A DNA stretch of 64,000 bases. Origin: Roseobacter weihaiensis (GTDB lineage: Bacteria; Pseudomonadota; Alphaproteobacteria; Rhodobacterales; Rhodobacteraceae). The position numbers and the translations under genes are program-made. The notes below the pieces were generated by a model. That model was not told where the DNA came from. It was given only the letters and a program-made list of their open reading frames with translations, and ran no database searches. Positions 1 to 64,000 of the stretch are shown one piece after another; positions within the stretch are counted from its first letter, which is position 1, and the number at the start of each line of letters is the position of its first letter. The DNA is taken from positions 1 to 64,000 of the forward strand of contig NZ_JACNMO010000021.1 of assembly GCF_020622345.1 (NCBI RefSeq). Reading direction: 5' to 3'.

Positions 1-175
1 CGTCTTTGCGCCATGCCTGCCGCATGATTGCGGCATGGCGCGCCGACTACAATCACAACCGGCCTCACTCCAGCCTCGCTGGCATGACGCCACACGAATA
101 TGCTAACCGGTCAAAGGAAGACCAAAACCTGAACAGAGCTAACTTAAATTAGCGGACTCAAAGGGGAGCAGGTCA
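1..175 (+). mobile_element. Right end of an IS3-family insertion sequence
   Basis: Only the end of the element is in the window. It holds the last 49 codons of a DDE transposase (stop at 150-152), then a short tail ending in GGGGAGCAGGTCA at 163-175. Read on the other strand this is TGACCTGCTCCCC, which resembles the terminal inverted repeats of many IS3-family elements. The exact boundary near 175 is inferred from that resemblance. The left end, and any target-site duplication, lie outside the window. Confidence 0.7.
3..152 (+). CDS. IS3-family transposase OrfB, C-terminal fragment (5' end outside window)
   Basis: Frame 3 is open from the window edge to TAG at 150-152. The peptide contains AWRADYNHNRPHSSLAGMTP followed by a HEYA-type motif, the hallmark end of the rve integrase domain in IS3-family OrfB proteins. 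The catalytic DDE residues lie upstream, outside the window, so I cannot say whether the element is intact. It reads toward aspS, whose own promoter appears to lie between the element and the gene. Confidence 0.8.
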   Translation, partial: SLRHACRMIAAWRADYNHNRPHSSLAGMTPHEYANRSKEDQNLNRANLN

Positions 176-391
176 AAAACGCTCTTCGTAGATTTGCAAG
201 CAAACTGTTCGACAGTTTTTTAAAGATAAATATTAGTTTTGCCAGTGCGACCCGCCTTTCCTTTGATGCTGTCATATCTTGGCGGTTAATGTCAGGGTCG
301 GCGAGTTTGACATAAATGATAAACTTGCTTCCGATTGAACGGAAGTCGATTAGAAACGTCGTGCTTATTGATATTCCCCTTCATGCACGAC

Positions 392-420
392 TTGACTTCC
401 GGTGCGCCAAACGGTGTATC
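392..420 (+). promoter_or_regulatory. Candidate sigma-70 promoter of aspS
   Basis: TTGACT at 392-397 is followed after exactly 17 bases by TGTATC at 415-420. Transcription would start near 427, leaving a short leader of about 29 bases before the aspS ATG at 456. The -10 is imperfect. The position argues against the upstream in-frame start at 402, which would lie before the transcript begins. Confidence 0.45.
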
Positions 421-455
421 TGGCTCGAATTTCAGAGCCCCGAAGGGATACGACA

Positions 456-2231
456 ATGCATGCCTACCGTAGCCATAGCTGCGCTGATCTGACTGCTGGA
501 AACGCGGGCGAAAATGTGCGCCTGTCCGGATGGGTGCACCGAGTTCGTGATCACGGTGGCGTGCTTTTTATCGACCTACGAGATCATTACGGGCTAACGC
601 AGGTTTTGTGTGATCCGGATAGTCCTGTTTTTGAGCAGGTCGAAAGAGTGCGGGCGGAGTGGTGTATCCGTATTGACGGGACGGTTAAGGCGCGTGACGA
701 GTCATTGGTGAATTCCAAGATTTCCACAGGGGAAATTGAGGTGTTTATTGAAGATATAGAAATACTCGGTGCTTCAGGTGAGCTGCCGCTTCAGGTGTTT
801 GGGGATCAGGAGTATCCTGAAGAAACACGCCTCCGTTACCGCTACCTCGATCTGCGCCGCGAAAAAATGCAAGCGAATATGGTATTGCGTTCAGACGTTG
901 TAGCTTCTCTGCGCCGACGAATGTGGGATGCCGCCTTTCGAGAGTTTCAAACCCCGATCATTACCGCGTCAAGTCCGGAAGGTGCCCGGGACTTTCTGGT
1001 GCCGTCCCGTTTGCATCCTGGCAAGTTCTATGCGCTGCCTCAGGCCCCTCAGCAATTCAAGCAGTTGCTGATGGTTTCCGGGTTCGATAAGTATTTTCAG
1101 ATTGCGCCTTGTTTTCGTGATGAGGACCCGCGGGCTGACAGATCACCTACGGATTTCTACCAACTCGACCTGGAAATGAGTTTTGTAACTCAGCAGGATG
1201 TTTTCGACACTATTCAACCTGTACTGACCGGCCTCTTTGAGGAGTTCGGCGGCAAAAAGTCCGTTGACCAGGAGTGGCCGCAGATTTCCTACAAGGATGC
1301 CGCGCTGTGGTATGGGACCGACAAACCAGATCTGCGTAACCCACTCAAAATGCAGGTTGTTTCGGACCATTTCGCCGGATCAGGCTTTGCAATCTTTGCC
1401 AAGCTTTTGGAGCAAGAAGGTACGGAAATCAGAGCAATCCCGGCACCTACGGGTGGCAGTCGCAAATTCTGCGACCGTATGAATGCTTTCGCGCAAAAGG
1501 AAGGCCTGCCCGGAATGGGGTATATTTTTTGGCGCGATCAGGGTGAGGGCATGGAAGCAGCTGGTCCTTTAGCGAAAAATATTGGACCCGAAAGGACTGA
1601 GGCCATTCGTCAGCAGCTTGGACTCGGTGTCGGGGACGCAGCCTTTTTCCTGGGCGGCAAGCCCAGAACCTTCGAAGCCGTCGCGGGAAAAGCGCGCAAC
1701 GTTATCGGTAACGAGCTTAACCTTACCGACACGAACCGATATGCTTTTGCATGGATTGTCGACTTTCCGATTTATGAAAAAGACCCGGAAACCGGTAAAA
1801 TCGATTTCGAACACAACCCATTTTCTATGCCGCAAGGTGGTATGGAGGCTTTGAATGGCGATCCGCTGGATGTGCTCGGCTATCAATACGATCTCGCCTG
1901 TAACGGGTATGAATTGGTTTCAGGTGCGATCCGTAATCACAAGCCGGAAATCATGTTCAAGGCGTTTGAAATTGCGGGCTATGGCCAAGATGAAGTGCGC
2001 AAACGGTTTGGGGGTCTGGTCAATGCGTTTCAGTATGGCGCGCCGCCTCACGGTGGATGTGCGGCTGGCATCGACCGCATTGTTATGCTGCTCGCCGATG
2101 AGAGCAATATCCGTGAGGTAATACTCTTCCCAATGAACCAACGGGCAGAAGATTTGATGATGTCCGCCCCAGCAGAGCCGCAAAGTGACCAATTGATGGA
2201 GCTTGGGCTGCGGGTGATCCCACAGGATTGA
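456..2231 (+). CDS. aspS: Aspartate--tRNA ligase
   Basis: Cytoplasmic class II synthetase that charges tRNA-Asp. The 591-residue length matches bacterial AspRS (E. coli 590). It has an N-terminal OB-fold anticodon-binding domain (about residues 15-105), class II motif 2 ([10 protein letters not shown] near residue 220), the bacterial insertion domain, and motif 3 (GIDRIVMLL near 538). The ATG at 456 is preceded by GAAGGGA at a proper distance; an upstream in-frame start at 402 has no such site. H33 in RDHGG is the residue type linked to relaxed tRNA specificity in non-discriminating AspRS enzymes, so charging of tRNA-Asn is possible. Codon use looks AT-richer than in most genes of the window, and the gene sits beside an IS end. 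Confidence 0.96.
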
Positions 2232-2319
2232 TATCGGCCGTTAAAACCAAAATGCTCAAGCCGGGCAAGTCGTGTTATGCGGGTTGGGTATTGGCCTCTG
2301 ACCTTCTAAAGTGCGGGCC

Positions 2320-3054
2320 ATGGCGCACAACAATTACGATACTCCGCAGTTTGGCCGAAAGGTAACAAACTGGACATCACCTTCGGTGCCGGATGCCGAT
2401 GTTTTGCAGGGACGGTATGCAGAGCTGGTGCCTCTGAAAGCGGACGATCATGCCGACATGCTATACAAGGCTTATGAGGGACACGATCAGCTCTGGGATT
2501 ACATGCCTTATGGCCCATTTTCGTCGGCTTCCGAGTATCGACGGTGGATCCAGCAGACAGTGAATACCTCTGGCCATCGGTTCTATGCGATCAGAAATCT
2601 GGAAACCGAGACCTGGGAGGGGGTGGCGAGTTATCTGCGGATTGATCCCGCGAACGGGTCTATCGAAGTTGGCAATATAACATACAGTCCCGCCTTGCAG
2701 AGGACCCGCGCCGCGACGGAGGCCATGTTTCTCATGATGCAATGGGCCTTCACCGCCGGATATCGGCGATATGAATGGAAATGCAACGCGCTGAACCTGC
2801 CGTCCCGCCGTGCGGCTCAACGCCTCGGCTTCAGCTTTGAAGGCGTTTTCCGGCAGGCAACGGTGGTCAAGGGGCGTAACCGCGATACCGCTTGGTTCGC
2901 GGCCATTGATGGCGAATGGCCCGCCTTACAGAAGGCCTTTGACACATGGCTGTCATCGTCGAATTTTCGCGAAGGGGTCCAGATTAAGCGACTGGCTGAC
3001 CTGACGCAGGCGATCCGCGTCAGCAGTGACCCTTTGTTGCAGAACCGAGGCTGA
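2320..3054 (+). CDS. GNAT-family N-acetyltransferase, RimJ/RimL-like
   Basis: Predicted cytoplasmic acetyltransferase of 244 residues using acetyl-CoA. The layout is that of the RimJ/RimL subgroup: a segment ending GRYAELVPL opens the fold, the core strands run through WEGVASYLRI, and the acetyl-CoA-binding part lies around RTRAATEAMFLMMQWAF. It ends with NLPSRRAAQRLGFSFEGVFR, the typical terminal RimJ motif. The substrate (a protein N-terminus, an amino acid or a drug) cannot be told. I chose the ATG at 2320 over an in-frame GTG at 2311; neither has a strong ribosome site. It is convergent with the receiver-domain gene, with two bases between stops. Confidence 0.85.
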   Translation: MAHNNYDTPQFGRKVTNWTSPSVPDADVLQGRYAELVPLKADDHADMLYKAYEGHDQLWDYMPYGPFSSASEYRRWIQQTVNTSGHRFYAIRNLETETWEGVASYLRIDPANGSIEVGNITYSPALQRTRAATEAMFLMMQWAFTAGYRRYEWKCNALNLPSRRAAQRLGFSFEGVFRQATVVKGRNRDTAWFAAIDGEWPALQKAFDTWLSSSNFREGVQIKRLADLTQAIRVSSDPLLQNRG

Positions 3055-3056
3055 CG

Positions 3057-3776
3057 CTAAATCGCAAGTTTTTGTGTTAGTCGCTGTTGGACCAAGCCGA
3101 CCAGATTGTCGGTTTCTGACCGGAAGGAGGCCCCTGATGCACGCGCTTTTGCCAGCGCAACTGCAGCTTGCTCAAGACGAGTGTCCTGGGCAGAGCGCGC
3201 GACGCCGCCGATGAATTGCGCGACATAGTCGAGCGCGCTGTCATCACCGGGATCATCGAGGACATCCGCAATATGTGCCATATCATCCTGAAACGCCATG
3301 ATGTCAGGTTCAATGACCTCATCGGGAATGGACCGCAGACCGGAGGGTTGCCGCTCAGCCGGCAGGTTTGACAAGACGGCCTGCTGGAAAGCCGCCAGCG
3401 AAGTGATTGGTTTTTCCAGATACCCATCGGCACCGGCACCCATCGCCATTTCTTCGCCGGTCAGGTCGCCCGATGTGCCCAGAACGACATCGACGCGGGG
3501 TTCGGTCGTGACCAGTTCACGAATGAGATCGACGCCGTTTCCATCCGGCAGGCCAAGATCAACAATCACAACCGAGGGGCGGTAAACCTGCAGATGGCGC
3601 CGTGCAGACCGCAGACAGTCGGCCCGGCGAATCCGGGCACCGCTGCGCAGGCACAAAAGGCGCATCGCTTCACAGGCAAATCTGCTGTCTTCGATCACCA
3701 GAACGGTGAGCCCCAGCAAAGGGCGTGTGGCTGTCGGCGCGGGAATCGTCGCCGCAAAAGGGTCCTTTTTGTCCAT
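3057..3776 (-). CDS. Response-regulator receiver-domain protein with a non-DNA-binding tail
   Basis: A CheY-like receiver domain spans about residues 22-140. It has the acidic pair E29-D30, the phospho-acceptor D73 in VIVDLGLPDGNG, the switch residue around T101/S102 and conserved K122 in LEKPI. The remaining 100 residues match no output domain I recognise; they are acidic and helical and may mediate protein contact. No histidine kinase is adjacent, so the partner is unknown. The ATG at 3776 is preceded by AGGAG on the minus strand. It could act in a phosphorelay or in stress or motility control. Confidence 0.85.
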   Translation of the reverse strand: MDKKDPFAATIPAPTATRPLLGLTVLVIEDSRFACEAMRLLCLRSGARIRRADCLRSARRHLQVYRPSVVIVDLGLPDGNGVDLIRELVTTEPRVDVVLGTSGDLTGEEMAMGAGADGYLEKPITSLAAFQQAVLSNLPAERQPSGLRSIPDEVIEPDIMAFQDDMAHIADVLDDPGDDSALDYVAQFIGGVARSAQDTRLEQAAVALAKARASGASFRSETDNLVGLVQQRLTQKLAI

Positions 3777-3933
3777 CTTCGGCTCCTGACTGAATCGGTC
3801 TGAGCGTCACCATGGCGCATAGATGGATAACAGGTCGTTAATGGCCACCCAGATCCCTGCGGCGCTGCGTCTCTTGCGCTCGACTTCAGTGCGCCGCATA
3901 ACCACTGAAATAGCTCAACACCGGAGAAACATC

Positions 3934-4338
3934 ATGATCGGACGTCTCAACCACGTCGCCATTGCCGTACCTGATCTGGAGGCCGCGGCGGATCAGTATC
4001 GCTCTGCTCTGGGGGCCAATGTAGGTGCCCCGCAAGATGAGCCGGACCATGGTGTCACGGTCATTTTCATTGAGCTGCCGAACACCAAGATCGAACTGCT
4101 CTACCCCTTGGGCGACAACAGTCCGATCCAGGGGTTTCTGGATAAAAATCCCTCCGGTGGCATTCATCACATATGTTATGAAGTAGACGACATCCTGCAG
4201 GCGCGGGACCATCTGCTGGAGACTGGCGCGCGCGTGTTGGGGACGGGCGAGCCCAAGATCGGGGCGCATGGCAAACCGGTTTTGTTCTTGCACCCCAAGG
4301 ATTTCAACGGCTGTCTGGTCGAGTTGGAACAGGTCTGA
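3934..4338 (+). CDS. mce: Methylmalonyl-CoA epimerase
   Basis: Interconverts the (2R) and (2S) forms of methylmalonyl-CoA between propionyl-CoA carboxylase and methylmalonyl-CoA mutase. The 134-residue product is a single vicinal-oxygen-chelate (glyoxalase) fold. It begins IGRLNHVAIAVPDLEAA, which provides a metal-binding His, and contains GGIHHICYEVDD and, near the end, FNGCLVELEQV carrying the last Glu ligand. The length is normal for the family. GGAGAAA precedes the ATG at 3934; an open extension back to 3823 is not needed. Eighteen bases separate it from the DUF1467 gene, a pairing common in this group. Confidence 0.93.
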   Translation: MIGRLNHVAIAVPDLEAAADQYRSALGANVGAPQDEPDHGVTVIFIELPNTKIELLYPLGDNSPIQGFLDKNPSGGIHHICYEVDDILQARDHLLETGARVLGTGEPKIGAHGKPVLFLHPKDFNGCLVELEQV

Positions 4339-4356
4339 CCCAAAGGAGGGGATAAA

Positions 4357-4653
4357 ATGGGTATTACCTCTGCACTGGTTCTTTTGGCGGTGATCTGGTC
4401 GCTGATGTTCCTCATCATCCTGCCGATCCGTGTGAAAACGCAAGGGGATCTGGGAGAGATCGTGCCCGGCACGCATGCGGGTGCGCCGGAAGTTCACAAC
4501 ATCGGCAAGAAGGCCAAGATCACCACGGTGCTGAGCCTGATCCTCTGGGTAATCATTTCCACGATCATTCTGTCAGAGTGGATTACGGTACGGGATCTAG
4601 ACTGGTTCGATCGTATGGAGGCTGAGGGTCCAGCCGGTGAAACAGATGGGTAA
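4357..4653 (+). CDS. DUF1467 family membrane protein
   Basis: Small inner-membrane protein of 98 residues with two predicted transmembrane helices, about residues 3-25 and 50-70, joined by a short loop rich in Gly, Pro and His. The family is conserved in alphaproteobacteria and has no assigned function. It has a strong AAAGGAGGGG ribosome site and probably forms an operon with methylmalonyl-CoA epimerase. Its last 71 bases overlap the end of the convergent EI24-family gene. Confidence 0.85.
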   Translation: MGITSALVLLAVIWSLMFLIILPIRVKTQGDLGEIVPGTHAGAPEVHNIGKKAKITTVLSLILWVIISTIILSEWITVRDLDWFDRMEAEGPAGETDG

Positions 4654-5308
4654 AGGTGGCCGCCCCCAAAATCGGAATGATGAGGTTCAGGAGCGGCACC
4701 GAAAGAGGGATGGCCATGAGGACTCCTGCGGCCCAGATCCTCAACAGGTAGCGGGATCGCAGGGCTTTGGCCTGCTGACGCCCGACGCGCCGAATCGCGG
4801 CGAGGGTGAAATATTCACGACCAAGCAGGAACCCGTTCAGCCCCCAAAAGATCAAAGGGGCAAAAGGCGTCAGAAACAGATAGAGGATCAGCGCCGAGAG
4901 GTTGGCGACAATCAGCACACCCAGAAAGCTCACCGTGTCGCGTAGCGCATCCATCAGCGGGACCGGGCGTGCGACATTGAGCATCGGGTAGTGTTCGTCC
5001 TCCACGGCTTGCGCCACGGTATCGAGAAACATCGAGGTGATCGCAGAGGCGACAGGGACCATCAGGAAGGTCGAGAGCACCGCCAACAGCACTGCGGATC
5101 CCCAGCCGACCAGATCGTTGAGCCAGGTCACTTCGCCAAGGAAGGGCAGGGAGACCACATCCCCTACCAGCCCGCCCAAAAGCCACACAAAACCCGCAGA
5201 TATCGCGATCAGCAGGGCGAGTGTCAGCCCGACACCGGTCAGCAGAACTTTCCTGAACCGAGGGTCCGTGAGCTGGTTCAGGGCGGCAAAGAAAGACGCA
5301 AGGATCAT
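4583..5308 (-). CDS. EI24 domain (CysZ-like) integral membrane protein
   Basis: A 241-residue polytopic membrane protein of the EI24/CysZ superfamily. Hydrophobic segments lie at about residues 20-45, 68-95, 128-165 and 190-220. The central stretch around FLDTVAQAVEDEHYP and the motif FLLGREYFTLAAIRR are typical of the family. CysZ of enterobacteria carries sulfate, but most alphaproteobacterial members are uncharacterised and no sulfur genes are nearby, so transport of sulfate is only a possibility. The start overlaps the stop of the nitroreductase gene by four bases (ATGA), which suggests co-translation. Confidence 0.8.
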   Translation of the reverse strand: MILASFFAALNQLTDPRFRKVLLTGVGLTLALLIAISAGFVWLLGGLVGDVVSLPFLGEVTWLNDLVGWGSAVLLAVLSTFLMVPVASAITSMFLDTVAQAVEDEHYPMLNVARPVPLMDALRDTVSFLGVLIVANLSALILYLFLTPFAPLIFWGLNGFLLGREYFTLAAIRRVGRQQAKALRSRYLLRIWAAGVLMAIPLSVPLLNLIIPILGAATFTHLFHRLDPQPPYDRTSLDPVP

Positions 5309-5883
5309 GCCGACACCCAGCTTGTCACCGCATCAAGATCAGGGCGCGGACGTTCGGGTGCGGCAGAGGTTTCAGTGGCGATATGAATGATCCCGGCGAT
5401 GCGTTCGTGTGAGGCGAGCCCCAGCGCCTCGGTCATGAAGCCCCGGTCGTGACTGGGCCAACCCGAAAGCCAGTTCGCCCCCCACCCAGAAGCCAGTGCC
5501 GCATTCAGAAGGGCCAGACAGACCGCCCCGGCAGAGTAGGTCTGCTCAAGAGCCGGAATTTTTTCCGACGGCTTCGGGCTTTCGATCACCGCAACGGCGA
5601 GCAGCCCCTGGTCAAACTGCGCGCGGCCTTTGTCGATCTGGTCGGGGTCGAGGCCAAGCGCTGCCCCACGGGTTTGAACAACCTGCGACAGCCGTGCCAT
5701 TGCAGGCTGTTCAATGACGATAAAACGCCAAGGCTCCAGCTTGCCGTGGTCCGGCGTGCGGGCGGCTGCCTGCAACAGGGGACGGAGTTCATCCGCATTG
5801 GGTACGGGGGGCTGCAAGGTCTTTGCAGGCCGCGAGCGACGGGTCATCAGAAAGTCCAGAGCAGCTTGGTTGGGCGCGGGCAT
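5305..5883 (-). CDS. Nitroreductase family protein (YdjA-like)
   Basis: FMN-dependent oxidoreductase of 192 residues. The N-terminal FLMTRRSRPAKTL gives the FMN-phosphate-binding Arg/Ser residues of the family, RTPDHGKLEPWRFIVIE is the YdjA/TdhA-type motif, and GWGANWLSGWP is the second flavin contact region. The physiological substrate is unknown. I chose the ATG at 5883 because TGAGGT lies seven bases upstream; an in-frame TTG at 5895 overlaps that site. It is the middle gene of a minus-strand run: deacetylase-like gene, nitroreductase, EI24 protein. Confidence 0.87.
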   Translation of the reverse strand: MPAPNQAALDFLMTRRSRPAKTLQPPVPNADELRPLLQAAARTPDHGKLEPWRFIVIEQPAMARLSQVVQTRGAALGLDPDQIDKGRAQFDQGLLAVAVIESPKPSEKIPALEQTYSAGAVCLALLNAALASGWGANWLSGWPSHDRGFMTEALGLASHERIAGIIHIATETSAAPERPRPDLDAVTSWVSA

Positions 5884-5898
5884 GTAAAACCTCAATGG

Positions 5899-6999
5899 TC
5901 AGAGTTGGCGGGCCAGATGGTCGATTTCGGCCTTGATGAAAGCATCGAAGCGTGGACCGGGTTGTCGGATGGTCAGCGCTTCGGCAAGCGGGTCGGGCGC
6001 TGAGATATCGCTGCCTGACAAGGCCTCTAATGTCGCATGGCCACAAAAGGGGACATAAACTTCGGAGTATCCACCTTCGTGCACCAGAACCAGCCGCCCG
6101 TCACAAAGATCCTCTGCCGCGGCCCTGATCCGCAGGGTCATCTGGCGGAAGGTTTCTGCCGTGGCAAGCATCCGGGCCAAGGGGTCGGTCGCCCCGGCAT
6201 CAAAGCCGCAGGCCACAACGATGAGATCCGGTTCAAAGGTGGCAATCTGCGGCAGGACAACGGTGTCCATCGCATGCAGATAGCCGGTATGGCCGGTGCC
6301 CGCAGGCAGCGGCAGGTTGACGTTATAGCCAAGCCCCGGACCCCGCCCGCGATCCGCGACAGCGCCTGTGTCCAGCGGGTAGTTGCCTTCCTGATGCAGT
6401 GAGAGGGTCAGCACGTCGTCGCGATCATAGTAAATCGCTTCGGTGCCGTTGCCGTGGTGCACGTCCCAATCCAGCACAACCACCCTTTTGGCCATGCCTT
6501 TGGCGCGCGCCGCCTCAATCGCGATGGCGATGTTGGCCAACAGGCAAAACCCGTTCGGGAAGTCCGGCAGGCAGTGATGGCCGGGGGGGCGCGACAGCGC
6601 ATAGGCGTTTTGCAAATCTCCTGTCATCACCGCGTCCACCGCGGCAACGGCCAGGCCCGCAGAGAGGGCGGCAATCTCGTATCCCCCCGCGGCAAAAGGC
6701 GTCCGCCGGCCCAACTCGCCCCCGCCACTGTCGGACAGAGTTTTGAATTCAGTCAGGTAACTCTCCGGGTGAACCCGCAGCAAGTCCTCGGTGCTGGCCT
6801 GCGGGGCGGTGCGCAGATCGAGATCCTCCGAAAGCCCCGTGACATCCATCAGGTTTTTCAAACGCCGCTTGGTCTCCGGGTTCTCCGGCAGCCCCCCTGC
6901 CGCGAGCGGCTGGACATGGCCCCCGATGGGTAGGGTGAAGGCATAGTTGCCCCCCGCATGCCAAAAGCATTTTTCATCCCAAAAAAAGCCGGTGGCCAT
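5899..6999 (-). CDS. Histone-deacetylase-fold amidohydrolase (acetylpolyamine or class II type)
   Basis: Zinc-dependent deacetylase of 366 residues. The catalytic His pair is H141-H142 in RPPGHH. Zinc ligands are D179 and H181 in LDWDVHHGNGT and D267 in GFDAGATDP. The terminal HEGGYS motif carries the glycine-rich loop. Bacterial members act on acetylated polyamines or other small amides or on acetyl-lysine; the substrate cannot be decided here. The ATG at 6999 follows AGGGAGA. It leads the minus-strand group with the nitroreductase 15 bases downstream. Confidence 0.9.
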   Translation of the reverse strand: MATGFFWDEKCFWHAGGNYAFTLPIGGHVQPLAAGGLPENPETKRRLKNLMDVTGLSEDLDLRTAPQASTEDLLRVHPESYLTEFKTLSDSGGGELGRRTPFAAGGYEIAALSAGLAVAAVDAVMTGDLQNAYALSRPPGHHCLPDFPNGFCLLANIAIAIEAARAKGMAKRVVVLDWDVHHGNGTEAIYYDRDDVLTLSLHQEGNYPLDTGAVADRGRGPGLGYNVNLPLPAGTGHTGYLHAMDTVVLPQIATFEPDLIVVACGFDAGATDPLARMLATAETFRQMTLRIRAAAEDLCDGRLVLVHEGGYSEVYVPFCGHATLEALSGSDISAPDPLAEALTIRQPGPRFDAFIKAEIDHLARQL

Positions 7000-7293
7000 T
7001 TCATCGTCTCCCTGTCACTCGGGCGTGAAATTGACCGAGCATCGTGGAATTGTCCATCCATCCCGGCATCTCGGCAGGAGGGGGCGGAACTGCCTCTTGC
7101 CTCGATGTAGGCATTGCCCACTCGAATGCGATCCACGCCGCGCTTGATTCTCCGGATTGGCGTTCGTTTGTGCCGCTGATCGGTCGACCGGCTTGCCACG
7201 CATCGGCGGAAACCTGCGCGTTATGGTGTCTGGCATAGGACTCATTTCGCCACCTATGATAGTCAAGCGTATTGCCAGATGGAGGATATCTCT
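7000..7293. other. Intergenic stretch between divergent genes
   Basis: This 294-base gap separates the deacetylase-like gene from the membrane-protein gene at 7294. It should carry both promoters. I see no convincing -35/-10 pair, no strong inverted repeat and no coding sequence with a family match. Confidence 0.4.
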
Positions 7294-7818
7294 ATGTTGC
7301 GCTTTGTGAATGCCCTGATGTTGCAGGATAAATTTCAAAAACTAATTATGTCGCCGCGCCGTCTCGCGCTATGTCTGCTGATCATCGTGTTAGTGTTGAT
7401 TGCGGTCCTCTTCACCAAGGCGTTCTTTGTTGCGGTGTTGGGCCTTGCCGGGATGGCGGCCGGATATCTTTTCCATGCAAGGCAGGAAGATGACAACCCG
7501 ATCCGCGCGCTGCGGTCGATCCTGAACATGCGCCGGATATACGCCCTCACCCTTGGCAGCGCGCTTTGCGCCGTTGCGGCGGTCTTCCTGCTTTGGGAAG
7601 GTGTCTCCATCGCGGAGGCATCGCCCATCATCAGCACGATCTGCACCTCCTGCGCTTATGCGTTCTTCTCCTTTAGCCTGTCGTCCTATGTCTTTGGTAG
7701 GCAGGCGATCTCACGGGCCAGGCGAAAGCTGGCCAAAGCAAGTGTGGAGCAGCGGCACCTGTGGGAAGCGCAGGCAGAGGCGGGTCAGAAAAGCGCCGCC
7801 CTGGGGGATGCCTTTTGA
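7294..7818 (+). CDS. Hypothetical four-helix membrane protein
   Basis: I do not recognise the family. The 174-residue product has hydrophobic segments at about 23-40, 43-60, 83-101 and 111-134, and a basic then helical cytoplasmic-looking tail from residue 136 rich in Ala, Lys, Arg and Gln. I chose the ATG at 7294 because GGAGG lies seven to eight bases upstream; an in-frame ATG at 7279 overlaps that site. It is a stand-alone gene, convergent with trpS. Confidence 0.7.
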   Translation: MLRFVNALMLQDKFQKLIMSPRRLALCLLIIVLVLIAVLFTKAFFVAVLGLAGMAAGYLFHARQEDDNPIRALRSILNMRRIYALTLGSALCAVAAVFLLWEGVSIAEASPIISTICTSCAYAFFSFSLSSYVFGRQAISRARRKLAKASVEQRHLWEAQAEAGQKSAALGDAF

Positions 7819-7833
7819 AAGGGCGACCTGCCG

Positions 7834-8850
7834 TTAGCGCACCATCCCGATGATTTCATATGTTTTTTCAAGGATTGGCGCAGTGATTTCGCGCGCCTGT
7901 TCCGCGCCACGACCAAGGATGCGGTCGATCTCGGAGGGATCATTCATCAGCCGCGCCATTTCCTGAGAAATCGGCGAGAGCTTTGCAACGGCGAGGTCGG
8001 CTAACTGCGGCTTGAAGGTCCCAAACTGCTGACCGCCGATCTCTGCCAGCACCGCATCGACGGGCTGGTCACTGAGGGCGGCATAGATATTCACCAGATT
8101 GCGCGCTTCGGGCCGGTCCGCCAATCCCGCCGCTTCGGAAGGCAGCGCGTCCGGGTCGGTCTTTGCCTTGCGGATTTTCCGGGCAATCGTGTCCGCGTCG
8201 TCTGTCATGTTGATCCGGCTGGCATCTGACGGGTCGGATTTCGACATCTTCTTGGATCCGTCGCGCAGCGACATGACACGTGTCGCGGGCCCTTCGATCA
8301 CCGGTTCCGTCAGCGGAAAGAATTCGACGCCATAGTCATGATTGAACTTGGCGGCGATGTCGCGGGTCAGTTCCAGATGCTGTTTCTGATCCTCGCCTAC
8401 AGGCACATGGGTTGCATGATAGATCAGGATATCCGCCGCCATCAGCGCCGGATAGCCAAAAAGCCCCAGCGAGGCTGCTTCGGCATTCTTGCCTGCTTTG
8501 TCCTTGAATTGCGTCATCCGTTTCATCCAGCCCATGCGGGCCACGCAGTTGAACACCCAGGCCAATTGCGCATGTTCGGGCACCTGGCTTTGGTTGATCA
8601 GGATGGATTTTTCCGGATCGATCCCGCTGGCGATGAAACCTGCCGCCAGTTCGCGCGTGCTGTGGCGTAGATCGGCGGGCTCCTGCCAAACGGTGATCGC
8701 ATGCAGGTCGACCATGCAATAGATGGATTGTATCCCCTGGTTCTGCGCATCGACAAAGCGTTTGAGCGCGCCCAGATAGTTGCCCAGATGCAAATCTCCC
8801 GACGGCTGGATGCCCGAAAAAACGCGGGGGACAAAGGGTGGGGTCGTCAT
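7834..8850 (-). CDS. trpS: Tryptophan--tRNA ligase
   Basis: Cytoplasmic class I synthetase charging tRNA-Trp; 338 residues is the usual bacterial length. The HIGH-type motif is at residues 21-24 (HLGN, after [10 protein letters not shown]). The KMSKS loop is at 201-205. [13 protein letters not shown] forms part of the tryptophan pocket. GGAG lies at a suitable distance before the ATG at 8850. It is transcribed alone on the minus strand, divergent from the rhomboid-like gene. Confidence 0.97.
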
Positions 8851-8929
8851 GCAAAGGCTCCATTCTCGCTGGCAATGCGGTTCGCGCTGGCTTACCCATG
8901 AGGCAGAGCATCGTCAAGGAAGCCCGACC

Positions 8930-9616
8930 ATGAATGACCCTTACAACGCGCCTCCGGTGAACCCGTTACCGCCGGTGGTGGTGATCCTCTTTATGTCCAT
9001 CGCGCTGCCCGAAGTTGTGTTCAGCCTCGGGGCGCAGGGCTGGATCGGCGGGCCAGAGGCGGTGGGCTGGCGACTGGCAGCCGTGCAGCAATACGGGTTC
9101 TCCGGCGATCTCTTTGACTGGATGCTGGAAAACGGGCGCTGGATACCCGAGCATCTTTTGCGTTTTGTTTCCTATTCCTTCGTACATGGTGCCTTTACCG
9201 CCACGCTTTTTGCGGCTGTGCTGCTGCTCGCTCTTGGCAAGCTTGTAGGCGAGACCATGGGGCAGGTAGCCGTCGTGGTGCTGTTTTTCGGAGGCAGCAT
9301 GTTTGGCGCGCTGATCTACGGGCTTTTTCTGAATGATACAGCCTGGCTGGTGGGGGGCTTTCCGGCCGTCTACAGCCTGATTGGCGGGTATTCTTTTTTG
9401 ATGTGGCAAAGACTGGCAGAGACCGGGCAGCAGCAGATGCGCGCCTTCAGTCTGATTGCCATATTGCTCGGCCTGCAATTGATCTGGGGCGTGTTTTTCG
9501 GCCCCACAACGCAGTGGGTGGCCGATCTTGCCGGGTTCGGCTTTGGCTTTGTGGCGTCGGTTTTATTGGTGCCGGGCGGGCTGGCGCGGCTGCTCTATCA
9601 CCTGCGCCGCGACTAG
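8930..9616 (+). CDS. Rhomboid-like membrane protein, probably catalytically inactive
   Basis: A 228-residue membrane protein with about six hydrophobic segments and the rhomboid layout. RFVSYSFVHGAFTATLFAAV matches the helix-1/2 region. The usual GxSG active-site loop aligns with GGFPAVYSLIG at 142-152, where Phe144 replaces the catalytic Ser. The helix that should carry the catalytic His reads ADLAGFGFGF around 198-207, with no His. Seen: the fold pattern and both losses. Inferred: no protease activity, perhaps a chaperone or scaffold role. AAGGAAG precedes the ATG at 8930. Its stop overlaps the murJ stop region by four bases. Confidence 0.75.
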   Translation: MNDPYNAPPVNPLPPVVVILFMSIALPEVVFSLGAQGWIGGPEAVGWRLAAVQQYGFSGDLFDWMLENGRWIPEHLLRFVSYSFVHGAFTATLFAAVLLLALGKLVGETMGQVAVVVLFFGGSMFGALIYGLFLNDTAWLVGGFPAVYSLIGGYSFLMWQRLAETGQQQMRAFSLIAILLGLQLIWGVFFGPTTQWVADLAGFGFGFVASVLLVPGGLARLLYHLRRD

Positions 9617-11157
9617 GGCGCGCGCCGCAGGGCAGCCTTGAACTCTGCCAGGCGGAAGGCGCCCAGCAGTTGCCCGGCGCCAAAATAGGTCACGATCCCG
9701 ACGGCAATGAGAGCTGCAAGCGCCAGCGCCCGCCACCACGGCAGGCTCAAAAACGGGCTGAGCATCGCCGCCGCGATCCAAAGGGCGACCCCCATCACAA
9801 GCGAGGCCGCCACCATGCGCCAGATGCGGGCGCGAAACCGGTCGTCAAACTGCGCCACATCGCCGTAGGTTTGCGCGCCCTGTCGCAGCAGGCCCACCAT
9901 GACCCAGGCGGCCACGGTCGTGGCAATGGCGGGGGCAAACCACCCGATGACCGGGGCCAGCCCGATGGCAAGCACCGCGTTCACCACCATGGAGACAACC
10001 GCATATTGAAAGGGTCGCTTGGTGTCTTCGCGGGCAAAAAACACCGGCTGCATGATCTTTTGCAGCACAAAGGCGGGCAGGCCAAGACCATAGATCGCGA
10101 CGGCCAGCGCGATGGCTGCGGTGTCGTCAACGGTGGCCGCCCCCCGTTCGAACAGCACCGACACGAGCGGCAGCGGGATGATGATAAGCGCCACCGCCGA
10201 GGGGATGGTCAGCGCCAGAGCGATCTCGCCCGCCCGGCTGAGGGCGGATTTTGCGCCGCTGTCATCCCGGGTCTTGAGGCGGCGCGAGAGGTCCGGCAGC
10301 AGCACAACCCCTACCGCAATGCCGACAACGCCGAGTGGCAACTGATAAAGCCTGTCTGCTGCAAAGAGCCAACCCACCGCCTTGTCGAAATAGCTGGCCA
10401 CCTGCTGGCCCACCAGCAGGTTGATCTGGACCACCCCGCCGGCCAGAGCCGCCGGGAACGCCACACGTACGAGGTTGCGCATCTCAGGCGTCAGTCGCGG
10501 GCGTCTGATAGAGAGGGTGAAACCCGCCCGGCGGACTGCAATCCACAGCAGGCCGAATTGTGCCACGCCTGCCAGCGGGATCGCCCAGATCAGCGCGCGG
10601 GCCACGTCCCCACCGGCCCAGGCCGCCAATGCCATCGCGGCAATCAGCAGGACGTTCAGCAAGACCGGAGCAGCGGCAGCAGCCGCAAACCGGCCCGCCG
10701 CGTTCAGCATGCCCGACAGCAGCGCTGCCAGAGAGATAAAGAGGATATAGGGAAAGACGATGCGCCCGAATTCAACCGACAGGCCGAACTGCTCTTGCCC
10801 CGCAAAGCCGGAGGCCAGCGCATAGACCAGCCAAGGCATCGTCGCCAGCGCCAGCAGTGTCAGCGCGATCAGCACCGTGGCCAGCCCGGCAAAGGCGTCC
10901 GAGGCAAAGCCATCCGCGTCTTCGCCACCTTCCATCCGCTTGGAGAACATAGGCACGAAGGCCATGTTGAAGGCCCCCTCGGCAAAGAACCGGCGGAACA
11001 TATTGGGCAGACGGAACGCCACCACATAGGCCTGATAAAGGGGTCCGGTGCCCAGATAGGCGAGGATCATCGCGTCACGGACAAAGCCGAGCACGCGGCT
11101 CATCAACGTCCAGCCCCCTACCGTGAAAAAGCCGGACATGAGCCGGATGGGTTTCAA
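9613..11157 (-). CDS. murJ: Lipid II flippase MurJ
   Basis: Inner-membrane flippase moving lipid II to the periplasm during peptidoglycan synthesis. The 514-residue protein has about 14 hydrophobic helices and the MviN signature early on: SRVLGFVRDAMILAYLG, then FRLPNMFRRFFAEGAFNMAF. The length is typical. Its ATG overlaps the glnD stop by four bases (ATGA), so it is probably translated from the glnD message; a glnD-murJ pair is common in alphaproteobacteria. Confidence 0.95.
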   Translation of the reverse strand: MKPIRLMSGFFTVGGWTLMSRVLGFVRDAMILAYLGTGPLYQAYVVAFRLPNMFRRFFAEGAFNMAFVPMFSKRMEGGEDADGFASDAFAGLATVLIALTLLALATMPWLVYALASGFAGQEQFGLSVEFGRIVFPYILFISLAALLSGMLNAAGRFAAAAAAPVLLNVLLIAAMALAAWAGGDVARALIWAIPLAGVAQFGLLWIAVRRAGFTLSIRRPRLTPEMRNLVRVAFPAALAGGVVQINLLVGQQVASYFDKAVGWLFAADRLYQLPLGVVGIAVGVVLLPDLSRRLKTRDDSGAKSALSRAGEIALALTIPSAVALIIIPLPLVSVLFERGAATVDDTAAIALAVAIYGLGLPAFVLQKIMQPVFFAREDTKRPFQYAVVSMVVNAVLAIGLAPVIGWFAPAIATTVAAWVMVGLLRQGAQTYGDVAQFDDRFRARIWRMVAASLVMGVALWIAAAMLSPFLSLPWWRALALAALIAVGIVTYFGAGQLLGAFRLAEFKAALRRAP

Positions 11158-13931
11158 CTCTCGGCCCTTTCGACGCCCTGGTCGATGGCCGCACGCAGGC
11201 GGCGTTCAAGGCTGCGCTGCTTGCTTTCGGAGTAGTATTTCAGCCCGAACATATCCTTGACATAGAAGGTATCGACCACCTGCTCGCCGTAGGTCGCAAT
11301 CACGGCATTGGCGACATAGACGTTCGCCTCTGCCAGCGTGCGGGCCAGATCATGCAGCAGGCCGGGGCGGTCGCGGGTATCCACTTCGATGATCGTGTAG
11401 ATTTCCGAGCCTTCGTTGTCGAAGGTGATATGGGTCGGCACCTTGAACGCACGTTCGCGCTTTTTGACCTTGTCGCGGGATTTCATCGCCTCGGTGGTGA
11501 CCACTTCGCCCTTCAGGGTCCGCTCGATCATCTTGCGCAGGCGGGGCAGACGGGCGGCGTCGTAAGGGTTCCCATCAGCATCCTGTATCCAGTAGGCGTC
11601 CGTGACCATGCCGTCCTTGGTGGTGTAGCTGCGCGCGTCGACCACATTGGCCCCCACAAGCGCCAGCGCCCCCGCAAGTCTCGCAAAGATGCCCGGGTGG
11701 TCCGACATGACAAAGCAGGCGCGGGTGGCGTCCCGCTCTTCGTCAGGGTGCAGATCAATGAGGATCTCGTCCTCTTTGACGTTGCGCAGCATTTCGGCAA
11801 AGACCTTATGCGCGGTGACATGCAGACCCTGCCAATAGGGATCGTAATGGCGGGCGGTTTCGGTCTGCAAATCCTTGCGCGACCAGTCGCTGAGCGCCTC
11901 GCGCAGGGCTCGTTTTGCTTCCACCCCACGGTTCTCGCGATTGAGATCTTCGAGACCGGTTTCAAGCGCCCTTTTGGTCTGACGGTAGAGCGCGCGGATC
12001 AGAACGGCTTTCCAGTTGTTCCAGGTGTTCGGGCCGACACCGCGAATATCGCAGACCGTGAGAACGCAGAGCAGATCAAGCCGTTTAACCTCTCTCACGG
12101 CCTTGGCAAAATCGCGTACCGTGCGCGGGTCCGCAATATCCCGCTTTTGCGCCATGTCCGACATCAGCAGGTGATAGCGCACCAGCCAGTCGATGGTGTC
12201 CGTATCCGCCTTGCTGAGCCCCAGACGGGGGGCAATCTTGCGGGCCATCTGTGCGCCGAGAATGGAATGGTCTTCGGGGCGGCCCTTGCCGATGTCATGC
12301 AGCAACAGCGCGGTATAGAGCACCTTGCGATCCACCCCCTTCTTGAGGATGGAAGACACAACGGGCAGGTCTTCCTCCAACTCGCCGCGTTCGATCTGGG
12401 CGAGGTTCTTGATGCATTGGATGATGTGCTCGTCCACGGTGTAGCTGTGGTACATGTTGAACTGCATCATGGCCACGATGGGCTCGAACTCGGGGATGAA
12501 ACTCGCCAGCACCCCCAGTTCATTCATGCGCCGCAGCGCCCGCTCCGGGTTGCCATGCTTGAGCAACAGATCAAAGAAAATCCGGCGCGCTTCGGGGTTG
12601 GCGCGCATGTCGTCGTCAATCAGGTGCAGGTTGGATTTGACCAGACGCATGGCATCTGGATGGATCAGCATGCCGGTGCGCAGGGCTTCTTCAAAAAGCC
12701 GCAGCAGATTGACCCGGTCTTTGAAAAACACCGCGTCATCGGCAATAGCTATCCGGTTGTGTACGACCTTGTAGCCGGGTTTGACCTTTGGCTTGCGGCG
12801 AAAGATGCGGTCCAGCAGCGGGTCGTCCTTGACGTGATCCGCCTCCAGTTTGGTCAGAAAAATCCGTGTCAGATCGCCGACCTCGGTGGCATGCAGAAAG
12901 TACTGCTGCATGAAGACCTCGACCGCGCGGCGGCCGTTGACGTCTTCGTAGCCCATGGCCTCGGCGACCTGCACCTGCATGTCAAAGGTCAGCTGTTCGA
13001 TGGCGCGCCCCGAGAGCAGGTGCAAATGCCCGCGCACCGCCCAGAGGAAATCCTCGGCGGCCACAAAGCTTTCAAACTCTTCCGCCGAAAAGACTCCCAG
13101 GCCGACAAGGTCCGCGGCATCCTTCACCCCGTGAATATGTTTGGCGATCCAGAACAGGGACTGCAGATCCCGCAGACCGCCTTTGCCCTCCTTGACATTC
13201 GGCTCAACCACGTACCTTTGACCGTATTTCACATGACGGTTTTCGCGTTCCGCCAGCTTGGCCTCGATGAACTGCTTGCCGGATCCGGTAAAGAGATCGG
13301 TGCGCAAGCGATCCGCAAAGGTTTGCGCCAGCGCGCTGTCACCGGCCAGAAAGCGGTGTTCCAGCATGGCGGTCTGGATGGTGAAATCGGATGCCCCCAG
13401 ACGCAGGCAGTCTTTGATCGTACGGCTGGCGTGGCCCACCTTGAGCTTGAGGTCCCACAGGATGTAGAGCATTGATTCGATCACGCTCTCGGCCCAGGCG
13501 GTGATCTTGTAGGGGGTCAGAAACAGCAGGTCGACGTCCGAAAAAGGCGCCATTTCGCCCCGCCCGTAGCCGCCAACAGCAATCACAGCGAGATGTTCGC
13601 TGGACGTCGGGTTTGGTTTGGGATGCAATACGTCTTTGGCCACATACAACGCTGCTGTCACCAATCGATCTGTCAGGTAGGTATAGGCCCGCGTCATCGC
13701 GCGGGCCTCAAAGGGGGCGTCTGAAAAAGCCTCCGCAATGGCCTGACGGCCCGACCTTTGCGACTCTCGCAGCAGCTTGACGGCCGCCGCCCGCACCTCC
13801 GAGGACTTCCCATGATGGGCAGTTGCCTCGGTAAACGAGCGATGAAAGGCTGCCGTGTCAAAGATGCGTTCAGGGGCGCAGATCAACTGGGCCGGGGGGC
13901 GTTGATCTGCCGATAAGGCGGGTGAATTCAT
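11154..13931 (-). CDS. glnD: Bifunctional [protein-PII] uridylyltransferase / uridylyl-removing enzyme
   Basis: Main nitrogen sensor: it uridylylates PII when glutamine is low and removes UMP when glutamine is high. The 925 residues include an N-terminal nucleotidyltransferase (GGYGRGEMAPFSDVDL, residues 120-135), the GlnD linker domain, an HD hydrolase domain (LLHDIGKGRPEDHS near 540-555) and two C-terminal ACT domains (near 735 and 850) that bind glutamine. I chose the ATG at 13931, with AAGG upstream and ten bases after the preceding gene, instead of a longer reading that would run into that gene. Confidence 0.95.
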   Translation of the reverse strand: MNSPALSADQRPPAQLICAPERIFDTAAFHRSFTEATAHHGKSSEVRAAAVKLLRESQRSGRQAIAEAFSDAPFEARAMTRAYTYLTDRLVTAALYVAKDVLHPKPNPTSSEHLAVIAVGGYGRGEMAPFSDVDLLFLTPYKITAWAESVIESMLYILWDLKLKVGHASRTIKDCLRLGASDFTIQTAMLEHRFLAGDSALAQTFADRLRTDLFTGSGKQFIEAKLAERENRHVKYGQRYVVEPNVKEGKGGLRDLQSLFWIAKHIHGVKDAADLVGLGVFSAEEFESFVAAEDFLWAVRGHLHLLSGRAIEQLTFDMQVQVAEAMGYEDVNGRRAVEVFMQQYFLHATEVGDLTRIFLTKLEADHVKDDPLLDRIFRRKPKVKPGYKVVHNRIAIADDAVFFKDRVNLLRLFEEALRTGMLIHPDAMRLVKSNLHLIDDDMRANPEARRIFFDLLLKHGNPERALRRMNELGVLASFIPEFEPIVAMMQFNMYHSYTVDEHIIQCIKNLAQIERGELEEDLPVVSSILKKGVDRKVLYTALLLHDIGKGRPEDHSILGAQMARKIAPRLGLSKADTDTIDWLVRYHLLMSDMAQKRDIADPRTVRDFAKAVREVKRLDLLCVLTVCDIRGVGPNTWNNWKAVLIRALYRQTKRALETGLEDLNRENRGVEAKRALREALSDWSRKDLQTETARHYDPYWQGLHVTAHKVFAEMLRNVKEDEILIDLHPDEERDATRACFVMSDHPGIFARLAGALALVGANVVDARSYTTKDGMVTDAYWIQDADGNPYDAARLPRLRKMIERTLKGEVVTTEAMKSRDKVKKRERAFKVPTHITFDNEGSEIYTIIEVDTRDRPGLLHDLARTLAEANVYVANAVIATYGEQVVDTFYVKDMFGLKYYSESKQRSLERRLRAAIDQGVERAES

Positions 13932-13941
13932 GCAGTGTGCC

Positions 13942-15117
13942 TTAGAATCCCGCCCCGCCAAAGCGTTGGGGTGCCGGGCTGATGATTGAAACCTGTGCAT
14001 TAGCGATGGTCGCCACCGCGAGGCCACGGGTGTTGGTCCCGTTGGCGTTCAACCGAAAGATACCGCTTGCCCCGCGAAACCCGGCACCCTGGGTCAGGGC
14101 CGCTGTCGTGAGCGCGTCGGACTGACCTTGGCTTGCAAGCGCGCCAATGGCGGCAATGGCATCGAATGCAAGCCCGCCGATGGGGTGCGGTGCCGCGCCG
14201 TAGGCCGCTTGATACTGGTTGCTGAAGGCTGCTGTTGCGCTTTGATCCGGAATGGCGAACCAGCCGTTTTGTACACCGGGCAAGCTCAGGGTCTGGGCCG
14301 GAATATCCCAGCGTGTCAGACCGATGAACTGGGTCACATCGCTTGATACGCCCGCCTCTGGCAGGAGCTGGGACAGAAGTGGCAGGGCTGTGGCCGTATC
14401 AGTGGTGAAGAAAACGGCGTCTGCACCGTTATCCGTCACGGCGGCCTTGATGCGGGGAATGGCTGCGATCACATCCTGCTGAGACAGCGCATATCCAACC
14501 GTTTCAACAACGCTGGCACCCTGCGCTGCGACCGCTTGCTGGATGGCATCTCGGGCCTGCATGCCGGCGGCATCCTGTCCGTAAACGGTCACAAACCGTT
14601 GCTTGCCCTGCGATGCGGCGTAGCTTGCCATCCGGCGCGCTGTATTCTGAAAGGTTGGACCCAGAACAAAGAGGTTTCCGCCGGCAATGGCGGCGTTATT
14701 CGAGAACGACAGCACATTCACACCCCGGCCGGCCACGGCTTTGCCAACGGCGTTTGCCGAGGCGGCAAAAACCGGCCCAATGATGATCTTGGCGCCTTCA
14801 TCCACGGCCTTGTTGGCATTTGCAGCCGCCAGCGCGGCATCCCCCGCAGTCTGGTAAACCCGCAGGTCAATCTCCACACCGTTGAGGTCACGCATGGCCA
14901 GGCGCGCGGCGTTCTCAAGGCTGCGGGCCAAGAGCTCATCGGTGCCTTGGCCCGATCCGCTTGGGACCAGCAAGGCGACCGGAACCGGGTCACCCGTTGG
15001 CCCGCCTGCACCTGAAAGCCCACCGGGGATGGTGTCGCAGGCCGCCAGCGTCAAGGCGAGCAAAGGCAAAACCAGCGCACGGAGTGTCTTGCGGGCGGAG
15101 GGGAAAACGGCAAACAT
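13942..15117 (-). CDS. LpoA-like penicillin-binding-protein activator lipoprotein
   Basis: A 391-residue exported lipoprotein. The signal peptide ends at the lipobox LTLAAC, with C27 the lipidated residue. The mature part is a type 1 periplasmic binding fold (LivJ-like), containing PVALLVPSGSG and GAKIIIGPVFAASANAVG. LpoA of gammaproteobacteria shares this fold and activates PBP1a. Here, too, the gene sits beside rsmI and yraN, as lpoA does in E. coli. A role in cell-wall synthesis fits with murJ downstream, but an amino-acid-binding function is not excluded. The ATG at 15117 has GGAG upstream; the open frame continues to 15342 but lacks the signal sequence logic. Confidence 0.82.
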   Translation of the reverse strand: MFAVFPSARKTLRALVLPLLALTLAACDTIPGGLSGAGGPTGDPVPVALLVPSGSGQGTDELLARSLENAARLAMRDLNGVEIDLRVYQTAGDAALAAANANKAVDEGAKIIIGPVFAASANAVGKAVAGRGVNVLSFSNNAAIAGGNLFVLGPTFQNTARRMASYAASQGKQRFVTVYGQDAAGMQARDAIQQAVAAQGASVVETVGYALSQQDVIAAIPRIKAAVTDNGADAVFFTTDTATALPLLSQLLPEAGVSSDVTQFIGLTRWDIPAQTLSLPGVQNGWFAIPDQSATAAFSNQYQAAYGAAPHPIGGLAFDAIAAIGALASQGQSDALTTAALTQGAGFRGASGIFRLNANGTNTRGLAVATIANAQVSIISPAPQRFGGAGF

Positions 15118-15205
15118 AAGGTGGTACTCCAGCAGGGGTGGCGCGGCTTTTCGGGGCCGCACCAGGATGGGGCAATCATAGTCGTCACGAAAGGCGGGTC
15201 CAGCG

Positions 15206-16063
15206 TTGAATTTTCGAAAGGTGCCTTTGGCGGCGGGGCTCCACTTTGTCGGGGTGCCGATTGGAACGGCGCGCGACATCACGTTGCGCGCGCTTGACGT
15301 GCTGGCCAGCGCGGACATTCTCGCGGCCGAAGACACCCGCACCCTGCGGCACCTGATGGATATTCACGCCATCCCCCTGGCGGGTCGGACGGTGATCGCG
15401 CTGCACGATCACAGCAAGCGCGGCGTGTCAGACCGGCTTGTGGCGGCGATGGCAGAGGGGAAATCCGTCGCCTATGCCGCGGAAGCGGGCATGCCATTGA
15501 TCGCGGATCCGGGCTTTGAACTGGGCCGCGCGGCGATTGCCGCAGACCAGCCCGTGACCTGTGCGCCGGGACCTTCGGCGGCTCTGACGGCGCTGGTGCT
15601 TGCGGGGCTTCCCACGGATGCGTTTTTCTTCGCCGGTTTTTTGCCCAGTGCCAAAGCGGCGCGACGCACGGCGCTCGAAGGGTTGCGAGAGGTGCCGGGG
15701 ACGTTGGTTTTCTACGAGTCGCCAAAGCGTCTGGCGGCGATGCTTGAGGATGCCGCGGACGTGCTCGGCCTGGCTCGGGCCGCAGCGGTTGCCCGTGAAA
15801 TCACAAAGAAATTCGAGGAAATACGAAGAGGTAGTCTGCAGGAATTGGCGGCAGGTTTTGCGGGTGAAACCGTCAGGGGTGAGATCGTCGTTCTGATTGA
15901 TCGTGCGCGTTCAGAAAAAATTACCGAATTGGATATAGAAGCCGATCTTGAAACGGCGTTTGCGGCACATTCCATGCGGGACGCGGTTGATCTGGTCGCC
16001 AAGGCCCATAACCTGCCACGCCGCCAAGTTTACCAGATGGCGTTGGCGCTGCGTAAGGAATGA
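15206..16063 (+). CDS. rsmI: 16S rRNA 2'-O-ribose C1402 methyltransferase
   Basis: Methylates the ribose of C1402 in 16S rRNA using S-adenosylmethionine; works with RsmH in the decoding centre. The 285-residue product shows the tetrapyrrole-methylase-like fold: FVGVPIGTARDITLRAL, AEDTRTLRHL, and CAPGPSAALTALVLAGLPTD. It starts with TTG at 15206, supported by AGGCGGG upstream and by the family's usual N-terminus; there is no ATG near and a stop lies upstream at 15179. It is divergent from the lipoprotein gene and four bases from yraN. Confidence 0.94.
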   Translation: MNFRKVPLAAGLHFVGVPIGTARDITLRALDVLASADILAAEDTRTLRHLMDIHAIPLAGRTVIALHDHSKRGVSDRLVAAMAEGKSVAYAAEAGMPLIADPGFELGRAAIAADQPVTCAPGPSAALTALVLAGLPTDAFFFAGFLPSAKAARRTALEGLREVPGTLVFYESPKRLAAMLEDAADVLGLARAAAVAREITKKFEEIRRGSLQELAAGFAGETVRGEIVVLIDRARSEKITELDIEADLETAFAAHSMRDAVDLVAKAHNLPRRQVYQMALALRKE

Positions 16064-16067
16064 CATT

Positions 16068-16448
16068 GTGCAAACCGGCGTGTCTAAAGGTCATACCGGC
16101 AGAATGGCCTATCATGCCGGCCTCGCTGCGGAGGATATCGTTGCGCGCACCTATCTTGAGTGCGGCTATGAGGTGGTTGCGCAGCGTTGGCGCGGATCTG
16201 GCGGAGAAATTGATCTCATCCTGCGCGGCGGCGATGTCCTGGTCTTTGCCGAGGTCAAGAAAAGCGCCACCTTTGCGCGGGCGGCAATGCGGATTACGCC
16301 CAAGCAAAAGCAGCGTATTTTTGCCGCGGCAAACGAATTTGTCCTCGAAGAACCCAAGGGGTTGCTCACCGACATGCGGTTCGACGTGGCCTTGGTGAAC
16401 GGGATCGGTGACGTTGATATCGTCGAGAATGCGCTGGGTGATGGCTAG
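16068..16448 (+). CDS. YraN family (UPF0102) endonuclease-fold protein
   Basis: A 126-residue protein with a restriction-endonuclease-like core: YHAGLAAEDIVARTYLECGY opens the fold, and GGEIDLILRGGDVLVFAEVKK carries the D-ExK type residues. The function of the family is unproven, though DNA processing is suspected. I chose GTG at 16068, four bases after rsmI with AAGGA upstream; an internal ATG at 16104 is the alternative. It lies between rsmI and gshB in one plus-strand run. Confidence 0.85.
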   Translation: MQTGVSKGHTGRMAYHAGLAAEDIVARTYLECGYEVVAQRWRGSGGEIDLILRGGDVLVFAEVKKSATFARAAMRITPKQKQRIFAAANEFVLEEPKGLLTDMRFDVALVNGIGDVDIVENALGDG

Positions 16449-16520
16449 TTTCTGAGCGGGTTGGCATTGCGTCCCTGCGCTGGCTGCGCCATTTAGGCGC
16501 CAGCAGTGCAAGGAACAGCC

Positions 16521-17456
16521 ATGAAAATCTCTTTTCAGATGGACCCGATCGAAAGTGTCGATATCAACGCCGACAGCTCCTTCAGGCTGGCGGAGGAGGC
16601 ACAGACACGTGGACATACCCTGTTTTTCTATACGCCGGATCACCTTGCCTATCAGGAAGGGCGTATAACAGCGCGAGGCCATGATCTGAAGGTCCAGCGG
16701 GTTCAAGGCAATCACGCCCTTTTGGGAGAACGCCGCGAGGTCGATCTGGCGGATTTTGACGTGGTCTGGTTGCGCCAGGACCCGCCTTTCGACATGCACT
16801 ATATCACATCGACACATTTGCTGGATCGGCTGGCCCCGCAAACTCTGGTGGTGAATGATCCGTTCTGGGTTCGAAACTACCCGGAAAAGCTGCTGGTTCT
16901 GGATTTCCCGGACCTCACGCCCCCCACGACCATTGCGCGTGACCTTGAGACCATCAAAGCCTTCAAGAAAAAGCACGGCGATGTGATCCTCAAACCCCTC
17001 TATGGCAATGGCGGGGCAGGGGTGTTCCGGCTGGATGCACAGGATCGTAATCTGACGTCCTTGCATGAATTGTTTTCGGGTTTTTCGCGTGAACCGCTGA
17101 TTGTTCAGAAATTCTTGCCCGCAGTCTCAAATGGTGACAAGCGTATCATTCTGGTCGATGGCGCACCGGTTGGTGCCATCAATCGTGTTCCCGCGACAGG
17201 TGAGACGCGATCCAATCTGCACGTTGGTGGCCGACCGGAAAAGATCGGACTGTCTGACAGAGATCAGGAGATTTGCACGCGGATCGGTCCTCTGTTGAAA
17301 GAAAAAGGTCAGATTTTTGTAGGGATCGATGTGATTGGTGACTACCTGACTGAGATCAACGTCACATCGCCGACAGGTATTCAGGAACTGGAGCGGTTTG
17401 ACGGTGTCAACATTGCCGCGAAAATCTGGGATGCTATCGAGGCGCGTTGCGCCTAG
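16521..17456 (+). CDS. gshB: Glutathione synthetase
   Basis: ATP-grasp ligase joining gamma-glutamylcysteine and glycine, the last step of glutathione synthesis. 311 residues is normal. It begins [14 protein letters not shown] (substrate domain). The ATP-grasp part contains [17 protein letters not shown], and the metal-binding end reads [27 protein letters not shown] precedes the ATG at 16521. The stop overlaps by four bases the stop of the convergent ComM-type gene. Confidence 0.96.
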
Positions 17457-18955
17457 CTGCCGCCCATACGGTATCCGACAGCTTCGGCGACATGGGGCCT
17501 TCTGACGGTGTCTGAATGGTCCAGATCAGCAATGGTACGCGCAACCCGCATCACGCGGTGATATCCCCGTGCCGAAAGACGGAACCGCTCTGCCGCGCGC
17601 AGCAGCAACTCGCGCCCTTCGCTGTCGGGTGTTGCAACCTCTTCAAGAGCCTCGCCTGCGGCATCGGCATTCGAGCGCATGTCGGGGTGTGCGTCAAACC
17701 GTGCCCGCTGCACCGCCTGCGCCGCTGCGACCCGGTCTGCAACGGTGCTTGACCGCTCGCCGGCCTTGGGCAGATCGAGATCGGTGTAGGACACCGGTGG
17801 CACATCCACGCGCAGATCAAAGCGATCCATCAGGGGGCCGGAAATCCGCCCCAGGTAGTCGTCGCCACAGGCCGGAACGCGGGCACAGGCGCGCTCGGGG
17901 TCCGTCATGTAGCCACATTTGCAGGGGTTGGCCGCGGCCACAAACATAAAACGGCAAGGGTATTTTACATGGGCATTGGCCCGTGAAATCATGACGTTGC
18001 CTGTCTCCAGTGGTTGGCGCAGGGTCTCAAGCACATTTCTAGGGAACTCGGGCAGCTCATCCATGAATAGGACACCGTTATGGGCCAGTGAGACCTCCCC
18101 CGGTTTAGCCATTCTACCGCCACCGATGATCGCCGCCATGGAAGACGTGTGGTGCGGGTCACGAAAAGGGCGTTCGCGCGAGATGCCGCCTTCGTCGAGC
18201 AGGCCCGCGACAGAGTGGATGATCGACGTCTCCAGGGCCTCCTGCGCCGAAAGAGGGGGCAGAATGCCGGGCAGGCGGCGTGCGAGCATGGATTTACCGG
18301 ACCCGGGCGTGCCCACCATCAACATGTGATGGCGGCCTGCCGCGGCGATTTCCAGCCCACGTTTGGCGCGCTCTTGGCCTTTCACATCATGTAGATCCAG
18401 TGTGGTGGGGGCGGCGAGCACCTCGCCCGGTTCGGCGTCGCTGATGGGGTTCTGACCGGTGAAATGGCGCACGACATCGCCAAGATTTTTGGCGGCGACG
18501 ACCCGCGCGCCGCTGACCCAGGCGGCTTCCTTGCCGCAAGCCAGCGGGCAGAGCAGGATGTGCGCGTCCTCCGCCGCGGTCATCGCAGCGGGCAGCGCCC
18601 CCGTGACAGGTACCAGCTTGCCGTCCAGCGAGAGTTCACCCAGAGAGACGACGGACATGATGATGTCATGGGGGATGATGTTCAGCTCGGCCAAAAGCGA
18701 AACTGCGATTGGCAGATCGAAGTGGCTGCCTTCCTTGGGCAGATCGGCAGGGCTCAGATTGATGGTGACCTTTTTTGACGGAAAGGCGATCGCCATGCTG
18801 GCGAGAGCCGCGCGCACACGCTCCTTTGCCTCGGACACCGCTTTGTCGGGCAGGCCCACAATGCTGAAGCCCGGCAACCCCGGCGAGAGCGAGCATTGAA
18901 CTTCAACCGGGCAAGCCTCAACGCCCCGAAAAGCCACAGAATAGGTCAGTGACAC
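17453..18955 (-). CDS. comM: YifB/ComM family Mg-chelatase-like AAA+ ATPase
   Basis: A 500-residue ATPase of the ComM type. In Vibrio cholerae ComM is a helicase promoting branch migration during natural transformation. The N-terminal Lon-like domain starts [15 protein letters not shown]. The ATPase core has Walker [17 protein letters not shown], Walker B-type LFMDELPEF, and a Cys-containing segment ([17 protein letters not shown]). GTG at 18955 is chosen because the GGGGG stretch upstream is better spaced for it than for the TTG at 18958. A role in DNA uptake here is inference only. Confidence 0.9.
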
Positions 18956-19030
18956 CAAAAACCCCCAAACATGTTGTCGAGATTAATCGCTAAGTCACTT
19001 AAGTTACCGAAAGGTTAAGGCGGGGGGAGA

Positions 19031-19714
19031 TCAGTCGAGCGGCCAGGGCCTTGCCGATGCGCTGATGGGGTAGGGGAAGGGGTCGTAGGTGACTTGGAGC
19101 CCATCCCGACGCCACTGTCTGAAACTGGGGTCAGAGACCGTTTTGAGACAGTATTCTCTGACCTCTGTCGAAACGGGCAGGTCGTAGCCGATAATGCGCG
19201 CGGCGACTGGTGCATAAAACACATCCGCCAGCGAATAGGCTCCAAACAGCCATCCATCTTTTGCGCCGGAAATCCCGCGGGCACTGCGCCAAAGGACCTC
19301 AACCCGGGCGAGATCGGTTTGGACGTCCGGCGTTGTGTCAAACCCTTCGTTCACATGTTGGAGCTGCATTGGACATGACGCGCGCAGCGCTGAAAACCCC
19401 GACGCCATTTCGGCGCAGAGCCACCGCGCCCGCAGGCGGTGCGCGGCATCCTTGGGCCACATCTCTGCCTCCGGGTGGCGTTCCGCCAGCGTTTCAGCGA
19501 TGGCGAGGCTTTCACCAACCACGTCGCCCTCTGGCGTTCGGAGCACAGGCACCAGGATCGCTGGGGCGAGCGGGGCGAGGTCTTTCGCCATCGTGCCGGC
19601 GTAAAGACCGACCATTTGCACGCTGTGTGGCAGGTTGAATTTCTCAAGCATCAGCCAGCCGCGCAGCGACCAGCTGGAGAAGGTGCGATCCCCAATAAAT
19701 AAAGTATAGCTCAT
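19031..19714 (-). CDS. Glutathione S-transferase family protein
   Basis: Predicted cytoplasmic glutathione transferase of 227 residues. The thioredoxin-like N-domain runs from SYTLFIGDRTFSSWSLRGWL, with Ser14/Ser15 as candidate glutathione-activating residues, through the cis-Pro region AILVPVLRTPEGDVVGESLA. The helical C-domain ends in YSLADVFYAPVAARI. The substrate is unknown; maleylacetoacetate-isomerase-like and dehalogenation roles occur in the superfamily. The ATG at 19714 has only a weak ribosome site. Confidence 0.86.
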   Translation of the reverse strand: MSYTLFIGDRTFSSWSLRGWLMLEKFNLPHSVQMVGLYAGTMAKDLAPLAPAILVPVLRTPEGDVVGESLAIAETLAERHPEAEMWPKDAAHRLRARWLCAEMASGFSALRASCPMQLQHVNEGFDTTPDVQTDLARVEVLWRSARGISGAKDGWLFGAYSLADVFYAPVAARIIGYDLPVSTEVREYCLKTVSDPSFRQWRRDGLQVTYDPFPYPISASARPWPLD

Positions 19715-19772
19715 CTCGCCACTTTGATGCTCTGTGGTATCACAGGCAAATTCCGTTCTGTGCGGTGATCGA

Positions 19773-20354
19773 TCAGGGAAGGTGATTGATGTGCGGCACG
19801 GTTGCAGAGGCCCTGTGCCAATCGATCCGGGTCACAGAGAGATTGTCGATCCTTTGTGCCAATGCTTCATAGGGTGCAATGGCAAGAGCGCGCTGCAGCT
19901 GCGTCAGGATCACGCCGAAATGGGCCACCGCGATGATGTGCTGATCCGGGTAGCGGCTGGAGATACTTTTCACCGCTGCCGCAACCCGTGCGGAGGTCAT
20001 GTTCCAGCTTTCCCCCCCTGGGGCTGTGATGTCGCCCGGTGCCTCCCAGAATGCGCGGCTCAGGACCGGATCACGCTGTTCCACGGCTTCGAAATGCAGG
20101 CCGTCCCAGAGACCGAAGTGCATTTCCCTGAGGTGCGGATCATGGGGCAGGCGTCTGTGCCCCGGGCCCAGGATCGCATCCGCAGTGTCCCGGGCGCGCG
20201 ACAGATCGGAAGAAACGACAACCGCGTTTTCAGGCAGATGGTCGCGCAGTCTCTTGATCTGGTCCGAAGCGGATAGATCCGCAGGGACATCCCGCCAGCC
20301 GACAAAGGACTTTGCATGTGTCGGACCATGGCGAACCCAATGCCAGGTGGTCAT
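19773..20354 (-). CDS. Histidine phosphatase family protein, possible alpha-ribazole phosphatase
   Basis: A 193-residue phosphoglycerate-mutase-like phosphatase. The RHG motif is at 8-10 (phospho-accepting H9), SSDLSRARDTA supplies the second Arg, the Glu is in LREMHFGLWDG, and the second His is in AVAHFGV. Its start overlaps the cobU stop (ATGA). CobC-type alpha-ribazole-phosphate phosphatases belong to this family and act in the same lower-ligand pathway as CobU, so that role is a reasonable inference from linkage. No other cobalamin genes are in the window. Confidence 0.8.
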   Translation of the reverse strand: MTTWHWVRHGPTHAKSFVGWRDVPADLSASDQIKRLRDHLPENAVVVSSDLSRARDTADAILGPGHRRLPHDPHLREMHFGLWDGLHFEAVEQRDPVLSRAFWEAPGDITAPGGESWNMTSARVAAAVKSISSRYPDQHIIAVAHFGVILTQLQRALAIAPYEALAQRIDNLSVTRIDWHRASATVPHINHLP

Positions 20355-20872
20355 GGCAGGTCCCCTTTCAGCACCTGTGGCAGACCAGCCGTGACAAACA
20401 CCACCAGATCTGCCTGTTGGGCCAGCGCGATGTTCAGCCTGCCCTGTGCTTCCCGAAACCGGCGCGCCAGCGCATTATCGGGTACGATGCTCTGGCCGAC
20501 TTCATTAGAGACGACGATTGTCGGGGCGGCGCAGTGCCCCAGTGCAGACAAGAGACCGCCCTGGGCTGCATCAAGATCATGGTCGTCCATCATCCGGTTG
20601 CTAAGCCACATCGTTGCACAATCGATCAGAACGGCTTGAGTCGATTCAAGCGGTACAAGCGCCGTCCCGATGTCGGAATCCGCCTCAATCGTGTGCCATC
20701 GATCATTTCTACGTGATCTGTGAAGGTCTATTTTCAATTTTATTTCGTCATCGAAAACTCTGGAAGTGGCAAGGTAAACCGGAGCTAAACGACTGCTTAA
20801 CAAAAGGTTTTCGGCCCAGAGAGACTTGCCGGATGCTGCCCCGCCCAGAACAAGAGTCATTTTTGGCAACAT
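20351..20872 (-). CDS. cobU: Adenosylcobinamide kinase / adenosylcobinamide-phosphate guanylyltransferase
   Basis: Bifunctional enzyme of nucleotide-loop assembly in cobalamin synthesis: phosphorylates adenosylcobinamide and adds GMP. The 173-residue product has P-loop GGAASGKSLWAE near residue 12, the VYLATSRVFDDE segment, and IVVSNEVGQSIVPDNALARR typical of CobU/CobP. I chose the ATG at 20872 because AAAGG lies upstream; ATG 20860 lacks a site. The 5' half is locally AT-rich, and no cobalamin riboswitch is visible upstream. Confidence 0.9.
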   Translation of the reverse strand: MLPKMTLVLGGAASGKSLWAENLLLSSRLAPVYLATSRVFDDEIKLKIDLHRSRRNDRWHTIEADSDIGTALVPLESTQAVLIDCATMWLSNRMMDDHDLDAAQGGLLSALGHCAAPTIVVSNEVGQSIVPDNALARRFREAQGRLNIALAQQADLVVFVTAGLPQVLKGDLP

Positions 20873-20969
20873 TTTATCAACCTTTGCGGTGAACCAATCA
20901 CGTGTATGGTGCGTACCTATATCAATTGTACACGGCAAGGTGTGCTTCATCTGACTGGGAGATGTCGCT

Positions 20970-21848
20970 ATGGCTTTGGACACCGCAAGAGATATGACCC
21001 TCTCGCGCACAGCTATGAAAGCGGAATTACTAGACGCTGAGACTGAGCTAAGACTGGCATATGCGTGGCGCGATGATCGCTGCGAGGAATCGCTTCACAG
21101 GCTCATCACGGCGTACATGAGGTTGGCAATTTCCATGGCGTCGAAGTTCAAACGCTACGGGGCGCCGATGAACGACCTGATTCAGGAAGCAGGTCTGGGC
21201 CTCATGAAAGCCGCCGATAAGTTCGATCCGGATCGTGGCGTTCGGTTTTCAACCTACGCGGTCTGGTGGATCAAGGCGTCCATTCAGGACTATGTGATGC
21301 GCAACTGGTCCATGGTGCGCACCGGCTCGACATCCTCCCAGAAATCCCTGTTTTTCAACATGCGCAGGGTTCAGGCGCGGTTGGAGCGGGAAAGTGCTGC
21401 CGCAGGCGAGGTGTTGGACCGACACCAGCTGCGGCAGATGATCTCCACCGAGATCGGTGTGCCGCTGCACGACGTCGAGATGATGGAGGGGCGCCTTTCG
21501 GGCTCCGACTATTCGCTGAACGCGACCCAATCGACAGAAGACGAGGGGCGCGAATGGATCGATGCGCTGGAAGACGACAGCGCGCAGGCTGCGGAGACCG
21601 TCGAACATCAGCACGATACCGAACAACTGCGGGCATGGTTGCTGCAGGCGATGAACGATCTGAACGAGCGCGAACGTTTCATCGTCCGCGAGCGCAAGCT
21701 GCGCGATGCGCCGCGCACCCTGGAAAGCCTGGGTCAGGAGCTGAGCCTCAGTAAAGAGCGTGTCCGGCAGCTGGAGGCCGCTGCTTTTGGCAAGATGCGC
21801 AAATCGCTCGAAAACCAGTCGCGTGAGGTAATGCACTTTCTGGCGTGA
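20970..21848 (+). CDS. rpoH: RNA polymerase sigma-32 family factor, RpoH2 type
   Basis: Alternative sigma factor of 292 residues. Region 2 contains FKRYGAPMNDLIQEAGLGLM and FDPDRGVRFSTYAVWWIKA. The sigma-32-specific RpoH box reads QKSLFFNMRR. Region 4 ends in LSLSKERVRQLEAAAFGKMR. In Rhodobacter, two RpoH proteins exist and RpoHII serves singlet-oxygen and oxidative stress; this sequence resembles that second type, judged from memory. GGGAG precedes the ATG. I cannot identify its promoter with confidence. The stop overlaps the GTG of the chaN-like gene. Confidence 0.93.
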   Translation: MALDTARDMTLSRTAMKAELLDAETELRLAYAWRDDRCEESLHRLITAYMRLAISMASKFKRYGAPMNDLIQEAGLGLMKAADKFDPDRGVRFSTYAVWWIKASIQDYVMRNWSMVRTGSTSSQKSLFFNMRRVQARLERESAAAGEVLDRHQLRQMISTEIGVPLHDVEMMEGRLSGSDYSLNATQSTEDEGREWIDALEDDSAQAAETVEHQHDTEQLRAWLLQAMNDLNERERFIVRERKLRDAPRTLESLGQELSLSKERVRQLEAAAFGKMRKSLENQSREVMHFLA

Positions 21849-22672
21849 CAGGAATCAGGCATCTTTCCCGAACAGTTCTGGGCGCGCTTTTGCTGGCCGC
21901 GCCTTTCTCAGTTGCGGCGGATGCCGAGCCCTCAGAGCCGCCAGCTGAGGTTTTCGCGGCTCAGGTTATTTTTCTGGGGGAACAGCACGATAACCGTGGC
22001 CATCATGAGGTTCAGGCCTTATGGACGTTGAAGCTGGCCCCCCGCGCGATTGTTTTTGAAATGCTGACCGCGGATCAGGCTGCAAAGATTACACCCGAGA
22101 ACCGTCAGGATGAAACCATGCTTGAGCAAGCCCTTGCGTGGGAAGCATCAGGCTGGCCGGATTTCTCCATGTATTACCCGATATTTGCCGCCGCCCCGAA
22201 GGCAGAGATCTATGGTGCAGGCGTGCCGCGAGACCAGCTTCGTGATCTGATGGCGGAGGATCTTGCGGATGTCGTCGGGGCTGAAACCGTTGCGCGCTTT
22301 GCACTCGACCAGCCTTTACCTGCCTCAGAGCAGACGATACGGGAGGATTTGCAACGCACTGCCCATTGCGATGCGCTGCCCGAAGAGCTTTTGCCGCGAA
22401 TGGTGAGCGTACAGCGTCTGCGGGACGCCAACCTGGCGCAGGTGGCCCTGCAGGCGTTAGAGACCCATGGCCCCCCGGTGGTCGTTATCACCGGCAATGG
22501 ACATGCACGCGAAGACTGGGGCGCGCCCTTTCTGCTGCGGCAGGCGGCCCCCGAGGTTGCGGTATTTACCCTCGGTCAGGGCGAAGCGGGCCGGATGCCA
22601 GAGGGTGGGTTCGCCTTTGTGGTGGATGGCGCATCGGTTGATCGCGGTGATCCCTGCGCGGCCTTTAACTGA
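21845..22672 (+). CDS. ChaN family exported protein (possible haem binding)
   Basis: A 275-residue exported protein with a signal peptide of about 25 residues (VLGALLLAAPFSVAADA). The ChaN motif LGEQHDNRGHHEVQ and a late GNGHAREDWG give the conserved His residues. ChaN of Campylobacter is an iron-regulated haem-binding lipoprotein; here I see no lipobox Cys, so the protein is probably periplasmic. It starts with GTG overlapping the rpoH stop (GTGA), so it is probably co-translated with the stress sigma factor. Confidence 0.82.
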   Translation: MTGIRHLSRTVLGALLLAAPFSVAADAEPSEPPAEVFAAQVIFLGEQHDNRGHHEVQALWTLKLAPRAIVFEMLTADQAAKITPENRQDETMLEQALAWEASGWPDFSMYYPIFAAAPKAEIYGAGVPRDQLRDLMAEDLADVVGAETVARFALDQPLPASEQTIREDLQRTAHCDALPEELLPRMVSVQRLRDANLAQVALQALETHGPPVVVITGNGHAREDWGAPFLLRQAAPEVAVFTLGQGEAGRMPEGGFAFVVDGASVDRGDPCAAFN

Positions 22673-22756
22673 CACCCTCTCTGGGATGAAGGGCTGGCGG
22701 TTGCCGGACCTGCGGATTATGGTCCGTGTAGCACCCGGGCTGGACAAGGGCATAAC

Positions 22757-23962
22757 ATGCTGAGCGGAAAACATATCTTGCTGATCATCGGCGGTGGCAT
22801 TGCGGCCTTCAAATCACTCGATGTGATGCGTCGCCTGCGCGAGCAGGGGGCGGCCGTGACGCCGGTTCTGACCAGGGCTGCCGAAGAATTCGTCACGCCG
22901 CTCTCCGTCTCTGCATTGGCCGGGGCCAAAGTATACCGTGATCTCTTTGACCTGACGGATGAGGCGGAGATGGGGCATATCCAGCTCAGCCGTGTTGCGG
23001 ATTTGGTGGTTGTCGCCCCCGCCACTGCAGATCTGATGGCCAAGATGGCCCAGGGGATGGCCAATGATCTGGCGAGCACACTGCTTTTGGCAACCGATAC
23101 GCCCGTGATGATCGCGCCCGCGATGAATGTGCGCATGTGGGAGCATCCCGCAACACAACGTAATGCGACCCGGTTGCAGGACGATGGCGTGGCTTTTGTT
23201 GGCCCCGTCGCAGGCGACATGGCCTGCGGAGAGTTCGGCCCCGGCAGGATGTCGGAACCACTGGAAATTGTCGCGGCGATTGCGGCGCATTTTGACGGGG
23301 GGCCTTTGAAGGGGCGGCGGGTTCTGGTCACCTCCGGCCCGACGCATGAGCCGATTGATCCGGTGCGCTATATCGCGAACCGCTCTTCCGGGGCGCAGGG
23401 GGCGGCCCTGGCCGAAGCGTTTGAGGCCAAGGGAGCGCATGTGATCTTTGTCACCGGCCCTGCGGATTGTCCGCCGCCTGCGGGTGTCGAGGTGTTGCGC
23501 ATTGAAACGGCTCAACAGATGCTGGAGGTCGTGACCGCCGCGCTGCCGGTTGATGTCGGTGTCTTTGCAGCCGCCGTGGCGGACTGGCGGGTGGCGATGG
23601 CGAGCGACCGGAAGTTGAAAAAGACCAAGGACGGGATACCGGAGATCGCCTTTGCCGAAAACCCTGACATTCTGAAGGAAATCTCCAGTCTGACGCAGGG
23701 TCGACCGAGGCTGGTTATAGGGTTTGCCGCAGAAACAGATGACATGGTGGCCCACGCCACCGCCAAGCGGGCGCGCAAGGGCTGTGACTGGATCATTGCC
23801 AATGACGTTTCTCCGGCAACCGGGATCATGGGCGGAGAGGAAAATGCCGTCACCGTGATCGACGCGGGGGGGGCGGACACATGGCCTCGCATGTCCAAAA
23901 AAGCCGTGGCAGAGCGGATCGCGGACCGGGTTGTCAGCTATCTCGCTGCGACCCCGTTCTGA
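22757..23962 (+). CDS. coaBC: Bifunctional phosphopantothenoylcysteine decarboxylase / phosphopantothenate--cysteine ligase
   Basis: Two consecutive steps of coenzyme A synthesis. Residues 1-190 are the FMN-dependent CoaC part: IIGGGIAAFKSLDV, the PAMNVRMWEHPATQRN motif and ACGEFGPGRM with the catalytic Cys. Residues 190-401 are CoaB: VTSGPTHEPIDPVRYIANRS binds CTP, and KLKKTKDGIPEIAFAENPDI is the dimer/substrate loop. 401 residues is the usual length. AAGGG precedes the ATG. It is followed 19 bases later by dut, a widespread arrangement. Confidence 0.97.
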   Translation: MLSGKHILLIIGGGIAAFKSLDVMRRLREQGAAVTPVLTRAAEEFVTPLSVSALAGAKVYRDLFDLTDEAEMGHIQLSRVADLVVVAPATADLMAKMAQGMANDLASTLLLATDTPVMIAPAMNVRMWEHPATQRNATRLQDDGVAFVGPVAGDMACGEFGPGRMSEPLEIVAAIAAHFDGGPLKGRRVLVTSGPTHEPIDPVRYIANRSSGAQGAALAEAFEAKGAHVIFVTGPADCPPPAGVEVLRIETAQQMLEVVTAALPVDVGVFAAAVADWRVAMASDRKLKKTKDGIPEIAFAENPDILKEISSLTQGRPRLVIGFAAETDDMVAHATAKRARKGCDWIIANDVSPATGIMGGEENAVTVIDAGGADTWPRMSKKAVAERIADRVVSYLAATPF

Positions 23963-23981
23963 GCATTCCGGAGGCTGCCCC

Positions 23982-24434
23982 ATGATATCGATCCGCCTGA
24001 AATGGGCCGAAGGGGCGGATCGCGACCTGCCGTTGCCGTGCTACCAGACGGCGGGTGCGGCGGGCGCGGACATTCGCGCGAACCTGCCCGAAGCGCCCAT
24101 AACCCTTGCGCCCGGTAGGCGTGTGCTGGTGCCGACGGGCCTGCATATGGAAATCCCGCCTGGCTACGAGGTGCAGGTCCGCCCGCGTTCAGGCCTTGCG
24201 CTCAAACACGGGATCACGCTGGTCAACAGCCCCGGCACAATAGACAGTGACTATCGCGGTCCGGTCGGGGTCATTATGCTCAACACCAGCGACACCGCAT
24301 TTGACGTCACCCACGGCATGCGAATTGCGCAATTGGTGGTTGCCCCGGTCATTCGATCTACCTTCGACATCACAGACACCCTGGAGGATACCGACCGGGG
24401 GGCTGCCGGGTTCGGCTCAACAGGGAGCAGCTGA
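23982..24434 (+). CDS. dut: Deoxyuridine 5'-triphosphate nucleotidohydrolase
   Basis: Trimeric dUTPase producing dUMP and keeping uracil out of DNA. The 150-residue product carries the five family motifs: AGAAGADIRAN, PRSGLALKHG, NSPGTIDSDYRG (catalytic Asp), GMRIAQLVVAP, and the flexible tail DTDRGAAGFGSTG. GGAGG precedes the ATG at 23982. The TGA stop overlaps the ATG of the next gene (TGATG), indicating translational coupling. Confidence 0.97.
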   Translation: MISIRLKWAEGADRDLPLPCYQTAGAAGADIRANLPEAPITLAPGRRVLVPTGLHMEIPPGYEVQVRPRSGLALKHGITLVNSPGTIDSDYRGPVGVIMLNTSDTAFDVTHGMRIAQLVVAPVIRSTFDITDTLEDTDRGAAGFGSTGSS

Positions 24435-25495
24435 TGGTTTTGGTTCTGGGACTATGCGCCGTTCTGTGGGGCGTTGGCAGCCTGATGGGCGCGCCCCGCT
24501 CTGCGCGACTCACGATGATCGGTCTGCTTTACATCAGCGTGCTGGCGCTTCATGTGGCGCTGCCAAACGGACATCCCCTGCGGATGGCGACAGGGGAAAG
24601 CCCCGCACTCTGGCTTATCATCGGTGGGTTTGTCGTCCTCATTGTCATCTACCGCAGCGGGCTGGCAAAGCTGCGAACCCGCGCGGATGCCAGTGAAACC
24701 CGGATACGTGCCTCTGAAAAGCAACCGCTCTTTAACGACACCGAACTCAACAGATATGCGCGGCATATGGTGCTGCGCGAGCTTGGGGGACCAGGTCAAA
24801 AGAAGCTGAAAGAAGCCCGCGTGCTGGTCATCGGCGCGGGGGGGCTGGGTGCGCCTGTGCTGCAGTATCTGGCGGCGGCGGGGGTGGGCACCATCGGTGT
24901 GATCGATGATGACACTGTCGAGAATGCGAACTTGCAGCGTCAGGTGATCCACCGCGACAAATCCATCGGAATGCCAAAGGTTTTTTCGGCCCAGGCCGAG
25001 ATGGTGGCGCAAAACCCTTACGTGGTCGTACGCCCCTATCATCGGCGCCTGACAGAGGATATCGCGGCAGAGCTGTTTGCGGACTATGATCTGGTGCTGG
25101 ACGGGACCGATAACTTCGAGACGCGCTATCTTGTGAATGCCGCTGCGGTGACCGCAGGTATTCCGCTGATTTCAGGGGCATTGAGCCAATGGGAGGGCCA
25201 GTTGAGCGTTTTTGATCCCGCGGCAGGGGCTCCCTGCTATCGCTGCGTCTTTGACAGCCCCCCTGCGCCAGAGCTTGCACCCTCTTGCGCCGAGGCGGGT
25301 GTTGTCGGGCCGCTGCCTGGTGTCATCGGCGCGATGATGGCTGTCGAAGCGATCAAGTTGCTGAGCGATGCAGGTACTCCGCTGCGCGGACAGATGGTGA
25401 TTTACGATGCGCTCTACGGGGAAAGCCGGACGATTGCGGTGACGCGGCGGGCGGATTGCCCGACCTGCGGCAGTATCGAGGCCAAAGCCTCCTGA
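24434..25495 (+). CDS. Membrane-anchored ThiF/MoeB/HesA-type adenylyltransferase
   Basis: A 353-residue E1-like enzyme that should adenylylate the C-terminal glycine of a ubiquitin-like sulfur carrier (MoaD or ThiS). The ThiF domain starts near residue 97 (ELNRYARHMVL). It has the nucleotide-binding VIGAGGLGAPVLQYLAAAGV, DDDTVENANLQRQ, and zinc pairs CYRC and CPTC. Unlike plain MoeB (about 250 residues), it has about 80 extra N-terminal residues with roughly three hydrophobic segments (1-18, 25-44, 58-75). The extension is seen; membrane anchoring is inferred. No carrier gene is adjacent. Confidence 0.85.
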   Translation: MVLVLGLCAVLWGVGSLMGAPRSARLTMIGLLYISVLALHVALPNGHPLRMATGESPALWLIIGGFVVLIVIYRSGLAKLRTRADASETRIRASEKQPLFNDTELNRYARHMVLRELGGPGQKKLKEARVLVIGAGGLGAPVLQYLAAAGVGTIGVIDDDTVENANLQRQVIHRDKSIGMPKVFSAQAEMVAQNPYVVVRPYHRRLTEDIAAELFADYDLVLDGTDNFETRYLVNAAAVTAGIPLISGALSQWEGQLSVFDPAAGAPCYRCVFDSPPAPELAPSCAEAGVVGPLPGVIGAMMAVEAIKLLSDAGTPLRGQMVIYDALYGESRTIAVTRRADCPTCGSIEAKAS

Positions 25496-25574
25496 TGCGC
25501 GTGGTGAATTCCCGCCGGTCCGGTTGCAGGCGCATGCCTCCCGACCTAGCTTTGTTGAACAAAGGAGTTTCGTC

Positions 25575-27590
25575 ATGACCAATCCGCTTTTGCAAGACTG
25601 GGCCACCCCCTTCGAAATTGCCCCCTTCGATACGATTTCGGACGATGATTTTGCGCCGGCTCTGGACCAGGCTCTGCAAGAGCACATGGCGGAGATCACA
25701 GCCATTGCCGGGGCAAAGGAGCCGGCAAGCTTTGGCAACACCATCGAGGCGCTCGAAGCGGCAGGAGCGGCCCTCGACAAGGTGCTCGGCGTCTTCTTTA
25801 ACGTGGCCGGCGCGGACAGCAATCCGGTTCGCGAAGACCTGCAACGGCAGTTTTCACCCAAGCTGGCGGCTCACTTCTCTGAGATCTCCAGCAACAAGGC
25901 GCTCTTTGCGCGGGTGGCGGCTTTGTGGGCGGAGCGTGACAGGCTTGATCTGAGTGCCGAGCAGGCGCGGGTTTTAATGTTGACGCACCGTGGATTTGTG
26001 CGCGCCGGGGCCGCGCTGGAGGGGGCGGCAGAAGTGCGCATGAAAGAGATCAAGGCGCGTCTTGCGGTCCTGGGTACGGAATTCACGCAGAACCTGTTGG
26101 CGGATGAGCGGGACTGGTTCATGCCCCTGACCGAAGAGGACCTGAAAGGGCTGCCTGAATTCGTCGTCGATACGGCGCGTGCGGCGGGGGAGGAAAAGCA
26201 GGCCAAAGGGCCGGTCGTGACCCTGTCACGATCTTTGATCGTGCCGTTTTTGCAGTTTTCGCCCCGGCGTGACCTGCGCCGGAAGGCCTTTGTGGCCTGG
26301 GCCGCGCGGGGCGCCAACGGCGGTAAGACCGACAACCGGGCGATTGCCGCCGAGATCCTGTCCCTGCGCCAAGAACGCGCACAGCTTCTGGGCTATGGGA
26401 GTTTTGCCGCCTTCAAACTGGAAACGGAAATGGCCAAGACGCCGGAGGCCGTGCGCGATCTGCTGATGTCGGTCTGGGCCCCTGCGCGCGCGCAGGCTGA
26501 CGCGGATGCGGCGCGTCTGACTGAGATGATGCACGCGGACGGGGTGAACGGAGATCTGGAGCCATGGGACTGGCGCTACTATGCCGAAAAGCGGCGCGCG
26601 GTCGAACATGATCTGGATGAGGCGGCGCTGAAGCCCTACTTCCAGCTGGACCGCATGATCGAGGCGAGTTTCGCCTGCGCCGAGCGGCTTTTCGGTCTGG
26701 CTTTCACGCCCCTGGAGGTGCCGCTCTATCACCCCGATTGCCGGGCGTGGGAAGTCACCCGGGACGGCAAGCATATCGCGGTCTTTATCGGGGATTACTT
26801 TGCCCGCGGCTCAAAACGCTCAGGCGCATGGTGTTCTGCGATGCGGGCGCAGGCAAAGTTTCCGAAAACGCAGAGCCCTGTGGTCATAAACGTGTGCAAC
26901 TTTGCCAAGGGGGACCCGGCGCTTTTGTCTTATGATGATGCCCGGACGCTCTTTCATGAATTCGGCCATGCGTTGCACCAGATGCTGTCTGACGTGACCT
27001 ATGAAAGTGTTTCCGGCACGTCTGTGGCGCGCGATTTCGTTGAGCTGCCGAGCCAGCTTTATGAACACTGGCTGGAGGTGCCCGACGTGCTGGCGGAATT
27101 TGCAGTGCATGCCGAAACCGGCGCCCCGATCCCGCAGGATATGCTGCAAAAGGTGCTGGATGCCGCAACCTTTGACATGGGGTTTCAGACCGTCGAATAC
27201 GTGGCCTCTGCGCTGGTTGATCTGGCGTTCCATGATGGTCCGGCCCCGGCTGATCCGATGCAGAAACAACGCGAGGTGCTGGAGGCCATCGGGATGCCTC
27301 CCGCCATTGCGATGCGGCATGCGACCCCGCATTTCGCGCATGTGTTTGCAGGGGACGGCTATTCCAGCGGGTATTACAGCTACATGTGGTCGGAGGTGAT
27401 GGATGCGGACGCTTTCGAGGCCTTTGAGGAGGCAGGTGATCCCTTTGACGCTGAACGCGCCGCAGCGCTTGAAAAGCATATCCTGTCGACCGGTGGAAGC
27501 GCGGATGCGGCAGAGCTCTACACCGCGTTCCGGGGGCGGTTGCCGGGGGTGGAGGCTTTGCTGAAAGGGCGCGGTCTGGCGGCGGAGTAG
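25575..27590 (+). CDS. M3 family metallopeptidase (oligopeptidase A / dipeptidyl carboxypeptidase type)
   Basis: Zinc oligopeptidase of 671 residues that degrades short cytoplasmic peptides. The zinc motif is FHEFGHALH with H461 and H465, and the third ligand Glu follows in the VELPSQLYEHW region. The C-terminal MRHATPHFAHVFAGDGYSSG is the conserved substrate-binding loop with YYSYMWS. No signal peptide is present. I chose the ATG at 25575, preceded by AAAGGAG. Dcp and OpdA cannot be separated by eye. Confidence 0.92.
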   Translation: MTNPLLQDWATPFEIAPFDTISDDDFAPALDQALQEHMAEITAIAGAKEPASFGNTIEALEAAGAALDKVLGVFFNVAGADSNPVREDLQRQFSPKLAAHFSEISSNKALFARVAALWAERDRLDLSAEQARVLMLTHRGFVRAGAALEGAAEVRMKEIKARLAVLGTEFTQNLLADERDWFMPLTEEDLKGLPEFVVDTARAAGEEKQAKGPVVTLSRSLIVPFLQFSPRRDLRRKAFVAWAARGANGGKTDNRAIAAEILSLRQERAQLLGYGSFAAFKLETEMAKTPEAVRDLLMSVWAPARAQADADAARLTEMMHADGVNGDLEPWDWRYYAEKRRAVEHDLDEAALKPYFQLDRMIEASFACAERLFGLAFTPLEVPLYHPDCRAWEVTRDGKHIAVFIGDYFARGSKRSGAWCSAMRAQAKFPKTQSPVVINVCNFAKGDPALLSYDDARTLFHEFGHALHQMLSDVTYESVSGTSVARDFVELPSQLYEHWLEVPDVLAEFAVHAETGAPIPQDMLQKVLDAATFDMGFQTVEYVASALVDLAFHDGPAPADPMQKQREVLEAIGMPPAIAMRHATPHFAHVFAGDGYSSGYYSYMWSEVMDADAFEAFEEAGDPFDAERAAALEKHILSTGGSADAAELYTAFRGRLPGVEALLKGRGLAAE

Positions 27591-27593
27591 GGG

Positions 27594-28526
27594 CTAGTAG
27601 CCCTGCGACCGGTCCACCAGATTAAGCAGCGCCTCGCCGGCTTCTCCGCGACGGATGTTATTTGCAATCTCGACAGAGGCGGTGGCGGCCTGGGTTGCGG
27701 CCGCAATATGAGGTGTCACGGTGACCTTGGGATGGGCCCAATAGGGGTGGTCCGGGGGGAGGGGCTCCACGCGAAAGACATCCAAGGTCGCATGGGCGAT
27801 CTGTCCGCTGTCGAGGGCATCAAGCAAGGCATAATCGTCGATCAGCGGCCCGCGTCCTGGGTTGAGAATACGCGCGCCTTTTGGCAGCAGGGCCAGGGTT
27901 TCCTTGTTCAGCGTGTTTTCGGTCTGTGGCGTGTCAGGCATGAGCAAAACCACAATTTCCGCGTGGCGCAGCGCCCCTGTCAGGCCCTCTGGGCCGTGAA
28001 AGGTTTCTATGTCTTTTATCTCCTTGGGGCTCCGGCTCCAGCCGGTGACATTGAAATTCAGGGCCTTCAGCGTGAGGGCGGCGGACCGGCCCAGAGCGCC
28101 CAGTCCCAGGATGCAAACGCTGCGCTGCCGTGCCAGCGGGGCCGCCTTCGGGCGCCACGCATGACCGGGGTTCACGATATGATCGTCCATTCCCAGATGA
28201 TAGCGCATCACATGCCCCGTGACCCATTCGACCATGGATTGCGTCATGCCGGGGTCCACCATCCGCACCAATGGCATGGTCAAGGTTGGATTGCTCACGA
28301 TCCTTTCGACGCCTGCCCAAAGGCTCAGGACGGCCTTCAACTTGGTATAAGGGGTAAAATCCTGCAGGGATGAGGAAGGCGAATAGACGATGTAGTCCAC
28401 CTCCTCCGGATCGGCGGTTGTCACGAGGTCTGCGTCAAGCTCTGCCGCGGCAAAGGCTTGCTCCAGGGCCTCATGATAGGTATGCCAGTCATCGTTGCGG
28501 GCCGCGAAAAGGACAGTCAGTGACAT
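27594..28526 (-). CDS. ghrA: Glyoxylate/hydroxypyruvate reductase A-type dehydrogenase
   Basis: A 310-residue D-2-hydroxyacid dehydrogenase, probably reducing glyoxylate or hydroxypyruvate with NADPH. The Rossmann motif is ILGLGALGRSAALTLKAL, followed by TGWSRSPK, a basic pattern that favours NADP. Catalytic residues lie in NPGRGPLIDD (Arg), DVFRVEPLP (Glu) and VTPHIAAAT (His). It is nine bases from rodA on the same strand, downstream of the cell-shape operon, so it may be read from it; a functional link is not obvious. Confidence 0.88.
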   Translation of the reverse strand: MSLTVLFAARNDDWHTYHEALEQAFAAAELDADLVTTADPEEVDYIVYSPSSSLQDFTPYTKLKAVLSLWAGVERIVSNPTLTMPLVRMVDPGMTQSMVEWVTGHVMRYHLGMDDHIVNPGHAWRPKAAPLARQRSVCILGLGALGRSAALTLKALNFNVTGWSRSPKEIKDIETFHGPEGLTGALRHAEIVVLLMPDTPQTENTLNKETLALLPKGARILNPGRGPLIDDYALLDALDSGQIAHATLDVFRVEPLPPDHPYWAHPKVTVTPHIAAATQAATASVEIANNIRRGEAGEALLNLVDRSQGY

Positions 28527-28535
28527 GGGGTAAAC

Positions 28536-29675
28536 CTATCTTGGGCGATGGACATGGGCGCTTTGCATCAAGCCAAAGGCCAGCATCAGCACCAACATGG
28601 CAGAGCCGCCAAAACTGACCAGCGGCAGCGGCACGCCAACCACCGGGGCCAGCCCCATCACCATGGACATGTTAACGGCAAAGAACAGAAAGAAGTTCAG
28701 CGCGATGCCCAGGATGAGCAAGGAGGAAAAACGGTCTTTGTTCAGCAGGGCGGACCAGACGCAAAAAACGATGATGAGCGTGTAAAGGCTCAGCAGCGAG
28801 ATCGCGCCGACAAATCCGAACTCTTCAGCCAGCGTGGTAAAGATGAAATCGGTGTGCTTTTCAGGCAAGAAATTCAGCCGGCTCTGGGTGCCTTCCATAA
28901 AGCCGCGTCCGGTCCAGCCGCCCGACCCCAGCGCGATCTTGGATTGCGTGATGTGGTAGCCCGCGCCCAGCGGGTCGGTGCTGGGGTCCAGGAACGTGTC
29001 GATGCGGCGGAACTGGTAGTCCTTGATGAGCTGCCATGGTGTGCCGCGAGACTGGAACACCGTCGTCACCAGACCGATTCCGCTGGCCACGACCGCTGCA
29101 AAATAAGCCCAGTGGACACCGGCCAGAAACATCAAACCGCCCCCCGCTGCCAGCAGCAGGATGGAGGTGCCCAGATCAGGTTGCCGCAGGACCAGCAACA
29201 CGGGAATGAGAATGATGATCACCGGAATGATGACCCAGATCAGCCCGGAGGTTTTTTTCGCGGGCAACCAGTCGTAATAAGCGGCGAGCAGCATCACGAG
29301 GGTGATCTTCATCAGCTCGGAAGGTTGCAACCGCATGAAGCCCAGATCTATCCATCGCTGTGCCCCCATGCCCACGGTGCCAAAGAACTCCACCGCGACC
29401 AGCAGGATCAGTGTTGCCAGATAGGCAAGACCTGACAAGCTGCGCCAGAACCAGATCGGCACCATTGCGACAAAAAGCATGAGCATGAAGCCCACCGCAA
29501 AGCGCTTCATCTGGGGTTCGGCCCAAGGGGTCATGGACCCGCCTGCCACCGAATAGAGCATCAAAAAACCCGCTCCGGCGACGGTGGCCAGCAAGATCGC
29601 GACCGGCCAGTTCAGATGGAGCACCTTGCGCAGCCCCGTGGGGGTGGATTTTACGTTGTGCTCAAGATAGCTCAT
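28536..29675 (-). CDS. rodA: Rod-shape SEDS peptidoglycan glycosyltransferase RodA
   Basis: Integral membrane glycosyltransferase that polymerises lipid II for cell elongation together with PBP2. 379 residues with about ten transmembrane helices. SEDS signatures include KHTDFIFTTLAEEFGFVG, GAGYHITQSKIALGSGGW, and the final PLVSFGGSAMLVLMLAFGL. The ATG overlaps the mrdA stop by four bases. It is the last gene of mreB-mreC-mreD-mrdA-rodA. Confidence 0.97.
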   Translation of the reverse strand: MSYLEHNVKSTPTGLRKVLHLNWPVAILLATVAGAGFLMLYSVAGGSMTPWAEPQMKRFAVGFMLMLFVAMVPIWFWRSLSGLAYLATLILLVAVEFFGTVGMGAQRWIDLGFMRLQPSELMKITLVMLLAAYYDWLPAKKTSGLIWVIIPVIIILIPVLLVLRQPDLGTSILLLAAGGGLMFLAGVHWAYFAAVVASGIGLVTTVFQSRGTPWQLIKDYQFRRIDTFLDPSTDPLGAGYHITQSKIALGSGGWTGRGFMEGTQSRLNFLPEKHTDFIFTTLAEEFGFVGAISLLSLYTLIIVFCVWSALLNKDRFSSLLILGIALNFFLFFAVNMSMVMGLAPVVGVPLPLVSFGGSAMLVLMLAFGLMQSAHVHRPR

Positions 29676-31615
29676 GCCTGATCGCGCCCGGTGATCGCCG
29701 CGCGGGGCTGCATGGCGCGCAGCTGCTCTTGGAGGGTCTCGATACGTTCCCGGTCTTTCGCGGGATAAGCCTCCAACGGGGGTTCGCCGCCATAAAGCGC
29801 TTGCAATGTGATATCGCGTGCGATGGGGGCGGCCGCTTTTGAGCCCCCGCCGCCATGTTCGACAATCACGGCAACAGCGTATTTCGGTGTCTCATAAGGC
29901 GCGAAATTCACAAAAAGCGCGTGGTCGCGCCGTTCCCAGGGCAGATCCTCATTGCGGATCACACCTGCGCGCCGCTCAGCCGCGGTGATGTTGCGGACCT
30001 GGCTGGTGCCGGTCTTGCCGGCCATGCGCATGCTGTCTTCGATGATGCGTGACCCGTAAGCGGTGCCGCGTCTGTCATTGACCACGGCATACATGGCGCG
30101 GCGCATCTTGCGCAGATTGTTTTCATTCATGCCGAGGCTTTCGCCGCCTCGCAAAGGCTGCTCCACCCCATCGATGGATTTGACCAGCCGGGGCGACACG
30201 TCGCGACCGGTGGCGAGACGCGCGGTCATCACCGCCAGTTGCAGCGGAGAGGCCAGCAAAAAGCCCTGTCCGATTGAGGAGTTAACGGTATCGCCGACCC
30301 GCCAGGGCTGACCATGATAAGTCTGTTTCCAGTCCATCGTGGGCGTAAGCCCTTCGGCGACCGCTGACATTGGCACATCGTGACGGATCCCAAGCCCGAA
30401 GCGTTGCGCCATGGCGGAGATCTTTTCGATCCCGACCTTGACCGCGAGGTCGTAGTAGTAAACGTCGCAGGACCGCTTGAGCGAGGTCTGCAGATCAACC
30501 CATCCGTGACCCGCGCGTTTCCAGCAGTGAAAGCGGCGCCCCGAGACGGTGAGATGGCCGGGGCAATAGGCGGTTTCATCGGGCCCGATCAGCCCGGCCT
30601 CCAGTGCGGCCATGGCCGTTATCATCTTGAAGGTGGAGCCGGGGGGGTAGAGACCCTGCACGGTTTTGCTGGCCAGCGGGCGGTATTTGTTGCTGGTCAG
30701 CGCGCCATATTCCTTTTGCGAGATGCCTCGCACAAAGAGGTTCGGATCAAACGTGGGCGCAGAGGCGCAGGCAAGCAGATCACCGGTGTCGCAATCCATG
30801 ACAACCGCGCTGGCGCTTTCACCTGTCAGACGCGCCTGCACGTAGCCCTGAAGGGCGGCATCTGTTGTCAGTTGCACGTCTGCCCCCGGCGTTCCCTCCT
30901 GCCGGTCAAGCTCGCGCATCACGCGCCCGGTGGCATTAACCTCGACCCGCTTGGCCCCGGCCTTGCCACGCAGCATCGGTTCCAGTTTGGTTTCGACGCC
31001 CACCTTGCCAATCTGAAAACGGGGGATCCTCAAAACTGGCTCCGGGTCTTCGATCTTGGACAGATCATAATCCGATACCGGGCCGACATAGCCCAGAACA
31101 TGTGCAAAATCAGAACCCTGCGGGTAAACCCGGCTGAGCCCTACTTCGGGTGTGATGCCGGGCAGGGCGGGCGCGTTGACCGACACACGGCTGATCTCAT
31201 CCCAGGTTACGTCCGAGGCAACGGTGACCGGCAAAAAGGGGGCCGAGCGACGCATCTCCTGCTTGACGCGGTCGATCGTGCCTGGCTCAAGCTCGATGAT
31301 CTGCGACAGGCGTCCCAGCGTGGCGTCCACATCGCCTGCATCTTCGCGCACGATGACGATCCTGTAGGAAGGTGCGTTCTGCGCCAGCCGCACGCCGTTG
31401 CGGTCAAAGACCTCGCCGCGTGACGGAGGAATCAGCCGAATGTTGATGCGGTTCTCTTCGGCCAAAAGCCGGAACTGATCGGCTTGTTCGACCTGCAAAA
31501 AGCGCATGCGTGCCGCCAACCCGCCAACAAAAAGCAGCTGCGCCGTTCCCAAAAGCGCTGCGCGACGCGAGATGAGGCTGTGGCTGAAATCGGTTTCTGC
31601 ACGCGTCCGTCTCAA
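29672..31615 (-). CDS. mrdA: Penicillin-binding protein 2, elongation transpeptidase
   Basis: Membrane-anchored class B transpeptidase partnering RodA. 647 residues: a signal-anchor helix at about 22-40, a pedestal domain (ENRINIRLIPPSRGEVFDRN), and a C-terminal transpeptidase with acylated S327 in PPGSTFKM, SSIGQG as the SxN-like motif and KTGTSQV as the KTG box. I chose TTG at 31615, because AGGAGGATCACCG lies just upstream and family proteins begin at this residue; a longer open reading to 31672 would overlap mreD. Confidence 0.94.
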   Translation of the reverse strand: MRRTRAETDFSHSLISRRAALLGTAQLLFVGGLAARMRFLQVEQADQFRLLAEENRINIRLIPPSRGEVFDRNGVRLAQNAPSYRIVIVREDAGDVDATLGRLSQIIELEPGTIDRVKQEMRRSAPFLPVTVASDVTWDEISRVSVNAPALPGITPEVGLSRVYPQGSDFAHVLGYVGPVSDYDLSKIEDPEPVLRIPRFQIGKVGVETKLEPMLRGKAGAKRVEVNATGRVMRELDRQEGTPGADVQLTTDAALQGYVQARLTGESASAVVMDCDTGDLLACASAPTFDPNLFVRGISQKEYGALTSNKYRPLASKTVQGLYPPGSTFKMITAMAALEAGLIGPDETAYCPGHLTVSGRRFHCWKRAGHGWVDLQTSLKRSCDVYYYDLAVKVGIEKISAMAQRFGLGIRHDVPMSAVAEGLTPTMDWKQTYHGQPWRVGDTVNSSIGQGFLLASPLQLAVMTARLATGRDVSPRLVKSIDGVEQPLRGGESLGMNENNLRKMRRAMYAVVNDRRGTAYGSRIIEDSMRMAGKTGTSQVRNITAAERRAGVIRNEDLPWERRDHALFVNFAPYETPKYAVAVIVEHGGGGSKAAAPIARDITLQALYGGEPPLEAYPAKDRERIETLQEQLRAMQPRAAITGRDQA

Positions 31616-31646
31616 CGGTGATCCTCCTGCGGTTCTCGGCACGCTG

Positions 31647-32186
31647 TCATGCGGTTCCTCCGCCAGCTTCAATATCCCCCGGTGCCGCCTTGCGAACCCC
31701 CAACAGCCCGTGCGTCACTGCCACAACCATCGGGTAGAATAGCATGGTCATCACAAGTTCAAAGGCAGAGAGGCCAAGCGGGGGCAAGTCCACGAAGGTC
31801 ACCATCAAGACAGTGCGGTAGGCCAGGGCCGTGAGGGTTATCACGATGCAGACGGTCAGCCACTCGTTGGCGAAGCTGCTATCGCGCAGGCTGCGCGCCC
31901 GGCCCTTGAGGTGCTCACATGCCAGCAGCGCCAGCACGGCCCAAAGGCCCGGTGGGCGAAAGAGCAGCAAATCTGCAAGCAGAAACAGGCCGGCGAGGGC
32001 AAGGCTTGGCACATACTCTGGCCGACGCAGCGACCATGCGCAGGCAAATGCGAGCAACAGGTCAGGGCCAACCCAAAGCCGCGGCGAGGTCTCAAGCGGC
32101 AACAGGTTGAAAAACAGAATTGTACAGACCACCAACGCAAAGGTCAGACGCATGCCCCAGATTCGTGCCAGCGTCTGCTCGCTCAT
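31647..32186 (-). CDS. mreD: Rod shape-determining protein MreD
   Basis: A 179-residue inner-membrane protein with about five helices, the usual size and topology of MreD. The sequence itself is weakly conserved, but it contains NLLPLETSPRLWVGPDLLLA, close to alphaproteobacterial MreD. The identification rests mainly on its place between mreC (four-base ATGA overlap) and mrdA (31-base gap). It helps connect MreB/MreC to the RodA-PBP2 synthase. Confidence 0.88.
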   Translation of the reverse strand: MSEQTLARIWGMRLTFALVVCTILFFNLLPLETSPRLWVGPDLLLAFACAWSLRRPEYVPSLALAGLFLLADLLLFRPPGLWAVLALLACEHLKGRARSLRDSSFANEWLTVCIVITLTALAYRTVLMVTFVDLPPLGLSAFELVMTMLFYPMVVAVTHGLLGVRKAAPGDIEAGGGTA

Positions 32187-33067
32187 TGCGTTGCCTCCGG
32201 CTGCGGCAGCTGGGGTCCGATGATCTGTGCGGTGTCAGAAACCGGCGTGGTCCCGTGGTGCCGCAAGACGCGCAGAAACTCCAGCCGCTGATAATCCGCC
32301 GCAAGGATCACGCGCAGCTTGCCGGAGGGGTCTGCCGCCACCTGCCCGATCAGCAGACCTGCGGGAAAGACGCCCCCATCACCGGAACTGATGACGCGAT
32401 GCCCGGGGCGCACAAGCTCGCTGTCTTCCAGAAAATCAATTACGGGGGTTGCCGAGTTATCGCCCGAGACAATGACGCGTTGACCTGACGGCTGCACAAT
32501 CGCGGGGATGCGGCTTGACGCATCGGTCAGCAGGATCACCCGCGCCGTATTGTCTGCAACACCCGAGATGCGCCCAACAAGGCCGATACCGTCCATCGTG
32601 GCCCACCCGTCCTGCAGACCGTCACGTGCCCCGACGTTGAGCAAGACGGACTGCCGGAAGGGCGAGCCGCTGTCTGCCAGGACCACGCCGGTGATGTAGG
32701 TCAGCCGCGGGTCAAGCCGCACGTTGTTAAGGTCGAGCAGCCGCGCGTTTTCCTGCTCCAGCTGAAGGGCAGCCTCTTTCCAGGCCTGCATGCGTCTCAG
32801 CTCTGAACGGAGTTCGCGGTTTTGCTGTGCAAGCCGCTGATAGCTTTCAAAATCGCGCAGAAGGTTCATGGTGCCGGTGATCGGGGCCATGGCCCAGGTC
32901 AGGTTCGGCACAAATGTGTCAGTGATCTGTGCACGAAACCGTTCCACACGCGGGCTGTCGATGCGCCAGATCAGGAAAACGCCCAGCAGACACAGGATCA
33001 GAACACTTAGAAGCAACCGGCGCAAAGGGCCGGTGAAATCACTTGCGTTTGATCTGTCCTTTGCCAT
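32183..33067 (-). CDS. mreC: Rod shape-determining protein MreC
   Basis: A 294-residue bitopic protein: one transmembrane helix at about 15-36, a coiled coil (about 70-110, rich in QQNRELRSELRRMQ) and a periplasmic beta-barrel region with GVVLADSGSPFRQSVLLNVG and PVIDFLEDSELVRPGHRV. It activates PBP2 in the elongasome. It lies 75 bases after mreB, so mreB may be partly uncoupled in expression. The length is normal. Confidence 0.94.
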   Translation of the reverse strand: MAKDRSNASDFTGPLRRLLLSVLILCLLGVFLIWRIDSPRVERFRAQITDTFVPNLTWAMAPITGTMNLLRDFESYQRLAQQNRELRSELRRMQAWKEAALQLEQENARLLDLNNVRLDPRLTYITGVVLADSGSPFRQSVLLNVGARDGLQDGWATMDGIGLVGRISGVADNTARVILLTDASSRIPAIVQPSGQRVIVSGDNSATPVIDFLEDSELVRPGHRVISSGDGGVFPAGLLIGQVAADPSGKLRVILAADYQRLEFLRVLRHHGTTPVSDTAQIIGPQLPQPEATQ

Positions 33068-33142
33068 CAGGCGTCGGGCTCCTGCCCCGGTTCAGGCAGG
33101 GCACGCCTGCCTTTTCGTGGAGATATGGTTAGCTTGACGTGC

Positions 33143-34252
<1,110 letters not shown>

Positions 34253-34322
34253 TTATATGCTTAGGCGCGATATGGTGAAAGGGGCGTTAACGATGTTCTG
34301 CTTTTCATCTTGCCCTGCGTGT

Positions 34323-34358
34323 CAAAAATGTCTGGGCCAGTTTTGAAGACCTGGCCCA
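34323..34358 (-). terminator. Rho-independent terminator after the amino-acid binding protein gene
   Basis: On the minus strand TGGGCCAG (34358-34351) pairs perfectly with CTGGCCCA (34340-34333) around a ten-base loop. Three bases later comes a run of five T (34328-34324). It lies 17 bases after the stop at 34376 and before mreB, so it should insulate the cell-shape operon from upstream transcription. Confidence 0.75.
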
Positions 34359-34375
34359 AAGCGCGCTGTCAAGCG

Positions 34376-35212
34376 TCACGGATTTGTCGGGGACAGTAGA
34401 AACATCGCGCTTAACGCAAAGCCCGGTTCAGCGCCGGGCAGCGTCTTCTCGAAAGCCTTTTGTATCGACCCGTTCTGGAACAATTCCGACAGTCCACGAT
34501 CTACCGCCAATCGGAATTCCGTGTCGCCTCGGGCCAGGGCAAGGCCTTGTTTTTCAACCGTCAGGATCTGGTCAAAGACCTTGAATTCTTCCGCGTTTTC
34601 CTTTTGCCGCACAAGGTTCACGAGGATCGACTGGTCGGCGAAATATGCTTTTATTTCATCGTTTTCAAGTGCTGCAACCCCTGCCGAATGGTCGTCAAAC
34701 GCGACGATTTCCACGTCGATGTTTTCGACCGCGAGGGTGTTTTGCAGCGCGTCGAATGTGGTGGTGGCGCGTCTGACGCCAATTTTTTCGCCCGCCAGTT
34801 CTTCGAGCGTTTCGGGGGCATCTTTTTTCAGCGCAACAGTCGTGCCATCGACATAGACCGGGGTTGAGAAATCAACGATTTCACGCCGCTCCAGGGTGAT
34901 CGTCGCAGCGCCGCAGAGCAGGTCGATCTCTCCGCTGGCCACCTTGTCAAAGCGGTCTTCTGTCGTGACCGGAATAAAGACCACCTCCAGGTCCGGCAGG
35001 TCAAGCGCTTCGCCGATCAGCGGCGCAAGCGCAAAACAGACCGTGGGCGTGTAGCCTTGCGGGCGTCCGTCGCTCTCATAAGACAGCGGGGGCGCATCGG
35101 TACGAAAACCGATCTTGATCTCCCCGCTCTCTTTGATTCGCTCAAGGGTCTGTGCCCCAAGGGCTGCCGGAAGCAGCAAGGCTGTCGCGAGAATTATCGG
35201 TAGAAGGCGCAT
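34376..35212 (-). CDS. Amino-acid-type ABC transporter substrate-binding protein
   Basis: A 278-residue periplasmic protein with a cleavable signal peptide (MRLLPIILATALLLPAALGA, cut near residue 20). The mature part is a PBPb/SBP_bac_3 fold: GEIKIGFRTDAPPLSYES, the VDLLCGAATITLERREIVDFS-type motif, and KIGVRRATTT. Such proteins bind polar or acidic amino acids. No permease or ATPase gene is next to it, so it either serves a distant transporter or has a sensory role. A clear terminator follows. Confidence 0.88.
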   Translation of the reverse strand: MRLLPIILATALLLPAALGAQTLERIKESGEIKIGFRTDAPPLSYESDGRPQGYTPTVCFALAPLIGEALDLPDLEVVFIPVTTEDRFDKVASGEIDLLCGAATITLERREIVDFSTPVYVDGTTVALKKDAPETLEELAGEKIGVRRATTTFDALQNTLAVENIDVEIVAFDDHSAGVAALENDEIKAYFADQSILVNLVRQKENAEEFKVFDQILTVEKQGLALARGDTEFRLAVDRGLSELFQNGSIQKAFEKTLPGAEPGFALSAMFLLSPTNP

Positions 35213-35351
35213 GTCAGGGTCCCGTCCTTATGATCCGCTGTGGGTATATTCACCCTACCATCAAAACCAGAAGATGCCGCGCGTTTCACTGCGGGATCTT
35301 CACGGCGGCAAGTCGTGGCCTACCGCGCATTATGGATCGGCAGTGCTCAGC

Positions 35352-36920
35352 TTAGCTCACGTCTTTGTAGCTGATCTCGCGCCGGTCTGAGCCGGTTTTC
35401 TCGCGCCGTACCAACAAGCGGTTCAGGGCGTGAATATAGGCCAGAACAGAGGCTACGACCGTATCGGTATCGGCAGACTGGCCGGTGACGATGCGCCCGT
35501 CTTCCTCCATCCGCACAGAGACAGTGGCTTGCGCGTCGGTGCCTTCGGTCACCGCATGGACCTGATAAAGCTGCAGACGGGCATTATGATTGACCAGCGC
35601 CTTGATCGCGTTGAAAGACGCATCCACCGGGCCGTCTCCGGTCTGCGTCGTGCTGTGCTCTGCCCCGTCGATCTCCATCACCAGATCGGCCTGCTGTGGT
35701 CCATCGGTGCCGCAGACCACGCGCAGGGATTTCAGCTTGAGCCGGTCATTCTTGGGGTCCGTCGCCGTGCGCATCAGGGCAATCAGGTCGTCGTCATAGA
35801 TTTCCTTCTTGCGGTCGGCCAGTTCCTTGAACCGCACAAAAACATCCCTAAGCTGGTTGTCGCCCAGCTCAAAACCGAGATTTTCAAGCTTGGAGCGCAA
35901 CGCCGCGCGGCCCGAGTGTTTGCCCATGACGATGTTAGTCTCGGTCAGGCCGACGTCCTCGGGGCGCATGATCTCAAAGGTCTCAGCGTTCTTGAGCATG
36001 CCATCCTGATGGATGCCCGACTCGTGCGCAAAGGCGTTCTTGCCCACGATGGCCTTGTTGAACTGCACCGGAAAGCCCGAGACAGCCGCCACACGCCGCG
36101 AGATGTTCATGATCTTGGTGGCGTCGATGCCGGTGTGGTAGGGCATGATGTCGTTGCGCACCTTCATGGCCATGACGACCTCTTCGAGGGCGGTGTTACC
36201 CGCCCGCTCGCCCAGACCGTTGATGGTGCATTCGATCTGACGTGCGCCTGCCTCAACCGCGGCAAGGCTGTTGGCCGTCGCCATGCCGAGATCGTTGTGA
36301 CAGTGGGTGGCGAAGGTGATCCCGTCCGCGCCGGGGACCCGCGCCAGCAGCATCGCAATCAGGGCGGCTGATTCGCGAGGGGCGGTATACCCAACCGTGT
36401 CGGGGATATTGATGGTGGTGGCCCCGCATTTGATCGCAATCTCCACCACGCGGCAGAGGTAGTCTTCTTCGGTGCGGGTGGCGTCCATGGGCGACCACTG
36501 CACGTTGTCGCAGAGGTTGCGCGCGTGGGTGACCGTCTGCTCGATCCGCTCGGCCATCTGATCCATATCGAGATTGGGGATCGCGCGGTGCAAAGGCGAC
36601 GTGCCGATAAACGTATGGACGCGCGGGCGTTTGGCGTGTTTTATCGCCTCCCAGCAGCGGTCGATGTCGCCGATCTGGGCGCGCGCCAGCCCGCAGATCA
36701 CCGCGTGCTGTGCGTTCTTTGCGATCTCGCTCACGGCGGCAAAGTCGCCATCCGACGCGATCGGAAACCCCGCCTCGATAATGTCGACGCCCATCTCATC
36801 CAGCAGCCCTGCGATCTCAAGCTTTTCGGCGTGGGTCATGGTCGCGCCCGGGCTCTGCTCGCCATCGCGCAAGGTGGTATCAAAGATCAACACGTGATCC
36901 TGTTCAGAAGTCTTTGTCAT
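35352..36920 (-). CDS. leuA: 2-isopropylmalate synthase
   Basis: First committed step of leucine synthesis: acetyl-CoA plus 2-oxoisovalerate. 522 residues. The catalytic TIM barrel begins FDTTLRDGEQSPGATMT, with HCHNDLGMATAN supplying metal-binding His residues and FAHESGIHQDGML a family signature. The C-terminal LeuA regulatory domain (about 395-515) binds leucine for feedback inhibition. Upstream lies a leucine-rich leader peptide and paired hairpins, so expression is probably attenuated by charged tRNA-Leu. Confidence 0.97.
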   Translation of the reverse strand: MTKTSEQDHVLIFDTTLRDGEQSPGATMTHAEKLEIAGLLDEMGVDIIEAGFPIASDGDFAAVSEIAKNAQHAVICGLARAQIGDIDRCWEAIKHAKRPRVHTFIGTSPLHRAIPNLDMDQMAERIEQTVTHARNLCDNVQWSPMDATRTEEDYLCRVVEIAIKCGATTINIPDTVGYTAPRESAALIAMLLARVPGADGITFATHCHNDLGMATANSLAAVEAGARQIECTINGLGERAGNTALEEVVMAMKVRNDIMPYHTGIDATKIMNISRRVAAVSGFPVQFNKAIVGKNAFAHESGIHQDGMLKNAETFEIMRPEDVGLTETNIVMGKHSGRAALRSKLENLGFELGDNQLRDVFVRFKELADRKKEIYDDDLIALMRTATDPKNDRLKLKSLRVVCGTDGPQQADLVMEIDGAEHSTTQTGDGPVDASFNAIKALVNHNARLQLYQVHAVTEGTDAQATVSVRMEEDGRIVTGQSADTDTVVASVLAYIHALNRLLVRREKTGSDRREISYKDVS

Positions 36921-36951
36921 GGTAGGTCTCTCGTTTTCTGCTGATGGTCTT

Positions 36952-37002
36952 GGCGCGCGACACAGTCCTCTGAGCGGGCGCGCCGAAAGGCACGCTCAGA
37001 GG
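36952..37002 (-). promoter_or_regulatory. Competing hairpins between leu leader and leuA (attenuator-like)
   Basis: On the minus strand CCTCTGAGCG (37002-36993) pairs perfectly with CGCTCAGAGG (36976-36967). The first arm contains the last Leu codon and the stop of the leader peptide. GGCGCGC (36984-36978), within its loop, can instead pair with GCGCGCC (36958-36952). The two stems cannot form together as simple hairpins, so ribosome position on the leader can choose between them. No clear T-run follows, so control could act on translation or Rho rather than by a classic terminator. Confidence 0.65.
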
Positions 37003-37076
37003 CGTGTTAGCAGCAGCAGGGCAGCCGGGGCGCGCAAGGTCGTGTTACGCTGGGCGATATGGTCAGCTTGAGCCAT
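36996..37076 (-). CDS. leuA leader peptide (leucine attenuator)
   Basis: A 26-codon reading frame, ATG at 37076 and TGA at 36998-36996, whose second half reads RAPAALLLLTRL: four Leu codons in a row and one more just before stop. This is the signature of a leader peptide that senses charged tRNA-Leu ahead of leuA. There is no ribosome site before the ATG. TATAAC at 37089-37084 would start transcription about at the ATG, so the peptide may be read from a leaderless transcript, as known for the trp leader in Sinorhizobium. The start is the least certain part. Confidence 0.72.
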   Translation of the reverse strand: MAQADHIAQRNTTLRAPAALLLLTRL

Positions 37077-37083
37077 GTGGTGA

Positions 37084-37089
37084 GTTATA
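37084..37089 (-). promoter_or_regulatory. Candidate -10 element of the leu leader/leuA transcript
   Basis: TATAAC on the minus strand, a five-of-six match to the sigma-70 -10, eight bases before the A of the leader ATG. The -35 region is poor (CTTTCC at 17 bases), so the promoter is only a candidate. Confidence 0.4.
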
Positions 37090-37176
37090 CCGCAGCCCGG
37101 CAAAATGGAAAGAGGGTTTCTTGGCGCTTGCCTGTTCCGGCTTGATCCCGGTCGTCTGCCGCCTAGGTCGCTGCTG

Positions 37177-37842
37177 ATGAAACAGATTTTGATACTTGGG
37201 GCATCGGGCGGCATCGGAGCGGCGATGGTGGCCGCTTGTCGCGCACGGGGCGATCAGGTCACCGGGCTGTCGCGGTCGGGTGACGGCTTTGACATCACCG
37301 ATGAGGCCTCCGTGGCGCAGCATCTGGCGGCGACAGGCGGGCCGTTCGATCTGGTACTGGTGGCTACCGGCGCGCTGGAAATCGCCGGAGCCGTCCCGGA
37401 GAAGACCATAAAGGGTCTGAGCGCGTCTGCGATGCTGGACCAGTTTGCGCTGAACACGGTGGGGCCTGCCCTGGCGCTGAGCCACGCGGCTCGGCTGCTG
37501 CCGAAAGACCGGGCTGCGGTCTTTGCGGTACTCTCAGCGCGGGTCGGTTCGATCGGCGACAACGCCATCGGCGGGTGGATCAGCTACCGCAGCGCCAAGG
37601 CCGGCGTCAATCAGGTGGTGCGCACGGCGGCCATCGAACTGGCACGTTCCCATCCGCAGACCGCCTGCGTCGCCTTGCATCCCGGCACGGTGCAGACGCC
37701 GTTCACCGAGAAATACCTCGGGCGGCACCCCTCGGTCCCCGCGGCGGAGGCCGCAGACAATCTGCTGCAGGTGATGGACGGTCTGACCGCCCGGGACACG
37801 GGGCAGTTTTTCGATTGGGCCGGAAAGCAGGTGCCGTGGTGA
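37177..37842 (+). CDS. Short-chain dehydrogenase/reductase family protein
   Basis: A 221-residue SDR. The cofactor motif GASGGIG is at residues 8-14, and the catalytic YxxxK occurs as SYRSAKAGVNQVVRTAA. VALHPGTVQTPFTEKYLG resembles the CsgA/YgfF-like subgroup often annotated as C-factor. The substrate is unknown. I chose the ATG at 37177, where the Rossmann fold begins. The stop overlaps the GTG of the photolyase gene, indicating a two-gene operon, a link also common in this family of bacteria. Confidence 0.87.
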   Translation: MKQILILGASGGIGAAMVAACRARGDQVTGLSRSGDGFDITDEASVAQHLAATGGPFDLVLVATGALEIAGAVPEKTIKGLSASAMLDQFALNTVGPALALSHAARLLPKDRAAVFAVLSARVGSIGDNAIGGWISYRSAKAGVNQVVRTAAIELARSHPQTACVALHPGTVQTPFTEKYLGRHPSVPAAEAADNLLQVMDGLTARDTGQFFDWAGKQVPW

Positions 37843-39365
37843 GCCGTCTTGTTCTGGTGCTGGGCGATCAGCTTTCAGCGGGCCTCAGCGCGTTGCAGCA
37901 GGCCGACAAGGCGCGCGATACGGTCGTGATGGCCGAGGTCGCAGATGAGGCGTCATACGTCAAACATCACCCCAAAAAAATCGCGTTGATTTTTGCCGCC
38001 ATGCGCCAGTTCGCGACGTTTCTTGAGCAAGAGGGCTGGCAGGTCGCCTACGGTCAGCTGGACGATCCGGAAAACGCGGGCTCCATCGTGGGGGAGTTGT
38101 TGCGACGGGCAGAGCAGACCGGCGCTGCGGAGGTTCTGGCCACGGAGCCCGGCGAGTGGCGGCTGATCTCGGCGCTGAAAGAGGCCCCGTTGAAGGTCAC
38201 GATCCTGCAGGATGACCGGTTCATCGCCTCACACCAAGCGTTCGAGACCTGGGCGGAGGGTCGCAAGCAATTGCGCATGGAGTATTTCTATCGCGATATG
38301 CGCCGCAAGACCGGTCTGTTGATGGAGGGCGATCAACCTGTTGAGGGGAAATGGAATTTTGACCATGACAACCGCAAACCCGCCCCGGATGAGGTGACGT
38401 TTGAGGGCCCCTTAAGGTTTGACCCGGATGAGACCGTCGCGGAGGTGCTTGATCTGGTAGAGGCGCGCTTTGAGGCGCATTTCGGAGATCTGCGCCCGTT
38501 CTGGTTCGCCACCACACGCGCGCAGGCGTTGGAGCAGTTGGCGCATTTCGTCACCCACGGGCTGGCGCGATTTGGTGATTATCAGGACGCGATGTTGAAT
38601 GAAAACCGCTTTCTCTATCATGCGTTGGTCTCCACCTCGCTCAACATCGGGCTGTTGACCCCGTTGGAAGTCTGCGAAGCGGTTGAGGACGCCTATAAGG
38701 AGGGTCGCGCACCGATCAATGCGGTGGAAGGTTTCATCCGCCAAATCATCGGCTGGCGGGAATACGTGCGCGGGATCTATTTTCTGGAAGGTCCCGACTA
38801 TTCGAGCCGCAACGGGTTGGGGCACAGCCGGGCTTTGCCTGCGCTCTACTGGGGGGCGGAGACCCGGATGAACTGCCTCTCCAAGGCGGTGGCCCAGACC
38901 AAAGAGGAGGCCTACGCCCACCATATCCAACGTCTCATGGTGACGGGGAATTTCGGGCTTTTGGCGGGTATTGACCCGCATCAGGTGCATGAGTGGTATC
39001 TGGCGGTCTACGCAGACGCCTTTGAGTGGGTCGAAGCCCCCAATACCGTGGGCATGAGCCAGTTTGCAGATGGGGGGATCATCGCATCGAAACCCTATGT
39101 GAGCAGTGGGGCCTACATCAATCGGATGTCGGATTATTGCAAATCCTGTGCATATAAGGTGGCGCAGAAGACCGGGGAGGGGGCCTGCCCCTTCAATCTG
39201 CTCTATTGGCATTTTCTCGACCGGCACCGTGACCGGTTCGAGGGCAACCCGCGGATGGGCAACATGTACCGCACCTGGGACCGGATGGATGAGGCCAAGC
39301 GCCAAACGGTCCTTTCAGAGGCGGAGGAATTTCTGACCCGGCTTGAGGCGGGCGAAGCTGTCTGA
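37839..39365 (+). CDS. FeS-BCP cryptochrome/photolyase family protein, probable (6-4) photolyase
   Basis: A 508-residue flavoprotein of the iron-sulfur bacterial cryptochrome/photolyase group (PhrB of Agrobacterium, CryB of Rhodobacter). Four Cys at 346, 434, 437 and 450 have the same spacing as the [4Fe-4S] ligands of PhrB. SRLVLVLGDQLS opens the antenna domain and the C-terminal domain carries FAD contacts such as GWREYVRGIYF and MVTGNFGLLAGIDPHQVHEW. It would repair (6-4) photoproducts or act as a light-responsive regulator; sequence alone does not decide. It starts at GTG, overlapping the SDR stop (GTGA). Confidence 0.92.
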   Translation: MSRLVLVLGDQLSAGLSALQQADKARDTVVMAEVADEASYVKHHPKKIALIFAAMRQFATFLEQEGWQVAYGQLDDPENAGSIVGELLRRAEQTGAAEVLATEPGEWRLISALKEAPLKVTILQDDRFIASHQAFETWAEGRKQLRMEYFYRDMRRKTGLLMEGDQPVEGKWNFDHDNRKPAPDEVTFEGPLRFDPDETVAEVLDLVEARFEAHFGDLRPFWFATTRAQALEQLAHFVTHGLARFGDYQDAMLNENRFLYHALVSTSLNIGLLTPLEVCEAVEDAYKEGRAPINAVEGFIRQIIGWREYVRGIYFLEGPDYSSRNGLGHSRALPALYWGAETRMNCLSKAVAQTKEEAYAHHIQRLMVTGNFGLLAGIDPHQVHEWYLAVYADAFEWVEAPNTVGMSQFADGGIIASKPYVSSGAYINRMSDYCKSCAYKVAQKTGEGACPFNLLYWHFLDRHRDRFEGNPRMGNMYRTWDRMDEAKRQTVLSEAEEFLTRLEAGEAV

Positions 39366-39405
39366 TCGCTTGATTTGAAACACGTGGTTCTGCAGCGGGT
39401 GAGAC

Positions 39406-39450
39406 GGCGCTCGGCTGCGCCAACGCCCCGCCCACCCTCCCGCAGGGCGG
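39406..39450. other. Two small hairpins between convergent genes
   Basis: GGCGC-N6-GCGCC at 39406-39421 and CCGCCC-N11-GGGCGG at 39428-39450 lie in the 103-base gap between the photolyase and LysE-family genes. Neither has a T-run. They could end transcription weakly from either side or be part of a dispersed palindromic repeat; only one copy is seen here. Confidence 0.3.
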
Positions 39451-39468
39451 CATTGCGCGCCAGAGCCG

Positions 39469-40092
39469 TTAGTTATGGGGCAGGGCGCGGTATCCCTTGA
39501 CGACCATGGCTGCGCCAACGCCGAAAAGCCCAAGACCGCTGAGGATATTCGCACTCAGCCAGCGTGATGTCGCCCGCCTTACCGTGTGCATGGTCAGCAG
39601 GGCGTAGCCGAGAATGGAGGCGGCATCCAGGATCAGGAAGACCGCGCCGTAGACAACGCTTTGCAGCAGAACATTGTGGTCTGGTGAGATGAATGCCGGA
39701 AACAGGGCGACAAAGAAAACGATGGCCTTTGGATTGGCGACGCAGGCGAAAAACCCGGCCCAGAACGTCGCCTTGCCAGAGATTTTCAAAGCGTCCCCGG
39801 AGTTTCCGGGCGCATCAAAGAAGGCTCGGTAAGCCATGTAGAGGATGAAAACACCGCCTGCGATCTGGAGAAACGGCAAGACATGGGCAGAGAGCGCCAT
39901 GAGTGCGGTCAGGCTACTGACGGCAACGGCGATGTGAACAACGGTGCCCAGAGCGTCCCCGGCAACGGTAACCACGGCGGCGCGGGCACCATGTTTCAAG
40001 GCCTGCGCCGTGGCGAAGGCAACTGAGGGTCCTGGGGCCGCAACGAAAAGAAGTGTCGTCGTCAAAAACCCAAGAAATAGAACTGTATCCAT
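39469..40092 (-). CDS. LysE family translocator
   Basis: A 207-residue inner-membrane protein with six predicted helices of the LysE/RhtB amino-acid exporter family. The N-terminal FVAAPGPSVAFATAQALKHG and later FFACVANPKAIVFFVALFPAF are the two family signatures. Members export lysine, threonine, homoserine, homoserine lactones or other small molecules; the substrate is unknown here. It starts with ATG at 40092 and appears to stand alone. Confidence 0.9.
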   Translation of the reverse strand: MDTVLFLGFLTTTLLFVAAPGPSVAFATAQALKHGARAAVVTVAGDALGTVVHIAVAVSSLTALMALSAHVLPFLQIAGGVFILYMAYRAFFDAPGNSGDALKISGKATFWAGFFACVANPKAIVFFVALFPAFISPDHNVLLQSVVYGAVFLILDAASILGYALLTMHTVRRATSRWLSANILSGLGLFGVGAAMVVKGYRALPHN

Positions 40093-40203
40093 GAGGCGTT
40101 TCCTCTTCCCAATTCTGACGTGGAGACTGTGCCGCGGTTCAAAGGGTCTTGCGATGCTTTTGGAGCCGAGCTCGCGGACGTCGTAATTTACGATAGGTTT
40201 TCA

Positions 40204-40227
40204 GCGAGACTGCGAGACTGCGAGACT
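40204..40227 (+). repeat. Three tandem copies of an 8-base unit
   Basis: GCGAGACT occurs three times without interruption at 40204-40211, 40212-40219 and 40220-40227, in the gap between the LysE-family and MORN-repeat genes. It may be a slippage-prone tract; it overlaps no gene. Confidence 0.8.
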
Positions 40228-40269
40228 GTAAAGCGTCTAACGGTGCGCGAGTTTAAGTCTTCTGTGTGG

Positions 40270-41658
40270 TCAGCCACCTTCGGTCAGCGCGCCGTTTTCC
40301 CAAGTGCCTTCGGCTTCTTCGCCCGTGGCATAGCGCATGGTGCCCGTGCCTTGGCGCTTGCCCGCGCGAAACATGCCCTCGTAGATGTCGCCGTTGTCAT
40401 AGGTGGCCATGCCCATACCTTCGATTTCGCCCTGCATCCACGCGCCTTCGTAGATGAAGCCAGAGGGCATCACAATCTTGCCCTGGCCATGACGCTGGCC
40501 CGCATCAAAGGCACCGGTGTAGACGGTCCCATCGGGGTAGGTCGCAACGCCCTGACCATGGCGCTGACCATCCAGCCAATCGCCTTCGTAGCGGTAGCCA
40601 TCGGCATAGGTCATCACGCCTTTGCCATTGTTGCGCGCGTCCTTGAAACTGCCTTCGTAGATCACGCCATTGGTGTAGACCGCTTTGCCCATGCCATCGA
40701 TCACACCGGCTTTCCATTCCCCTTCGTAGGTGGAGCCGTCGGGATATGTGATGAGCCCTTGGCCGTCTGCCAGACCCTTTGAGAACTGCCCGACATAGAT
40801 CGATCCGTCCGGGTAGGTAACACGGCCCTGCCCTTCAATCTCGCCCGCGACCCAGGAGCCGACGTAGATATAGCCGTCCTGAGCGGTAAAGGTGCCCTGT
40901 CCGTCCCGCAGGTCGTTGGCAAACTGGCCCTCATAGGTGTCGCCATTGGCATAGGTGACCTTGCCAAGGCCTTCGCGTCGGCCTGACACCAGCTGTCCTT
41001 CGTACACATCGCCATTGGCCTGGGTCAGCTTGCCGGTGCCGTCGATCTGCCCGTCCCGCCAGAACCCGACGTAGATCAGCCCGTCGGGCATGGTCAGCGT
41101 GCCTTCGCCCTCGCGCTTGCCATTGGCAATCTGGCCTTCGTAGACGGCGCTGTCCGGGTAGGTGATGGTGCCCATCCCCTGCTTGATGCCGTCCACCCAG
41201 TCGCCCTGATATTCGTACCCGCCGGGGCTCTGCATGGTGCCCTTGCCGTGGTGCTTGGCGTTGCGAAAATCGCCCTCATAGCGCACGCCATTGGCGTAAA
41301 GGGCGATGCCCTTTCCCATGATGGCCCCGGCCTGCCATTCGCCTTCATAGGTGCCGCCGTCTGCAAAGGTGATGCGCCCGAACCCGTCGGGCTTTCCCTT
41401 GGCGAATATCCCCTCGTAGACCGACCCATTTGGAAACCGCGCCACGCCTTCGCCCTTGATCTCGCCATCGACCCACTGGCCGGTGTATTCATAGCCGTTG
41501 GGCAGCTTGTAGGTGCCCGTCCCATGCTGCACACCGCCGCGGAAGGTGCCCTCATAGACGCCACCGTCGTCATATTGTTTGGTCAGCACCTGACCTTCCT
41601 GGGCCATTACAGGCAGCGGCAGCAGGGCAAGGCAAAAGCTCAGGCGACGAAGTTTCAT
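40270..41658 (-). CDS. Exported MORN-repeat protein
   Basis: A 462-residue protein with a signal peptide (about residues 1-19, ending PVMA) and then an almost pure array of MORN repeats. I count 18 units of 23 residues with the core YEGxxxxGxxxGxG and a degenerate 19th (AEGTWENG). MORN arrays form long beta-hairpin blades and bind lipids or proteins; the bacterial role is unknown. The unit is 69 bases at DNA level, so copy number could vary. AAGGG precedes the ATG. There are no catalytic domains. Confidence 0.9.
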   Translation of the reverse strand: MKLRRLSFCLALLPLPVMAQEGQVLTKQYDDGGVYEGTFRGGVQHGTGTYKLPNGYEYTGQWVDGEIKGEGVARFPNGSVYEGIFAKGKPDGFGRITFADGGTYEGEWQAGAIMGKGIALYANGVRYEGDFRNAKHHGKGTMQSPGGYEYQGDWVDGIKQGMGTITYPDSAVYEGQIANGKREGEGTLTMPDGLIYVGFWRDGQIDGTGKLTQANGDVYEGQLVSGRREGLGKVTYANGDTYEGQFANDLRDGQGTFTAQDGYIYVGSWVAGEIEGQGRVTYPDGSIYVGQFSKGLADGQGLITYPDGSTYEGEWKAGVIDGMGKAVYTNGVIYEGSFKDARNNGKGVMTYADGYRYEGDWLDGQRHGQGVATYPDGTVYTGAFDAGQRHGQGKIVMPSGFIYEGAWMQGEIEGMGMATYDNGDIYEGMFRAGKRQGTGTMRYATGEEAEGTWENGALTEGG

Positions 41659-41840
41659 GACAACCCTTTTGGTGTTTTATGCTCGGGCCGCGTCTCACGG
41701 CGGCTTGGCGATAATCTAGGCAATGGCGGGGCCTGGGGCAACGCTCTTTTGACGCAATGGGCGGCGATGGGCTTTCATCACCCGCCTGATCTGCTACATG
41801 GTGCGCTTTCAGGCAACGGGCAGGCAAGAGGGCCTTAGGC

Positions 41841-43499
41841 ATGGCGGATCGGTTTCGAATTACTCTGGGTCAGTTGAACCCGACGGTCGGCGACTTGGCG
41901 GGAAATGCCGGGCTTGCCCGTAAAGCCTGGGAGGCCGGGCGTGATGCGGGGGCGGATCTGGTGGCGTTGCCCGAGATGTTCATCACCGGGTACAACGCGC
42001 AGGATTTATGGATGCGCCATGCGTTTCAGTTGGACGTGGCGCGGCACGTTGATGCGTTGGCGCAGGCCTGTGCCGAGGGGCCCGCGCTGGCCATTGGTGC
42101 GCCCTGGGTCGAGGGCGCCAAGCTTTACAACGCCTATTTGATCCTGAAGGGCGGGCGCATCGCCTCGCAGGTGCTTAAGCACCATTTGCCCAATGAGACA
42201 GTGTTCGACGAGGTGCGGATTTTCGACGCCGGGCCTTTGGGCGGGCCTTATTCGGTGGGCAACAGCCGCGTTGGCAGCCCGATTTGCGAGGATGCCTGGC
42301 ATGAGGACGTCGCCGAGACCCTGGCTGAGACCGGGGCGGAGTTCCTGCTGGTGCCCAACGGGTCACCGTATAATCGTGGCAAATTCGAGGTTCGGCTCAA
42401 TCACACCGTGGCGCGGGTGGTCGAGACTGGGCTGCCGCTGATCTATCTGAATATGGTGGGAGGCCAGGACGATCAGGTTTTTGATGGGGCGAGTTTCGCG
42501 CTGAACCCCGGTGGCGAGCTGGCGGTGCAGCTGCCGGCCTTTGATGAGATCGTGACCCATGTGGACCTCGCGCGCACTGACGCAGGCTGGCGTGTGGTGC
42601 TGGGCGAGAAGGCCGCGCACCCCGACGTTTGGGAGCAGGATTACCGGGTGATGGTGACCTCGCTGCGCGACTATTGCCGCAAAACCGGATTTGGCAAGGT
42701 CCTGCTGGGCCTGTCGGGAGGCGTGGATTCCGCGCTGGTGGCGGCGATTGCGGTGGACGCGCTTGGGGCGGACAACGTGCGCTGTGTGATGTTGCCCTCC
42801 GAGTACACGTCGCAGGCGTCCCTGGAAGATGCGGAGGCGGTGGCCAAGGCGTTGGGGTGCCGCTATGATTATGTGCCGATTTCCGGGCCTCGGGCGGCTG
42901 TGACCGAGGTGCTGGCGCCGCTCTTCGACGGGTTGCAGCCGGATCTGACGGAAGAGAACATTCAGTCGCGGCTGCGCGGTTTGTTGCTGATGGCGCTCAG
43001 CAACAAGTTCGGGGAGATGCTGCTGACCACCGGCAACAAGTCCGAAGTGGCCGTGGGCTATGCCACGATCTACGGCGATATGGCAGGCGGCTACAATCCG
43101 ATCAAGGATCTCTACAAGACCCGCGTGTTCGAGACCTGCCGCTGGCGCAATCAGAACCACCGCGACTGGATGAAGGGACCGCAAGGCGCGGTGATTCCGC
43201 CGCGCGTGATTGACAAACCGCCCTCCGCCGAACTGCGGGCAGATCAACAGGACAGCGACAGCCTGCCGGATTATCCCGAGCTGGATACCATTCTGGAGAT
43301 TCTCGTGGATCGGGATGGCTCCATCGAGGATTGTGTCGCCGCCGGGATTGCGCGCGAGACCGCAAAACATATCGAACATCTGATCTACGTCAGTGAATAC
43401 AAACGCTTTCAATCCGCCCCGGGGGCCCGGTTGACGAAGGGCGCGTTCTGGCTGGATCGTCGCTATCCGATCGTGAACCGTTGGCGCGATCCCTCCTGA
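41841..43499 (+). CDS. nadE: Glutamine-dependent NAD+ synthase
   Basis: Amidates nicotinic acid adenine dinucleotide to NAD+, using ammonia from glutamine. 552 residues. The N-terminal nitrilase-type glutaminase has the Glu-Lys-Cys triad: Glu in LPEMFITGYNAQD, Lys in LKHHLPN, Cys in GSPICEDAWH. The C-terminal synthetase (from about 270) has the P-loop LGLSGGVDSALVAAIAVDAL and TTGNKSEVAVGYATIYGD. The length is typical of the two-domain bacterial form. Confidence 0.96.
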   Translation: MADRFRITLGQLNPTVGDLAGNAGLARKAWEAGRDAGADLVALPEMFITGYNAQDLWMRHAFQLDVARHVDALAQACAEGPALAIGAPWVEGAKLYNAYLILKGGRIASQVLKHHLPNETVFDEVRIFDAGPLGGPYSVGNSRVGSPICEDAWHEDVAETLAETGAEFLLVPNGSPYNRGKFEVRLNHTVARVVETGLPLIYLNMVGGQDDQVFDGASFALNPGGELAVQLPAFDEIVTHVDLARTDAGWRVVLGEKAAHPDVWEQDYRVMVTSLRDYCRKTGFGKVLLGLSGGVDSALVAAIAVDALGADNVRCVMLPSEYTSQASLEDAEAVAKALGCRYDYVPISGPRAAVTEVLAPLFDGLQPDLTEENIQSRLRGLLLMALSNKFGEMLLTTGNKSEVAVGYATIYGDMAGGYNPIKDLYKTRVFETCRWRNQNHRDWMKGPQGAVIPPRVIDKPPSAELRADQQDSDSLPDYPELDTILEILVDRDGSIEDCVAAGIARETAKHIEHLIYVSEYKRFQSAPGARLTKGAFWLDRRYPIVNRWRDPS

Positions 43500-43618
43500 T
43501 CTCGCGGGGACAGGAGACGCCCAATGCCGTTGAGAGATTTGCCGCGAACGCGGATGTGATGTGTCCAACCGCTCTTGCAGGTCTATGTTGACCCCCAACA
43601 CACTACCGGAGACCACAG

Positions 43619-44425
43619 ATGCGCCGTTTAATCCTCCTCCTCAGTTTTGTCATGGCAGCACCGGCAGCCTTTGCCTGCGGGCCGAACAGCGATTGCATGG
43701 TCGCAGAGCGCCACTACCGGATCGCAATGCCGCAGGAGCATGACGGCGCATCAAAGGTGCCTGCGATTGTCTTTGCACATGGGTTTCGCGGCTCTGCCCG
43801 CGGGGTGATGCGCAACATGTCTTTGCGCCGCTTGGCCTCTGAACTGGGGGCGGCGCTGATTGCGGTCAAATCCGACGGGCCCGGCTGGGATCTGCCGAAT
43901 GGTCCCCGCACGATGGACAGTGACGGATCGGCCGAGTTCGCTTATTTCGAAGCCGTCATGACGGATGTCGCCTCACGGTTTCCGATAGACGCGAGCAAGG
44001 TCATGGTCACCGGGTTCAGCGCCGGGGGGATGATGGTCTGGAACCTTGCCTGCGCGCGCCCACAGCAGTTTGCGGGCTTTGCGCCGATTGCCGGGACGTT
44101 CTGGCTTGAGCCACCGGTCGACTGCGCGCAGCCCGTTGCAAGCCTGATCCACATCCATGGTGACGCGGACAAGACCGTGCCGTTACTGGGGCGCGCCATC
44201 GGGCCCACGAAACAGGGCAAGGTGCCCCAGGCTCTCGATATGTATGCGCGCTCTGGCGGGTTCGGTGCACCGGAGCGGGCGCAATACGATGGTCTGGCCT
44301 GCAAGGACCGCCGCAATGAACGCGGCGATCTGCTGTCGTTTTGCCTGTTTCAGGGCGGGCATTCGTTTCGAACCGAACACGTGCGCCATGCCTGGGACCA
44401 GCTGGTCAAGGCGGGCCGGCTTTAG
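43619..44425 (+). CDS. Exported alpha/beta-hydrolase esterase, PHB-depolymerase/LpqC-like
   Basis: A 268-residue secreted or periplasmic hydrolase. The signal peptide ends near AAPAAFA (about residue 19). The nucleophile elbow is TGFSAGGMM, the acid is in HIHGDADKTVP and the His in FQGGHSFRTE. The oxyanion region reads FAHGFRGSARG. The fold matches the PHB-depolymerase / feruloyl-esterase-like (LpqC) family; the natural ester is unknown. GGAGA precedes the ATG. Confidence 0.84.
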   Translation: MRRLILLLSFVMAAPAAFACGPNSDCMVAERHYRIAMPQEHDGASKVPAIVFAHGFRGSARGVMRNMSLRRLASELGAALIAVKSDGPGWDLPNGPRTMDSDGSAEFAYFEAVMTDVASRFPIDASKVMVTGFSAGGMMVWNLACARPQQFAGFAPIAGTFWLEPPVDCAQPVASLIHIHGDADKTVPLLGRAIGPTKQGKVPQALDMYARSGGFGAPERAQYDGLACKDRRNERGDLLSFCLFQGGHSFRTEHVRHAWDQLVKAGRL

Positions 44426-44444
44426 GCCACCCTTACCGGTCAGG

Positions 44445-45374
44445 TTACAGCATCAGCTGGTAGCTGTGCGGGACGTAAACGAACCCGCTGTCGCGCGTCT
44501 CCACATAGCCCACACCCGGCCAGGGCATGTGATAGCCCACAAAGGCGACCTTGTCGGCGGCCAGCATATCGAGGATGCGGCGGCGCGTGGCGGCGGCGGC
44601 GGGTTTGTCCATGTCGAAACTGACCTCCCAGTCGGGATGGCCCAGCGACCAGACGTAGTGGTTGGCGAAATCCGCCCCGAGGTAGAGCTGCGTGTCATCG
44701 GACTCGACCATGTAATTCATGTGACCCGGCGTGTGGCCAAAGGCGCCCATGGCTGTCAGTCCCGAGGCCACCGACCCACCATCTTCGATAAAGGTCATCT
44801 GGTCTGCAAAGGGTTCGACCTTGGCCTTGAAGTTATCGTTGTCCTGTTGCGCCCAGGCATCGTATTCCACCCGGCCCGTCACGTAGCGGGCGTTGGGGTA
44901 TGTCGGGGTACCATCCTCCATCGTCATCCCGCCGATGTGATCGCCATGCATGTGTGTGATGACCACGACGTCGACCTGATCCGCCGTATACCCTGCCGCT
45001 TCAAGGGCAGCGGTGGTGCCTTCGCCGGACAGACCGGTATCGAACAGCACCAGTTCCGCGCCTGTGTTCACGACGGTGGGCGTAAAGAAGAACTGCGCCG
45101 CATCGGTCGGCAGGTTTGCGGCCGCCGAAACGCTTTTGAAGGTGTCGGCGTCCACGTTCAGCCCGAAAATGCTGTGCGGGTCTTTGCGCGGGACAGAGCC
45201 CGCAAGCAAGGTCGTCGCCTCAAAAGAACCGATTTTCAGCCGTTGGAAAGGAGCCACCTGAACACCCATCATGGGGGCGGCAGCACGTGTGGCACCCGCG
45301 GTTGCGGCGGCCAGCGGCAGCGCCGCAGCCCCGGCGAGGGCGGTGCGACGTGAAATCTTGGGCGATGAGGACAT
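44445..45374 (-). CDS. Tat-exported metallo-beta-lactamase-fold hydrolase
   Basis: A 309-residue exported hydrolase. The N-terminus carries a twin-arginine signal (SRRTALAGAAALPLAAA) that would take a folded, metal-loaded protein to the periplasm. The zinc motif is ITHMHGDHIGGM, with further His in FGHTPGHMNYMV and a late GYHMPWPGVGYVE. The relatives include lactonases and other MBL-fold hydrolases; the substrate is unknown. I chose the ATG at 45374, with GGAGA before it; the open frame upstream to 46313 runs antisense through gltX and has no signal sequence. Confidence 0.87.
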   Translation of the reverse strand: MSSSPKISRRTALAGAAALPLAAATAGATRAAAPMMGVQVAPFQRLKIGSFEATTLLAGSVPRKDPHSIFGLNVDADTFKSVSAAANLPTDAAQFFFTPTVVNTGAELVLFDTGLSGEGTTAALEAAGYTADQVDVVVITHMHGDHIGGMTMEDGTPTYPNARYVTGRVEYDAWAQQDNDNFKAKVEPFADQMTFIEDGGSVASGLTAMGAFGHTPGHMNYMVESDDTQLYLGADFANHYVWSLGHPDWEVSFDMDKPAAAATRRRILDMLAADKVAFVGYHMPWPGVGYVETRDSGFVYVPHSYQLML

Positions 45375-45548
45375 GGCAGGTCTCCTTTTTGACTCAATGC
45401 CAGAAACATAGCGTGCGGCAAGATTTAAGCCATCAGAACTTTGCCCGCCTCGCGGGAAGTTCACCGCGGCGTGAAGAGCGTTCCAGCGAGAGGATTGCTG
45501 GACAAATCTGCCCCCCTGTGACAACACCGCGCCAACAGGAGACACCAG

Positions 45549-46874
45549 ATGACCACCACCCGCTTTGCCCCGTCGCCAACAGGCTATATCCACATCGGAA
45601 ACCTGCGCACTGCGCTGATGAACTATCTGATTGCCCGCAAGGCAGGGGGCAGCTTCATCCTGCGGATCGATGACACCGACCCGGAGCGTTCCAAAGAGGA
45701 ATACGTTGACGGGATCAAGCGCGATCTGGAATGGCTGGGGCTGCACTGGGACCGGGTGGACCGCCAGTCCGCGCGGCTCGACCTCTATGAGGCGGCCGCA
45801 CAGAAATTGCGCGATATGGGCCGCTTCTATGAAGCTTTCGAGACCCCGACCGAGTTGGACCTCAAGCGCAAGAAACAGCTCAACATGGGCAAGCCGCCGG
45901 TTTATGACCGGGCGGCGCTGGCCCTGTCGGAGGCGGAGAAAGAGCGCCTGCGCGCCGAGCGGGGCAACGGCGTCTGGCGGTTCAAGCTGAACCATGCGCG
46001 GATCGAATGGGACGACGGCATTCTGGGCGATATCTCCATTGATGCCGCCTCCGTTTCCGATCCGGTGCTCATTCGCGGCGATGGTCAGGTGCTCTACACG
46101 CTGGCCTCCGTTGTGGATGATACCGAAATGGGTGTGACCCATGTGGTGCGGGGCTCGGATCACGTCACCAACACGGCGACGCAAATCCAGATGATCGAGG
46201 CTTTGGGCGGCACCCTGCCTGTTTTTGCGCATCATTCCCTGCTGACCGGCCCGCAGGGCGAGGCGCTGTCCAAACGGCTCGGCACGCTGGCACTGCGCGA
46301 TCTGCGCGCGCAAGGCGTGCAGCCGGCGGCTTTGCTGAGCCTGATGGCGCGACTCGGCTCAAGCGATCCGGTGGAGTTGCAGACCGATATGGCTGCCCTG
46401 ATCGACGGTTTTGACATCAGCCATTTCGGATCGGCACCGACGAAGTTCGACGCGGAGGACCTCTATCCGCTGACTGCACGGTATCTGTCCGGTCTGCCGC
46501 TGGAGGCTGTCGCGGAGGAGGTCTCGGCCGCCGGCGTGCCCGACGACAAAGCCGAGGAGTTCTGGGCGGTCACGCGCGAGAATATCAGAACTCTCAAGGA
46601 TTTGGGCGGCTGGTGGACGCTGATGCAGAACGGCGCAGAGCCGCAGATCGATGCCGAAGACGCGGATTTTGTCGCCGAAGCGCTGGCGCTTTTGCCGGAG
46701 CCCCCGTTTGACGCAGAAACCTGGAGCACCTGGACCGCAGAGGTCAAGGCGCAGACCGGGCGCAAGGGTCGCGGGCTCTTCATGCCGCTGCGCAAGGCAC
46801 TGACCGGTCAGGCGCATGGGCCGGATATGTCCGCGCTGATGCCGCTTTTGCAAGTGGTCAAGGCAGGTCGGTGA
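45549..46874 (+). CDS. gltX: Glutamate--tRNA ligase
   Basis: Class I synthetase charging tRNA-Glu. 441 residues, the shorter of the two lengths common in alphaproteobacteria, which often carry two GltX copies. The HIGH-type motif is H15-I16-G17-N18 in PTGYIHIGNLR, and the KMSKS equivalent is EALSKRLG at about 238-245. RIDDTDPERSKEEY follows the usual order. Whether it makes Glu-tRNA-Gln as well is not decided. GGAGA precedes the ATG. Confidence 0.94.
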   Translation: MTTTRFAPSPTGYIHIGNLRTALMNYLIARKAGGSFILRIDDTDPERSKEEYVDGIKRDLEWLGLHWDRVDRQSARLDLYEAAAQKLRDMGRFYEAFETPTELDLKRKKQLNMGKPPVYDRAALALSEAEKERLRAERGNGVWRFKLNHARIEWDDGILGDISIDAASVSDPVLIRGDGQVLYTLASVVDDTEMGVTHVVRGSDHVTNTATQIQMIEALGGTLPVFAHHSLLTGPQGEALSKRLGTLALRDLRAQGVQPAALLSLMARLGSSDPVELQTDMAALIDGFDISHFGSAPTKFDAEDLYPLTARYLSGLPLEAVAEEVSAAGVPDDKAEEFWAVTRENIRTLKDLGGWWTLMQNGAEPQIDAEDADFVAEALALLPEPPFDAETWSTWTAEVKAQTGRKGRGLFMPLRKALTGQAHGPDMSALMPLLQVVKAGR

Positions 46875-46904
46875 CCAGACTGCTGCGTGCCATAGGCAAG
46901 GTCC

Positions 46905-48302
46905 ATGGCTGAGCCGCAGGCGAAATTCCTGACCGGCAATCTCTTTCGTCACATCACCGTGATGTCGCTGACCTCCTCTGTGGGATTGATGGCGATCTTT
47001 GCCGTCGATTTTGTCGATATGATCTTTATCGCCATGCTGGGCAAAGCCGAGCTGGCCGCCGCCGTGGGATATGCCGCCACGGTGCTGTTTTTCACGACCT
47101 CCTTTGGCATTGGCATGGCGATTGCCGCAGGCGCACTGGTGGCGCGGGCGCTGGGGGAAGGCGACGCGCAGCTGGCGCAGGAGCGGCACACTCATGCGCT
47201 GACTTATGGCGTGGTGTTCGGCATTGTCTTTTCGGCGCTGGTCTGGATGAATCTGGAGCCCGTTGTGGCGCTTTTGGGAGCCACGGGGCGGACGGCAACA
47301 CTGGCGGTGCAGTATTTGCAGATCGTCGTGCCGAGCCTGCCGTTTCTGATGGTCGGGATGATGGGCGGCGCCATCCTGCGTGCGCATGGGGATGCGCGCC
47401 GCGCGATGATGGCCACCATCTGGGCGGGGCTTGTCAATGCGGTGCTGGATCCGATCCTGATCTTTGGCCTCAACCTGGAACTGACCGGTGCGGCGCTGGC
47501 CTCCGTGGCGGCTCGGATTGTAATTGCGGTGACCGCGCTGATGCCGATTGTCAAACACTACGGCGGGATCGGGCGGCCGCGTTTGGGCGGGATGATCCGT
47601 GATCTGCCGCCCATCGCAGCCATCGCGTTTCCGGCGATCCTGACCCAATTGGCCACCCCCGTCGGCCAGGCCATCGTCACCCGTGCCATGGCGGAATTCG
47701 GCGAGGCAGCCGTTGCCGGGATGGCCATCGTCGGGCGCCTCAGCCCGCTGGCCTTTGGTGTGATCTTTGCGCTTTCGGGCGCGGTTGGACCGATCCTTGG
47801 CCAGAATTTCGGCGCGCGCAACTTTGACCGGGTGCGCGCGGGGCTGCAATCCGCGGTGCTCTTTACCGGGCTCGTGATCGTCATTGTCTCTGCCGCTCTG
47901 TTTGCCCTGCGGTCCCCGATTGCTGATCTTTTCAGCGCTACCGGCATCACCCGTGAAATGGTCTACCTCTTTTGTGGACCGCTGTCGCTTTTGTTCTTTT
48001 TCAATGGGGTCCTGTTTGTTGCCAATGCGACCTTCAACAACCTGGGCCACCCGTTTTATTCGACCTTCCTCAACTGGGGTCGCAACACGGTCGGGATGGT
48101 CCCGCTGGTGCTGCTGGGAGCGGGGCTTTTCGGGGCACAGGGCGTGCTGGTGGGTCAAGCGCTGGCGGGGGTGCTCTTTGGCGGTCTGGCCTGGGTGCTG
48201 GCGCGCCGGGTGATTGCGCGCGCCGGACAGGACATGCCCACCGCCCCGTCAGAATTTGGGCGGCAGGGTCGCCTCATGTCGTTGCTGTACCTGCGCCGAT
48301 AG
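46905..48302 (+). CDS. MATE family efflux transporter
   Basis: A 465-residue inner-membrane antiporter with about 12 helices in two homologous halves. The typical substrate classes are cationic drugs and metabolites, driven by Na+ or H+. Family features include VDFVDMIFIAMLGKAELAAA in helix 1, LRAHGDARRAMM, and ALSGAVGPILGQNFGARNFD in the second half. Its last 54 bases overlap the convergent gamma-glutamylcyclotransferase-like gene. Confidence 0.92.
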   Translation: MAEPQAKFLTGNLFRHITVMSLTSSVGLMAIFAVDFVDMIFIAMLGKAELAAAVGYAATVLFFTTSFGIGMAIAAGALVARALGEGDAQLAQERHTHALTYGVVFGIVFSALVWMNLEPVVALLGATGRTATLAVQYLQIVVPSLPFLMVGMMGGAILRAHGDARRAMMATIWAGLVNAVLDPILIFGLNLELTGAALASVAARIVIAVTALMPIVKHYGGIGRPRLGGMIRDLPPIAAIAFPAILTQLATPVGQAIVTRAMAEFGEAAVAGMAIVGRLSPLAFGVIFALSGAVGPILGQNFGARNFDRVRAGLQSAVLFTGLVIVIVSAALFALRSPIADLFSATGITREMVYLFCGPLSLLFFFNGVLFVANATFNNLGHPFYSTFLNWGRNTVGMVPLVLLGAGLFGAQGVLVGQALAGVLFGGLAWVLARRVIARAGQDMPTAPSEFGRQGRLMSLLYLRR

Positions 48303-48839
48303 GCGGTCGAGGTTCTCGTTCACAAGCTCGGTCTGGCGGCGTGTCAGCTTCTGGTGACGCGGGTAGACCGGATCCGCGCGATCATCGAGGATTGTTGTGT
48401 GCCAGTTGTCGGTCGTGTCAAAGAAGTGCTGCACGCCGTCTTCGCCGTACACCTCATCAAATCCCTGCACGACAACATCCAGATAGCTGAGCAGGATCAT
48501 ATGGCTGTCGTTTTCCCGGACATGTTCCGGCTCCACGGCATAAACAGCGATGTCTGCTGTGCGGGGCAGGGCGTGGTTTACGTGCTCTGACGCAGGCAGG
48601 CGCGCATAGCCGCCTTCGCGTGCATCAAGGGCGGCCCAATCCGCGCCGGGCACAGCCGCAATCAACCCCTGAATGCTGTGGCCGGGCGCGGGCACACCAG
48701 ACAGCAACACCACGCCGTAGCGCCGGGTGGCCACCCAGGCCCTGCGCCACCCGTTCAGCGTTGCGGGCCGCGGGTCCGGGTAATCATGGCTCTTGGTGTT
48801 CACAAGGCTGCCGTAGCCAAAGAAATAAGGATCTTTCAT
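48249..48839 (-). CDS. Gamma-glutamylcyclotransferase-like (AIG2 fold) protein
   Basis: A 196-residue protein of the GGCT/AIG2 superfamily. The diagnostic YFFGYGSLVN lies at the N-terminus, and the middle GLIAAVPGADWAALDAREGGYAR contains the expected acidic residue. Members cyclise gamma-glutamyl peptides, including glutathione breakdown products. I chose the ATG at 48839; an in-frame TTG at 48872 is the alternative. It is divergent from the glycine riboswitch and overlaps the MATE gene end on the other strand. Confidence 0.8.
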   Translation of the reverse strand: MKDPYFFGYGSLVNTKSHDYPDPRPATLNGWRRAWVATRRYGVVLLSGVPAPGHSIQGLIAAVPGADWAALDAREGGYARLPASEHVNHALPRTADIAVYAVEPEHVRENDSHMILLSYLDVVVQGFDEVYGEDGVQHFFDTTDNWHTTILDDRADPVYPRHQKLTRRQTELVNENLDRLSAQVQQRHEATLPPKF

Positions 48840-48901
48840 CAGGGACTCATCTGCCGCATCCTCTGCAGTCAATCATGTGGCGCAAAGAGCCACAAGGGGA
48901 C

Positions 48902-48930
48902 TTGACCACGCGACGGGCTGCGGCATACCG
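48902..48930 (+). promoter_or_regulatory. Candidate promoter of the gcv operon
   Basis: TTGACC at 48902-48907 is followed after 17 bases by ATACCG at 48925-48930. A start near 48937 would put the transcript start just before the first glycine aptamer, which is where it is expected. Confidence 0.45.
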
Positions 48931-48940
48931 TGAGGCAACT

Positions 48941-49091
48941 CTCTCACGGGAGAACTGGCAAATGCCGGTGCCGAAGGAGCAACCGCCCCGGAAACTCTCA
49001 GGCAAACGGACCGTGAGGCAGTAAGGACTCTGGAGAGAGGTGCCACGCACCCGCCGAAGGGATAACGATCTCAGGCGAAAAGACAGAGGGG
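48941..49091 (+). promoter_or_regulatory. Tandem glycine riboswitch (two aptamers)
   Basis: Two glycine-aptamer-like units follow one another upstream of gcvT. The first runs from TCACGG (48944) to CCGTGA (49011-49016), which form its basal stem, with GGGAGA, GCCGAAGGAGCAA and CTCTCAGGCAAA motifs inside. The second runs from about 49026 to 49090, closed by CTCTG/CAGAG, with GGAGAGAG, CCGCCGAAGGG and TCTCAGGCGAAAAGACAGAGG. These are the conserved cores of the class. Glycine binding normally turns on glycine cleavage genes. Confidence 0.93.
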
Positions 49092-49173
49092 GCATTCACG
49101 CGTGGCTGGCAAGCTATGCACAGGATGTCGATGTTTTGCCCAAAAGCTGCAGCGGCCAGAGGTTGGAGACCGG

Positions 49174-50298
49174 ATGAGCGATTTCGCAACGACACCGCTT
49201 TTTGCAATGCATGAGGCGATGGGGGCCAAGATGGTGCCTTTCGCAGGCTACAGCATGCCGGTGCAATACCCGATGGGGGTGCTCAAGGAACATCTGCACA
49301 CCCGCACCTCGGCAGGATTGTTCGATGTGTCGCACATGGGACAGGTCAGGCTCTCTGGTCCGTCCTGGGAGGCCGTCGCGCTGGCGTTCGAGGCTTTGGT
49401 GCCCTGCGATGTGCTCGGACTGGCAGAGGGGCGGCAGCGCTACGGCTTTTTTACCAACGGCGCGGGCGGCATCGAGGATGATTTGATGTTTGCGCGCCGA
49501 GGAGATGATCTTTTCTTGGTCGTGAACGCTGCCCGGAAAGCGGATGACCTGGCCCGGATGCAGACCGCCTTGCCGGATGAGATCACCGTGACCGAGTTGA
49601 AAGACCGTGCGCTGATTGCGTTGCAAGGGCCTGTTGCGGGCAATGTTGTCGCGACGCTCGATCCGCGCGCGGGTCAGATGCGGTTTATGGATGTGGCTGA
49701 TCTTGATCTAAGCGGGCATGCGGTCTGGGCTTCGCGCTCGGGGTACACCGGCGAGGATGGGTTCGAGATTTCCGTTCCGGCCGAGGAGGCCGAAGCGCTG
49801 GCCCGTCGGCTGATCGGGGATGCGGATGTGGCTCCGATTGGCCTGGGGGCTCGCGACTCCCTGCGGCTTGAGGCGGGCCTGTGCCTTTATGGTCATGACA
49901 TCGACGAAACGACCAGCCCGCTGGCTGCGGGCTTGGGCTGGGCGATCCAGAAGACCCGCCGCCCCGGCGGCGTGCGTGCCGGCGGGTTTCCCGGCGCAGA
50001 GGCGGTGTTTGCGGAAATCGAGCAGGGCCCGGAACGTGTGCGCGTCGGCTTGCAGCCCGAAGAGCGCGCGCCCATGCGCGAAGGCGTCTCCCTTTTTGAT
50101 GCGGAAGCGGCAAGTGCGCCCATCGGTACCGTGACCTCGGGTGGTTTTGGCCCGTCGGTGCAGGGGCCAATTTCGATGGGCTATGTGGCAGCGCCTCTCG
50201 CAGGGTCCGGTACCGCGCTCTGGGGCGAGGTGCGCGGCAAAAGGTTGGCCGTAAGGGTGGTGGACCTGCCCTTTGTTCCTGCGCGGTTCAAAAGATAA
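49174..50298 (+). CDS. gcvT: Glycine cleavage system T protein (aminomethyltransferase)
   Basis: Transfers the methylene group from the aminomethyl-lipoyl H protein to tetrahydrofolate and releases ammonia. 374 residues. The folate-binding core starts with MVPFAGYSMPVQYP and SAGLFDVSHMGQVRLSG. SRSGYTGEDGFEISVP and GLGARDSLRLEAGLCLYGHD follow in the normal order. I chose the ATG at 49174, with GGAG upstream. First gene of gcvT-gcvH-gcvP behind the riboswitch. Confidence 0.97.
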   Translation: MSDFATTPLFAMHEAMGAKMVPFAGYSMPVQYPMGVLKEHLHTRTSAGLFDVSHMGQVRLSGPSWEAVALAFEALVPCDVLGLAEGRQRYGFFTNGAGGIEDDLMFARRGDDLFLVVNAARKADDLARMQTALPDEITVTELKDRALIALQGPVAGNVVATLDPRAGQMRFMDVADLDLSGHAVWASRSGYTGEDGFEISVPAEEAEALARRLIGDADVAPIGLGARDSLRLEAGLCLYGHDIDETTSPLAAGLGWAIQKTRRPGGVRAGGFPGAEAVFAEIEQGPERVRVGLQPEERAPMREGVSLFDAEAASAPIGTVTSGGFGPSVQGPISMGYVAAPLAGSGTALWGEVRGKRLAVRVVDLPFVPARFKR

Positions 50299-50313
50299 AA
50301 CAGGAGATCGAGA

Positions 50314-50673
50314 ATGAAATTTACCGAAGAACATGAGTGGTTGCGCGTCGATGGTGACGAGATCGTTGTGGGCATCACCACCCATGCCGCCGAGCAGTTG
50401 GGCGATGTGGTCTTTATCGAACTGCCCGACGAAGGGGTCACCGTCAGCAAGGACGACGAGGTTGTTGTCATCGAAAGTGTCAAGGCCGCAAGTGATATCC
50501 TTGCCCCCCTGGACGGCGAAATTACCGAGGTCAACACCGCGCTGACCGACAACCCGGCAGCGGTGAATGACGACCCGCAGGGCGAGGCCTGGTTTTTCAA
50601 GATGACGGCAAGCGATCCGTCACAAATGGAAGATTACATGGACGAGGCCACCTACCAGAAGTTCATTGCCTGA
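50314..50673 (+). CDS. gcvH: Glycine cleavage system H protein
   Basis: Lipoyl carrier that shuttles the aminomethyl group between P, T and L proteins. 119 residues, the normal size. The lipoylated lysine is K58 in VVVIESVKAASDI. AGGAGA precedes the ATG, 15 bases after gcvT. Confidence 0.97.
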   Translation: MKFTEEHEWLRVDGDEIVVGITTHAAEQLGDVVFIELPDEGVTVSKDDEVVVIESVKAASDILAPLDGEITEVNTALTDNPAAVNDDPQGEAWFFKMTASDPSQMEDYMDEATYQKFIA

Positions 50674-50739
50674 CGCCATTGCGCAGCCGTACCGGGTTTT
50701 TGAGGCCCTCGTGACAGGGCGAGCACAAGGAAGACAAAG

Positions 50740-53589
50740 ATGGGTTACACACCAACCGAATACCTGCCGTATGATTTCGCCAACCGCCGCCATATCGGGC
50801 CGTCCCCCGCCGAGATGTCGGAGATGCTGGAGGTTGTGGGCGCGGCAAGCCTTGAGGCGCTGATCGACGACACGCTGCCCGCAGCGATCCGGCAGACGGA
50901 CCCGCTGACCTTCGGCAAGGCAAAATCCGAACGTGAGGTGCTGGAGTTTCTGCGCCGGGTCGCCTCCAAGAACCGAGTGCTCACCTCGCTGATCGGGCAG
51001 GGCTATCACGGCACGGTGACGCCGCCTGCGATCCAGCGGAATATCCTTGAGAATCCCGCGTGGTACACGGCCTATACCCCCTATCAGCCCGAGATTTCGC
51101 AGGGCCGTCTTGAGGCGCTCCTGAACTTCCAGACCATGGTGTCGGACCTGACCGGGCTGGAGGTGGCGAATGCCTCGCTGCTGGATGAGGCCACCGCCTG
51201 TGCCGAGGCGATGACGATGGCGCGGCGGGTCTCCAAGTCGAAAGCGCGCGCGTTTTTCGTGGATCGCGACTGCCACCCGCAGAACATCGCCGTGATAAAG
51301 ACCCGTGCGGCCCCGTTGGGGATCGAGGTGATCGTCGGTAATCCTGCCAAACTTGATGCCGCCGCGGTTTTCGGGGCGATTTTTCAGTATCCGGGCACCT
51401 ACGGTCACGTGCATGATTTTACCGATCACATCGCGGCACTGCATGCGCATCAGGCCATCGGGATCGTCTCGGCGGACCCGCTGTCGCTGACGCTCTTGAA
51501 AGAGCCCGGCGCCATGGGGGCTGATATCGCCGTGGGTTCGACGCAGCGGTTTGGCGTGCCGGAAGGTTACGGCGGGCCGCATGCGGCCTATATGGCCTGC
51601 CGGGATGCCTACAAACGCGCGATGCCCGGTCGGATCGTCGGTGTTTCGGTCGACAGCCAGGGCCACCGGGCCTATCGGCTGTCGCTACAAACCCGCGAGC
51701 AGCATATCCGCCGCGAAAAGGCGACCTCGAACGTCTGTACGGCGCAGGCGTTGCTAGCGGTGATGGCGTCGATGTATGCGGTCTTTCACGGGCCCGAGGG
51801 GCTGCGGGCCATCGCGCAGCGCATCCACCGCAAGACCGTGCGCCTGGCCAAGGGGCTGGAGGAAGCAGGCTTCAAGGTTGACCCCAAAGCCTGTTTTGAC
51901 ACGATCACGGTCGATGTGGGGCCGCTGCAGGCGGCGGTATTGAAATCCGCGGTGGATGAGGGCATTAACCTGCGCGCGGTGGGCGAAGCCCGCGTGGGCA
52001 TCACACTGGATGAACGCTGTAAGCCCGCGACGCTGGAGGCGGTCTGGCGGGCTTTCGGGATCACGCGCGAGGATAAGGACTTCAAGCCGGATTACCGCTT
52101 TCCCGAAAAGATGCTGCGCAGATCTGCATATCTCACACACCCGATCTTTCACATGAACCGGGCCGAAACGGAGATGATGCGCTATATGCGGCGTCTGGCG
52201 GACCGGGATCTGGCGCTGGACCGGGCAATGATCCCGCTGGGCTCCTGCACGATGAAGCTCAATTCAGCTGCGGAAATGATGCCGGTGAGCTGGCGCGAGT
52301 TTTCCCTGCTCCACCCCTTTGCGCCAGCGGATCAGGCCGAAGGCTACCGCGAGATGATCGACGATCTCAGCGCCAAGCTGTGCCAGATCACCGGCTATGA
52401 CGCGATTTCCATGCAGCCCAATTCCGGCGCGCAGGGCGAATATGCCGGATTGCTGACCATCGCGGGCTATCACCGGAGCCGCGGGCAGGGGCACCGCAAC
52501 ATCTGCCTCATTCCAATGAGCGCGCATGGTACCAACCCGGCGTCGGCCCAGATGGTGGGCTGGAAGGTCGTGCCGATCAAATCGGCGGCAAACGGCGACA
52601 TTGATCTGGCGGATTTCGAGGCCAAGGCCGCGCAGTATTCAGAAGACCTTGCAGGGTGCATGATCACCTATCCCTCAACTCATGGGGTCTTCGAGGAGAC
52701 GGTGACTGAGGTCACCCGGATCACTCATCAGCACGGTGGGCAGGTCTATATCGACGGGGCCAATATGAACGCGATGGTGGGGCTCAGCCGCCCCGGTGAT
52801 CTGGGCGGGGATGTCAGCCACCTGAACCTGCACAAGACGTTTTGCATTCCCCATGGCGGCGGCGGGCCGGGCATGGGGCCGATTGGCGTCAAATCGCATC
52901 TGGTGCCCTTCCTGCCGGGGCACGAGGCAACAGACGGCGGGGCAGGTGCTGTCTCGGCGGCCCCCTTTGGCTCGCCGTCGCTGTTGCCGATCAGCTGGGC
53001 CTACTGCCTGATGATGGGCGGCGAGGGGCTGACACAGGCGACGCGTGTGGCGATCCTGAACGCCAACTATATTGCCACCCGTCTGGCCGGGGCCTTCGGC
53101 GTGCTCTACCGCGGGCCGACGGGCCGCGTCGCGCATGAATGTGTGCTCGATGTCCGCCCGTTTGAAGCCTCCGCCGGTGTCACGGTCGAGGATGTCGCCA
53201 AGCGGTTGATCGACTGCGGTTTCCATGCCCCCACCATGAGCTGGCCCGTGGCGGGCACCCTGATGGTCGAACCGACCGAGAGCGAGAACAAGGCCGAGCT
53301 CGACCGGTTCTGTGATGCGATGCTGGCCATCCGCGCCGAGATTGCCGAGATCGAGGCCGGTCGCATGGACCGCGCCAACAACCCGCTGAAAAACGCGCCG
53401 CACACGGTCGAGGATCTGGTCAGCACCTGGGAGCGGCCCTATTCGCGCGAGCAGGGGTGTTTCCCGCCGGGGGCCTTCCGGGTCGATAAATACTGGCCGC
53501 CGGTCAACCGGGTCGACAATGTCTACGGGGACCGCCACCTGATCTGCACCTGCCCGCCGATGGAGGACTATGCCGAAGCGGCGGAGTAA
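50740..53589 (+). CDS. gcvP: Glycine dehydrogenase (decarboxylating), P protein
   Basis: PLP enzyme that decarboxylates glycine and loads the H protein. 949 residues, the single-chain form with two homologous halves. The PLP lysine is K699 in [20 protein letters not shown]; the N-terminal half retains [22 protein letters not shown] precedes the ATG. It ends three bases from the stop of the convergent permease gene. The L protein (dihydrolipoamide dehydrogenase) is not in this operon, as usual. Confidence 0.97.
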
Positions 53590-53592
53590 GGC

Positions 53593-56109
53593 CTATTCCT
53601 GGGTCCGCAGAACCTGGGCGGGCTGGGCATTGATCGGGGCCCAGGCAAAGGCAAGGCCCGCCAGCGTGCTGGCCAGAATGCCGCCTGCGATGATGCCCAG
53701 GGCCGAGGGCCAGATCACCTTGAAGTCGGTGTCGAGGATATACGTGCTGACCCCCCAGCCGCCTGCGATGCCGGTCGCCAGCGCCACAAGCCCCGCACAG
53801 AGCCCAAGCAGTGCGGAGCGCAGGGCAAAGCTCAGCAGGATGTTCTTGCGCGACGCGCCGAGCGTTTTGAGCACGGCGGCCTCATAGACCCGCGCGCGTG
53901 TCCCCGCGGCGGCAGCCCCGATCAGCACCAGAAAACCCGTAAGCAGGGTTGCTGCTGCCCCGTATGACGTGGCTGCCGCCAGCCCGCTGACCGCCTCTGC
54001 GACCCGGTCGATGGCGTCGCGGACCCGGATGGCCGTGATATTGGGATATGCGCTTGCCAGATCACGCAGGATTTCCGCCTCGGCCGCTTCCTCGGCATAA
54101 ACGGTCGAGATAAAGCTGTGCGGTGCGCCCGCCAGTGCGCCCGGGTTCATCGACAGGATAAACCCAATGCCCGCCGTCGAAAAATCGACCTCCCGAAAGC
54201 TTGCCAGCGTGCCGGTGATATCGCGCCCGAGGATGTTGATCGTCATCGTATCCCCAATCTCCAGCCCCATCTCCGCGGCCTCTTCGGCGGCAAAGCTGAT
54301 GAGGGGCGGGCCGTCATAATCGGCCTCCCACCAGGTGCCTTCGGTCAGGCGGGTGTTTTCCGGCATCTCGGCGGAATAGGTCACGCCGCGATCCCCCTGC
54401 AAGACCCAGTGATTTCCGGCGATTTCTGCCGCGGGCCGATCATTGATGCGGGTGATCACCCCGCGCAGCATGGGCGCAGATTGCACACGGCGCACGGCAG
54501 GATCATTCTCCAGCCGGTCTGTGTATCCGGGCATCTGGTCCTTCTGAATATCTACAAAGAAATAGCTGGGGGCCACCTCGGGCAGGTTCCCGGTGATGGC
54601 GGCGCGCAGGTTGCCGTCGATCTGGCCCACGGCGGCAAGGACCGACAGCCCGAGCCCCAGCGACAACACCACCGAAGCTGCCCCTTCGCGCGGCCCAGAG
54701 ATGGCCGTCAGGGCCCACCGCAGACGCGGCCATCCGCGTGCAAGGGACTTGCCGCGCCGCGACAGGCTGCGGATGACAAAGGCCGCCCCCGCCAGCAGGA
54801 TCAGGGCGCCGGCGATCCCGCCTGCGGTCATGAAGGTCAGCCGCCAGGTGCCCGAAAACCACCCGGCAGTCGCCAGCAGGGCGCCGAGCGCCAACAGCGT
54901 TGCGATGATGTAGCGGCGCGCAGGTAGTGTTTTTCCTGTGCTCAGCGCATCGCGAAACAGCGTGGCGGCGCGCACATCTTCCGCCCGCGCCAGGGGCCAG
55001 AGCGTAAAGATGAAGGCCGTGAGCCCGCCGTAGAGCGCCGCCTCGAAAAGCGGGCCGGGGTAGAGCGCGAATTCAGCCGGAACAGGCAGCCGGGCGGAGA
55101 GGATCGGGGCCAGTCCCAGCGGGATCAAAGCGCCCAAGGCCACCCCGAGAATGACGCCGAGCACGGACAACGCGCCGATTTGCAGGAAATACGTCTGGAA
55201 GATCGTCGCCCGCTCTGCACCCAATGTGCGCAGCGTGGCAATGACGCTGGTCTTGTCCGAGAGATAGGCCCGGACGGCTGAGGACACGCCAACGCCCCCG
55301 ACAGCCAATCCCGAGAGGCCAACCAGAACCAGAAACGCGCCGAGGCGGTCTACGAATTCGGCGATGCCGGGCGCGCCGTTGCGGGCGTCGGTCCAGCGCA
55401 CTCCGGTGTCCTGAAAGGCGCGGGCAGCCTCCCGCTGCATGCGATCAAGGTCGGTGTCCGGCGGCAGATCGAGGCGGTATTTGGTGGAAAAGAGCGTGCC
55501 GGGGGCCAGCAGGGAGGCGTTTTCCAGATCGGCGGTGCGCACGATCGTGCGCGGGCCAAGGGCAAACCCGCCCGCCGCACTGTCCGGCTCACGCTCCAAC
55601 ACGGCGGTCAGGCGGAACTCTTGCGTGCCAAGCGAGAAGATCTCGCCCACCGCCAGACCCATACGGTCCATCAGGACCCGTTCCATGACCGCGCCGGGCA
55701 GGGGCCCCTCGGGGGTGAGGGCCTCGGCCAGCGAGATGTCAGGCTGCAGTGCCACCGTGCCGATCAGCGGGTAGGCGTCGTCCACCGCCTTGATCTGGGT
55801 GAGCGCGCGGGTGTCTCCGACCACGGCCATGGACCTGAAATCGGCGATCTCCGAGACAGCGAGCGCCTGGGTCTCCATCCAGTCCCGTTCTTGCGGCGTG
55901 GCAAAGCGGTAGGTAAAATCCAATTCCGCATCTCCGCCGAGGAGCGCCGATCCTTCGCGCGCCAGCCCCGCTTCGATGCTGGCACGCACCGTGCCGATGG
56001 CCGCGATGGCCGCGACCCCGAGGGCCAGACAGGCCAGAAAGATGCGAAAGCCCCGCAAGCCGCCGCGCAATTCGCGCGCCGCAAACCGGGCCGCGACAGC
56101 AAGGCTCAT
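53593..56109 (-). CDS. ABC transporter permease, YbbP/FtsX type
   Basis: An 838-residue inner-membrane permease of the MacB/FtsX superfamily with about ten helices and two FtsX domains. It begins AARFAARELRGGLRGFRIFL, and the last helices include ATLLTGFLVLIGAAAAGTRAR and EAAVLKTLGASRKNIL, a family signature. Large periplasmic loops lie between helices. Its start overlaps the ATPase stop (ATGA). E. coli ybbA-ybbP next to tesA has the same layout; the function is unproven, possibly lipid or lipoprotein handling. Confidence 0.87.
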   Translation of the reverse strand: MSLAVAARFAARELRGGLRGFRIFLACLALGVAAIAAIGTVRASIEAGLAREGSALLGGDAELDFTYRFATPQERDWMETQALAVSEIADFRSMAVVGDTRALTQIKAVDDAYPLIGTVALQPDISLAEALTPEGPLPGAVMERVLMDRMGLAVGEIFSLGTQEFRLTAVLEREPDSAAGGFALGPRTIVRTADLENASLLAPGTLFSTKYRLDLPPDTDLDRMQREAARAFQDTGVRWTDARNGAPGIAEFVDRLGAFLVLVGLSGLAVGGVGVSSAVRAYLSDKTSVIATLRTLGAERATIFQTYFLQIGALSVLGVILGVALGALIPLGLAPILSARLPVPAEFALYPGPLFEAALYGGLTAFIFTLWPLARAEDVRAATLFRDALSTGKTLPARRYIIATLLALGALLATAGWFSGTWRLTFMTAGGIAGALILLAGAAFVIRSLSRRGKSLARGWPRLRWALTAISGPREGAASVVLSLGLGLSVLAAVGQIDGNLRAAITGNLPEVAPSYFFVDIQKDQMPGYTDRLENDPAVRRVQSAPMLRGVITRINDRPAAEIAGNHWVLQGDRGVTYSAEMPENTRLTEGTWWEADYDGPPLISFAAEEAAEMGLEIGDTMTINILGRDITGTLASFREVDFSTAGIGFILSMNPGALAGAPHSFISTVYAEEAAEAEILRDLASAYPNITAIRVRDAIDRVAEAVSGLAAATSYGAAATLLTGFLVLIGAAAAGTRARVYEAAVLKTLGASRKNILLSFALRSALLGLCAGLVALATGIAGGWGVSTYILDTDFKVIWPSALGIIAGGILASTLAGLAFAWAPINAQPAQVLRTQE

Positions 56110-56795
56110 TCGGCGGCCTTCTCGAAGGGGGCGATGCGTCCGTCTGTCAGCCGGATCACCCGGTCACAGCGACTGGCCAGCGTGGTGCTGTGGGTCACCA
56201 GCACCAGCGTGGCCCCATGCCGGTCGCGCAGGCCAAACAGCAGGTCGATGATCGCGGCCCCATTGGCCCCGTCAAGATTGCCTGTGGGTTCATCTGCGAG
56301 CAGGATATCCGGTCGCGGTGCTGCGGCGCGGGCCAGCGCCACCCGCTGCTGTTCACCCCCCGACATCTGCGCGGGGTAATGATCGGCGCGGGCGGCCAGC
56401 CCGACGTTGGCCAGCTCGGCGGCGGCCTTGTCATAGGCGTCCCGGTCGTCCGCAAGCTCAAGCGGGGTGGCGACGTTTTCCAGCGCTGTCATCGTGGGGA
56501 TCAGGTGAAACGACTGAAAGACCACGCCCATATGCGCCCGGCGAAACCGCGCCAGTGCGTCCTCGTTCATTGTGCCCAGATCGTGCCCCAATGCGGTCAC
56601 TGTCCCGCCGGTTGCCCGTTCCAGCCCGCCCATCAGCATCAGCAAGGACGACTTGCCGGAGCCCGAGGGGCCGATGAGGCCGAGGCTCTCGCCTTTGTGA
56701 ACCTCCATGCTGATCCCGTGCAGGATATCCACCCGTCCGGCATTGCCATCCAGCGATAAAGCCGCATCTTTCAAGGTCAGGACTGGGTCGGACAT
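56106..56795 (-). CDS. ABC transporter ATP-binding protein, YbbA/LolD type
   Basis: A 229-residue ATPase of the LolD/MacB group. Walker A GPSGSGKSSLL, signature QMSGGEQQRVALARAAA, Walker B DILLADEPTGNLDG and the switch His in VLVTHSTTLA are intact. I chose the ATG at 56795, as the family N-terminus (DPVLTLKDAAL) begins there; the ribosome site is weak. It is divergent from the TesA-like esterase gene and is translated just before its permease. Confidence 0.9.
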   Translation of the reverse strand: MSDPVLTLKDAALSLDGNAGRVDILHGISMEVHKGESLGLIGPSGSGKSSLLMLMGGLERATGGTVTALGHDLGTMNEDALARFRRAHMGVVFQSFHLIPTMTALENVATPLELADDRDAYDKAAAELANVGLAARADHYPAQMSGGEQQRVALARAAAPRPDILLADEPTGNLDGANGAAIIDLLFGLRDRHGATLVLVTHSTTLASRCDRVIRLTDGRIAPFEKAAE

Positions 56796-56846
56796 GAGGT
56801 ACCAAGGGTTGCTGTGTTCCTCTTGGCATATGGAGCTTGGATCAAG

Positions 56847-57482
56847 ATGCGCAAGATAATGATTTTCTTTGTCATGGGATTGCCGGGTGTGGTTGCGGCG
56901 GAGGATGTGGTGATTGCGGCTTTGGGCGACAGCCTGACGCAAGGTTACGGCCTGACGCAGGAGCAGGGATTTGTGCCTCAGCTTCAGACCTGGCTGACCG
57001 CCAACGGGGCGGAGGTGGAGATCATCAACGCGGGTGTCTCCGGCGATACCACGGCGGGCGGGTTATCGCGGGTGGGCTGGACCCTGACCCCGGAGGTTGA
57101 TGCGATGATTGTCACACTTGGTGGCAACGACCTGCTGCGCGGTCTGGATCCCGAGATGAGCCGCGCAAACCTTGCCGGAATCCTGCAGGCTGCGCAGACC
57201 GCGGAGGTCGATGTGCTCCTCGTCGGCATGCAGGCCCCCGGGAACTTTGGCCCTGATTACAAGGCGCGCTTTGACGCGATTTATCCTGAGCTGGCGGCGG
57301 AATACGGCGTTCTGCATGCGGAGAGCTTTTTCGATGGCCTCTCGGTCGAGGGCGGGGACCCGGCCTCGGTCCGGGCGTATATGCAACCGGATGGTATCCA
57401 CCCCAATGCCGAAGGTGTCGCGCGCATTGTAGATGCTTTGGGCCCCGCCGTGCTGAAGCTGGTGGAGCAGGTCTCGCCTTAA
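56847..57482 (+). CDS. Arylesterase / lysophospholipase of the SGNH hydrolase family
   Basis: A 211-residue exported esterase (TesA type). It begins with a short signal peptide (about 18 residues ending GVVAA). Block I is GDSLTQGYG with S29 as nucleophile, block III is GGNDLLRG, and block V is DGIHPN with the Asp/His pair. TesA hydrolyses thioesters and lysophospholipids. It is divergent from the ybbA/ybbP-like genes, as in E. coli. GGAG lies 12 bases before the chosen ATG at 56847. Confidence 0.9.
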   Translation: MRKIMIFFVMGLPGVVAAEDVVIAALGDSLTQGYGLTQEQGFVPQLQTWLTANGAEVEIINAGVSGDTTAGGLSRVGWTLTPEVDAMIVTLGGNDLLRGLDPEMSRANLAGILQAAQTAEVDVLLVGMQAPGNFGPDYKARFDAIYPELAAEYGVLHAESFFDGLSVEGGDPASVRAYMQPDGIHPNAEGVARIVDALGPAVLKLVEQVSP

Positions 57483-57553
57483 CCGGCTGGTCAGGCTCAG
57501 GAAACGTCGACACGGGCGCGCAAACGCCCGCTCTGGTGTTTTAGATGCGCGTG

Positions 57554-57760
57554 TCAGGCGAGCGCGAGGTTGCCTGCGCTTTCACGACCGTCCCGGCCTG
57601 CTTCGATATCAAAAGTCACCTTCTGATTGTCTGCCAAACCGGTCAGACCGGCGCGTTCAACAGCAGAGATATGGACAAAGATATCCTTGCCGCCGCCGTC
57701 GGGTGCGATAAAGCCGTAGCCTTTTGTTGTGTTGAACCATTTCACGGTGCCAGTGGCCAT
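57554..57760 (-). CDS. Cold-shock domain protein, CspA family
   Basis: A 68-residue single-stranded nucleic-acid binding protein. [20 protein letters not shown] contains RNP1 and [18 protein letters not shown]2, as in CspA. The tail is Ala-rich. GGAGAC precedes the ATG at 57760; the frame stays open to 57829, but that part is not conserved. A long upstream region suggests a regulated 5' untranslated region, as usual for csp genes. Confidence 0.95.
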
Positions 57761-58122
57761 TTTCCGTGTCTCCTTCTTGTAGGTCTGCCCGCAGGATGCG
57801 GCAGCGTGGCTTAGCCAAAACCAGTTCATCAGACTGTGCGGGTTTCAGGCGGGCCGAAAGAGCATGGGTCGATAGATGGTCGCGTAGCGTAATCGAAATT
57901 CGCATCCTTCGAGCAGATTTCAAGTGAATTTATTGTAAAAGGCAACCAGCTGCATCTTTTGGCAAATTCCCGCTTACCGGGTGCGCGCGCTGCCTATTCC
58001 ATAGGATGATGCATTTTTCAGCAGCAGGCTTTTGCAAGGTTCGAAAAGAATTTTTACCAGTTGATAAAAAAATTATTTCGTGAGAGCGTTTCGGCTAATC
58101 CACGCGAAAACAGGGATGCCAC
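57761..58122. other. Divergent intergenic region between csp and preT
   Basis: A 362-base, AT-richer gap that should hold the csp leader and promoter and the preT promoter. I see one strong element, the RutR-like palindrome at 58053-58068. No coding sequence is recognised in it, and no confident csp promoter. Confidence 0.5.
58053..58068 (+). promoter_or_regulatory. RutR-like operator upstream of preT
   Basis: TTTACCA-GT-TGATAAA, a 7-2-7 palindrome with one mismatch from the perfect copy at 62105-62120. It lies 54 bases before the preT start. A weak TTGCAA-N17-TACCAG pair (58032-58060) would place it on the -10, suitable for repression. Confidence 0.6.
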
Positions 58123-59454
58123 ATGCCAAATGACAGCTTTACCCCCGGAGTAGTACCTGGCCGATTGGAGCCGGAAACCTATCAGGAACAGTTTTCAGAT
58201 TTGCATCCCCCCCTCGATGCGCACGAGGCGCTGGTGGCCGCAGACCGGTGCTATTTCTGTCATGATGCGCCCTGTATCACGGCGTGTCCGACCGAGATCG
58301 ACATCCCGCTCTTTATCCGCCAGATCGCAACTGGAACGCCGGATGCGGCGGCCAAGACGATCCTGACCCAGAATATCATGGGCGGCATGTGCGCTCGGGT
58401 CTGCCCGACCGAAGAGTTGTGTGAGCAAGCCTGCGTGCGCGAGTTGGCCGAAGGCAAGCCGGTGCTGATCGGGCAGCTGCAGCGTTATGCGACGGATCAT
58501 TTGCAGCAGCAGGATATCCACCCGTTCAGCCGCGCGCCTTCTACGGGTCAGAAAGTCGCCGTGGTGGGTGCGGGGCCTGCCGGTCTTTCCTGTGCGCATC
58601 GCCTGGCCATGCTGGGGCATGATGTGGTGGTCTATGACGCGCGTCCCAAGGCCGGGGGGCTCAACGAATACGGGATCGCGACCTACAAGACCACGGACGG
58701 CTTTGCCCAGGCGGAAGTGGACTGGCTGCTTAAAATCGGGGGCATTGAGATCCACTACGGCAAGGCGCTGGGGCCGGATCTGTCGCTTGATGCGTTGCGG
58801 GACGGGTTTGATGCGGTATTTCTGGGCATGGGCCTTGGTGGCGTGAACGCTCTGGGAGTCGCGGGCGACGGGAAAGAAGGCGTTCTCGACGCGGTCAATT
58901 TTATTGCCGACCTGCGGCAGGCCAGTGACGTGGCGTCCGTGCCGGTGGGGCGGGATGTTGTCGTCATCGGCGGCGGCATGACAGCGGTGGATGCGGCGGT
59001 GCAGGCGAAACTGCTTGGCGCGCTCAACGTTACGCTGGTCTACCGGCGGGGGCGCGACCGGATGAATGCCAGCGTCTTTGAGCAGGATCTGGCGGCGGCC
59101 AAAGGCGTTCGGATCGTGACCCATGCGGTTCCTACGGCAGTCCTTGGCAACGGCGCTGTTCGGGAGATTGAGTTCGCTTATGTTGATGCCGCGATGCAAC
59201 CGACGGGCCAGACCCTGCGACTGGCCGCAGATCAGGTGTTCAAGGCCATCGGTCAGACCTTTGCAGGCGATGGCATGCCCGCCTTGGAGAATGGCAAGAT
59301 CAAGGTTGATGCCGCAGGGCGCACCGCGCTCGAAGGGGTCTGGGCAGGAGGCGACTGCGCCAGCGGCGGCGATGATCTGACAGTGACGGCTGTGGCCGAA
59401 GGCCGGGACGCGGCCCTGGATATTCACGCGCACCTCACAGGCAAGGCAGGCTGA
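58123..59454 (+). CDS. preT: NAD-dependent dihydropyrimidine dehydrogenase subunit PreT
   Basis: Electron-input subunit that uses NAD(H) and feeds PreA in the reduction of uracil and thymine to dihydro forms. 443 residues, GltD-like. An N-terminal Fe-S region has CYFCHDAPCITACPTEID and CARVCPTEELCEQAC. A FAD motif follows (VVGAGPAGLSCA), then an NAD motif (VVIGGGMTAVDAAVQAKL). AGGGA precedes the ATG. Likely regulated by the RutR-type box just upstream and in one operon with preA. Confidence 0.93.
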   Translation: MPNDSFTPGVVPGRLEPETYQEQFSDLHPPLDAHEALVAADRCYFCHDAPCITACPTEIDIPLFIRQIATGTPDAAAKTILTQNIMGGMCARVCPTEELCEQACVRELAEGKPVLIGQLQRYATDHLQQQDIHPFSRAPSTGQKVAVVGAGPAGLSCAHRLAMLGHDVVVYDARPKAGGLNEYGIATYKTTDGFAQAEVDWLLKIGGIEIHYGKALGPDLSLDALRDGFDAVFLGMGLGGVNALGVAGDGKEGVLDAVNFIADLRQASDVASVPVGRDVVVIGGGMTAVDAAVQAKLLGALNVTLVYRRGRDRMNASVFEQDLAAAKGVRIVTHAVPTAVLGNGAVREIEFAYVDAAMQPTGQTLRLAADQVFKAIGQTFAGDGMPALENGKIKVDAAGRTALEGVWAGGDCASGGDDLTVTAVAEGRDAALDIHAHLTGKAG

Positions 59455-59480
59455 AGCCCACCTAACACGGAGAGACGACA

Positions 59481-60782
59481 ATGGCTGATTTGAAAAGTGA
59501 TTTCGTAGGCATCAAGAGCCCAAACCCGTTCTGGCTGGCCTCGGCACCGCCGACGGATAAGGAATACAATGTCCGCCGCGCCTTTGAGGCGGGCTGGGGT
59601 GGCGTGGTCTGGAAGACCCTCGGACTTGATCCGCATGTGGTCAACGTGAATGGCCCGCGGTATGGCGCGATCTGGGGGGCGGATCGGCGCTTGCTCGGGC
59701 TCAACAACATCGAGCTGATTACCGACCGCCCGCTACAGACCAATCTCGATGAGATCAAGGTGGTCAAACGCGATTACCCGGATCGGGCCATGGTTGTCTC
59801 TCTGATGGTGCCTTGTGAAGAAGAGCCGTGGAAGTTCATCCTGCCCAAGGTCGAAGACACGGGTGCGGATGGGGTGGAGCTGAACTTTGGCTGCCCGCAC
59901 GGGATGTCAGAGCGGGGCATGGGCTCGGCGGTCGGCCAGGTGCCGCAATACATCGAAATGGTCACCCGCTGGGTCAAGGCCAATACCCGGATGCCGGTGA
60001 TCGTGAAGCTGACGCCGAATATCACCGACATCAAGAAGCCTGCAGAAGCCGCCATGCGCGGCGGGGCCGATGCGGTCAGCCTCATCAACACGATCAACTC
60101 CATCACCTCTGTTGATCTCGACCTTTTTGCGCCGGAACCCACGATCGACGGCAAGGGCGCGCATGGGGGCTATTGCGGCCCGGCGGTCAAGCCCATCGCG
60201 CTGAACATGGTGGCGGAGATTGCGCGCACCCCAGAGATGGCGCATCTGCCCATTTCCGGTATTGGCGGGATCACCACGTGGCGCGATGCGGCGGAATTCA
60301 TGGCGCTGGGGGCGCGCAACGTGCAGGTCTGCACCGCGGCCATGACCTATGGTTTCAAGATCGTGCAGGAGATGATCTCGGGCCTGAGCGAATATATGGA
60401 CGAAAAGGGCATGACCTCGGTGGACAACCTGGTGCGGCGCGCGGTGCCCAACGTGACGGACTGGCAGCATCTCAACCTCAACTATGTGGCCAAGGCCAAG
60501 ATCAATCAGGATCTGTGCATTTCATGTGGCCGGTGCTTTGCCGCCTGCGAAGATACCTCGCATCAGGCGATCTCCATGTCCGAGGATCGTGTCTTTGAGG
60601 TCATCGACGCGGAATGCGTGGCCTGTAATCTCTGCGTCAACGTCTGTCCGGTCGAGGATTGCATCACGATGGAGGCGATGGCACCGGGGCTGGTCGACCC
60701 GCGCACCGGAAAAGTGGTCGAGCCGGACTACGCCAACTGGACGACCCATCCCAACAACCCGGCGGCGAAAGCAGCAGAGTAA
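59481..60782 (+). CDS. preA: NAD-dependent dihydropyrimidine dehydrogenase subunit PreA
   Basis: Catalytic subunit: an FMN TIM barrel related to dihydroorotate dehydrogenase (FVGIKSPNPFWLASAPPTD, NFGCPHGMSERGMGSAVG, ISGIGGITTWRDAAEFMALG), followed by a ferredoxin domain with two [4Fe-4S] motifs, CISCGRCFAACED and CVACNLCVNVCPVEDC. 433 residues is normal. GGAGAG precedes the ATG, 26 bases after preT. It makes dihydrouracil/dihydrothymine, the substrate of HydA encoded at the right end. Confidence 0.95.
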   Translation: MADLKSDFVGIKSPNPFWLASAPPTDKEYNVRRAFEAGWGGVVWKTLGLDPHVVNVNGPRYGAIWGADRRLLGLNNIELITDRPLQTNLDEIKVVKRDYPDRAMVVSLMVPCEEEPWKFILPKVEDTGADGVELNFGCPHGMSERGMGSAVGQVPQYIEMVTRWVKANTRMPVIVKLTPNITDIKKPAEAAMRGGADAVSLINTINSITSVDLDLFAPEPTIDGKGAHGGYCGPAVKPIALNMVAEIARTPEMAHLPISGIGGITTWRDAAEFMALGARNVQVCTAAMTYGFKIVQEMISGLSEYMDEKGMTSVDNLVRRAVPNVTDWQHLNLNYVAKAKINQDLCISCGRCFAACEDTSHQAISMSEDRVFEVIDAECVACNLCVNVCPVEDCITMEAMAPGLVDPRTGKVVEPDYANWTTHPNNPAAKAAE

Positions 60783-60783
60783 C

Positions 60784-61254
60784 CTAGCTGTCTTCGCGCT
60801 GCAGGATCGGCGCCGTGGGCAGGGGGTTTGGCATCACATACTCCGGCTGTGCCGCCTTGTCCGCGTCGGCCTTGGCTTCGGCCGCACGGGCGGCGGCGCG
60901 CTCCGCGGCGCGGGCTTCTTCGGCGGCTTTGGCTTCAATCTGCTGCTGCGCCTGACGGGCGAGGAAATCGGTGGCCGGGTGGCTGCCTGATTGCGCTTCG
61001 ATCACGGATTTCGGGGTCGGTTGCTGAGGCATGTCATCGCGCCCGCGTTTGAGCAAGGCGGCAAGCTGCGCCCCACCGGTGCCGGTGCCGTTCCCTGCCC
61101 CTTGCCCCGACTGGTCCGAGGCATTGCCCGCCATGTTGCTGGAGGTCGATACATTCACGGGCACCGTGGTTTGAGCGGCGGCAAAGCCCGCATCGGTTGA
61201 AAGTCCTGCGGCCGGTTGCGGCGCGTAGGGGTTTATCAAAGAGATCGCTGTCAT
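60784..61254 (-). CDS. Hypothetical Ala/Gln-rich protein
   Basis: I do not recognise this 156-residue protein. The first half is low-complexity (Ser, Thr, Gly, Asn; around 35-65). The second half contains a highly charged Ala/Glu/Lys/Arg helix or coiled coil (about 100-138) and a Pro-containing tail. No signal peptide or membrane segment is visible. AGGAA precedes the ATG. A CtrA-type TTAA-N7-TTAA sequence lies about 105 bases upstream, which hints at cell-cycle or motility control. Confidence 0.65.
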   Translation of the reverse strand: MTAISLINPYAPQPAAGLSTDAGFAAAQTTVPVNVSTSSNMAGNASDQSGQGAGNGTGTGGAQLAALLKRGRDDMPQQPTPKSVIEAQSGSHPATDFLARQAQQQIEAKAAEEARAAERAAARAAEAKADADKAAQPEYVMPNPLPTAPILQREDS

Positions 61255-61358
61255 TTTCAGTTCCTATCCATCAGCTTTTTCAGGGCCATCACCCGCAAAC
61301 ATTAAAGCTCTGTGAATATGAACGAAATCTTAACAGGAGCGTATAAATTACCTTTTGG

Positions 61359-61373
61359 TTAACAATCGCTTAA
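61359..61373. promoter_or_regulatory. Possible CtrA-binding site
   Basis: TTAA-CAATCGC-TTAA matches the CtrA consensus TTAA-N7-TTAA. It overlaps the rutR stop and lies about 105 bases upstream of the hypothetical gene that starts at 61254. The match is short and could occur by chance. Confidence 0.35.
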
Positions 61374-61987
61374 GGTTTCAGCAAGCGGGTGAAGAGCGTG
61401 ACGAGGTAGTCCTCGGCTCCCTGCTGCGGCTGCGGCTCGCCTTGCAGCAGAACATCAACCTGCGAGGCAAAATCCGCGTAGTGCTGTGTGGTGGCCCAGA
61501 TTGAGAAGATCAGATGTCTCGGATCTACAGGTCGCAGGTGCCCTGCATCCATCCAGATCTGTATGAGCGCGCATTTTTCGTCGAAAAGCGGTTTCAACCC
61601 TGCTTCGAGATGAGGGCCCATCCGTGGTGCGCCCTGAAGGATCTCGCCAGCAAAAAGCCGGCTCTGACGCGGTAGTTCATGGGCCATATCGAGTTTGCGC
61701 TGAACGTAGTTGAGGATTTCCGACAGCGGGTCTCCCTCCGGATCAAGTGTTACCAAAGGATCAAGCCATGTCTCCATCAGTTGGTTCAACAGCGTGACGT
61801 GAATTTCTTCTTTACCTTCAAAATAGTAAAGAATGTTTGGCTTGCTGAGGCCGGCGCGTTCGGCGATCTGGTCTAGGGTGGTCCCGCGGTAGCCATGTTG
61901 TGAAAAAACCTCAAGTGCTGCATCCAGGATAAGGCTCCTGTTGCGCTGTTGAATGCGGCTGGATTTTTTGAGTTGGGCCTGGGTCAA
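61370..61987 (-). CDS. rutR: TetR family regulator, RutR-type
   Basis: A 205-residue repressor. The N-terminal helix-turn-helix reads TTLDQIAERAGLSKPNILYYF. The C-terminal ligand domain keeps RutR-specific stretches: SRLFAGEILQGAP, DEKCALIQIWMDAG and HLIFSIWATTQHYADFASQV, nearly the same as E. coli RutR, which binds uracil or thymine. I chose TTG at 61987 because GGAG is eight bases upstream; GTG at 61993 is only two bases from it. It lies between the preTA and hyu operons and probably controls both. Confidence 0.88.
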   Translation of the reverse strand: MTQAQLKKSSRIQQRNRSLILDAALEVFSQHGYRGTTLDQIAERAGLSKPNILYYFEGKEEIHVTLLNQLMETWLDPLVTLDPEGDPLSEILNYVQRKLDMAHELPRQSRLFAGEILQGAPRMGPHLEAGLKPLFDEKCALIQIWMDAGHLRPVDPRHLIFSIWATTQHYADFASQVDVLLQGEPQPQQGAEDYLVTLFTRLLKP

Positions 61988-62072
61988 ATACACGTCTCCA
62001 ATCGGGTGCTGTTATTTTGAGCGACGGCGCGGAATTGTGCAAAAGCCCCTTCCCCGGCGAGACACGCAAGCC

Positions 62073-62101
62073 TTGACTTGGCGCAGCCGAGCCGCAATCG
62101 T
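62073..62101 (+). promoter_or_regulatory. Candidate promoter of the hyuC operon
   Basis: TTGACT at 62073-62078, then 17 bases, then AATCGT at 62096-62101. The -10 is weak. A start near 62108 would fall inside the RutR-type operator at 62105-62120, which is a sensible place for repression. Confidence 0.35.
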
Positions 62102-62104
62102 GGC

Positions 62105-62120
62105 TTTACCAAATGGTAAA
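62105..62120 (+). promoter_or_regulatory. RutR-like operator, perfect palindrome
   Basis: TTTACCA-AA-TGGTAAA is a perfect 7-2-7 inverted repeat with the same length and spacing as the E. coli RutR site, remembered as TTGACCA-N2-TGGTCAA. It lies 45 bases before hyuC, in the region shared with the divergent rutR-type gene. Confidence 0.75.
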
Positions 62121-62121
62121 A

Positions 62122-62136
62122 TTTACCATTGGTCAA
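62122..62136 (+). promoter_or_regulatory. Second RutR-like half-site pair
   Basis: TTTACCA-T-TGGTCAA: the same half-sites as the RutR box but with one spacer base instead of two, starting one base after the perfect palindrome. The right half matches the E. coli consensus exactly. It may assist binding or be a decayed copy. Confidence 0.5.
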
Positions 62137-62164
62137 GAAATGCATTGCCAGAAAGGATCCAGCC

Positions 62165-63415
62165 ATGCCCGCGCCCGGACAGAACCTCAAGATCAATCCG
62201 GATCGTCTGTGGGACAGCCTGATGGAAATGGCCAAGATCGGCCCCGGCGTGGCCGGTGGCAACAACCGCCAGACCCTGACCGATGAGGATGGTGAGGCGC
62301 GCGCGCTGTTTCAGACCTGGTGCGAGGCGGCGGGCTGCAGCATGGGGCTTGACCAGATGGGCAACATGTTTGCCCGTCGCGAGGGCACCGACCCGGACGC
62401 GCTGCCGGTTTATGTGGGCAGCCACCTCGATACGCAGCCGACGGGCGGCAAATACGACGGGGTGCTGGGCGTGTTGGGCGGGCTGGAGATCATCCGTACC
62501 CTGAATGATCTGAATATCAAGACAAGGCACCCGATTGTCGTGACCAACTTTACCAACGAGGAAGGCACGCGCTATGCCCCGGCGATGCTGTCGTCCGGCG
62601 TTTTTGCGGGCATTCACACGCAGGATTGGGCCTACGCCCGCGAAGATGCGCAGGGCAAGGCCTTTGGCGACGAGTTGCAGCGCATCGGCTGGCGCGGGGA
62701 CGAAGAGGTGGGCGCCCGCAAGATGCACGCCTTCTTTGAGCTGCACATCGAACAAGGCCCGATTCTGGAGGCGGAGGGCCGCGATATCGGGGTGGTCACC
62801 CACGGTCAGGGTCTGAGCTGGACGCAGGTCACCATCACCGGCAAGGACAGTCACACCGGATCGACGCCGATGCCCATGCGCCGCAACGCGGGCCTCGGGA
62901 TGGCACGGGTGCTGGAAAAGGTGGACGAGATCGCCTGGAGCCGCAAACCGCATGCGGTGGGGGCGGCAGGGCACATCGATGTCTACCCGAACTCGCGCAA
63001 TGTGATCCCCGGCAAGGTCGTGTTTACCGTGGATCTGCGCTCCCCTGATCTCAGCGTCATCAAGGATATGGAAGCGCGATTGCGCGTCGAAGGTCAAAAG
63101 ATAGCCGATGAGATGGGGCTGGAGATCGCCTTTGAGAAAGTCGGCGGTTTCGACCCGGTGGCCTTTGACGAGGGTTGCGTCACGGCAATCCGCAACGCGG
63201 CGGAGCGGTTGGGCTATTCTCATATGAACCTGATTTCAGGCGCGGGACATGACGCCTGCTGGATCAACCGGGTGGCCCCCACGGCCATGGTAATGTGTCC
63301 CTGCGTCGATGGGCTGAGCCACAACGAGGCCGAAGAGATCACCAAGGACTGGGCCATGGCGGGCACCGATGTGCTGCTGCACGCGGTGGTGGAGACGGCG
63401 GAGATTATGGGGTGA
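62165..63415 (+). CDS. hyuC: Zn-dependent N-carbamoyl-beta-alanine amidohydrolase (beta-ureidopropionase)
   Basis: Removes the carbamoyl group from N-carbamoyl-beta-alanine or its methyl form, the third step of reductive pyrimidine breakdown. 416 residues, M20/AtzC-type. Metal motifs: GSHLDTQPTGGKYDGVLG, TNFTNEEGTRY, ELHIEQGPIL and GAGHDACWINR. AAAGGA precedes the ATG at 62165. First gene of an operon with a small gene and hydA, downstream of RutR-like operators. Confidence 0.92.
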   Translation: MPAPGQNLKINPDRLWDSLMEMAKIGPGVAGGNNRQTLTDEDGEARALFQTWCEAAGCSMGLDQMGNMFARREGTDPDALPVYVGSHLDTQPTGGKYDGVLGVLGGLEIIRTLNDLNIKTRHPIVVTNFTNEEGTRYAPAMLSSGVFAGIHTQDWAYAREDAQGKAFGDELQRIGWRGDEEVGARKMHAFFELHIEQGPILEAEGRDIGVVTHGQGLSWTQVTITGKDSHTGSTPMPMRRNAGLGMARVLEKVDEIAWSRKPHAVGAAGHIDVYPNSRNVIPGKVVFTVDLRSPDLSVIKDMEARLRVEGQKIADEMGLEIAFEKVGGFDPVAFDEGCVTAIRNAAERLGYSHMNLISGAGHDACWINRVAPTAMVMCPCVDGLSHNEAEEITKDWAMAGTDVLLHAVVETAEIMG

Positions 63416-63690
63416 CGGATCAGGACCAAGACCTTGACCGGATGGATCACGCGGAACTGCTGAGTACGGCGCGACAATTGCGTCAGGCTATTCGCGCGCA
63501 TCGCGATGCAAGCGGTCATGACCTGTGCTGGCACTGGCCGGACATGTGGGCCCTGCTGCCCGACACTCCGACTGATGGTCAAGAGGTTCCTGCTTGGCCT
63601 CAATTCATGCGCGGTTGCGTCAAGTATCGCGCTTCACTTGAGCGAGAGCTGTCCGAAGCTCCGCGATCTGACAGGGAGTTTGACGGATGA
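63412..63690 (+). CDS. Small hypothetical protein between hyuC and hydA
   Basis: A 92-residue soluble protein I do not recognise. It starts with GTG overlapping the hyuC stop (GTGA) and ends overlapping the hydA ATG (ATGA), so it is translated as part of the pyrimidine operon. It is acidic at the N-terminus, helical (ELLSTARQLRQAIRAHRDA), and has a Trp-rich middle (LCWHWPDMWALLP). The tight coupling suggests a subunit or helper role, which is an inference. Confidence 0.78.
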   Translation: MTDQDQDLDRMDHAELLSTARQLRQAIRAHRDASGHDLCWHWPDMWALLPDTPTDGQEVPAWPQFMRGCVKYRASLERELSEAPRSDREFDG

Positions 63691-64000
63691 GCAAAGTCAT
63701 CAAGGGCGGACAGGTCTGCACGGCAGATCGGACGTGGAAAGCGGACATTCTGATCGAAGGCGAGACCATCAAACAGATCGGCGAGGACCTTTCGGGCGAC
63801 GACTACATCGATGCCGAAGGCGCCTATGTGATCCCCGGCGGGATTGATCCGCATACGCATCTGGAGATGCCGTTCATGGGCACCACGGCGGCGGAAACTT
63901 TTGAGTCCGGCACCTGGGCGGCGGCAGCGGGGGGCACCACGATGGTCGTCGATTTCTGCCTGCCGGGTGCAGACGGGTCGATCAAGAACGCCATCAATGA
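63687..64000 (+). CDS. hydA: Dihydropyrimidinase, N-terminal part (cut by window end)
   Basis: Opens the ring of dihydrouracil or dihydrothymine to N-carbamoyl-beta-alanine, between PreTA and HyuC. The first 104 codons are present. SKVIKGGQVCTADRTWKADI is the typical start, and GGIDPHTHLEMPFMGTTAAE contains the first zinc-binding HxH. AGGGAG precedes the ATG at 63687, which overlaps the previous stop. The carbamylated lysine and the other ligands lie outside the window. Confidence 0.93.
   Translation, partial: MSKVIKGGQVCTADRTWKADILIEGETIKQIGEDLSGDDYIDAEGAYVIPGGIDPHTHLEMPFMGTTAAETFESGTWAAAAGGTTMVVDFCLPGADGSIKNAIN

Follow-up and report, generated by a model that had tools for sequence, protein, structure and literature searches.

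A probable local RutR-like regulon spanning two operons of reductive pyrimidine breakdown in Roseobacter weihaiensis

We analyzed a 64,000-nucleotide stretch of the Roseobacter weihaiensis genome (hereafter, the window), in which a gene for a RutR-like TetR regulator lies between the operons preT-preA and hyuC-orf87-hydA. Both operons are preceded by conserved operators of the TTTACCA-N2-TGGTAAA type, and the two together very probably form a local regulon in which uracil or thymine would relieve repression of both halves of the reductive pyrimidine pathway. Related bacteria preserve the arrangement well, and this type of control was known before. For an abundant marine group, an uncharacterized regulator and its operators are thereby linked to uracil breakdown. 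An earlier note on this DNA had proposed that both operons answer to the same sensor; this reading is supported by the RutR-like regulator and the conserved operators that track PreA and RutR before both operons, whereas its framing as a special rewiring is not supported.

Gene calls and profile scores bore out the gene order that the note had described (Table 1). PreA and dihydropyrimidinase, which together mark the reductive pyrimidine pathway, both scored above their cut-offs, the latter when the whole hydA gene was taken from the contig (locus L073; TIGR02033, 580.9 bits vs 393.25). HyuC belongs to the hydantoinase/carbamoylase-family amidases; its best-scoring model is named allantoate amidohydrolase and, judged by context, it is a probable beta-ureidopropionase. 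A profile search for RutA of the oxidative route (TIGR03612) found no protein above the cut-off in any of 19 genomes, including that of R. weihaiensis itself, where the top score was 45.8 bits against a cut-off of 498.3.

Table 1. Genes, operators and predicted promoter elements in the window.
Feature	Position	Strand	Remarks
Operator before preT, TTTACCAGTTGATAAA	58053..58068	+	1 mismatch; identical in 15/15 aligned same-genus upstreams
Probable -35 of preT, TTGATA (inferred)	58061..58066	+	Within preT operator; TTGATAAA kept in 50/71 distinct preT upstreams
Candidate -10 of preT, GAGCGT (inferred)	58084..58089	+	17 bases past TTGATA; from column counts of preT upstreams
preT	58123..59454	+	NAD(P)-binding subunit, dihydropyrimidine dehydrogenase; Fer4_20 and Pyr_redox_2 domains; directly 5' of preA
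preA	59481..60782	+	Dihydropyrimidine dehydrogenase catalytic subunit; NF006183, 720.5 bits vs cut-off 335
RutR-like TetR repressor gene	61370..61993	-	TetR_C_3; match to solved RutR
Probable -35 of hyuC, TTGACT (inferred)	62073..62078	+	CTTGACT unchanged across 15 aligned same-genus upstreams
Candidate -10 of hyuC, AATCGT (inferred)	62096..62101	+	17 bases past TTGACT; CAATCGT unchanged across 15 aligned same-genus upstreams
Operator before hyuC, TTTACCAAATGGTAAA	62105..62120	+	Between hyuC and rutR; perfect palindrome, 0 mismatches; exact in 14/15 aligned same-genus upstreams
Second half-site pair, probable accessory site	62122..62136	+	Spacer 1 base; kept within genus (scope: same genus)
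hyuC	62165..63415	+	Zn-dependent amidase; TIGR01879, 403.5 bits vs cut-off 204
orf87	63427..63690	+	No family match in profile searches
hydA	63687..64000	+	Dihydropyrimidinase; cut by window end, contig copy ends ~65147

The regulator aligned with solved RutR structures (E ~5e-52) and belongs to the RutR/YcdC domain family PF08362 (TetR_C_3, 146.4 vs a gathering cut-off of 25; TetR_N, 61.5 vs 24). We call it RutR-like rather than a curated RutR because it scored below both NCBIfam RutR equivalog cut-offs (TIGR03613, 218.1 vs 368; PRK15008, 196.7 vs 230). E. coli RutR contacts uracil through W77, Y97, W167, Q171 and Q179 (PMC10891134). All five residues are present in the window regulator, and each is kept in 109–110 of 110 aligned rows, duplicates and paralogues counted, supporting a RutR-like protein whose predicted uracil pocket is intact. 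The retention of these five contacts is also what argues against another natural signal for the same local regulon, such as dihydrouracil, N-carbamoyl-beta-alanine or a related ring. Ring opening and later steps also fall within the regulon, and paralogues that share these pocket residues form a group that may act on other clusters; even so, we consider such a signal unlikely. A search for recognition-helix residues that track TTTACC versus TTGACC operators was dropped, as a genome such as G020 can pair TTTACC before preT with TTGACC before hyuC while having a single regulator.

The perfect palindrome reported before hyuC and its near-copy before preT were both found as described. The second pair of half-sites proposed beside the hyuC palindrome is present too, as TTTACCA-T-TGGTCAA, but its spacer is 1 base, not 2. 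It recurred in register with at most 3 mismatches in 12 of the 14 same-genus hyuC upstreams that hold a perfect first palindrome, as against 15 of 2800 shuffles. Across the 64-kb window, five sites matched at ≤3 mismatches, against an average of 0.58 and at most 3 in 100 shuffles. The strict pattern at ≤2 mismatches was not enriched genome-wide (4 sites vs 8 for a reversed-pattern control), and the case therefore stands on position and conservation, not abundance. The degenerate pattern TTKACCANNTGGTMAA at ≤1 mismatch yielded five sites in the whole genome against one in the control: the two intergenic sites described here, a third within hyuC, a fourth inside a different gene and a fifth ahead of an unrelated one. 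As regards a wider regulon, ≤1-mismatch sites beyond the two promoters (62349 within hyuC, C8:94194 within an aminotransferase-like gene and C5:100136 before a P-type ATPase-like gene) were taken as chance matches.

Promoter elements predicted around these sites suggest how the regulator might act. A purine-TG lies 12–13 bases beyond TTGATAAA in 48 of the 50 preT upstreams that keep it. The 'mismatch' of the preT operator, itself conserved, probably doubles as part of a -35 element; this seeming second job may be why the operator looks imperfect. In the mechanism that we propose, a dimer of the RutR-like protein would repress both operons and probably also the ABC transporter genes downstream of hyuC-orf87-hydA. 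At preT, the right half-site of the operator would also serve as the -35, so repressor and polymerase would be rivals for the same bases. The hyuC operator would sit just past the -10 and span the predicted start site, with the weaker second site alongside. Uracil or thymine entering the conserved pocket would release the repressor, allowing both halves of the pathway to be made together, and the regulator may control its own gene through the shared intergenic region. It is very unlikely that the protein is instead an activator, or acts by displacing another factor: E. coli RutR does increase expression of carAB by excluding another regulator (PMC10891134), but both operators here either overlap the predicted promoter core or come immediately after it, which is the position of a repressor.

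A search of related genomes for the motif upstream of preT and the hyu/hydA genes, as the earlier note had suggested, recovered conserved operators before both operons. The exact preT-type site TTTACCRNTTGATAAA occurred in 82 of 120 family genomes. Sorted by gene content in a four-way table counted by eye, it was present in 79/96 genomes with both PreA and RutR, 2/7 with PreA only, 0/6 with RutR only and 1/11 with neither (79/96 vs 3/24 for all others; Fisher p = 2.4e-10). Nearly all sites (77 of 82) lay 1.4–2.9 kb upstream of preA on the same strand. At the level of loci, every one of the 45 having preT carried the preT operator at ≤2 mismatches, compared with ~0.3% of shuffles. A site with 0 mismatches preceded rutR in 35 of 52 loci, and in the remaining 17 a second RutR-like gene intervenes, with hyuC, on its far side, preceded by two sites. 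Control upstreams never came as close (preA, n = 46, always ≥4 mismatches; hydA, n = 52, always ≥3). Three preT operons unlinked to rutR (G022, G024 and G030) keep the site at 1–2 mismatches. The 52 loci remained after 10 of 62 (L167–L176; partial matches at 24–48% identity from other lineages) were excluded, and this set overlaps the relatives' genome set, so the two are not independent. For the same-genus alignments, 4 of 19 genomes (G010, G012, G017 and G018), whose regulators are 50–54% identical, were excluded; in these the operator sites vary.

Several observations run against a single regulon. The exact preT-type site is missing from 17 of the 96 genomes with PreA and RutR, not all of which were inspected. 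The site also occurs in the two RutR-negative, PreA-positive genomes noted above, G070 (86% complete) and G160 (84%), and a variant differing by one base is present in G105, a 99% complete genome with no RutR match. In the 17/52 loci with a second RutR-like protein, that protein might instead be the one acting at the hyuC sites. It is highly improbable, however, that a different TetR protein binds the palindromes while the adjoining regulator controls something else: such a tandem gene has its own operator pair, but across the family the sites co-occur with RutR, and the next-best match to the regulator in its own genome, among the matches listed, is very weak (E 6e-7).

The proposed control has precedents, and the framing as a special rewiring is therefore not supported. 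A regulator of this kind acting on the reductive route has already been published: PydR of Pseudomonas putida is, by the title of its report, a RutR-like repressor of a dihydropyrimidine dehydrogenase gene (Hidese et al. 2012, J Biochem 152:341; via PMC7332683). Set beside PydR by that title alone, the window has the same kind of regulator and, before its dihydropyrimidine dehydrogenase genes, a conserved operator; it differs in the further operator before hyuC-hydA. Leyn et al. (2016; PMC5343134) reconstructed RutR 'Pyrimidine catabolism' regulons in 68 genomes from 13 groups of proteobacteria, with motif substitutions specific to particular taxa; preT, hyu and pyd genes go unmentioned in their main text. 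On Sinorhizobium meliloti pSymB (CP090106), an annotated rutR is divergent from genes for a Zn-dependent hydrolase (HyuC) and HydA, with TTGACCGGTTGGTAAA in between and ABC transporter genes further along, whereas preA lies ~7 kb off behind transposases and other genes. E. coli RutR (3loc, 4jyk, 6z1b; PMC10891134) shares the domain family, uracil-contact residues and site type, but its gene faces rutABCDEFG of the oxidative route, and the rutA–rutR gap, as we read it, holds only one 3-mismatch match, TTGACCGTTTAGTCCA, and none at ≤2.

A more novel lead comes from relatives: there, PreTA may be replaced, next to RutR, hyuC and hydA, by TIGR03842, an F420-dependent oxidoreductase. We put roughly even chances on a module of RutR, hyuC, hydA and an ABC transporter in Alphaproteobacteria, mostly Rhodobacteraceae, whose first step is exchangeable: PreTA in the window and, in some relatives, TIGR03842 with its own F420 biosynthesis operon. 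On this reading, TIGR03842 would act as an F420-dependent dihydropyrimidine dehydrogenase. If so, F420 would gain a role in nucleobase breakdown, and RutR-controlled uracil reduction would offer a directly testable answer to why Proteobacteria make F420, a question that a review lists as unanswered (PMC8498797). The idea that TIGR03842 is a relative of E. coli RutA was dropped, with no meaningful similarity between them (E 0.14). The solved structures closest to TIGR03842 are F420-dependent methylene-tetrahydromethanopterin reductases.

The earlier note had proposed that one RutR-type TetR regulator serves both preT-preA and hyuC-hydA, citing a perfect palindrome with an adjacent half-site pair before hyuC and a one-mismatch copy before preT. 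Both were present, as TTTACCAAATGGTAAA and TTTACCAGTTGATAAA respectively, the half-sites of the adjacent pair being separated by a 1-base spacer. When we aligned upstream regions from 15 of 19 same-genus genomes (regulator ≥72% identical; the other four, left out, carry variant sites), every preT site was exact, as were all but one of the 15 hyuC sites. The second half-site pair was retained at ≤3 mismatches in 12 of 14 same-genus upstreams, a result equalled by 15 of 2800 shuffles.

Features of the pyrimidine-catabolism locus and related loci (bare coordinates, window; L073, the window's own contig; other L numbers, stretches from relatives)
Feature	Position	Strand	Remark
preT operator TTTACCAGTTGATAAA	58053-58068		
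preT	58123-59454	+	
preA	59481-60782	+	
156-aa gene	60784-61254	-	between preA and rutR; no Pfam or NCBIfam match
RutR-like TetR gene	61370-61993	-	
hyuC operator TTTACCAAATGGTAAA	62105-62120		
Second half-site pair	62122-62136		
hyuC	62165-63415	+	
orf87	63427-63690	+	between hyuC and hydA; no family match
hydA	63687 to past window end	+	ends ~65147 on contig
DUF4760 gene, ABC ATPase, two permeases, NMT1-type binding protein	L073 10155-14436	as hydA	3′ of hydA on contig, just beyond window
Second tandem RutR-like gene	L151 6276-6917		also L129, L133, L139, L141, L143, L144, L149, L150, L152, L153, L155, L158, L159, L162, L164, L166
F420 biosynthesis operon and TIGR03842	L196 3038-18320; L197 1800-15996; L199 3395-9749; L198 9184-16201; L215 3056-10551; L184 1261-8612; L195 3223-10545		next to RutR-like genes, operators of RutR type or hyuC-hydA; genomes mostly without PreA

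The motif search that the note had suggested, upstream of preT and hyu genes in relatives, extended this pattern across 52 Rhodobacteraceae loci (out of 62 returned). Every one of the 45 loci holding preT has TTKACCANNTGGTMAA at ≤2 mismatches in the 250 bases ahead of that gene (6 exact, 37 with one mismatch, 2 with two). An exact copy precedes rutR in 35 of the 52 loci; the remaining 17 carry two sites (≤2 mismatches) before hyuC. Only ~0.3% of shuffled upstreams attained two mismatches, and in control upstreams the best match never fell below four mismatches for preA (46 loci) or three for hydA (52 loci). Even where preT is unlinked to rutR, in genomes G022, G024 and G030, it has a site, at 2, 2 and 1 mismatches of a degenerate pattern; the G022 preT frame contains one internal stop.

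For 120 family genomes, each from a different genus, we then compared occurrence of the site with that of PreA and RutR. In its exact preT-type form, TTTACCRNTTGATAAA, the site was found in 82 genomes (the reversed pattern in 8), PreA above cut-off in 103, and RutR, called at E 1e-30 or better, in 102, a few of which, G026 among them, have just the second paralogue. A count made by eye gave the site in 79/96 genomes with PreA and RutR, 2/7 with PreA only, 0/6 with RutR only and 1/11 with neither (Fisher p = 2.4e-10 for 79/96 versus 3/24; 0.005 for 79/96 versus 2/7). Completeness is 86% for G070 and 84% for G160, the two site-bearing genomes with PreA only. Among the other five PreA-only genomes, G105 (99% complete) has TTTAGCGTTTGATAAA, one base away from the preT-type site, and the preT upstreams matched only at 5 or 6 mismatches in G032, G071 and G100 and at 4 in G127. 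All but five of the 82 sites (G075, G111, G064, G143 and G139) share the strand of preA and precede it by 1.4-2.9 kb.

Judging from the sequence, the preT "mismatch" is not decay, because of 71 distinct preT upstreams, 50 read TTGATAAA in the right half of the operator, and 48 of these have purine-TG 12-13 bases further on. In ten Shimia-type upstreams the operator sits further up, and nine of them keep TTGATT or TTGATC 13 bases before the GTG (by eye; TTGAAA in G031); we infer that this element is the -35. Ahead of the hyuC operator, CTTGACT and CAATCGT are both invariant in 15 aligned upstreams, which would put the operator over the start site. E. coli RutR contacts uracil through W77, Y97, W167, Q171 and Q179 (PMC10891134); all five are present in the window protein, and each is kept in 109 or 110 of the 110 rows aligned, a count that includes duplicates and both paralogue groups. 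Because this pocket is kept and uracil impairs DNA binding by E. coli RutR (same source), uracil-lifted repression is the best reading: the RutR-like protein would repress by binding its operators, and uracil would release them.

The regulator lies well within the YcdC/RutR domain family and under both NCBIfam RutR cut-offs. The E. coli RutR gene faces rutABCDEFG; RutA, the oxidative-route marker, was above cut-off in none of 19 genomes (the window's own, 10 same-genus and 8 others of the class), with weak matches in 12. Control of the reductive route by RutR-like regulators is already in print, for P. putida PydR and, in PMC5343134, for RutR "Pyrimidine catabolism" regulons of 68 genomes in 13 groups with taxon-specific motif changes, and the window system therefore belongs to a known kind. 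A literature search, with most subscription journals outside its scope, gave no publication on the Roseobacter regulon among the matches listed.

In the 17 loci lacking an exact site before rutR, that gene is separated from hyuC by a second one of RutR-like type. Its recognition helix reads LPKANLHYYF, versus LSKPNILYYF, and the two sites before hyuC are CTGACC-type; in these loci the paralogues may split control of the two pathway halves. A 44-row tree set the window group and E. coli RutR on one side and the second paralogue group on the other, a placement made unsure by the tool's warning of long branches.

In some relatives, it is about an even call whether TIGR03842, an LLM-class F420-dependent oxidoreductase, replaces PreTA. 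Six of the 120 family genomes score above its cut-off, and PreA is absent from 5 of these, versus 12 of the other 114 (Fisher p = 1.8e-4). The class sample (337 genomes) added four, all without PreA (9 of 10 overall), a figure that says little because preT occurred in only 4 of 24 class genomes examined for it. The TIGR03842 gene immediately precedes hyuC-hydA and an ABC transporter in G424; in G098 the order is cofGHDCE-npdG-TIGR03842-RutR-like, a second RutR-like gene, then hyuC-hydA-ABC; and in G132 the F420 operon adjoins hyuC-hydA on a single strand. G150 has a perfect site, TTGACCAATTGGTCAA, immediately ahead of cofG, and G084 a one-mismatch site ~100 bases ahead of TIGR03842; both have rutR-hyuC-hydA on a different contig from the F420/TIGR03842 genes. 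Of the 10 TIGR03842 genomes, 8 score above the dihydropyrimidinase cut-off. However, G149 carries both PreA and TIGR03842, dihydropyrimidinase gave no match in G394 or in G075 (74% complete), and that enzyme is kept in 4/5 PreA-lacking family genomes with TIGR03842 but also in 5/12 without it. Furthermore, the G098, Leisingera and G075 stretches have no site at ≤2 mismatches, and the Leisingera and Paracoccus plasmid copies no hydA within their stretches. The literature search found nothing published on this lead among the matches listed; why Proteobacteria make F420 is an unanswered question according to a review (PMC8498797).

The DUF4760, ABC and NMT1-type genes 3′ of hydA are probably a pyrimidine importer belonging to the hyuC operon. 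Among 14 same-genus clusters, 8 yielded a copy of the 156-aa gene, at 52-58% identity. Within the hyuC coding sequence lies a one-mismatch site, TTGACCAGATGGGCAA (62349-62364); the same or a similar match in hyuC of some relatives (e.g. L221 8801) perhaps reflects only protein conservation there. In G034 (L054 8769-10172) and G030 (L055 8774-10102), a 2-mismatch site lies in the gap between the RutR-like gene and a divergent gene for an omega-aminotransferase, which scores 777.8 bits with the AptA model (cut-off 500) in L054 and is assigned by likeness in L055; the step after beta-alanine may belong to the regulon in these two genomes.
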